Source: Lysobacter sp. Root690 (lineage in GTDB: Bacteria > Pseudomonadota > Gammaproteobacteria > Xanthomonadales > Xanthomonadaceae). From it: a stretch of DNA of 33,430 bases. Where the stretch lies: assembly GCF_001427785.1 (NCBI RefSeq), contig NZ_LMHM01000013.1:321736-355165 (forward strand). The letters are read 5' to 3'. Positions 1 to 33,430 of this stretch are shown in pieces (the stretch's first letter is position 1; every line of letters starts with the position of its first letter). The notes beneath the pieces were generated by a model, which had not been told where the DNA came from, did no database searches, and saw only the letters and a program-made list of their open reading frames with translations. Both the position numbers and the translations under genes were made by a program.

Positions 1-66
1 CTTTGATCTTGCTCCCAAGAGAACAAACATACCGACGCCGCAACCGCGCAACGCCATGGTCAACAA

Positions 67-1869
67 TCAGAACCAATCCGCCTGCATCTCGTAGGCACTA
101 GGCTCCGCCTCCCCCACCAACCGAGCCGCCAACTCAATCTGCGGCAACTCCGTAGCAAAGAAAAACCGACAAGCCTGCAGCTTGCCCAGATAAAACGCCG
201 TATCGGCGACATTCGCCCCAGCTAAACCCCGCTGCGCGATCGCAGCTTGGCGCAACCACAGCCACGCAATCGTCAGATGCCCAAGCAAAGTCATGTAATG
301 CCCCGCATTGGCCAACGCCAGCCGCACCTCGCCCGCGGCCATGCGCCGACCCACCGCGACCGTCGTCTCTCCGGCCAGCTTCGCGCCCGCCTGCAATTGC
401 GCGGCCAACGCAGCCAGCTCCGGCAGCGAGCCAGCATCGGCGCAGGTCGAACCGATCTCCCGCAGCAACAACTTCAACGCCGCGCCGTCGTGCATCATGG
501 CCTTGCGTCCGAGCAGGTCCAGCGCCTGGATGCCGTTGGTGCCCTCGTGGATCGGGTTGATGCGATTGTCGCGGTAGCACTGCTCGACCGGATACTCGCG
601 GGTATAGCCATAACCGCCGAGAATCTGGATCGCCAGTTCGTTGGCCTTGAGCGAATAGTCCGAGCCCCAGGCCTTGATGATCGGCGTGAGCAAGTCCAGC
701 AATAGGTGGCTTTCGTTGCGCACGGTCTCGTCCGGATCGCGGCCCTGGTCGACCAGCAACGCGGTGTAGAAGCCGAGCGCCTGCGCGCCTTCGACCCAGC
801 ACTTCTGCTGCAACAGCATGCGCCGCACATCGGCGTGCTCGATCAACGCCACCGGCGCGGAGCTCGGGTCCTTCTGATCGGGATGCCGGCCCTGATGGCG
901 CTCGCGCGCGTACTGCAACGAATACAGATAGGCCATGCTGCCTTGCTGAACCGCGCCCAGGCCGACGCCGATGCGTTCCTCGTTCATCATGTGGAACATG
1001 TAACTCAGGCCCTGGTGCGGTTGCCCGACCAGGTAGCCGTGGCAATCGCCGGCCTCGCCGAACTTGAGGAAGGTGTTGACGCTGCCGCGCTGGCCCATCT
1101 TGTGATTGAGCCCGGCCAGGCGCACGTCGTTGCGTTGCGCGCGGGTGCCGTCGTCGTCGACGCGCCAGCGCGGCACGATGAACAAGCTGATGCCGCGCAC
1201 GCCGGCCGGGCCGCCGGGAATCTTCGCCAGCACCAGATGCACGATGTTTTCGCCGAGCTCATGATCGCCGGCCGAGATCCACATCTTCGCGCCGCTGAGG
1301 CGATAACTGCCGTCGGCCTGCGGTTCGGCGATGGTCTTGATGTCGGCCAGCGAGGAACCGGCCTGCGGTTCGGACAGGCACATGGTGCCGTAATAGCGGC
1401 CGTCGACGATCGGCTTCATATACAGACGTTTTTGCTGTTCGTCTCCATAGGCTTCGAGCAGATTGGCCGCGCCGCGCGCCAACGCCGGGTACGCCACGGT
1501 CGAAGGATTGGCCGCCGAGAACATGCAGTCGCACACCGCGCCGATCACGAACGGCAACTGCATGCCGCCGTCGTCGTAATCGGCCAGCACCGCCATGAAA
1601 CCGGCTTCGTTGAACGCGCGCAGGCCTTCGCCGATCTCGGGGATCAGTTCGACCTTGCCGTCGACCATATGCGGTTCGTGCAGATCGCTCTTGCGATTGT
1701 GCGGCAGGAACTTGCTGACCGCGAGCTGGTGCGCCAGCTCGATCGCCGCGTCGAAGGTTTCGCGGCTGTGCTCGGCGTAGCGCGGGTAAGCGGTCAGGGT
1801 GTTCACGCGCAGCAATTCGTACAGCATGAAATCGAGGTGGCGTCGATCGATCAGGGGGCTGGAGCTCAT
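67..1869 (-). CDS. acyl-CoA dehydrogenase, long (DmdC-like) subgroup
   Basis: This 600-residue flavoenzyme should oxidise an acyl-CoA to the 2,3-enoyl-CoA and pass electrons to electron-transfer flavoprotein. Visible features are the middle-domain motif MCLSEPQAGSSLADI (about residues 161-175), the substrate-loop region KMWISAGDHE, and a C-terminal domain with IQILGGYGYTREYPVEQCYR followed by NPIHEGTNGIQ. In that last motif E442 is the probable catalytic base. The length, about 200 residues beyond short acyl-CoA dehydrogenases, and the extra C-terminal helical domain fit the group that includes 3-methylmercaptopropionyl-CoA dehydrogenase (DmdC) and FadE5-like enzymes. The true substrate cannot be read from sequence. 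The start chosen directly follows the divergent promoter region, although the ribosome binding site is weak. It is divergent from a TetR-type regulator that probably controls it. Confidence 0.93.
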   Translation of the reverse strand: MSSSPLIDRRHLDFMLYELLRVNTLTAYPRYAEHSRETFDAAIELAHQLAVSKFLPHNRKSDLHEPHMVDGKVELIPEIGEGLRAFNEAGFMAVLADYDDGGMQLPFVIGAVCDCMFSAANPSTVAYPALARGAANLLEAYGDEQQKRLYMKPIVDGRYYGTMCLSEPQAGSSLADIKTIAEPQADGSYRLSGAKMWISAGDHELGENIVHLVLAKIPGGPAGVRGISLFIVPRWRVDDDGTRAQRNDVRLAGLNHKMGQRGSVNTFLKFGEAGDCHGYLVGQPHQGLSYMFHMMNEERIGVGLGAVQQGSMAYLYSLQYARERHQGRHPDQKDPSSAPVALIEHADVRRMLLQQKCWVEGAQALGFYTALLVDQGRDPDETVRNESHLLLDLLTPIIKAWGSDYSLKANELAIQILGGYGYTREYPVEQCYRDNRINPIHEGTNGIQALDLLGRKAMMHDGAALKLLLREIGSTCADAGSLPELAALAAQLQAGAKLAGETTVAVGRRMAAGEVRLALANAGHYMTLLGHLTIAWLWLRQAAIAQRGLAGANVADTAFYLGKLQACRFFFATELPQIELAARLVGEAEPSAYEMQADWF

Positions 1870-1889
1870 GGCGGCGATCCGGCTGGAAG

Positions 1890-1914
1890 TGAGTCATTTA
1901 TGCGATACGACTCA
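1890..1914. promoter_or_regulatory. probable TetR/QsdR-type operator
   Basis: A 25-bp inverted repeat has perfect 6-bp arms TGAGTC and GACTCA separated by 13 bp. It lies between the divergent dehydrogenase and regulator genes and covers the -10 and part of the spacer of the predicted minus-strand promoter. Size and symmetry suit a TetR-family dimer. The element is seen; binding by the neighbouring regulator is inferred. Confidence 0.5.
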
Positions 1915-1925
1915 TATAGCGTCAA
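1897..1925 (-). promoter_or_regulatory. sigma70-like promoter of the acyl-CoA dehydrogenase
   Basis: On the minus strand a -35 TTGACG (1925-1920) is followed after 17 bp by a -10-like CATAAA (1902-1897), about 27 bp upstream of the dehydrogenase start codon. The operator-like inverted repeat overlaps the -10, as expected for repression. Confidence 0.5.
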
Positions 1926-1951
1926 GTTGTTGATTCGACTAAGCTGCGCGA

Positions 1952-2674
1952 ATGCCCAAATCCGCGTCGAAATCGGCTCCGTCGAAGCAGGCTCCGTCGA
2001 AGCAGTCCGCCTCGAAACCGGCCGCCTTGACCCGCCTGGGCCAGGCCCTGCGCGAACCCGGCGCGGCGCGGGTCACGCCGCTGGACCTGTTCCGGCTGGC
2101 GCGGCGCGGCTGGGTCGACGGCGAACGGCTCGACATCGGCGCGCTGGCCGCGCAACTGGGCATCGGCCGCGCCACCGCGTTCCGCTGGGTCGGCAGCCGC
2201 GAGCAATTGCTCGGCGAAGTGATCTGGTCGCTGTGCGAGCCCTTGCTCGATCAGGCCGCGGCGGCTTCGCACGGACGCGGCGCCCAGCGCGTCGCGGCGA
2301 CCTGCGAGTACGCGATCCGGGCGATGCTGCGCTACCGCCCGCTACGCCGCTTCATCGAACTCGACGCCGAATTCGCCCTGCGCCTGATGACCTCCAAGCA
2401 CGGCCCGCTGCAAGCGCGGGTCATCGACAAGGTGCGCGGCCTGCTGCAGTTCGAAAGCGAACGCGGCGCGCTCGAGTTGCCGTTGAACATCGACACGCTC
2501 GCCTATCTGGTGGTGCGTCTGGCCGAGTCGTTCATCTACGCCGACGTGATCAGCGACCAGCGCGTCGACCCGGCCGATGCCGGGCTCGCGATCGAGTTGC
2601 TGCTGTCGGGGCGGGTCGAGCAACGCCTCGCCGCGCCCGCAAGGAAAAAAACCTCCGCGCGCGTCAAGCGCTGA
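1952..2674 (+). CDS. QsdR-like TetR-family transcriptional regulator
   Basis: This 240-residue protein starts with a low-complexity Ser/Lys/Pro/Ala tail (residues 1-28, repeating APSKQ/SK units). A TetR-type helix-turn-helix follows around residues 60-90 (LDIGALAAQLGIGRATAFRW, then GSREQLL). The remainder is an all-helical ligand-binding domain resembling the C-terminal domain of QsdR, the TetR protein controlling a quorum-signal lactonase in Rhodococcus. Here the divergent target is an acyl-CoA dehydrogenase, so an acyl-CoA or acyl-derived ligand is plausible but not proven. The first ATG of the frame is used; no clear Shine-Dalgarno precedes it, so leaderless translation or a later start is possible. 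Confidence 0.85.
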   Translation: MPKSASKSAPSKQAPSKQSASKPAALTRLGQALREPGAARVTPLDLFRLARRGWVDGERLDIGALAAQLGIGRATAFRWVGSREQLLGEVIWSLCEPLLDQAAAASHGRGAQRVAATCEYAIRAMLRYRPLRRFIELDAEFALRLMTSKHGPLQARVIDKVRGLLQFESERGALELPLNIDTLAYLVVRLAESFIYADVISDQRVDPADAGLAIELLLSGRVEQRLAAPARKKTSARVKR

Positions 2675-3014
2675 TCGTCGGCGGGACGGGATTCGACGAC
2701 ACGATCGCAATCGGCATCGGATATCGACGCTGAGCGATCGCGCGATGTGAAGAACAGATCACGACGACACGTCGCCGCGCTTTTCGCGCGACCGCGCGTG
2801 TCCGGTTTGCAATCGATAATCCGTTCTGCGGCGAGAGTGCGAAATCGAGCGGTTTTCGCCTGTAATCACGACGCGATGAACAGCGATTGTGTGCGCGATT
2901 TCATGAATTCAACGCTTACTCCTGATGCACAAAAAAGCCACCTTGAAGCTTGACGAGTTGTGCAGTTAATCAACTGAACGCCACGTAGACTCGGACCTCT
3001 ATTGAGGGCTTTCA
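2675..3014. other. intergenic region upstream of the glycosylation operon
   Basis: I see no convincing gene. A 68-codon open frame at 2747-2953 lacks a ribosome binding site and normal codon bias. The second half is AT-richer and probably holds the promoter of the gene at 3015: TTGAAG (2943-2948), 16 bp, GTTAAT (2965-2970) is a weak candidate. A small inverted repeat CAGTT-AATC-AACTG lies at 2963-2976. The downstream gene has a good Shine-Dalgarno TGAGGG at 3003-3008. Confidence 0.4.
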
Positions 3015-5075
3015 ATGGATTATCTGGGAGCGCTGGCGAAGCTGGGCGTGTGGTTTGCGGTGTATCCGCTGGGGGCATGGACGCTCGCCTCGATCGGACA
3101 TGAAACCCGGGTTCTTCGTTCGCATGCGCTGATCGTGCTGTGCGTGGGCAGCGCGGTGGCGACGCTGGCGATGATGACGTTGGCCTTGGCCGGATGGTTT
3201 TCACCGTTGTGGATCGGCATCGCCGGTTGGTTGGTGACTGGCCTGTGGTGTTGGCGGGCGCGGCCCTGGATCGGGCTCGCGCAGCGGATACGAATGCACG
3301 CGAAGCCGCGCGTCAGCTCGCTCGGCCTTGTCGCCGTCGCCGCGATCGTGATGACGGCCGGTGTGCTGTATGCGTTCTTCCCCAAGGAAAGCCTGCTCGG
3401 CGAACGCGATGAAGGCATCTATGCCCAGCATGCGCTGCATCTGCTGCGCACCGGCGGGTCGGCCATCGATCTGCGCGCGCTCGGCATCGCCGACGACCCC
3501 GCCATCGTCGCGATCGAGCAAGGCCGGGCGCCCGAGTTACCCGGTATTTATCCGACCTCGCAGCGATGGACCTTCCAGTTTTCGGCGGCGACGCCGGTGT
3601 GGATGGCGATGCTCGGATCGATGCTCGGGCCACAGGGAATTTTCCGCTTCAACGCGATCGTCGGCGTGTTCAACTGTCTGGCGTTCTTCGTCCTGGTCCG
3701 GCGCATATTGAAGCCGTCGCAGCGCGTCTGGGCGATCGCCGCGCTGGTGGTGTACGCCTTGCAACCGGCGCAGGTGTGGATTTCCAGGAACAGCCTGAGC
3801 GAGCCGTTCTGCAGTTGGTTCGTGCTCAACGGCGCGTTGCTGGCGATGATCGCCTTGACCAAGCGCTCGCGAGTGCTTGGAACCAGCGCCGGCGCATTGA
3901 TCGGCATGGCCGGTTTCGTGCGCATCGACGCGGTGATTTTTCCGCTGGCGATCGTCGCGGCCTGGCTGGCGGCGGTAGCGGTCGATCGCGGTCGCCGAAG
4001 CGAGCGGTTCAATCCGGCGTTGCAGGAAATCGCCTTCGGATGCGCCGCGGTCACCGCGCTGGCGCTGGGCTATTTTCTCGCCTTCGTGCAGCCTTATCTG
4101 ACCGGGCTGGCGGACATGGTGCTGGGCGCGATTATCGCGACTGCGCTGTGCGCTTGTCTGGCGCGCGCGTCGCAGGCCAGCGCCGGGTTGCGTATTCCGC
4201 GGCGTTTCGCCGAACGCGGCGCATGGCCGGTCGCGCTGGCGATGGTGGCGCTGTTCGTTTATGCGATGTGGATACGTCCGCATCTGCAGCCGTATGCCTT
4301 GATCGAATCGAAGTTGGTGCCGCAGTTGAACGGGCTGCGCGACTATCGCGAAGCGAGTCTGGTCAATGTCGCCGCGTATCTGTCGCTGCCGGTGGCGATC
4401 GCCGCGGGTATTGGCGCGGCCTTTGCGGCGTGGTCGGCATGGCGCGGGACGCCAGGTTCGGTCAAGACCTGGGTGCTGGTGTTTCTGCTGGTGCCGACCC
4501 TGGTCTATCTGTGGAAGCCGATGGTGTCTCCCGACCATATCTGGGCCGCGCGGCGTTGGGCGCCGGCGGTATTCCCGGCCTGCGTGGTGTTCGCCGCGCT
4601 GGGGTGCGCGGCCTTGTCGCGGCGATGGCGCGCACCGTATGCGTACGCCGCGGTGGCCGTGCTCAGTCTGGCGCTCGGCGCGAATCTGCTGTGGCAGCAG
4701 CGCGACACCTTGTTGCTGCGCGAGGACGCCGGAATGGTCGCGCAAGTGGCGGCGATCGCTGCACAGCTGCCGCGCGATCGGGTCAGCTATGTCGTCGCGG
4801 CCGGCCCGTTGGCCAGTGCGTTGATCACCGGATTCGGCGCGCGCGTCGCGCCGGTCGCATCGCCGTCGGGTCCGCAGTGGGACGCGTTGCGCGATCCCGC
4901 GGCGCACGGCGCCCGACTGGTGTACTTCGCCGGCATGGACATAGGCCGCACCGATGCGGTCGAGGTGGCGACATTACCGATCCGGCGTCTGCGCCGGGTC
5001 ACTTCGATGGGCGAGCCGGCGCACGGCACCCGCGAGGAAATCAGCGATTGGAAGGTGGTCCAGATCGGCCCATAG
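3015..5075 (+). CDS. GT-C fold membrane glycosyltransferase (GT39/ArnT-like)
   Basis: This 686-residue polytopic membrane protein has roughly eleven or twelve hydrophobic segments. The first large extracytoplasmic loop carries GERDEGIYAQHA, with the acidic pair D132-E133 placed where GT-C enzymes (PMT, ArnT and relatives) keep their catalytic aspartate. It is followed by TSQRWTFQFSAATPVWMA and the long hydrophobic stretches typical of the superfamily. Such enzymes take a sugar from a polyprenyl-phosphate carrier and attach it to an acceptor on the periplasmic side. The next gene encodes an enzyme that could make that carrier-linked sugar. Sugar and acceptor are unknown. The start is supported by TGAGGG six bases upstream. 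It is the first gene of a four-gene operon. Confidence 0.82.
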   Translation: MDYLGALAKLGVWFAVYPLGAWTLASIGHETRVLRSHALIVLCVGSAVATLAMMTLALAGWFSPLWIGIAGWLVTGLWCWRARPWIGLAQRIRMHAKPRVSSLGLVAVAAIVMTAGVLYAFFPKESLLGERDEGIYAQHALHLLRTGGSAIDLRALGIADDPAIVAIEQGRAPELPGIYPTSQRWTFQFSAATPVWMAMLGSMLGPQGIFRFNAIVGVFNCLAFFVLVRRILKPSQRVWAIAALVVYALQPAQVWISRNSLSEPFCSWFVLNGALLAMIALTKRSRVLGTSAGALIGMAGFVRIDAVIFPLAIVAAWLAAVAVDRGRRSERFNPALQEIAFGCAAVTALALGYFLAFVQPYLTGLADMVLGAIIATALCACLARASQASAGLRIPRRFAERGAWPVALAMVALFVYAMWIRPHLQPYALIESKLVPQLNGLRDYREASLVNVAAYLSLPVAIAAGIGAAFAAWSAWRGTPGSVKTWVLVFLLVPTLVYLWKPMVSPDHIWAARRWAPAVFPACVVFAALGCAALSRRWRAPYAYAAVAVLSLALGANLLWQQRDTLLLREDAGMVAQVAAIAAQLPRDRVSYVVAAGPLASALITGFGARVAPVASPSGPQWDALRDPAAHGARLVYFAGMDIGRTDAVEVATLPIRRLRRVTSMGEPAHGTREEISDWKVVQIGP

Positions 5076-5181
5076 GCGGCCGCGCGGCCGCGTCCTCGCA
5101 AGCGGACGTGGATCGACGCGATCGCTTACCGGCGCAGGCAAGGCGAAGTCATCGCCATGGAATCGGATAGGAGGTCGAACG

Positions 5182-6240
5182 ATGAATGCTCGCAGATCGT
5201 TTCGCATGGAAGACATCACGGTTCGGCATGCCGGCAACGCGATGTTGTCCGAACCGCTGGCGATCGGCGGCGAGAAGCTCGCGCGCCGGCCGATCAAGGT
5301 GGTCATCCAGATTCCCTGTCGCGACGAAGCCGGACAACTGCCCGATACGCTCGCCGCGCTGCCTTCGTTCATCGGCGGCGTGCAGTCGGTGGAGTGGCTG
5401 GTCATCGACGACGGCTCGACCGATGAGACCACCCAGGTCGCGCTCGAGCACGGCGCGCATGCGGTGCTGCGTTTTCCGGGCAATCGCGGGCTGGCGCATG
5501 CGTTCTCGGCCGGCCTGGAAGCGGCCTGCCGGCGCGGCGCCGATGTCGTCGTCAACGTCGACGGCGACAATCAATACGACGCGTCGGCGATTCCGCGCAT
5601 GGTCGCCGAGATCGTGGCCGGTCGCGCCGACATCGTGGTCGGCTGCCGGCCGATCGAGCGCATCGGCCACTTTCCATGGTGGAAGAAACGCCTGCAGCGC
5701 CTGGGCAGCCGGGTGGTGCGGGCGGTATCCAACGTCGCCATCGAGGACGCCACCAGCGGATTTCGCGCCTACAGCCGCGACGCGGCGATGCGCATCAACG
5801 TCTACTCGCGTTACACCTACACCCTGGAAACCTTGATCCAGGCCGGCCAGACCGGACTGCGGATCAAGGGCATTCCGGTCGAGGTCAATCCGCCCACCCG
5901 GCCTTCGCGGTTGATCCGCAGCGTGCCCGAGTACATCGCCCGCTCGATGCTGACGATCCTGCGCTCGTTCCTGATCTATCGGCCGCTGGAGTTCTTCCTG
6001 GTGCCGTCGGGCCTGGCCGCATTGCTGGGCGTCGGGATCGGCGCGAAGTTCCTGTTCGAGTATGTTCAAGGTCGTGGTGACGGCCACATCCAGTCGCTGA
6101 TTCTGGCCGCGACCGCGGTGCTGGCCGGCGCGATCGGCGGCGCGGTGGGACTGCTGGCGAATCAGCTGGTGGTGAACCGCCGGCTGCTGGAAGAACAACA
6201 GCTGAGCCGGCGACGCGCGGAATGGCGACAGATGCCTTGA
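5182..6240 (+). CDS. GT2 polyprenyl-phosphate glycosyltransferase (DPM1/GtrB-like)
   Basis: This 352-residue protein has an N-terminal GT-A domain: PCRDEAGQLPDTL, VIDDGSTDET, the metal-binding DGD at residues 127-129 in VVNVDGDNQYD, and DATSGFRAYSRDA. Two hydrophobic C-terminal helices follow (about 271-297 and 307-332). That layout matches enzymes that transfer a nucleotide sugar to undecaprenyl or dolichyl phosphate on the cytoplasmic face. The product would be the donor for the GT-C protein upstream. The start is fixed by a strong Shine-Dalgarno GGAGGT at 5170-5175; the frame stays open further upstream but without a ribosome site. Its last 19 bases overlap the next gene, indicating translational coupling. 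Confidence 0.88.
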   Translation: MNARRSFRMEDITVRHAGNAMLSEPLAIGGEKLARRPIKVVIQIPCRDEAGQLPDTLAALPSFIGGVQSVEWLVIDDGSTDETTQVALEHGAHAVLRFPGNRGLAHAFSAGLEAACRRGADVVVNVDGDNQYDASAIPRMVAEIVAGRADIVVGCRPIERIGHFPWWKKRLQRLGSRVVRAVSNVAIEDATSGFRAYSRDAAMRINVYSRYTYTLETLIQAGQTGLRIKGIPVEVNPPTRPSRLIRSVPEYIARSMLTILRSFLIYRPLEFFLVPSGLAALLGVGIGAKFLFEYVQGRGDGHIQSLILAATAVLAGAIGGAVGLLANQLVVNRRLLEEQQLSRRRAEWRQMP

Positions 6241-7286
6241 AGTCGATCTGGTACATCACCCGCAAATTTCCGCCGTCGCGCGGCGGTATGCAGCAACTGA
6301 GTCATCGCATCGCGACCGAACTGGGCGTCCTGCGGCCGCTGACCTTGCTGCGCTGGCGCGCCGGGCAGTGGGGCTTGCCGCTGTTCGTGCTCGGCTCGTT
6401 GATGCGCCTGGGCTGGGGGCTGATGCGCGGCCAGGTCCGGGTGCTGCTGCTGGGCGATCCGGTGTTGTCGTTGTTGGCGCTGCCCGCGCGCTGGGCCGGG
6501 GTGCCGGTGGCGGTGGTGGTGCACGGTCTCGACCTGACCTATCCGAACCGTTTGTATCAATGGTATTTGCGGTCTTTTTTTCGCGGTCGCATGGACACCT
6601 ATATCTGCATCAGCCGGTTTGTGTTCGACGCGTTGATCGCTCGCGGCGTGGATGAATCGCGATGCGCATTGATCCATCCCGGCGCGAGCGATTCGCCGAT
6701 GCTGGAAACCGGCGGCTGGAAAGATTCGCCGCCCGCCTTGCTGATTCTGGGGCGCTTGGTCCGGCGCAAGGGCGCGTTGTGGTTCGTGCGCGAGGTGATG
6801 CCGCGCGTGCTTGCGTCGCGGGCGTCGGTGCGTCTGGATATCGTCGGCGACGGTCCCGAGCGCGCGGCGATCGCGCAGGCGATACGGGACGCGAACCTGG
6901 ACGAGGCGGTGCGGCTGTGGGGCGACGTCGACGAGGCGAACAAGGCGCAACGGCTTGCGCAATGCGATGTGGTGCTGATGCCCAATATCCGGGTAGAAGG
7001 CGATCCGGAAGGCTTCGGCCTGGTCGCGCTGGAAGCGGCCATGAGCCGGCGTTACGTGGTGGCCGCCGATCTGGAGGGATTGCGCGATGCCGTCGCGCGT
7101 CCCGAGTTGGGTCGGCTGCTGCCGACGGAAGACGCCGACGCCTGGGCCATGGCGATTGTCGAGTTGCTCGCCGATCGCCAAGACCTGCGCGCCAAGGGCG
7201 AAGCGGCGCGCGCGTATGCCGCCGCGCATTGTTCGTGGCGACAGATGGGGCGGCGTTATGCCGAATGTCTGGATGCGCTGGTCTAA
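6222..7286 (+). CDS. GT4 family glycosyltransferase
   Basis: This 354-residue GT-B fold enzyme contains the N-terminal donor-independent signature TRKFPPSRGGMQQLSHRIA and a C-terminal Rossmann half with LILGRLVRRKG (donor phosphate region) and DIVGDGPER. The family's E-x7-E motif is E263-GFGLVAL-E271. It should transfer a sugar from a nucleotide-sugar donor in the cytoplasm with retention of configuration. The ATG at 6222 overlaps the end of the GT2 gene, and its own end overlaps the next gene by 29 bases, so the three are tightly coupled. The acceptor could be a lipid-linked glycan or a secondary metabolite; the sequence does not decide. Confidence 0.88.
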   Translation: MATDALKSIWYITRKFPPSRGGMQQLSHRIATELGVLRPLTLLRWRAGQWGLPLFVLGSLMRLGWGLMRGQVRVLLLGDPVLSLLALPARWAGVPVAVVVHGLDLTYPNRLYQWYLRSFFRGRMDTYICISRFVFDALIARGVDESRCALIHPGASDSPMLETGGWKDSPPALLILGRLVRRKGALWFVREVMPRVLASRASVRLDIVGDGPERAAIAQAIRDANLDEAVRLWGDVDEANKAQRLAQCDVVLMPNIRVEGDPEGFGLVALEAAMSRRYVVAADLEGLRDAVARPELGRLLPTEDADAWAMAIVELLADRQDLRAKGEAARAYAAAHCSWRQMGRRYAECLDALV

Positions 7287-8187
7287 GTTCGCCCGGCGCT
7301 TGGCGCGCAGCCTGGGATGGGTGCTGGGCCTGCTGGCGCTCGGTCTGGTCGCGGCGCAGGCGTGGTCGCGGCAGGACCAATGGCTGCCGCTGTGGCGGCA
7401 ATTGCAGGCACGCGATGTCGTCGCGGTGGTGGGGCTGTGTTTGATCATGCAGCTGTTGCTGGGGCTGGCCTGGCATGTGTTCGTGCATGGACGGGTGGTG
7501 CCCGATCGATTGCTCGGCGATCAGTTGCGCTGGGGGCAGAGCCTGTTGGCCAAGTACCTGCCCGGCAAGATCTGGCAAGGCGTGGCGCGAGGAGCCTTGT
7601 ACGCGCGCGATCGCGGTTCGGGCGCCGCGTTCGTGTTGTTCGTGCGCGAACAACTGTTGTCGCTCGGCATCAGCGCCTTGATCGCCGCAGCCGTCGCTCC
7701 CGCGGCGTTGTCGCCGCGACTGGGCTTGGGCTTTCAATGCGCCTTTCTCGCCGCTGCCGCGGCATTGACCTGGATCGCGATGCTGCAACGCCTGCCCGGA
7801 CCGATCACGCGGCGTTTGCCCGCCATCGTCCGCGGCGGCATCGCCGAGCGTCCGGACGCGGCGACGATGCGGCGGGCGTGGTTGTTGCAGTTGGCGGCCT
7901 ATGCGGCGATGTGCGCGGCGTTCGCGCTGCTGGCCGCGTCGTTCGGGCTGCGACTGGATGTGATCCAACTGTCGGCCGCGTTGTGCTTCGCCGGTCTGGC
8001 CGGGGTGGCCGCGCTGTTCGTGCCGGCGGGGCTGGGAGTGCGCGAGGCCGGTCTGTTCTGGTGCCTGAGTCCGCTGCTCGGCGCGGCCAATGCCGCGATG
8101 CTGGCGCTGGCCTGGCGGGTGGCGATCACCTTCGCTGAAGCGCTGTTCGCCTTGCTCAGTTTCGTGGTGGGCCTGCGCCGCCACTGA
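7258..8187 (+). CDS. flippase-like (UPF0104 / LPG-synthase transmembrane domain) protein
   Basis: This 309-residue integral membrane protein has about eight hydrophobic segments. The conserved motif KYLPGKIWQG (P102-G103-K104...W106) and the glycine-rich FVPAGLGVREAG near residue 260 are hallmarks of the lysylphosphatidylglycerol-synthase transmembrane family, many members of which are encoded with glycosyltransferases and annotated as flippase-like. Translocation of a lipid-linked sugar across the membrane is a reasonable inference in this operon. It is not an aminoacyl-PG synthase, because the C-terminal catalytic domain is absent. The start at 7258 lies inside the GT4 gene (29-base overlap). 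Longer in-frame starts read through GT4 sequence with abnormal composition and are unlikely. A terminator begins six bases after the stop. Confidence 0.8.
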   Translation: MPNVWMRWSKFARRLARSLGWVLGLLALGLVAAQAWSRQDQWLPLWRQLQARDVVAVVGLCLIMQLLLGLAWHVFVHGRVVPDRLLGDQLRWGQSLLAKYLPGKIWQGVARGALYARDRGSGAAFVLFVREQLLSLGISALIAAAVAPAALSPRLGLGFQCAFLAAAAALTWIAMLQRLPGPITRRLPAIVRGGIAERPDAATMRRAWLLQLAAYAAMCAAFALLAASFGLRLDVIQLSAALCFAGLAGVAALFVPAGLGVREAGLFWCLSPLLGAANAAMLALAWRVAITFAEALFALLSFVVGLRRH

Positions 8188-8192
8188 TGCGG

Positions 8193-8229
8193 AAACGGTT
8201 CCGCCCGCGGCGCGGACGGAACCGTTTTT
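8193..8229 (+). terminator. Rho-independent terminator of the glycosylation operon
   Basis: The arm AAACGGTTCCG (8193-8203) pairs perfectly with CGGAACCGTTT (8217-8227), extended past one mismatch by further GC pairs, and is followed by T's to 8229. It sits directly after the stop at 8187 and faces the convergent gene ending at 8250. Confidence 0.9.
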
Positions 8230-8249
8230 AGGCGATGAGTCGCTGTTTC

Positions 8250-9434
8250 TCAGAACTCTTCGATGACCGAGTGATTGACGAACAACGGCGCGTTGGAGCC
8301 GTTGCCGGACTCGCAGGTGAGGCCGTAGTTCACCGGCAGGCTCAGCAGGTTGCGGGTTTCAACCTTGAGTTTCCACAGACCGTGCGTGCCGTCATTGCGG
8401 GTGCTGCGTTCGCCCAGATAGACCTTCTGGAACGAGCTGACGTTGTTGCCGCCGGCGACGACGTTGCCCTGCGGATCTTCCAGGCGCATTTCCAACTGAT
8501 TGGCGGCGGTGCCGTTGATCCGGCACTGCACCCAGTCGGGATGCTGCAGGTACAGGCCGAACTGATCCTGGCCGCTGGCCAGGCCGAGCAGGGTGCCGAG
8601 CGCGCTGTCCAGCGACACGCCGACTTTCTTGGAACGCTGATCGGCCGGGTCGATTTCCTTGGCGATGCGGAAATCGCCGCCGAAGTAGGTGTTGTCCTGC
8701 GTGGTGCAGTAGGCCACATAGCCCGGATTGGTGCTGGCGGTGGACTCGGTGAACACCGCCTGGACGTTGGAGTAATCGCCCGCGGCCGCGCCGACCACGT
8801 TGAACACGTCGAGATAGCGGATGGTTTCGTTGGCGCTGAGGTTGCTGACCTGCGGGCTGCCGAGCGGCGCGCCGGCGCCGGTGCGCAGCGACCAGCTCAC
8901 CGACACCGGTTCGCCGAGCGCGCTGATGAAGCAGTTGCTCTGATAGCCCGGCGCGGCGGCCTGACGGCGCAGGCCGGCGACCGCGGAGGTGGTCGAGCCG
9001 CCGCTCAGCGAGCCGACCTTGAACGATTCCACCGAGAAGCCTTGTCCGGCCACCGATTGAATCCGGGAATAGCCCGAGATCGCCACGTTGGCGGCGCTCT
9101 GTTCCTCCAGCGCGAGCTGGCCGTAATTGCTGGTCGCGCTGACCGGGACCGAGCACAGCGTGGCCAGGTCGCTGCTCGCCACCGCGCCGGCGGCGACGGT
9201 CAGGGTAGAGCACGGGCGGGTGCCGGCGAACGGCGTGCCCGGCGCGCCGTAATAGGTGACCTTGACGCTGGCTTCGCTGTCGCCGCCGTTGCGTACGAAC
9301 AAGGTCGAGGAATAGGTCGAGCTGTTGACCACGAGCGGAATTCGCAGCGAGGTGCCGTAACCGTCGCTGGTCTGCGCCAACGCGTTCGAGCAGCACAGGG
9401 CCGCCGCCAACAAGCAGTATTTATAGGCTTTCAT
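8250..9434 (-). CDS. secreted protein of unknown function, six-cysteine
   Basis: This 394-residue protein has a clear Sec signal peptide (MKAYKYCLLAAALCCSNALA, cleavage expected before Q21). The mature part is rich in Ser, Thr, Gly and Asn and probably beta-structured. It carries six cysteines (75, 94, 168, 243, 304 and about 379), which would allow three disulfides. The pattern VNSSTYSSTLFVRNGG early in the mature protein resembles an Ig-like/jelly-roll beta domain, but I recognise no family. No membrane anchor, LPXTG-like or lipobox signal follows. The start codon at 9434 lies at the beginning of the signal peptide, with GAGAGGG upstream. The gene upstream on the same strand is also exported or anchored, so the two may be co-transcribed. 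Confidence 0.8.
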   Translation of the reverse strand: MKAYKYCLLAAALCCSNALAQTSDGYGTSLRIPLVVNSSTYSSTLFVRNGGDSEASVKVTYYGAPGTPFAGTRPCSTLTVAAGAVASSDLATLCSVPVSATSNYGQLALEEQSAANVAISGYSRIQSVAGQGFSVESFKVGSLSGGSTTSAVAGLRRQAAAPGYQSNCFISALGEPVSVSWSLRTGAGAPLGSPQVSNLSANETIRYLDVFNVVGAAAGDYSNVQAVFTESTASTNPGYVAYCTTQDNTYFGGDFRIAKEIDPADQRSKKVGVSLDSALGTLLGLASGQDQFGLYLQHPDWVQCRINGTAANQLEMRLEDPQGNVVAGGNNVSSFQKVYLGERSTRNDGTHGLWKLKVETRNLLSLPVNYGLTCESGNGSNAPLFVNHSVIEEF

Positions 9435-9576
9435 GATAAGGAACCCTCTCGTCCATAAAGGTCACGGGCGCTTGCCCATGGGTGGTCGTTCCGAACCGGA
9501 CGCTTCGCTGGGGTTGCATCCGGGCTGACGCACGGCTGGTCTTCGAAGGCTGTTCGCCGCCGAATTCCGATTCCGC

Positions 9577-10059
9577 TTACTGATCGAGCAACTTCTCGGG
9601 GAAGGCCTTGGTGCCGGCGACGACGGCGGCGATATCGGCCGGGCTGATCTGATAGATGCGCGACACCGCCTCGGGTTGTTTGCGCATCTGCGCCAGCAAC
9701 TCGCGCTTGAGTTGTTCGCGCGCGCCCGGCGACAGGTTCAGGCCCTGGTTGTAGACGATCTCGTGTTGCTTGCCGTCCGGCCCGGTGTAGTTGCGAGGCG
9801 GTTGCGCCTGCGCGCTCGCGCTGCGGGTGTGCTCGGCCGCCACGGCCGCGGCGCGCATCGTGGTGGTCATGACCGGCGCGGTTTCGGGCGTTGTAGCGAC
9901 GGATTGCGGCGAGTCGGCGGGTGTGGAGATCGTGCCCGGCGTCGACGCATCGCGCGAATATGAAGGCGTATCTTTATGCCAAGGTTTCCACGCCAGCGCG
10001 ATCAGGATAGCGGCGGTAACGCAGAGCAATGCCTTGGGAAGGCGCGCGGTCGCGGCCAT
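9577..10059 (-). CDS. membrane-anchored periplasmic protein of unknown function
   Basis: This 160-residue protein has a single N-terminal hydrophobic helix (about residues 8-25, ALLCVTAAILIALAW) that should act as an uncleaved anchor. A Thr/Ser/Pro/Ala-rich linker (about 30-85) follows, and then a compact, probably helical C-terminal domain from GPDGKQHEIVYNQG to the end. No family is recognised. The frame is open 36 codons further upstream, but the ATG at 10059 has the Shine-Dalgarno AGGGGG and directly precedes the membrane helix, so it is preferred. It lies 142 bases upstream of the six-cysteine secreted protein on the same strand. Confidence 0.65.
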   Translation of the reverse strand: MAATARLPKALLCVTAAILIALAWKPWHKDTPSYSRDASTPGTISTPADSPQSVATTPETAPVMTTTMRAAAVAAEHTRSASAQAQPPRNYTGPDGKQHEIVYNQGLNLSPGAREQLKRELLAQMRKQPEAVSRIYQISPADIAAVVAGTKAFPEKLLDQ

Positions 10060-10808
10060 GAGTTTCCCCCTGTTTTTACGGTTCTGAAAATAATTTCGCG
10101 AAGTCGGACGGAATGGCTTTCGTGTGACTTTCGGTGAGTTCGTGGCATCACTTTTATCGCTTCGCAATCGTCAATAACGTGACAAGCGGCGACAAAGCGA
10201 GGGCGCGGGCGCGTGTGTTCGGTTAATGCAACCGCAGACTCATGTGAATTGAGGATTGGGTCGCGCGATGCTTCGGGCGCGTGCGGTGTTTTGTTTATGC
10301 GCTCGCGACGCGCGCGGATATTTATCGATCGCGACTTTGAGTCGCGCTTTTCATCGTGTGGCCGATTCGGGCGTCTTACTTCGTTGGCCGTTTTTAATAG
10401 GCTCGATGCAGGCGTTGCATGGTCGCCAGACGCGATCGTCGTGGGCGGTCAACGCGCTCGGAACAAGAACACATAAGCACTGATTCGATGGCGTCGCGCG
10501 CACAATGAATTCCAATCGCGATCTTTTAGCGCGCTCGATGATTTTGTGGTCACATCGATCGGCACGGATCAAGCGGTGCACAGTCGGAATGCGATGGGCA
10601 ACCGGGCCGGGCGCGGGGCGTGCAAGTAGCCAGTCGCGGATGTGACGGCGAATGCATCGCGAACGTGGTCGGCCGTCGAGCTTCGTTTTTTTGGTCGCGG
10701 TGAATGGCGATTAGCGGCTCATCGGAGCATCGACACCTTGCGTCGTGGTTTCGCCGCGTAAATGGCGCCGGGGCACGTGCGCGCGGCAGGCAAGGTGCGA
10801 GACAAAGA
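10060..10808. other. gene-free stretch between the exported-protein genes and gcvP
   Basis: About 750 bases hold no gene I can support. Short open frames on both strands (for example 10213-10476 + and 10550-10846 -) overlap each other and lack ribosome sites and the strong third-position G/C bias of neighbours. The part at 10060-10550 is AT-richer than the rest of the window and probably contains the promoter of the gene starting at 10059. No tRNA or known RNA was seen. Confidence 0.4.
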
Positions 10809-10838
10809 AAAAGGGCTTCGCATCCGCGAAGCCCTTTT
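10809..10838 (-). terminator. Rho-independent terminator of gcvP
   Basis: A perfect 13-bp hairpin (AAAAGGGCTTCGC / GCGAAGCCCTTTT, loop ATCC) lies 28 bases past the gcvP stop. On the minus strand it ends in a T-run (TTTTTCTTTG). Because the stem itself ends in T4 on the plus strand, it may work in both directions. Confidence 0.9.
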
Positions 10839-10866
10839 GCCTGCATCTAGGTCCGAACGAAGCCGC

Positions 10867-13728
<2,862 letters not shown>

Positions 13729-13734
13729 GGGCAG

Positions 13735-13778
13735 GGGGCGTCCTTTGGCAGCGTGCGGTGCCGCACGCGAGGCGCCCC
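13735..13778 (-). promoter_or_regulatory. possible riboswitch expression platform enclosing the gcvP ribosome site
   Basis: Between the second aptamer and the gcvP start, the transcript can form a perfect GCGTGCGG/CCGCACGC hairpin (13751-13768). It can also form an outer pairing of GGGGCG (13778-13773) with CGCCCC (13740-13735), next to the Shine-Dalgarno AAAGGA (13746-13741). No U-run follows, so control at translation rather than termination is suggested. This is a reading of base pairing by eye. Confidence 0.45.
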
Positions 13779-14037
13779 TCTGTCCTTTTGCCTGAGAGTT
13801 TGGAAGCCCCGCTGCGGTCAGGCTGCGGTGTGACGGCTGGGGAGGGATGGCCGTTGGGGGCCGCTCCGTTCCGCGCTGGCTTCGTGCCCCTTCGGCGCCG
13901 GTTCCGCCCGCTGGATCGCGGGTGGTCGGTCTCTCCAGAGTTTGTACACGCGGCGGTATGGGGCCTGAGCGATTACGGGCGTTGCGCCTTCGGCAGCGGT
14001 CCAGGCCTGGGGCCGGGGCGCTTCTCCCACCGGGTGT
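13777..14037 (-). promoter_or_regulatory. tandem glycine riboswitch
   Basis: Two glycine aptamers in series precede gcvP. Reading the minus strand, aptamer 1 has GGTGGGAGAAG (near 14035), then CTGCCGAAGGCGCAACGCCC, then AATCGCTCAGGCCC and CATACCG. Aptamer 2 has ACTCTGGAGAGACC (near 13940), GGCGCCGAAGGGGCA, and ACTCTCAGGCAAAAGGACAG (ending near 13780). The GCCGAAGG and CTCAGGCAAAAGGAC elements are the family's conserved core, and CTCTG/CAGAG closes P1 of aptamer 2. Cooperative or switch-like glycine sensing that turns gcvP on when glycine is plentiful is the established role. Confidence 0.95.
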
Positions 14038-14049
14038 TTCAAGCCGGGG

Positions 14050-14055
14050 ATTATA
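14050..14055 (-). promoter_or_regulatory. -10 element of the gcvP riboswitch transcript
   Basis: A perfect TATAAT on the minus strand lies about 13 bases upstream of the riboswitch. The expected -35 position falls in a run of C's (G's on the plus strand) with no sigma70 match, so the promoter may need help from an activator or may have an unusual upstream structure. Confidence 0.6.
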
Positions 14056-14058
14056 GCC

Positions 14059-14113
14059 GGGGATGGGGTTTGGGGGGCAGGGGCTGGGGCGGGTTCAGGG
14101 TTGGGGCGGTGGG
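14059..14113 (+). other. G-run tract able to form G-quadruplexes
   Basis: Within 55 bases the plus strand has nine runs of three to six G's (GGGG at 14059, 14065, 14080, 14086 and 14103; GGGGGG at 14072; GGG at 14091, 14098 and 14111) separated by one- to four-base loops. It directly abuts the gcvP -10 and covers its -35 position, on the template strand for gcvP. Confidence 0.6.
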
Positions 14114-14235
14114 ATCAGGTCAGGTTGGGTTTGAGACGGTGGGAGATGGCGCGGGACAGGCCCTGACGCAGGGGCATCAATCGGAAGTGAATGCCCCAGC
14201 AGGACGCTCCCAGTTCTAAAGACGCCCACCCAGTT

Positions 14236-14346
14236 CGTCATTCCCGCGAAGGCGGGAATCCAGCGCCTTTCGTGCGAGAACGTTTGAAGTCACTGGATGT
14301 TCGGCTGCGCCGAAGTAAAGCGGAGGCCGCGTTCGCGGGAATGACG
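14236..14346. repeat. REP/MITE-like palindromic element
   Basis: A 111-bp element is bounded by perfect 15-bp inverted repeats: CGTCATTCCCGCGAA at 14236-14250 and its complement at 14332-14346. The left end also contains a local hairpin TTCCCGC-GAAG-GCGGGAA (14241-14258). This GTCATTCCCGCGAAGGCGGGAATCC type is a widespread proteobacterial REP sequence. It is noncoding; open frames across it give the familiar spurious SREGGNP peptide. Confidence 0.75.
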
Positions 14347-14542
14347 GTAGGAGAGATGGCCGCGGTCGAGTTACGACAGCAAACAACTGTGAGTGAGAGC
14401 GACAAACACAGAGAAGGCGTGGACGCCCAGTACCCCACCGAGCCCATCGCCCTCAATCAACAAATCAAAACAACTTCCCCACCCGACCGCGCACCCGCGC
14501 GGTTGTATGCTGTGAAGTCTCCCCCAAGCCCCCGACGCCGAC

Positions 14543-14998
14543 ATGAGCGCGCGACCGTTTCAGCTGATGCAACTCGATCACGTGGTGCTGCGCGTGCGCG
14601 ACACCGCCGCGATGATCGCCTTCTACTGCGATGTGCTCGGCTGCACGGTCGAGCGGCGCCAGGACCCGATCGGGCTGGTGCAGTTGCGCGCCGGCGCCTC
14701 GCTGATCGATCTGGTCGATGTGGACGGCAAGATCGGCCGCATGGGCGGGGCGGCGCCGGGCGAGGAGGGCCGCAACATGGATCACCTGTGCCTGCGCGCC
14801 GAGCCGTTCGACCGCGAGGCGATCGTGGCTCATCTGGACGCGCACGGCGTGCGCATCGGCGACTTCGGTTCGCGCTACGGTGCCGAGGGCGAAGGCCCGT
14901 CGCAATACCTGTTCGACCCGGAAGGCAATCTGGTCGAACTCAAGGGCCCGCCGGACGAAGTGCCGATCGACACCCAGGCTTCGGGCGCGGCGACCTGA
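14543..14998 (+). CDS. VOC-superfamily (glyoxalase/dioxygenase-fold) protein
   Basis: This 151-residue protein has the paired beta-alpha-beta-beta-beta modules of the vicinal oxygen chelate fold. The likely metal ligands are visible as H in LDHVVLRV (about residue 12), H in NMDHLCLR (about 80) and E in GNLVELKGP (near 130), with FYCDVLGCTVERR being the usual first-module helix. Substrate cannot be predicted: members include glyoxalases, dioxygenases and antibiotic-binding or -modifying proteins. The stop codon overlaps the start of the efflux pump gene (TGATG), so both are translated together. That makes a role in detoxifying a small electrophile or an antibiotic attractive, though inferred. 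Confidence 0.88.
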   Translation: MSARPFQLMQLDHVVLRVRDTAAMIAFYCDVLGCTVERRQDPIGLVQLRAGASLIDLVDVDGKIGRMGGAAPGEEGRNMDHLCLRAEPFDREAIVAHLDAHGVRIGDFGSRYGAEGEGPSQYLFDPEGNLVELKGPPDEVPIDTQASGAAT

Positions 14999-16257
14999 TG
15001 AACGCCTCCGTCAAGGCGCCGTTGTCGATCCGTCGCCTGGCCTTGCTGCTGGGCGGCTTGGCGATGTTCGGGCCGTTCTCGATCGACACCATCTTCCCGG
15101 CGTTTCCGGCGATGGGCGCCGAACTGGGCGCGGACAAGCTGCAGATGCAGCAGACCATCAGCGTGTATCTGGTCGCGTATGCGCTGATGAGCATCGTGCA
15201 TGGGCCGCTGTCGGATGCGATCGGGCGACGCAAGGTGATCATTGGTGGGTTGGGGGTGTTTACCTTGGCTTCGGTGGCGTGCGCGCTTTCCACCGATCTG
15301 CCTACTTTGCTTTTCTTTCGCGCGGTACAAGGGCTTTCGGCGGGTGTTGGCCTGATCGTCGGCCGCGCGGTGATCCGCGACGTGTTGCACGGCGACGACG
15401 CGCAGCGGCTGATGAGCCAGGTGATGATGATCTTCGGCATCGCCCCGGCGATCGCGCCGATCATCGGCGGCTGGATCCTGGGCTGGGCGCACTGGCCGGC
15501 GATCTTCTGGTTCCTGGTCGGTTTCTCGGTGCTGCTGCTGGCGGCGGTGATCGTGCTGCTGCCGGAAACCCATCCGCCGCAGGCGCGGCTGGCGCTCAAG
15601 CCCAAGCGCTTGCTGCGCGATTACGTCGCGATCTTCCTCAACCCGCGTTTCCAGCGCCTGACCGCGGCCGGTGCGTTCAACTTCGGCGCGCTGTTCCTGT
15701 ATATCGCCTCGGCGCCGGCGTTCGTGCTCGACATCCTCAAGCTCAACGAGCGCCAGTTCGCCTGGTTCTTCGTGCCGACCATCGGCGGCATGGTGCTGGG
15801 CTCGTTCGTGTCCGGCCGCGCCGCCGGCAAGATCGGCGGCGATCGCCTGGTCAATATCGGCTTCGGTTTCTGCGCGCTCGCCCTGGCGATCAACCTGGGC
15901 TACAACCTGTGGACCGCGCAGCCGCAGGTGCCGTGGGCGATCATCCCGATGTGCATCGGCGCGTTCGGCATCGCCCTGGTGTTTCCGATCGTGACCCTGT
16001 CGATTCTCGACATGTACCCGCACCAGCGTGGTTCGGCTTCGTCGTTGCAGGCGTTTTCGGGGTTGGTGGTCAATGCGCTGCTGGCCGGGGTGATCTCGCC
16101 CTGGCTCAGCGACAGCGCCGTGCATCTGGCGATCGCCGCGTCGGTGTTGACCGCGGTGGCGTGGGGGTTCTGGCGCTGGGAGGCCTTTGTTTCGAAGGCC
16201 GCGTGCGCGCGGGTGCCGGAGGATGCGGTGATCGTGGAGCCGCAGGATTTGATGTGA
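14998..16257 (+). CDS. Bcr/CflA-type multidrug MFS efflux transporter
   Basis: This 419-residue protein has twelve predicted membrane helices. Motif A is GPLSDAIGRRK (residues 69-79) and the antiporter motif C is GIAPAIAPIIGGW (147-159), as in the Bcr/CflA (bicyclomycin, chloramphenicol) drug:H+ antiporters. The opening segment with FGPFSIDTIFPAFPAMGAELG is typical. The start ATG at 14998 overlaps the VOC stop codon. Between about 15241 and 15350 the codon choice shifts (GGT, TTG, CTT, ACT), unlike the rest of the gene; this may be drift or a patch of recombination. The exact drug is unknown. Confidence 0.9.
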   Translation: MNASVKAPLSIRRLALLLGGLAMFGPFSIDTIFPAFPAMGAELGADKLQMQQTISVYLVAYALMSIVHGPLSDAIGRRKVIIGGLGVFTLASVACALSTDLPTLLFFRAVQGLSAGVGLIVGRAVIRDVLHGDDAQRLMSQVMMIFGIAPAIAPIIGGWILGWAHWPAIFWFLVGFSVLLLAAVIVLLPETHPPQARLALKPKRLLRDYVAIFLNPRFQRLTAAGAFNFGALFLYIASAPAFVLDILKLNERQFAWFFVPTIGGMVLGSFVSGRAAGKIGGDRLVNIGFGFCALALAINLGYNLWTAQPQVPWAIIPMCIGAFGIALVFPIVTLSILDMYPHQRGSASSLQAFSGLVVNALLAGVISPWLSDSAVHLAIAASVLTAVAWGFWRWEAFVSKAACARVPEDAVIVEPQDLM

Positions 16258-16324
16258 TTCGTGCGGCTTGGCGGGTTGGCGGGTGGCGTTCGCGCAGGTC
16301 GAAGTGACGGCGTAAATGTAGGTT

Positions 16325-16434
16325 CGCGGTCGCGGCTCGCGCCGCTCCTACGGGGAGCGGCCGATGCACTCGGATCGGCCGGTCAATTCGTCAATGAAGC
16401 GCTTCCTGTAGGAGCGGCGCAAGCCGCGACCGCG
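16325..16434. repeat. inverted pair of TAGGAGCGGCGC palindromic repeats
   Basis: Two 26-bp arms, 16325-16350 and 16409-16434, are reverse complements with one mismatch. In one orientation they read TAGGAGCGGCGC, then R, then AGCCGCGACCGCG. They are separated by 58 bp and lie between the convergent efflux pump and phospholipase genes. A partial copy is at 31441. The element behaves like a REP pair and may also act as a bidirectional 3' hairpin. Confidence 0.8.
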
Positions 16435-16506
16435 CAACCGCAACGACGACGCAAGCGCGAGGCCGCGGCGATCGCCGCGACCAACGCCGTCCTGCAACCC
16501 CGGCGC

Positions 16507-18597
16507 CTAGATCAAGCCTGGATCGGTAATGCCGTGCTCGCCGGTCTCCATGCGGCCGGCCAGGCGACGGTAATACTCCGGGTCGTTCGCGTCGGTCAGC
16601 ACGAAGTCATACCACTGCTGGCTTTCGTCGAGCTTGATCGGGCGGTAATGCACCGCGGCCGGGCCCAGGCGTTCCAGGCGCGGTTCGTACAGGCCGTATT
16701 GGTCGGCGAGGTTCAGGCGCAGCGGTTTGAACGCGGGGTTGCGCAAGGCCAGGATCAGCTTGCGCCGACGCAGGCGCAGGTCGGGCACGGTGGTCACGGT
16801 CGGGTTGGCGCCGCCGAACGAGCCGCGGAATTCGCGGAAGAATCCGTTCGGCGCGAACACCTGCAAGGCGTAGGCGCGGGCGCCGTCGCGCTGCAGCGTC
16901 CAGTCGCCGTGCAGCACCTTGCCCGGTTCGACCGTGTAGCGGCGCGGAATCGCGTTGGGATTAAGCAGGTCGTAGACATGGAACACCGCGGCGATGCGGC
17001 CGGTGTTGCCGAAGCTCAGGCGCAGCCGCCGTGCGTCGTGATCGAAACGTTCGCCGACCTGCAGGTCGTAGGGCAGGGCGCGCGAGGGTTTGATCCCGGG
17101 TTGCTGCCGCGGCGCGCTCGCCACCGCGGGCGGTTTCGGCGCGGGCAGACGGCTTTGTTCGGCGACGATGCGGTCGGCGTCGCCGATTTCCGGCAGCGAC
17201 GGGATCGGTTCGTGATTGGGATCGTGGAAGTTGAACGCAGTGGTCAGGTCGCCGCACACCGCGCGCCGCCACGCGCTGATGTTGGGCTCGGCCACGCCGA
17301 AACGTTTTTCCAGGAAACGGATCACCGAGGTGTGGTCGAACACCTGCGAATTGATCCAGCCGCCGCGGCTCCACGGCGAGATCACGTACATCGGCACGCG
17401 CGGGCCCAGGCCATAGGGGCGGTCGTAATAGATCGCCGGATCGCTGGAGGTGCCGTGCGACGGGCCGCTGCGCGCGATGTGGTGTTCGCCGCGCAGGTCC
17501 ACGGTCGAACCGCCGATCAAGCGGTGGTCGGCGTCGAACGACGGCGGCGCCGGCGGCGGCATGTGATCGAAGAAACCGTCGTTCTCGTCGAAATTGACGA
17601 TCAGCACCGTGCGCGCCCACACCTGCGGATCGGCGGTGAGCGCTTCGAGCACGCGCGCGGTGTAGTCCGCGCCCCAGATCGGCGCCGACGGGCCGGGATG
17701 TTCGGAGTACTTGGCCGGCGCGACCAGCCACGACACCTGCGGCAATTGGCCGCTGCGCACGTCGCTGGCGAGATCGTCCAGAGTCCAGGTTTTCAAGGCT
17801 TTTTCGGCCAGCGCCGAGCCCGGCGCGGCGGCGCGGAACTGGCGGAAGCCTTCGAGCGGATTGTCGGAAAAGTTGTCGTCCATGTCCTGGTACAGCTTCC
17901 AGCTCACCCCGGCCTGTTCCAGGCGCTCAGGGTAAGTGGTCCAGAAATAGCCTTCGCTGGCCGGGCCGCCATCGTCGAAGGTGTTGACGATCGCCGGGCC
18001 GCCGCGATCAGCGGCCGGGTTGTTGGTGCCTGTCCACAGGAACAGGCGATTGGGATTGGTGCCGGTCTGCTGCGAGCAGTGATACGCATCGCACAGGGTG
18101 AAGGCGTTGGCGAGCGCGTACTGGAACGGGATGTCGGCTTCCTGGTAATGGCCGAGCGAGCGTTCGGTCTTGGCCGGCAGCCACTTGTCCATCACACCGT
18201 TGTTCCAGGCCGCCTGCGCGTCGGGCCAGGTATGCGGCGTGCCGCCGATGCGCTGCGCGCTCGTGGTCTTGGTGTCGATGTGATACGGCTGAATTTCGCG
18301 GCCTTGCGCGGTGGTCTGTCGCCACACCGGCTTGCCGCTGGGCAGCGGGATCGGGAAGCGATCGCCGAATCCGCGCACGCCGCGCATCGCGCCGAAGTAA
18401 TGGTCGAACGAGCGGTTCTCCTGCATCAGGATGACCACGTGCTTGACGTCGTGAATGGTACCGCTGACGCGCGCGGCGGGGATCGCGAGCGCTTTTTGGA
18501 TCGCGGGCGGGAACAGGTTGAGGGCCAGGCCGGCGGCGGTGGCGCCGGCGGCGCCGCGCAGGAAGCTGCGGCGATGGGAATCGTGCGAGTCGGTCAT
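16507..18597 (-). CDS. Tat-exported phosphocholine-specific phospholipase C
   Basis: This 696-residue enzyme should hydrolyse phosphatidylcholine or sphingomyelin outside the cytoplasm. A twin-arginine signal HRRSFLRGAAGATAAGLALN starts at residue 8. The alkaline-phosphatase-like catalytic domain follows, with VVILMQENRSFDHYFG (E60-N61 region) and FDENDGFFDHMPPP. After a Pro/Ala linker (about 470-500) come two small beta domains of the bacterial PLC C-terminal type. This is the PlcN/PlcH layout. The start at 18597 is chosen because the Tat motif lies eight residues in; the open frame continues upstream with improbable sequence. It is transcribed divergently from the VWA-phosphatase-kinase operon. 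Confidence 0.93.
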   Translation of the reverse strand: MTDSHDSHRRSFLRGAAGATAAGLALNLFPPAIQKALAIPAARVSGTIHDVKHVVILMQENRSFDHYFGAMRGVRGFGDRFPIPLPSGKPVWRQTTAQGREIQPYHIDTKTTSAQRIGGTPHTWPDAQAAWNNGVMDKWLPAKTERSLGHYQEADIPFQYALANAFTLCDAYHCSQQTGTNPNRLFLWTGTNNPAADRGGPAIVNTFDDGGPASEGYFWTTYPERLEQAGVSWKLYQDMDDNFSDNPLEGFRQFRAAAPGSALAEKALKTWTLDDLASDVRSGQLPQVSWLVAPAKYSEHPGPSAPIWGADYTARVLEALTADPQVWARTVLIVNFDENDGFFDHMPPPAPPSFDADHRLIGGSTVDLRGEHHIARSGPSHGTSSDPAIYYDRPYGLGPRVPMYVISPWSRGGWINSQVFDHTSVIRFLEKRFGVAEPNISAWRRAVCGDLTTAFNFHDPNHEPIPSLPEIGDADRIVAEQSRLPAPKPPAVASAPRQQPGIKPSRALPYDLQVGERFDHDARRLRLSFGNTGRIAAVFHVYDLLNPNAIPRRYTVEPGKVLHGDWTLQRDGARAYALQVFAPNGFFREFRGSFGGANPTVTTVPDLRLRRRKLILALRNPAFKPLRLNLADQYGLYEPRLERLGPAAVHYRPIKLDESQQWYDFVLTDANDPEYYRRLAGRMETGEHGITDPGLI

Positions 18598-19028
18598 GAC
18601 AATCCGGGCATAAATCCGCTGGAAAGCGGGAGGCTGGGGGAGCGGCGGGCGACCGCCATCGCAGGGTGCTGGGCGCAGATGGCAGTGCGGTGACTGTCTG
18701 TGGACCGGTGCGCGGACTTGTGCGCGCCTGCGCAGTGCGCTGGGATGACGGTCGCGGCTGCGGTGCGGGAAGCGGCGCCGGGGTTGCGAGATGAATCGGC
18801 GTTCGGCCGTCGCGTGCGTGTTCGTGATGCGCGGCCGGCATGGCGCATGCGCGGCGTTGGCCTGTCCGGCCGCGGCCGCGCGAGTGGCCGCGAACCCGCG
18901 CGCAACGTCGTCGAAACCCGCCGCATCGCACCCGTCCACGAGCCGACCGAAAGCTAAAACCGCCGCGCTGTGCCCGTCGTGGCCGCTGTGGCTATACTGC
19001 CGAATCGATCCCTTCGCAAAGGAATGCC
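18598..19028. other. divergent intergenic region, phospholipase C / VWA operon
   Basis: No gene is supported in these 431 bases; long open frames here have poor codon statistics and no ribosome site. The plus-strand operon promoter is probably at its right end: an extended-type -10, TGGCTATACT, places TATACT at 18993-18998, about 30 bases before the VWA start, without a good -35. Confidence 0.45.
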
Positions 19029-19712
19029 ATGAATCAGCCCGTGATCCCCGACGTAGCCCTGGTCGACAACACCGAACAGCGCACGCCGCTGGTGCTGGTG
19101 CTGGACTGCTCGGGCAGCATGATGGGGCCGCCGGTGCAGCAGTTGAACGAAGGGCTCAAGCTGCTGGAGACCGAACTCAAGAGCGACGTGATCGCGGCCA
19201 AGCGGGTGCGCGTGCTGGTGGTGCGCTACGGCGGTTTCGATCATGCCGAGGTGGTCGGCGACTGGTGCGACGCGATGGATTTCACCGCGCCGGTGCTGGA
19301 GGCCGACGGCACCACGCCGACCGGCCGCGCGATCGATCTGGCTTTGACCGAGGTCGAGAACGAAAAGCAGCGCTTCAAGGCCGCCGGCATCGCCTACACC
19401 CGGCCGTGGCTGTTCCTGATGTCCGACGGCGTGCCGACCGATACCTGGGAAGCCTCGGCCAAGCGCGCGCGCGAAGCCGAGCAGGCCAACAAGGTCGCGA
19501 TCTTCCCGATCGCGGTCGGCGACGGTTCGCAGGTCGGCGTCATGGGCCAGTTCAGCGGCAAGGGCGAGGGCGGGGTCAAGCGCCTGCAAGGGCTGCAGTT
19601 CCGCGAATTGTTCCTGTGGCTCAGCGCGAGCATGCAGGTGGTGTCGCAATCGCGTCCGGGCGGACAGGCGCAACTGCCGTCGACCGACACCTGGTCCTCG
19701 GTGCCGACCTGA
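19029..19712 (+). CDS. TerY-like von Willebrand factor A domain protein
   Basis: This 227-residue protein is a single VWA domain with an intact MIDAS metal site: DCSGS (D26, S28, S30), the threonines of GTTPTGRA (95-98), and D133 of MSDGVPTD. It has no signal peptide or membrane helix, so it is cytosolic. TerY-type VWA proteins occur with a PP2C phosphatase and a kinase in the phosphorylation triad linked to tellurite-resistance-type stress systems; here the next genes are exactly those. It probably presents a protein partner in a metal-dependent way, and may be a target of the kinase and phosphatase. The start at 19029 has the Shine-Dalgarno AAAGGA (19018-19023). Confidence 0.92.
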   Translation: MNQPVIPDVALVDNTEQRTPLVLVLDCSGSMMGPPVQQLNEGLKLLETELKSDVIAAKRVRVLVVRYGGFDHAEVVGDWCDAMDFTAPVLEADGTTPTGRAIDLALTEVENEKQRFKAAGIAYTRPWLFLMSDGVPTDTWEASAKRAREAEQANKVAIFPIAVGDGSQVGVMGQFSGKGEGGVKRLQGLQFRELFLWLSASMQVVSQSRPGGQAQLPSTDTWSSVPT

Positions 19713-19729
19713 GCGGCGGGGCGCAGGCC

Positions 19730-20485
19730 ATGGCTTGGCGCATCTACGCCGCATCGGCGACCGGAACTTCGCACGTCGGCAAAGGCATTCCCTGCCAGGA
19801 CGCGTTCGCATTTCATGCGGACGGCGAACGCCTGGTCGCGGTGGTTTGCGACGGCGCCGGCTCGGCGTCGCGCAGCGATCAGGGCTCGCGCGTCGTCGCC
19901 GATACGGTGACGCGCGTGCTCAGCGAACGGCTGCGCGGCGATTCGACCGTGCTGGACGACGAACACGCGTTCGAGGCGCTCGCCAGCGCAGCGATCGAGA
20001 CTGCGCGCGCGGCCTTGGTCGAGATGGCTGAAGCGGACAAGGCCTCGCTGTCGAGTTATGCCGCGACCCTGGTCGGGTTCGCCGGCGACGGACAGCGCGG
20101 CTGGTTCTTCCATATCGGCGACGGCATCGGCGTGGCCGAAGCGGCGTCGACGGACGAACCGGGCGTGGTGTCGGCGCCGGAGAACGGCGAGTACTCCAAC
20201 GAAACCTATTTCGTCACCGGCGACGCCTGGCGCCAGCACCTGCGCGTACTCGCGGTGAGCGCGTCGACCGCGCGACTGGCGCTGATGTCCGACGGCGCGA
20301 TGCCGTTCGCGATGGACAAGGGCAATACTGGCCTGTTCAAGCCGTTCATCGATCCGGTCGCGCGTTATCTGGCCTCGGTCGGCGAAGACGACGGCAGCCG
20401 CGCGCTGCTGGGCACGCTCGACGACCCGCGCACGCACGGCATCACCTCCGACGACAAGACCCTGCTGATCGCGTTGCGGGGCTGA
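19730..20485 (+). CDS. PP2C-type serine/threonine phosphatase
   Basis: This 251-residue cytosolic phosphatase belongs to the PP2C_2 group. Metal-binding and catalytic positions appear intact: D24 in PCQDAF, D41-G42 in VVCDGAGSASRSDQG, GDG at 130-132, D188 in LMSDGA and DD at 241-242 in TSDDKTLLI. It should remove phosphates placed by the kinase two genes downstream. It begins 17 bases after the VWA gene, and its start GCCATGGCTTGG is the only sensible one before the first conserved strand. This pairing with a VWA protein and a kinase is characteristic of the TerY-P triad. Confidence 0.92.
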   Translation: MAWRIYAASATGTSHVGKGIPCQDAFAFHADGERLVAVVCDGAGSASRSDQGSRVVADTVTRVLSERLRGDSTVLDDEHAFEALASAAIETARAALVEMAEADKASLSSYAATLVGFAGDGQRGWFFHIGDGIGVAEAASTDEPGVVSAPENGEYSNETYFVTGDAWRQHLRVLAVSASTARLALMSDGAMPFAMDKGNTGLFKPFIDPVARYLASVGEDDGSRALLGTLDDPRTHGITSDDKTLLIALRG

Positions 20486-20509
20486 GTCCGACGTCATGAG
20501 CACGTTGCC

Positions 20510-20686
20510 ATGAGCCCCGACGTCATGCGTTTCCAGGTCGTCAGTGGCGCGGTGGTGGGCGATGGCGTCGCGGTGGACGCCTTCGCGACCGCGCTGGCCA
20601 CAACGCACTCGCATGCTCATCGAATGAGCATGCGGCAAATGCGCCCGCAGCAAACGTGCTCGCAACAAACGGGCCCGCGTCCATGA
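20510..20686 (+). CDS. possible small protein, 58 aa, coupled to the kinase
   Basis: A 58-codon frame begins ATGAGCCCCGAC and ends in a TGA that overlaps the kinase start codon (ATGA, 20683-20686). The first 30 codons or so show the strong third-position G/C bias of real genes here (peptide MRFQVVSGAVVGDGVAVDAF). The second half does not and contains a perfect palindrome. It has no recognised domain. It could be a genuine coupled micro-ORF, a remnant of a longer gene truncated by insertion of the palindrome, or chance. It fills the otherwise unexplained 197-base gap in a tightly packed operon. Confidence 0.35.
   Translation: MSPDVMRFQVVSGAVVGDGVAVDAFATALATTHSHAHRMSMRQMRPQQTCSQQTGPRP
20611..20633. 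repeat. perfect 10-bp-arm palindrome inside the operon
   Basis: GCATGCTCAT and ATGAGCATGC flank a three-base centre CGA. It lies 50 bases before the kinase start, within the small ORF. It could be a hairpin affecting kinase translation or an operator; no T-run follows, so it is not an intrinsic terminator. Confidence 0.6.
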
Positions 20687-22155
20687 GTTTGGTCACCGGC
20701 CAGACCATCCTGATCGGCTCGCGCCGTTCGCGCCTGGGCAAGCTGATCAAGAGCGGCGGCGCCGGCAGCGTCTACCTGCTGCCGGACGATCCCAATGCGG
20801 TGGCGAAGATCTATCACGCGCGGGTCGACCCGCCGAGTTACACCGATCGCATCGAAGCCATGCTCGATCTGCGTCCGCACTTGCCCGACCAGATCGAAGG
20901 CGGCAAGCGTTACGTGCAGATCGCCTGGCCCGATGCGGTGGTGCGCGACGAACGCGGCAAGTTCGCCGGCTTCACCATGCCGGCGCTGGACGTGGATTCC
21001 ACCTCCGAACTCGAACAGGTGCTGCAGGAACGTCAGGCGCGCGCGGCCGGACTGCCGGTCGGGCTGGGCCACAAGATCACCCTCGCGGCCAATCTCGCCG
21101 CGGTGCTCGCGGCATTGCATCAGCAGCATCATTGCGTGGTCGATCTCAAGCCGGTCAACCTGCGTTTCTATCGCGCGTCGTTGTACATCGCGCTGCTCGA
21201 CTGCGACGGTTTCAGTATCCAGGGCCGCGGCCGGCGTTATTCGGCGCCGCAGTACACGCCCGATTACCTCGCGCCGGAGTATCAGGCGCACAAGCTCGAC
21301 GAAGCCGGCGAGGAAACCCAGGACCGGTTCGCCCTGGCGGTGGTGATCTTCCAACTGTTGAACTTCGGCATCCATCCGTACAGCGGCAAGCCGTCGTCGG
21401 ATCGGGTGCCGACCGATATCCCCGGACGCATCCGCGAACGCTGTTACGCCTACGGGCTGCGCGCGAACCGGATCATGGCGCCCAGTCCGGTCAGCGCGCA
21501 CGCGAGCATGCCGCAGGAACTGCGCGGCCTGTTCGATCGCGCGTTCGGCGACACGCCGTCGGCGCGGCCGCCGTCGTCTGAGTGGCGCGATGCGCTGCGC
21601 GCGTATGCGCAGCCGTCGAGCGGGCGGCTGGTGGTGTGCGGGCGCAATCGCGAACACCAGCATTACGCCGGTCAGCCCTGCGCGTCGTGCATACGCCTGG
21701 ATCTGCTCAGCAAGACCGCGCGCAAGGCCAAGCCGCGTCCGGCCACTCAGCCGCAGGATCTGCCGCGCGGCTGGGCGGCGGTGATGCGCACGCCGGTGGC
21801 GACGCCACAACCGCGGCCGCAACCGGCGCCGCGCCGGTTCGGTGCGCGGCCGCCGTTGCCCGCATCGGTGCCGCAGCAGCAGATGCCGTCGGCGGCTTCG
21901 ACTGTGCGGGGTTACCGACTTCAGACCTCGCGTTTGGTCGCGACCGCGCGCGCGGCGATGATCCTGGTGGTGCCGCTGGTGTTCGCCGCGGTGTCGTATC
22001 TGCTGCAGGGGTATTACGCCAGCCTGCGTAGCGCGGCCACTTCGCCGCTGGACGGCTGGATGAATCAGATCCTGCTGACCTTGATGGGCATCGGCTTCGT
22101 GGTGTTCTGCTATGTGTTCCTGGTGGTGCTGCCGCGGATGATCAAGAACCGATGA
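20683..22155 (+). CDS. divergent Ser/Thr protein kinase with Cys/His cluster and two C-terminal membrane helices
   Basis: This 490-residue protein has a kinase domain at about 1-305. It shows the glycine loop SGGAGSVYLL (24-33), K42 in VAKIY, the catalytic loop VVDLKPVNLRF (D154, K156, N159) and LLDCDGF (D173/D175) in place of DFG. It lacks the HRD histidine-arginine, as in the kinases of TerY-P triads. A Cys/His cluster follows (C319, H325/H327, C333-x2-C336), probably a zinc site. A Pro/Arg/Ala-rich linker leads to two membrane helices (about 424-446 and 463-484). The kinase head is therefore tethered to the inner membrane. The preferred start is the ATG at 20683; a GTG nine codons upstream is possible. 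Its TGA overlaps the ATG of the next gene. Confidence 0.9.
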   Translation: MSLVTGQTILIGSRRSRLGKLIKSGGAGSVYLLPDDPNAVAKIYHARVDPPSYTDRIEAMLDLRPHLPDQIEGGKRYVQIAWPDAVVRDERGKFAGFTMPALDVDSTSELEQVLQERQARAAGLPVGLGHKITLAANLAAVLAALHQQHHCVVDLKPVNLRFYRASLYIALLDCDGFSIQGRGRRYSAPQYTPDYLAPEYQAHKLDEAGEETQDRFALAVVIFQLLNFGIHPYSGKPSSDRVPTDIPGRIRERCYAYGLRANRIMAPSPVSAHASMPQELRGLFDRAFGDTPSARPPSSEWRDALRAYAQPSSGRLVVCGRNREHQHYAGQPCASCIRLDLLSKTARKAKPRPATQPQDLPRGWAAVMRTPVATPQPRPQPAPRRFGARPPLPASVPQQQMPSAASTVRGYRLQTSRLVATARAAMILVVPLVFAAVSYLLQGYYASLRSAATSPLDGWMNQILLTLMGIGFVVFCYVFLVVLPRMIKNR

Positions 22156-23759
22156 GCTGGCAGGGCCCACCACCGCGCTGGCATCCGCTGCGTTCGCCGC
22201 CGACCCGCTTCGCCTTGATCAAGGTGGCGGTGCTGCTGTTCTTCGTGGTGATCTTCCTGGCGCCGCTGACCGGCTGGCTGATGTCGATGCCGATGTGGCT
22301 GATGGATTTCATCGGCTATCTGGTCTCGACCTCGCGGCACAGCCCGAGCGAACGCTGGTTCCGCGGCGCGCTGGCCGTCGGCGGCGCGGTGTGCACGATC
22401 GCGGTGCTGTGGCGCGCGCGCGAGGACGGCGACGACGATCTGACCAAACGCGCGGTGATCGCCGCGAGCATCCTGGGGGTGTATCTGGCGGCGACCTATC
22501 CGGCGTCACGCGGCTCGCCGTCGCCGCGCGCCGAACGCGCCGCGCCTGGCCGCGCGCAAGCCGCGCTGTCGCCAGCGCGTGCGAGCCGCGCGCCGAACTC
22601 GCCGAACACCGTGCCGGCGAAGTGGGGCCAACCGCCGCCGCGGCTGCCGTCGGCCGACTACAACGCGCTGGCCGAACGCCTCGTGCGCGGCGCGGCGCGC
22701 AGCGCGGCCGGCGGCGATCCGTTCTTTCGCCAGCAACTGGCGATGCTCGGCGAACTACGCAAGGAGCGCGCGCCGGCCGAGGCCGACGGCGCGCGTTACG
22801 AAACCGCGATGCAGCGTTACCGGCGCAGCGTCGAAGCGGCCGTCGCGATGCGACCGGTGGGAGAAAAGGTTCCGGCCGAAAGCTACCTGCAGGCCGCGCG
22901 CAACGCAGATCCGAATTCGGCGATGGCCGCGCGCGAGCTCGGCGCGTGGCGCTTGCGCGCCTACCTGCGCCAGGTTCAGGGCGATGCCGACGGCGAGCCG
23001 GCGCGAGCCGACCATCTGCGCGAAGCCAGCACCGCGGCGCGGGCGATGTTCGTCGATGCCTTGCGCATGAATCCGTCCTACGACGGCGCCTGGCGCGGAC
23101 TGGCCTGGAGCTGGCTGTACGACGATCCGGACCTGGCCCAGGGCGCGTTGACCATCGAGGCCGATCAGCAATTCGGCGCGGGCGGCGCCAAGGCTGTGCC
23201 CGCGACCATCGGCGCGGTCGGCGATGCGGCCGGCGCGGCGGGACGGTTCCGCTTCGAAGTGCTGGAAGCGCGCGCTCGCGCGACCGCGATGGACCTGCGC
23301 AATCTGTCGGTGCCCGGCGCTATCCAGGAGGTCGCGCGCTTGCCGTTGCCGACCGCCGTCGGCCAGGCCACCCGCACGGCCGCGGCGGCGGCGAAGCAGG
23401 CCGATGCGAAGCGTGTCGCGTCGCGCGCCAATGCGATCGATCGGATCGAAGGGCCGTGGCACGACGGCAGCTTGAAAGTCGCCGGCGCGGCCGACCTGCG
23501 GGCGTGGACCGATGCGGCGCGCGCGCAGGCGGCGAGCTTCGCGCCCGGCGCCGACCTCACGCTGGCGGGCTTGCCGCGCTATCGCGTGGTCAGCGGTTTC
23601 AAGTGGCCCAAGGGCATGGCCGAGGCGAGCCCGGCGGTGTTCGTGGTGCCCGAAAGAGTCGCGCGGCCCGGCGGCGATCCCGGCAATTCGCTGGTGCTCG
23701 ACATCGCGCGCGGCGATTGCCAGGGCCATTACTGCGACGGCGTGGTGCGCTTGAATTGA
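22152..23759 (+). CDS. membrane protein with TPR-like soluble domain, partner of the kinase operon
   Basis: This 535-residue protein is translationally coupled to the kinase (ATGA overlap). Three hydrophobic segments occupy the N-terminus (about 21-45, 70-88 and 100-118), then a Pro/Ala/Arg-rich linker (120-165), then a long Ala-rich helical region. That region contains TPR-like spacing such as YLQAARNADPNSAMAARELG and MFVDALRMNPSYDGAWRGLAW. The C-terminus is a small domain ending in DCQGHYCDGVVRLN, whose two cysteines could form a disulfide or metal site. I recognise no named family. As it is always co-translated with the kinase it is probably a membrane scaffold or sensor for the phosphorylation system. 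The stop codon lies in the first unit of a 15-bp repeat array. Confidence 0.82.
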   Translation: MSWQGPPPRWHPLRSPPTRFALIKVAVLLFFVVIFLAPLTGWLMSMPMWLMDFIGYLVSTSRHSPSERWFRGALAVGGAVCTIAVLWRAREDGDDDLTKRAVIAASILGVYLAATYPASRGSPSPRAERAAPGRAQAALSPARASRAPNSPNTVPAKWGQPPPRLPSADYNALAERLVRGAARSAAGGDPFFRQQLAMLGELRKERAPAEADGARYETAMQRYRRSVEAAVAMRPVGEKVPAESYLQAARNADPNSAMAARELGAWRLRAYLRQVQGDADGEPARADHLREASTAARAMFVDALRMNPSYDGAWRGLAWSWLYDDPDLAQGALTIEADQQFGAGGAKAVPATIGAVGDAAGAAGRFRFEVLEARARATAMDLRNLSVPGAIQEVARLPLPTAVGQATRTAAAAAKQADAKRVASRANAIDRIEGPWHDGSLKVAGAADLRAWTDAARAQAASFAPGADLTLAGLPRYRVVSGFKWPKGMAEASPAVFVVPERVARPGGDPGNSLVLDIARGDCQGHYCDGVVRLN

Positions 23760-23920
23760 GCCTGCTTCGGTTGAGCCGGCTTTGGTTGAGCGTGCTTTAG
23801 CTGAGCCTGCTCCGATTCAGCCTGTTCCGATTGAGCCTGCTCCAGTTGAGCAGGCGTTAGCTGCGCATGCTTTGGATAAGCCGGCTTTAGTTGAGCGTGC
23901 CCAAGCGGAGCGGGCCTCGG
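23756..23920. repeat. 15-bp degenerate tandem repeat array, about eleven units
   Basis: Units approximate TTGAGCCTGCTTTRG, beginning at the stop codon of the preceding gene and running every 15 bp to about 23905, with a decayed eleventh unit. In the frame of that gene, eight of the first ten units contain a stop. In the next frame (from 23755) the array and what follows stay open to 24162 and encode VEPAL/IEPAP-type pentapeptides followed by AKP-rich sequence. Codon usage (GCT, CCT, GTT, TTG) is unlike any neighbour. The remaining bases to 24118 hold nothing recognisable. Confidence 0.85.
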
Positions 23921-24118
23921 CCAAGCCCCGAGCCAAACCCGCTCACGCCAAACCCCGCCAGAAACAAATGCGCCGCCGGCCGCGCCAGGCCCGGCCTACG
24001 CCGCCGAGCGAACTCCGGCCGATGCGCGTGGAGGTCCCCACTGACGCGCATCGGCCGGACCGCTGGAACGAGGTACACAACTTCGACTCCTTTCCGAACG
24101 CACCACCCGGGCTTTGGT

Positions 24119-25537
24119 TTACACCGGCCCGTTCGGCAATTCGGACACGGTCGCACCGATGATCAGCGCGCGCTCGCTGCTGGTGGTGCCGGTGAAGGTC
24201 TGGGTCGCCGGGTCGGCCTTCCAGCCGGCGGCGAGGCTGCCGCCTTCGGCTTCGAAGGTGAACGGTCCGATCCGCAGCCCGGTGGCGGCGCGGAACGGGT
24301 CGGCGAAACGACGGAAGGTCGAGGTGGTGGTGCGGATCGCGAACGAGGGCTTGTAGCCCACGCACATGCCGTTCTTGATCAGGCCGAAGAAGCCCTTCTC
24401 GCCGAACACCGGCTGGCCGCGCGTTTCCACGGTGTCGCCGCCGAACGGGCTGTAGCCGTGGATGAACGGGCCGTCGATCATGCCGCGGGCGAATTCGCCG
24501 TCGTACCAGCCGCCCGGGCGGATGCCGATGCGGTCGACCGCCTGGAAGTCCAGCGACAGTTCGAGCTTGTTGTCGAATTCGAATTCGTCGATACGCTCCC
24601 AGCGGCCATTGATGCGGACCTGCCAGAACAGCTGGCGGATGCGGCTGCGGCGGCCGGCCCAGGTCTGGCCGAAGTCGTAGGGCGCTTCGCGATTGCTGAA
24701 ACCCAGGGTCACGCCGCTGGGGCCGTGGCCGGCCTGGACCTTCGCGACCCAGTCGGCCGCTTCCTGTTCGACCCGCCAGTCGTGGACCTTCGGCAGCTTG
24801 ATCAGGTTGAGGTCGGCGAAGCGGACCTGATGCGCTTCGTTGCCGCAGCGCAACTGGGCCTGGCCGAGTTCGGGCGATTCACACTGCGCGACCAGCGCGG
24901 CGTAATGGCTCTGGGCCTGGTTCATCGCCACTTCGGCCGCGACGATGCGGGTCTGATAGCCGGCGCCGCCGCGGCTGCCGAGCCATTCGGTGAAACTCGG
25001 ACGATTGTCGTCGACCTGATTGGCGTAGGCCGAGGCGGCCGAGGTGGTGGCCAGGGTGTAATGGTTGGTCGCCACCACCAGCGCGTCGTCGGCGTCGTGC
25101 AGGTGCTGGCGCAGGCTGCGGTACTCGGTCTGCGCCGGGATCACGTTGAGGAATTGCTGGTAGGCCTGGTGGACGGCGTCACCGCTGGACACGTAGGCGC
25201 CGATCGCGCTCCATTGCGGCGCGGTCGAGCAGAAATCGTAGTGGGCCGCGGCGATGAAGCCGGCCTGGGTGCGCGGCCAGTCCCACGGCACCGACGGGTA
25301 CATCAGCTGGAAGTCGTCGGGCGACAGGCCGATCGAATCGATCAGCGCGCGGTACAGCAGGCCCCAGGGCTTGTCGTCGAAGTCGCTGTTGGCGGCGATG
25401 TTGCCGGCGTCGAGGCGGGCGACTTCGAGCAGGCGCCGGTCCTGCGCGCCATGGCGGAATTGCGAGAGCGGACCCACGTCGTCCTGCGAATCGTCGGTGT
25501 CGCTGGCGCAGGGGTAGGGATACTCGGAATCGGACAT
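24119..25537 (-). CDS. uncharacterised 472-aa protein (helical N-half, beta-rich C-half)
   Basis: I do not recognise this protein. It lacks a signal peptide and membrane helices. The first 230 residues look mainly helical (LLEVARLDAGNIAANSDFDD, SSGDAVHQAYQQFL, SLRQHLHDADDALVVATNHY). From about 235 it is beta-rich and aromatic (FWQVRINGRWERIDEFEFDN, RIGPFTFEAEGG) and ends with a hydrophobic strand, RALIIGATVSELP. Helical-plus-beta layouts occur in some secreted or pore-forming proteins, but nothing specific supports that here. The start at 25537 has the Shine-Dalgarno AGGAG; longer in-frame starts read a Pro/Arg-rich sequence and are unlikely. It is divergent from the RNase-like gene and shares a 19-bp upstream element with it. 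Confidence 0.75.
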   Translation of the reverse strand: MSDSEYPYPCASDTDDSQDDVGPLSQFRHGAQDRRLLEVARLDAGNIAANSDFDDKPWGLLYRALIDSIGLSPDDFQLMYPSVPWDWPRTQAGFIAAAHYDFCSTAPQWSAIGAYVSSGDAVHQAYQQFLNVIPAQTEYRSLRQHLHDADDALVVATNHYTLATTSAASAYANQVDDNRPSFTEWLGSRGGAGYQTRIVAAEVAMNQAQSHYAALVAQCESPELGQAQLRCGNEAHQVRFADLNLIKLPKVHDWRVEQEAADWVAKVQAGHGPSGVTLGFSNREAPYDFGQTWAGRRSRIRQLFWQVRINGRWERIDEFEFDNKLELSLDFQAVDRIGIRPGGWYDGEFARGMIDGPFIHGYSPFGGDTVETRGQPVFGEKGFFGLIKNGMCVGYKPSFAIRTTTSTFRRFADPFRAATGLRIGPFTFEAEGGSLAAGWKADPATQTFTGTTSSERALIIGATVSELPNGPV

Positions 25538-25670
25538 GACGGTACTCCTGACTGCATCGCCGGATCGGCGCGTGGTGCCCGGGCCCCGCGCGCCGGCCGG
25601 CGTGTCGGTGTCCGGCCGTGGCACCCGCGGTCCGGATGCCGCGCAGGTTGGTCGTCGCCTCGCGCGCCTG

Positions 25671-25689
25671 CCTTACGGCAACCTTACGG
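25671..25689 (-). promoter_or_regulatory. 19-bp direct-repeat element upstream of the 472-aa protein gene
   Basis: Reading toward the minus-strand gene the element is CCGTAAGGTTGCCGTAAGG, two copies of CCGTAAGG with an 11-bp period, 134-152 bases upstream of the start codon. A T/A-rich run (TTTTTCTTTTTT on plus) adjoins it. Eleven-base direct repeats are the usual target of OmpR/PhoB and SARP winged-helix proteins. The rest of the 449-base divergent region (25538-25986) holds no gene I can support. Confidence 0.6.
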
Positions 25690-25855
25690 AGCCGTTTTTC
25701 TTTTTTGGTCAATGAGTTGGCGTCAGCTCCGTCAGGTTCGCGAGGGCCGGTTTCGGCCGGTACGGGGCGCCGATTGCGCACGCGGCTCACCGATTCACCA
25801 CCCTCGATCACCACCGGCGGCGGGCGCGATCGGGCCCGGTCGCGGCGGGCGGCGA

Positions 25856-25874
25856 CCGTCAGGTTGCGGTAAGG
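25856..25874 (+). promoter_or_regulatory. 19-bp direct-repeat element upstream of the RNase-like gene
   Basis: Reading toward the plus-strand gene this is CCGTCAGGTTGCGGTAAGG, matching the element at 25671-25689 in 17 of 19 positions when each is read in the direction of its own gene. It lies 113-131 bases upstream of the start at 25987. Equal orientation and similar distance for both divergent genes argue for a shared regulator. Confidence 0.6.
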
Positions 25875-25986
25875 CGGGGCGGAGGGAGAGGCGCGCAGGG
25901 TGAGCCTGCGGTCATCGCCGCAGCGCGAGGCAGGTGCATCGGGACGCCCGGTGCGGTCGCGTCAATGCACAACCCAGGAGAACGTC

Positions 25987-26373
25987 ATGAACGCCAGACT
26001 CGTGAAGTGGTCGCTGTCCGCCGCGCTGGTCCTCGTCGTCTCGCCGGCCTTCGCCGCCGCGCCGCCGGCCTGCAAGTCGCTGCCCAAGGACGTGGCCAAG
26101 ATGATCCAGTCGTTCGACACCTGCGCCCGCACCGAGAACCCGACCGTCGCCTGCGAGAAGCTGCAGTTGAACGCGCGGGTCTACGAGAACGACAAGGGCC
26201 TGCTGCCGCCGCTCGGCCCGATCGGCCCGAAGTATTGGCGCGCCGCGCCGGCCTTGCTGGGTTCGCCGCAGGGGCTGGTCTATCTGGTCCAGGAGAGCGC
26301 CAAGGGCCGGCCGATCACCCAGCGCTATTACACCGGCGACAGCTTCGGCAAGTTCTGCACGATCAAGAAGTAA
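25987..26373 (+). CDS. secreted RNase Sa/barnase-like protein lacking catalytic residues
   Basis: This 128-residue protein has a Sec signal peptide (cleavage near AFA-A24) and four cysteines (29, 46, 56, 124). The mature sequence follows the layout of guanyl-specific ribonucleases such as RNase Sa: SLPKDVAKMI early, VYENDKGLLP (RNase Sa: VFQNRESVLP), and RYYTGDSFGKF near the end (RNase Sa: DYYTGDHYATF). C29 and C124 fit the RNase Sa disulfide. The catalytic set seems lost: the histidine of GDH is S119, the general-base glutamate position is R85, and the arginines before it are not conserved. It is thus probably a non-catalytic member acting by binding, or a divergent enzyme. The start has the Shine-Dalgarno AGGAG (25976-25980). 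The RNase resemblance is from memory of the family. Confidence 0.7.
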   Translation: MNARLVKWSLSAALVLVVSPAFAAAPPACKSLPKDVAKMIQSFDTCARTENPTVACEKLQLNARVYENDKGLLPPLGPIGPKYWRAAPALLGSPQGLVYLVQESAKGRPITQRYYTGDSFGKFCTIKK

Positions 26374-26389
26374 GCGCTGGTTCGCTTGA

Positions 26390-26410
26390 GCGGACGCGTC
26401 GCGCGTCCGC
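26390..26410 (+). terminator. hairpin after the RNase-like gene
   Basis: A perfect nine-base stem GCGGACGCG / CGCGTCCGC with loop TCG starts 16 bases past the stop codon. No T-run follows, so it may protect the 3' end or terminate with Rho rather than act as an intrinsic terminator. Confidence 0.4.
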
Positions 26411-26635
26411 GTTCGGGGCCTGTTGGTCCCAGGTTCGTATCCGTGTCGAGGCCTGTGCCGGCGTCGGCGCGGATGCTCCGGCCTTCGTCATTGCCTCGTC
26501 GTGGCCGGGTCGGTATGCCGCCCGAATCGTGCCGGTGGGTTGTCGCACTGCCGCGCTTCGGATCGCTGCGCGACCCCGTGCGGATCAGTCGAGCGCCGCG
26601 ACGGCGGTTCGAAACCATTTCCCGCATGAAGCAAA

Positions 26636-26664
26636 GGCGCAGACGGTCACGGGCCGTCTGCGCC
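26636..26664 (-). terminator. hairpin terminator after the 157-aa protein gene
   Basis: A perfect 11-bp stem GGCGCAGACGG / CCGTCTGCGCC with loop TCACGGG lies 18 bases beyond the minus-strand stop at 26683. It is followed on that strand by a short T-run (TTTGCTTC). The 309 bases between the two convergent genes (26374-26682) contain this and the preceding hairpin but no gene. Confidence 0.65.
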
Positions 26665-26682
26665 ATCGGCATTCGCGTGGGA

Positions 26683-27156
26683 TCAGCCGCGCTTCTTGAT
26701 GATGCCCGGCGGCACCGTGCGCGGGTCGTTGCCGACCTGCGGATCGCAGGAGATCACCCGCAGGTCGTTGCTCTCCTCATCGCGCACCAGCACGGTGAAG
26801 AAGATCAGGGTCTGCACGGTGTTGCGGTTGTGCATGCTCACGCTGCGGCCGTCTTCGGCGACCTTCACCTTGTGGATCTGCTTGAAGGCGTCGGAGTTGA
26901 GCACGCTGACGATCTGGAAGCGCTGCGGCACCTGCGCCTCGAACTTGTAGGTGATCACCACCGGGCCGGCGCCCTGCACGGTCACCACGTCCGGCGCGAA
27001 GCTGTAGAAGTACTGGCCGAGTCCGGCGTTGCCGCCGAAGCCGACGTAGGCGACGGTCAGTTCGATCTCGATCGGCGCCGGATCGCCCTTCTTGCCCGAC
27101 TTCTTCTGCTTTTCCGGCGCGGCGGCGGATTTCTTGCTGTCTTTCTTGCTGGCCAT
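26683..27156 (-). CDS. small beta-rich protein of uncertain family
   Basis: This 157-residue protein starts with a Lys/Ser/Ala-rich tail (residues 1-26, SKKDSKK, PEKQKKSGKKG). A compact beta-rich domain follows: IEIELTVAYVGFGG, YFYSFAPDVVTVQG, VVITYKFEAQVPQRF, VKVAEDGRSVSMHNRN and TLIFFTVLVRDEES, ending in SCDPQVGNDP. The last motif and the strand order faintly recall the small DP-EP (DUF1888) proteins, but I would not rely on that. It has no signal peptide. Start supported by AGGA about ten bases upstream. It lies 49 bases downstream of the large nSTAND regulator on the same strand and could be co-transcribed with it. Confidence 0.75.
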   Translation of the reverse strand: MASKKDSKKSAAAPEKQKKSGKKGDPAPIEIELTVAYVGFGGNAGLGQYFYSFAPDVVTVQGAGPVVITYKFEAQVPQRFQIVSVLNSDAFKQIHKVKVAEDGRSVSMHNRNTVQTLIFFTVLVRDEESNDLRVISCDPQVGNDPRTVPPGIIKKRG

Positions 27157-27205
27157 GAGCGGTTTCCTGGTGATTGGGATTGCTGCGGAGCGGCTTCGCG
27201 GACGC

Positions 27206-30200
27206 TCAGTAGAACGCGACGAAGCCGGGATGGCGGTAGCCGGCGCGTTGCAGCCAGGCGATCTGGGTGGAGGCTTGCGCGCGCGTGCCCAGGTGGACCT
27301 GGGTGCGCACCCAGGCTTCGAGCAGGTTGCGGTCGCGGGTGCCGGTCACGCGCTTGGCGAGCAGTTCGCGCACCCGGTTCCAGTCGTCGCGCGCGCGCGC
27401 GGTGTCACCGGCGCGCTGGTAACGTTCGCCGCGCCAGACCAGGCTGCGCGCGAGCATCGACAGGATCGGCGGGTCGTCCGGCGTCTGCCGGTGCAGCGCG
27501 TCGAGGTCGGCGACCAGTCGGTCGATCGCGGCCTGCGGCGGCGCCGCGGCGACCTGGTCCATGCGCAACCGCACCAGCAGGTCGAGCACGCGCCAGTCCG
27601 GCAACGGTTCGGTCTGTTGCAACAGCGGCGCCAGCACCTGCTGCGCGCGGCGCAGGCGTTCGTCGGCCAGTGCGGAAACGCCGCGCAGGTGCGCGACCCA
27701 GCCGGCGTGCGCGTAGGCATGGCCGAGGTTGCGGCGCCAGTCGCGATTGTCGGGCTGCTGTTCGACCAGCGCGCCGAGCAGGCGGATCGCTTCGGCGATT
27801 TCGTTTTCGGCATCGTCGGCCAGACCGCGATCGAGTGCGAGCACCGAACTGCGCAGCAACGAGGTCGCCAGCTTGCGCCGCCACGCGTCGGCTTCGGGCT
27901 CACTGTCGACCAGCTCGCGCAGCATCGCGGTCTGCGCGGCGTAACCCTTGGCGGCGTCGGCCAACTGGCCGCGCGCGTCCTGCGCGCTGCTCAGCCACGA
28001 CAGGCTGTCGACCAGTTCGTAGCGCAGCGGTTTGTCGGCCGGCTTGGCCGCGAGCAGGGCGCGCTTGATCGCGACCGAGCGCGCGAACAGTTCGGCCGCT
28101 TCGTCGCTGCGCAGGCGCACGAAAGCCAGCGTGCCGAGGTTGTTGAGCGCGTACGACAGTTCCAGTTGCCAGCGCGGATCCTTCGGTGCGCGCGCGACCA
28201 GACCTTCGCTGGCGTGCAGATAGGCCTGCCAGTATTTTTCCGCCGGGTCGTACTGGTTCTTTTGATAGGCGTAATAGCCGAGCCAGTACGCGGTGGTCCC
28301 GGTCTCGGCCAACGCATCGAGCGAGTCGGGCGCGCCGGCTAGCGCGCGCCGCGCCGCATCGTCGGCGCGTTCGAACGCGGCGCGCGCTTCGTCGAAGCGG
28401 GCTTGGTTCATCAGCACTTCGCCGACCGTGCGCAATGCGCGCGCGTGGCTGACCAGTTCGCGCGGCTGCATTTGCGTTTCGGGCATGCGCTCCAGGTAGG
28501 TCAGGGCCTGGCTGCCGACGCTGTCGAGCAGTTTCAGATTGCCGATCGGACGCAATTGCTCGGCCAGATCGCCGAGCATGAAACCTACGAGTTGCTGGGC
28601 CTGATCGCGGCGTTGCTCGGCTTCGCGCCGCGCCTGCCAGGCCTGCAGGCCCAGCCCGGTCGCGGCGAGGGTCAGCACGCACAGGCTGGCGATCGCGCTG
28701 ACGCGCAGCCATTGCTTGCGTCGTTGCTGACGCTCGGAGGCTTGCAGGAACTGGCGATCGTCTTCGCCCAGATCGTCGGGCAGACGGCGCGCGGCCTCGC
28801 GCGCTTCGGCCAGCGGCCGGCCGGGGTTGAGCAGGTGATCGGCGCGCCGGCCTTCCAATGCCCAGCGCCGGGTCGCGCGTTGCAGGCGTTCGCGCGCCTG
28901 CAGCAGTTGCCGGTTTTCGTTGGCCCATTCGCGCGCGCGCGGCCATTGCCGCAGCAGCGCTTCGTGGGCGACGCCGAAGCCCGGTTCGCCGCCGCTGAGT
29001 TCGCCGACGAACAAACGGGCGCGCACGAAAGCTTCGGCCAGTTCGCGCGCGGCCGCATCGTCCAGAGTCGACCACAGCACCCGCCGGCCGGTGACCGCGT
29101 CGCTGTCGGGACGCAGCACGATCAGCGCCGCGAGCACCCGTTCCAGGCTGGCCTGCGCGCTCGCCGGCAGCGCGGCATAGACCTGTTCGGCGCGATGCGC
29201 GAGCGCACCCTCCAGGCCGCCGAGTTCGCGATAGGTGCTGACGCTGAGCACGCCGCCTTCGTCCTGGCGTTCGTACAGCGCCTGCAGGGTGTGCTGCAGC
29301 AGCGGCAACGAATCGGGATGTTGAGCGGCGGCGTCGCGCAGCAGATCGTCCAGGCGCAGCGAGCTTTCCGGATCTTCGCCGAAACTCAGCCCGGCCAGCG
29401 CCGCGGGCGCGCGGATGATCTGGCCGATCTCGCCTTCGCGCGGCGTGAGCAGGTCGATATGGCCGTCGCCGGCCTTGAGTTCGGCCAGGCCGGGCACGCT
29501 TTCGATCAGGCGCGGGTAGAAATCGCTGCGGGTGATCGCGATCACCGCGACGCGTGGCGACGCGCACAGCGCGGTCAACGCGGCGCCGAACTCGGCGCGA
29601 TCGCGCGCGTCGATGCCGGGCGCGGCGACCGCGGCCTCGGCGTGATCGACCACCAGCAACAGATGTGCGCGTTCGGCCAGATGCGCGGTGCGGCGCGCGA
29701 ACGCGTCGTCGATGCGCGCATGCACCGCGGTCGGTGTGTCGCGCAATTGCGCCGCGAGGATCTCGGCCTCGCCGGGCAGGTACAACGGGCGGCCATCGAG
29801 CGACCAGTCGCACAAGCTCTGGGCCAGCCGCGCGAGCAGGTCGCCGCCGCGGCAGGCGCCCAGGTCGAAGTAGGCGCTGGTCAGCGCGTGCAGTCCGTCG
29901 AAGCCGCCATCTTGTTGCAGCAGCGGCATCACCGCCGCGCGCAGCAGCGAGGTCTTGCCGCAGCCGCTGGCGCCCGACACCAGGACGAAGCGGCGCTGGC
30001 TGTCGAGTTGTTCGCGCAGGGTCGCCAACAGTTCGGCGGTGGCGCGGCTGCGGCCGAAGAACACGCCGGCATGGGCCTGGTCGAACGAACGCAGGCCGAC
30101 ATACGGACTGCCCTGGGTCCACGCCGCCGCGCGCGGCAGGCCGCTGCGGTAGTCGTCGGGAAAGGTCACCCGCGCGACCAGGCGGTAGCCGCGCTTGCGG

Positions 30201-30508
30201 ATGGTTTCGATGTAGTCCGGTTCGCGGCTGCTGTCGCCCAGCCGCCGGCGCAGTTGGGCGATGGTCTTGTGGACCGGGTTGTCGCCGTAGAAGGTGCCGC
30301 GCCAGATTTCGATCAACAGCTGTTCGGCGCTGATGACTTCGCCGGCGCGCTCGGCCAGCGCGATCAGCACTTCCATCATCCGCGGTTCCAGCGCGGTGGT
30401 GACGCCGTCGCGCACGATCGCCAGGCGGTCGGGCTGCACCAGCAGCGCGCCGATGCGGAACTGCGATACCGCCGCCAGGTTCTTGATCCGGTCGATGCGT
30501 TGGGGCAT
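27206..30508 (-). CDS. winged-helix / nSTAND NTPase / TPR membrane-bound regulator
   Basis: This 1100-residue protein has an OmpR/PhoB-type winged helix (about 15-113: MEVLIALAERAGEVISAEQL, then NPVHKTIAQLRRRLGD and IRKRGYRLVA). An nSTAND1-type NTPase follows (SPYVGLRSFDQAHAGVFFGR at 134-153; Walker A GASGCGKTS at 179-187; Walker B LLLVVDHAE at 283-291). One membrane helix lies near 600-622, and the rest is helical with TPR-like repeats. CadC-like topology is expected: DNA binding and NTPase in the cytoplasm, TPR sensor outside. The Walker B reads DHAEA instead of the common DQFEE but keeps D and E at the key spacing. The start at 30508 directly precedes the winged helix. Targets are probably nearby genes. 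Confidence 0.9.
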   Translation of the reverse strand: MPQRIDRIKNLAAVSQFRIGALLVQPDRLAIVRDGVTTALEPRMMEVLIALAERAGEVISAEQLLIEIWRGTFYGDNPVHKTIAQLRRRLGDSSREPDYIETIRKRGYRLVARVTFPDDYRSGLPRAAAWTQGSPYVGLRSFDQAHAGVFFGRSRATAELLATLREQLDSQRRFVLVSGASGCGKTSLLRAAVMPLLQQDGGFDGLHALTSAYFDLGACRGGDLLARLAQSLCDWSLDGRPLYLPGEAEILAAQLRDTPTAVHARIDDAFARRTAHLAERAHLLLVVDHAEAAVAAPGIDARDRAEFGAALTALCASPRVAVIAITRSDFYPRLIESVPGLAELKAGDGHIDLLTPREGEIGQIIRAPAALAGLSFGEDPESSLRLDDLLRDAAAQHPDSLPLLQHTLQALYERQDEGGVLSVSTYRELGGLEGALAHRAEQVYAALPASAQASLERVLAALIVLRPDSDAVTGRRVLWSTLDDAAARELAEAFVRARLFVGELSGGEPGFGVAHEALLRQWPRAREWANENRQLLQARERLQRATRRWALEGRRADHLLNPGRPLAEAREAARRLPDDLGEDDRQFLQASERQQRRKQWLRVSAIASLCVLTLAATGLGLQAWQARREAEQRRDQAQQLVGFMLGDLAEQLRPIGNLKLLDSVGSQALTYLERMPETQMQPRELVSHARALRTVGEVLMNQARFDEARAAFERADDAARRALAGAPDSLDALAETGTTAYWLGYYAYQKNQYDPAEKYWQAYLHASEGLVARAPKDPRWQLELSYALNNLGTLAFVRLRSDEAAELFARSVAIKRALLAAKPADKPLRYELVDSLSWLSSAQDARGQLADAAKGYAAQTAMLRELVDSEPEADAWRRKLATSLLRSSVLALDRGLADDAENEIAEAIRLLGALVEQQPDNRDWRRNLGHAYAHAGWVAHLRGVSALADERLRRAQQVLAPLLQQTEPLPDWRVLDLLVRLRMDQVAAAPPQAAIDRLVADLDALHRQTPDDPPILSMLARSLVWRGERYQRAGDTARARDDWNRVRELLAKRVTGTRDRNLLEAWVRTQVHLGTRAQASTQIAWLQRAGYRHPGFVAFY

Positions 30509-30643
30509 CGCAATGCACACTCGCGTTAGAGAAAGGTCGTTCGCGTTCGGGGACGGCGAGCATGGGCGGTCATGCATCCCCGTCGTCCGCGTCGGCCGAT
30601 GCGGCGAGTCGGCGTGACGCCGGCAACGTCGCACCCCATCACG

Positions 30644-30672
30644 GCGTCAGGCAGGCGGGTTTTGCCTCACGC
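30644..30672. promoter_or_regulatory. inverted repeat upstream of the nSTAND regulator
   Basis: The arms GCGTCAGGCA (30644-30653) and TGCCTCACGC (30663-30672) match in nine of ten positions around a nine-base centre, 136-164 bases upstream of the regulator start. Each arm contains CGTSAGG, close to the CGTMAGG units of the elements at 25671 and 25856, though inverted here rather than direct. An autoregulatory site is possible. Confidence 0.4.
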
Positions 30673-30917
30673 AAACTAACAAACCTGTCGCCATTCGTGT
30701 GGTTCTATCGATGAAATTTTGTGCGAGGCGGCTCGGCGCGTGGGGCTGATCGCGGCGTTGGCCGGTATCGGTGCCGTTTTGCGTCGGTCGCGGCGGCGAG
30801 GGTGAGGGGCGATTGCGCGAGCGAGGGATCGCGGCGTCCTCATGGACATCGGGTCGGTCCCGTCAGACCGGCCCCGACCAAGTCGATCCGATCAGGCCGT
30901 TGCGCGCGACGCGGAAT

Positions 30918-30954
30918 AAAAAAAGCCGGCCGGGGGCCACCCCCCGCGGCCGGC
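30918..30954 (-). terminator. strong orphan Rho-independent terminator
   Basis: Stem GCCGGCCG (30925-30932) / CGGCCGGC (30947-30954), extended by GGGG/CCCC, is followed on the minus strand by seven T's (A7 at 30918-30924). The nearest supported minus-strand gene upstream, the EamA transporter, ends 631 bases away, so it probably ends an unannotated short transcript. Confidence 0.8.
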
Positions 30955-31440
30955 AGACGCTGGCGGCAGAGGGGGATCGGCCGCAGCAATAGCGAAACAA
31001 GGGACGACCCGGGGCATCCGGGCCGATGATTTCATCGAAGCGCGCGCAAGGGCTGCGCCCAGCGGACGCGCCGCGCGATTCGGAAACAGGTGTCGCCGTG
31101 CCGGGGCAGGGCGGTGGCCACGAGCGCTATCGGGGCCGGCGCCGACAAGCGCCGACGCGACGCCGGCCGCGGTTCGCAGCAGACGCTGCGGGTGGCGCGG
31201 TCGTAGGCGATTGCAGTCGGGTGGCGTCGACATGCCACGACCCTAGCAGCGCGCGCAGACGCCGAACTTGACGCGGCTCACATTGGCGAGGGCGATGCCG
31301 TTGCGGCCTGACAATCGTCATCGATCGTGCCGCCGCCTTGCCACTTTCGTCTTAGCCTGGGATTCGCGATTGCGACGATTCGCGGCTCATGCGGCTCCCG
31401 ACCCAAGTCCCGAGCACCAGCGCTACAACGCCACGCGCCC

Positions 31441-31460
31441 TGTAGGAGCGGCGTCCTACT
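31441..31460. repeat. partial copy of the TGTAGGAGCGGCG repeat
   Basis: TGTAGGAGCGGCG at 31441-31453 matches the start of the repeat arms at 16325-16434. It is followed by TCCTACT, giving a short hairpin GTAGGA / TCCTAC (31442-31447 with 31454-31459). Confidence 0.55.
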
Positions 31461-31584
31461 GGATTTCCTTTGGTCACAAGTCGCGATCACGACGAACCTT
31501 TCGCCGCCGCCGCGCCATCACGCCAACCGCGTCGAGCCGCCACCGGAGCGAGGACTCATCCAGCTAACCGCTCAGCCGATTAGC

Positions 31585-32484
31585 TCAGCCGGCGCATTCC
31601 CGCGACCGCAACACCACCGCCGGCTTCTGCCGCAACACCTGCGCCACCGCCACGCCGAGCAAGGTCAACACCCCGCCGATCCAGTGATAGGTCTGCAACG
31701 GCTCGCCGAGCAACAACACCGCCAACGCCGCGGTGAACACCGGCGTGAGGTTCATCAGCACCGCGGTCTTGTCCGCGCCCAGGCGCAGCAGCCCGTGCAT
31801 CCAGAACCAAGGCGCCAGGGTCGAGGCGAGTAGGCCGGCGTACAGCACCAGCGGCAGGTTGTGCGCGGTCAGCGCCACCGACGGCGCCAGCAGGAAACCC
31901 GGCAGCAACAGCGCGGTGCCGCAGACGATCTGCAGGTACAGCGATTCGCCGTTGGGAATCGGCAGCGCCCAGCGCTTGACCAGCACGCCGTACAGGGCAT
32001 ACGAGCACGCCGCCAGCAGCATCATCAATTCGCCGCGGCCCAGGCCCTGTTGCAGCAATTGCGCCGGATGGCCGCCGCTGAGCAGCCAGCTCAGGCCGGC
32101 GAACGAGATCAGCGCGCCGATCAGCATGCCCGGCGACGGCCGGGTCTTGAGCACGACCATGCCGATCAGCATCGTCATCGGCGGAATCGCCGCGACGATC
32201 AGGCCCATCGACATCGCGCTGACGCTGTGCGCGGCGAAATAGGCCAGCGACTGATACATCACCATGCCCAGCGCCGACAGCACCACCAGCTTGCGCCAGT
32301 ACGGCCGCACCTGGGCGCGCAGTTTCCAGACCCGCGGCAGCAGGAACGGGGTCAGGGCGAGCAGGGCGACCAGCCAGCGATAGAACGAGATCGCCGCCGG
32401 GTCGATCGCGCCGGCCGAGAGTTTGCTGACGATCGTGTTGCCGGCCCAGATCAGCGTGGCCAGGATCGGCAGGAACAGGTGCAT
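31585..32484 (-). CDS. EamA-family (drug/metabolite superfamily) transporter
   Basis: This 299-residue protein has ten predicted membrane helices in two EamA repeats (about 5-135 and 150-285). Typical segments include LIWAGNTIVSKLSAG at the start, YQSLAYFAAHSVSAMSMGLI, and the C-terminal LMNLTPVFTAALAVLLLGEP, in which the NLTPVF...LGE motif is characteristic. Members export amino acids, nucleosides or other metabolites; the substrate is not evident. The start at 32484 is preceded by AGGAAG. The gene is divergent from an AraC regulator with 111 bases between them, a common arrangement in which the regulator controls the transporter. Confidence 0.92.
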   Translation of the reverse strand: MHLFLPILATLIWAGNTIVSKLSAGAIDPAAISFYRWLVALLALTPFLLPRVWKLRAQVRPYWRKLVVLSALGMVMYQSLAYFAAHSVSAMSMGLIVAAIPPMTMLIGMVVLKTRPSPGMLIGALISFAGLSWLLSGGHPAQLLQQGLGRGELMMLLAACSYALYGVLVKRWALPIPNGESLYLQIVCGTALLLPGFLLAPSVALTAHNLPLVLYAGLLASTLAPWFWMHGLLRLGADKTAVLMNLTPVFTAALAVLLLGEPLQTYHWIGGVLTLLGVAVAQVLRQKPAVVLRSRECAG

Positions 32485-32528
32485 GGGGGACTTCCTGGCT
32501 GAAACAGCCGTTACAACGTGGGGCCGCT

Positions 32529-32540
32529 CATTCTAGAATG
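32529..32540. promoter_or_regulatory. palindromic -10-like site shared by divergent genes
   Basis: A perfect 12-bp palindrome CATTCTAGAATG contains TAGAAT, five of six matches to the sigma70 -10, on both strands. It sits 44 bases upstream of the transporter start and 55 bases upstream of the regulator start. On plus, TTACAA is placed 17 bases before it as a weak -35. Confidence 0.45.
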
Positions 32541-32543
32541 TCG

Positions 32544-32567
32544 GGTAATCGGCAGATGCCGATAACC
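32544..32567. promoter_or_regulatory. operator-like inverted repeat, EamA/AraC intergenic
   Basis: The arms GGTAATCGGCA (32544-32554) and TGCCGATAACC (32557-32567) are reverse complements in ten of eleven positions around GA. It lies three bases from the palindromic -10. It could be the site of the adjacent AraC protein, although AraC proteins more often use direct repeats, so another dimeric regulator is possible. Confidence 0.55.
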
Positions 32568-32595
32568 AGACAGGCCATGACGGGCCCCGGACAAG

Positions 32596-33366
32596 ATGCG
32601 TCGCAGCCGCCAGTTCCACTATCCCTATCGCTCGTTGCCGGGTCCGCTGCTGCTGCGCTACGAAGCGCTGGCGGTCGATACCGAGAGCGCCTTGCACCAG
32701 CATCCGTGGGGTCAGCTGGCGTTCGTCGAATCCGGCAGCATGGCGTTCGTGGTCGAAGGCCAGCCGTTTTTCGCGCCGCCGGGGTATGCGGTGTGGATTC
32801 CGCCGCGGATGGATCACACCTCGCACAACCGGCGCGAAGTGAAATGCCGGCTGATCAACATCGCCGAGCGCTACACGCCGCAGTTGCCCAAGGCGCCGGG
32901 CATCGTGCGCCTGCATGCCTTGTTCATCGCCGGGGTCGAGGATTTGTTCGATCGCGGTATCGAGATCCCCGACACGCCGGGCGACCGGCGCCTGGCGCGG
33001 GTGCTGATCGACAAGCTGCTGGCCACGCCGATGCTGCAACGCTTCGTGCCGCAAAGCGAAGACCGCTTGCTGGCGCCGATCCTCGACGCCTTGCAGCACG
33101 CGCCGGGCGACAACACCACGCTGGAGCAATGGGCGCAGCGTGTGCATACCACCGAGCGCACCTTGAGCCGTCGTTGCCGCGACGAATTGGGCATGTCTTT
33201 CAGCCAATGGCGGCAGCGCTTGCGCTTCCAGCAATCGATCCCGCTGCTGGAGCAGGGCCGCAGCGTGCAGCAGGTGGCGGCGCAGATGGGGTACGCGAGC
33301 GTGTCGGCGTTTATCGCGATGTTTCAGCAGTTCAGTGGGACTACGCCGCAGAAGTTTCGGAAGTGA
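32596..33366 (+). CDS. AraC-family transcriptional regulator
   Basis: This 256-residue protein has an N-terminal cupin sensor (about 30-100, with HQHPWGQLAFVESGSMAFVV and FFAPPGYAVWIPPRMDHTS) and a C-terminal double helix-turn-helix. In the first helix-turn-helix, TLEQWAQRVHTTERTLSRRC lies near residue 175; the second, VQQVAAQMGYASVSAFIAMF followed by GTTPQKFR, ends the protein. The layout matches AraC regulators of the YdeO/NimR-like size class that control a neighbouring efflux gene. The start follows ACAAG without a strong Shine-Dalgarno; no better in-frame start exists upstream. The remaining bases to 33430 show nothing. Confidence 0.93.
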   Translation: MRRSRQFHYPYRSLPGPLLLRYEALAVDTESALHQHPWGQLAFVESGSMAFVVEGQPFFAPPGYAVWIPPRMDHTSHNRREVKCRLINIAERYTPQLPKAPGIVRLHALFIAGVEDLFDRGIEIPDTPGDRRLARVLIDKLLATPMLQRFVPQSEDRLLAPILDALQHAPGDNTTLEQWAQRVHTTERTLSRRCRDELGMSFSQWRQRLRFQQSIPLLEQGRSVQQVAAQMGYASVSAFIAMFQQFSGTTPQKFRK

Positions 33367-33430
33367 CGACGAGGGGCAGGCACTCCGAGGTCGCTACTTC
33401 CATCCACGCTCCCGTGCTTTTCCCCCCTTT

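Follow-up and report, generated by a model that had tools for sequence, protein, structure and literature searches.

The locus and its genes

The window, that is, the whole 33,430-base stretch of DNA analysed here, contains two divergent genes that encode a 472-aa and a 128-aa protein, and two 19-bp elements between them, each facing its own gene (Table 1). An earlier note on this stretch, made from the sequence alone, had reported that the two elements agree in 17 of 19 positions, that they have the same orientation relative to the gene that each one faces, and that their distances to the starts at 25537 and 25987 are 134 and 113 bases. All of these observations were confirmed. A repeat finder with default seeds reported nothing at this locus. 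A scan of the 33,430-base window for CCGTMAGGTTGSSGTAAGG at up to three mismatches returned two matches where 0.05 would be expected, and none of 100 shuffles of the window had two matches when scanned at three mismatches.

Table 1. Features of the locus and of the related loci named in the text; positions without a locus label are those of the window
Feature	Position	Strand	Description
Target gene, 472-aa orphan family	24119..25537	-	No Pfam, NCBIfam or PADLOC match
-10-like hexamer CAACCT	25645..25650	-	A at +22 after the candidate operator; predicted +1 near 25638
Candidate 19-bp operator CCGTAAGGTTGCCGTAAGG	25671..25689	-	Direct repeat CCGTAAGG TTG CCGTAAGG with 11-bp period; faces the gene starting at 25537
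IHF-like word GGTCAATGAGTTG (tentative)	25707..25719	.	Two mismatches to WATCAANNNNTTR; upstream of the 25671 candidate operator
Lone half-site CCGTCAGGTT	25729..25738	+	Without a good second repeat; between both candidate operators
Candidate 19-bp operator CCGTCAGGTTGCGGTAAGG	25856..25874	+	CCGTCAGG TTG CGGTAAGG; faces the gene starting at 25987
-10-like hexamer CAGGGT	25896..25901	+	A at +23 after the candidate operator; predicted +1 near 25908
Target gene, 128-aa protein	25987..26373	+	Signal-peptide-like N-terminus; no family match (Pfam, NCBIfam)
Partner gene, 157-aa protein	26683..27156	-	Directly downstream of the regulator gene; predicted beta-sandwich like SO1698 (annotated aspartic peptidase)
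Proposed regulator gene, 1100-aa protein	27206..30508	-	OmpR/CadC-type winged helix 38-110, nSTAND1 NTPase 135-556, hydrophobic segment about 603-621, TPR repeats
76-aa protein gene (GDPAPGERKYLYIVW...)	L006, 7955-8185		Two tandem candidate operators, only the nearer one with a -10 at the right distance
Short-wHTH loci	L202, L205, L207, L210, L212, L213, L214		NarL-like frame nearby in 7/7; Luteibacter label inferred

The earlier note had also placed a winged helix fused to an NTPase close to the repeats, and the protein encoded at 27206-30508 does have both parts. Its matches to 12 Pfam families at E up to 0.01 include Trans_reg_C for the winged helix (E 1e-16) and nSTAND1 for the STAND NTPase module (E 8e-87 over residues 135-556). 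The SARP bacterial transcriptional activation domain is absent from these 12 families, no receiver domain was matched in the regulator, and the winged helix is itself N-terminal. Among solved structures, the best match in a sequence search was the DNA-binding domain of CadC (5ju7, E 3e-15). A hydrophobic 19-mer after residue 500 was called from hydropathy in 53 of the 55 homologues whose frame is 800 codons or longer, the misses (L091 and L092, both Lysobacter) falling below threshold; the same rule picks out residues 307-325 of the NTPase as well. A role in a known defence system was considered and rejected, PADLOC having given only weak partial matches to the NTPase region.

The protein encoded directly downstream of the regulator gene has a predicted beta-sandwich fold (mean pLDDT 83.6) that resembles SO1698 (Foldseek E 2e-8) and, less closely, MakD (E 3e-4) and PixA (E 3e-3). 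Residues Y49, D126, C137, D138, P139 and Q140, with the latter four forming a C-D-P-Q sequence, are invariant in 25 aligned homologues. Self-cleavage is attributed to SO1698-like proteins, and the invariant residues of the partner may hint at self-cleavage or at a structural end motif. No related description of the partner protein was found among the matches listed for the open-licence literature, as judged by title. The 472-aa target protein has a predicted structure with a mean pLDDT of 49.5, and the best match of its profile against the PDB has an E of 0.56. Beside the target genes, the stretch 18791-23759 encodes in succession a PP2C-type phosphatase, a protein whose kinase-domain match is weak and a protein of 535 aa. 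In part of the genus the last of these finds an almost full-length match beside the locus; elsewhere the match covers its first ~100 residues.

Spacing of the repeat relative to a -10 box

An alignment of the flanks of 127 sites revealed an unexpected box, and the sites were then cut to 62 whose flanks are less than 60% identical. In 50 of these 62 non-redundant sites, the element is followed by an AnnnT box with its A at +22 or +23 (+22 in 30 sites, +23 in 21, one site having both), while each of the other offsets is found in 0-4 sites, with ~1.3 expected. A box at +22 or +23 puts the repeat's centre at about -42 or -43 relative to the predicted start sites. This is the position of a class II activator, which is centred near -41.5, next to the -35 position. 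The consensus is an 8-bp half-site, CCGTMAGG, repeated in tandem with an 11-bp period, 20-21 bp upstream of a sigma70-type -10 (NAnnnT). The whole element spans about -51 to -33, where it would touch the place of the missing -35.

Tandem direct half-sites with an 11-bp period are a feature of OmpR/PhoB-type operators, and the period was compared with nine others. With a period of 11, 131 sites were counted, 107 of them with a -10, in 77 of 95 loci (the locus sets overlap, as for L183 and L093, and were counted together, so some are duplicates). The nine other half-site periods yielded 0-5 sites with a -10. The half-site pattern used here and in the locus scans below came from these very sites, which by itself raises the count for period 11 to some degree, but does not produce the coupling to the -10.

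An IHF-like word is position-specific upstream of some sites, and it occurs in two orientations. Among the 62 sites, one orientation has 4 perfect words and 14 at up to one mismatch, and the other has 14 at up to two mismatches. The word in Table 1 is compared with WATCAANNNNTTR, which we take to be the IHF consensus. No IHF-like word was seen by eye upstream of the 25856 element, and the IHF reading is therefore kept tentative.

Copies of the element in the genome and the genus

In the 6.3-Mb genome from which the window comes, there are five matches to the element at up to two mismatches, and none to the reversed pattern. The random genome-wide scatter that the earlier note had set against its own reading was thus not seen. 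Four of the five matches precede three genes: the window pair, and two matches before the unlinked 76-aa gene on another contig (L006). The fifth lies antisense within an open reading frame that resembles prolyl oligopeptidase (named by eye from the translation), and is probably a coincidence. At this threshold, the recognisable regulon in the genome amounts to two loci and three genes, and a large regulon was rejected on these grounds.

Fifteen of the 20 genomes of the genus carry the regulator, at 75-100% identity. An exact copy of a slightly relaxed 19-mer is found at this locus in all 15, such that the motif is retained in each of the orthologous intergenic regions, from which the earlier note had considered that it might be missing. 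The five regulator-free genomes have no element match below two mismatches. Allowing two mismatches across the 20 genomes gives 66 matches, compared with 37 for the reversed pattern; this is a real background, so only matches with zero or one mismatch, or matches with a -10, count. A later, wider pattern was applied to the 15 loci (14-16 kb around the regulator, plus the window). It identified 28 sites, distributed over 15/15 loci and all with a -10, and the reversed-text control identified one site, without a -10.

The unlinked target gene behaves in the same way. The 76-aa gene is present in 12 of the 20 genomes, all of them among the 15 regulator carriers, and an element with a -10 precedes it in 12/12 loci; PADLOC gave no match for its product. 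Three Lysobacter genomes have a further copy of the 472-aa gene (~50% identity), which comes with a divergent pair of sites of its own; the second site of the pair has two mismatches. A Lysobacter paralogue of the regulator at 43% identity (L046) has no site, and the turn before its helix is altered. The eight other winged-helix (wHTH) loci found in the window's own genome have neither the FYGDNPVHK helix nor a site in the roughly 3.2 kb scanned at each.

Co-occurrence of the element and the regulator

The earlier note had proposed that the motif should co-vary with the regulator, and two scans bear this out. In the first, a strict 20-mer, which the window's own two sites do not match, was found in 13 of 247 genomes of the family, and all 13 are among the 40 genomes with a regulator match at E up to 1e-100 (13/13 with the motif versus 27/234 others; Fisher 8e-12, the related genomes in this and the other conservation and co-occurrence counts not being independent). 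In the second, the composite of repeat and -10 was found in 29 of 397 genomes of the order (33 sites), with no match for the reversed control. A regulator match at E up to 1e-60 is present in 22 of these 29 genomes versus 30 of the 368 others (Fisher 3e-16). In 17 of the 22 the regulator is near full length; three have shorter frames of 482-729 codons (G339, G371, G492), and in two Xanthomonas-type genomes (G108, G239) it is in pieces, with the site retained.

The remaining seven of the 29 genomes are informative about which part of the regulator goes with the site. In each, a short wHTH protein is encoded no more than about 100 bp from the site; its recognition helix carries GDNPVHK, and it is 47-57% identical to the wHTH of the window. 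The frames of these proteins end 98-135 residues past the helix, and hence lack the NTPase and TPR parts. That the site is kept beside a short wHTH in seven genomes indicates that the winged helix, not the NTPase, accompanies the site. Beyond the order, the composite was found in 0/364 genomes; among the 369 genomes of the class, which comprise these 364 and five listed genomes of the order, the window's own genome was the sole match.

The association is less complete when viewed from the side of the regulator, which was matched in 52 of the 397 genomes of the order, 30 of the 52 being without the strict composite. A site with a -10 near the regulator is absent from 6 of 20 fetched family loci and from 14 of 60 genome-contig loci (the sets overlap, and the second omits L102 and L117, and also L090-L092, these last three as Lysobacter duplicates). 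Fifteen of the loci have no recognisable site (L119, L120, L125, L129, L131, L133, L134, L141, L143, L144, L149, L195, L197, L198 and L201), and in L135, L136, L137, L199 and L200 sites are present without a -10. Distant homology, paralogy, a short contig or a truncated gene would account for many of the loci that have no site with a -10, but not for some others, such as L131 and L198. Among 27 Xanthomonas loci, only L144 and L149 are without a site with a -10, and there the regulator is matched in part (1-466, 1-395).

A chance origin of the repeats is rejected by the window scan, the genome scan, the period test and the class-wide composite scan, and the two matched repeats of 19 bases almost certainly function as genuine gene switches. 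The assignment of the repeats to the winged helix encoded at 27206-30508, which the earlier note had put forward, is well supported by sequence comparison, namely by the genome scan, conservation in the genus and co-occurrence.

One element before unrelated genes

A related-locus search retrieved 65 loci with relatives of the regulator. The element is found near the regulator in Xanthomonas (AACCGTAAGGTTGCCGTCAGG), at a median of 89 nt from the start codon in a 19-member cluster, in Luteibacter, Rhodanobacter and Tahibacter (mostly CCGTAAGGTTTYCGKAAGG), and in MAGs. In most of the other loci, but not in all, a weight matrix built from 13 distinct Lysobacter sites beats the reversed and the column-permuted controls.

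The element mostly adjoins the same regulator yet precedes unrelated genes across genera. Downstream start codons were picked by a simple script, and some single products are doubtful among the 99 that were predicted. Their larger clusters are mutually unrelated: the 472-aa family (22 members), small Xanthomonas proteins (19), the 76-aa family (14), small XRE-type proteins (12), the 128-aa family (11) and NarL-type response regulators (7). Since the clusters are unrelated, the target varies, and the site and the winged helix are constant. Homologues of the 472-aa protein in two Xanthomonas loci, a MAG and L182 likewise follow a site with a -10. By a simple hydropathy rule, N-termini resembling signal peptides were found in 9/9 members of the 128-aa cluster and in 15/16 of the Xanthomonas cluster, these being members chosen by N-terminal patterns (9 of 11 and 16 of 19 of the clusters).

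The site is not always linked to the regulator. In a genome with the inferred genus label Aquimonas (L167), a strict site lies on a different contig from the regulator. The -10 of this site is correctly spaced, an IHF-like word is present, and a start codon follows 111 nt downstream. The product of the gene downstream is a glycine-rich repeat protein, whose N-terminus, DPDFHDGPW, is faintly like the DFDDKPW of the 472-aa family. Four loci (L109, L113, L114, L116) each have two paralogous wHTH-nSTAND genes. A site before a small XRE-type gene near or between these paralogues suggests a cascade.

Proposed mechanism and alternatives

These data make it very likely that the repeats are operators of the winged-helix domain of the 27206-30508 regulator, a protein that would work by class II activation, with a STAND switch and membrane anchoring. 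That the wHTH regulator is what reads the repeat is itself probable. Two winged helices would sit head to tail on the same face of the DNA, and in tandem would help RNA polymerase, as a class II activator does, at a promoter that has no -35. The STAND NTPase may act as the switch that permits two protomers to pair, and one helix would hold the regulator in the membrane with the TPR part outside. The regulator would then act like a one-component receptor of the CadC/ToxR type with an ATP-driven step, and the system as a whole would be a small regulon of a STAND-coupled, CadC/ToxR-like activator that is probably membrane-anchored.

A fuller model can be offered tentatively. In this model of a membrane-anchored STAND regulator that occurs in many Lysobacterales, the periplasmic TPR part would sense a signal together with the SO1698-like, possibly self-cleaving partner, whereupon the NTPase would pair the winged helices on the repeat at -42. 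The regulons would be tiny and consist of fast-changing orphan and secreted proteins, and IHF would bend the DNA upstream of some of the promoters. As an account of the whole system it has perhaps a minority chance of being correct.

Position alone favours activation over repression. A protein at -42 can block RNA polymerase as well, and the regulator might therefore bind the elements mainly as a repressor or at an autoregulatory site; in Rhodanobacteraceae, where the regulator gene and its divergent neighbour flank the site, it may act on the regulator too. This alternative is unlikely given that the promoters have no -35 and a precise 20-21 bp distance to the -10, and that the downstream genes are mostly not the regulator, with a possible exception in Tahibacter, where the gene downstream of the site could be the regulator itself (L126).

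It is less probable still that the site has another reader, for example a divergent NarL-type response regulator or a dimer on the CC-GTAA-GG dyad of each half-site, and that the STAND regulator is a passenger of the locus. Such a reader would fit the partial dyad in the half-sites, which appears as AACC-GTAA-GGTT in many sites, as well as the NarL-type gene that follows the site in seven Luteibacter-type loci and the NarL-like frame that adjoins it in 7/7 genomes with a short wHTH. However, many Lysobacter sites do not retain the flanking AA (CTCCGTAAGG), no period but the 11-bp tandem one is coupled to a -10, the seven NarL-type products among the 99 all come from Luteibacter-type loci, and a wHTH is found in 29/29 genomes that bear the composite. 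The least probable reading is that an alternative (ECF-type) sigma factor recognises the repeat as its -35 region and AnnnT as its -10. This would suit the fixed spacing to the -10-like box and the lack of a recognisable -35, but the spacing rules for a sigma -35 speak against it (the gap is 20-21 bp, and the element, at about -51 to -33, is longer and farther upstream), as do the 11-bp tandem repeat and the seven genomes with just a short wHTH beside the site, which an unrelated sigma factor would not explain.

If the repeats are operators of the winged-helix regulator, a STAND-fused winged-helix regulator gains an operator together with a promoter architecture, and a regulon that can be tested. 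Among the matches listed for the open-licence literature, subscription papers lying mostly outside its coverage, neither a described target of this STAND-fused regulator nor a description of the system was found, and no related description of the motif string, as judged by title. The natural NTPase-less forms that keep the winged helix and the site offer a ready-made route to the role of the STAND module. For unrelated orphan and secreted genes, the single operator would provide a common regulatory label.

Comparison with known systems

Members of the OmpR/PhoB family bind tandem half-sites with an 11-bp period at a class II-like position. The Lysobacter regulator shares with OmpR/PhoB response regulators the winged-helix family, the tandem 11-bp half-sites and the class II-like position; unlike them, it has an NTPase and TPR repeats, and no receiver domain was matched in it. 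The partner protein is like SO1698 of Shewanella in its predicted fold, and the two share a D-P-Q ending (profile E 5e-4), although the identity is low (15-21%).

CadC and ToxR-like proteins are membrane one-component activators with an N-terminal OmpR-type winged helix, as in the Lysobacter regulator, whose one hydrophobic segment, called from hydropathy C-terminal to the effector part, would correspond to their membrane helix. To our knowledge, CadC has no STAND NTPase. The sites also differ. CadC binds AT-rich quasi-palindromic stretches far upstream, with Cad1 at -153 to -113 (PMC5430869). By that account, the Lysobacter-type site is unlike a CadC site, since it consists of GC-rich tandem repeats that adjoin the core promoter, and a CadC-like, far-upstream AT-rich site was rejected for this reason (PMC5430869).

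AfsR offers a comparison for the STAND module. It is a large SARP of Streptomyces that combines a winged helix with BTA, NOD and TPR parts, and ATP relieves its auto-inhibition (PMC10936776). The same source supports two likenesses: a winged helix, a STAND NTPase and TPR repeats in one protein, and 11-bp direct repeats in the DNA (PMC10936776). By this analogy, the STAND module would control the action of the winged helix as in AfsR. No BTA domain was matched in the Lysobacter regulator, which has a hydrophobic segment between the NTPase and the TPR repeats. In PMC10936776, the afs box is centred at -29.5 and the downstream repeat of a SARP site lies 8 bp from the -10, whereas the Lysobacter-type repeat is at about -42, 20-21 bp from the -10. 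A SARP operator was rejected on both counts, the absent activation domain and the spacing of 20-21 versus 8 bp (PMC10936776). The earlier note had likened the repeats to the sites of OmpR/PhoB and SARP winged helices; the 11-bp tandem repeat agrees with this, but the placement and the activation domain of SARPs do not. Because its repeat is at a class II position, the group is set apart from the AfsR/SARP type. From its sequence features, the system is most aptly called a STAND-coupled winged-helix one-component activator whose operator has a class II position.
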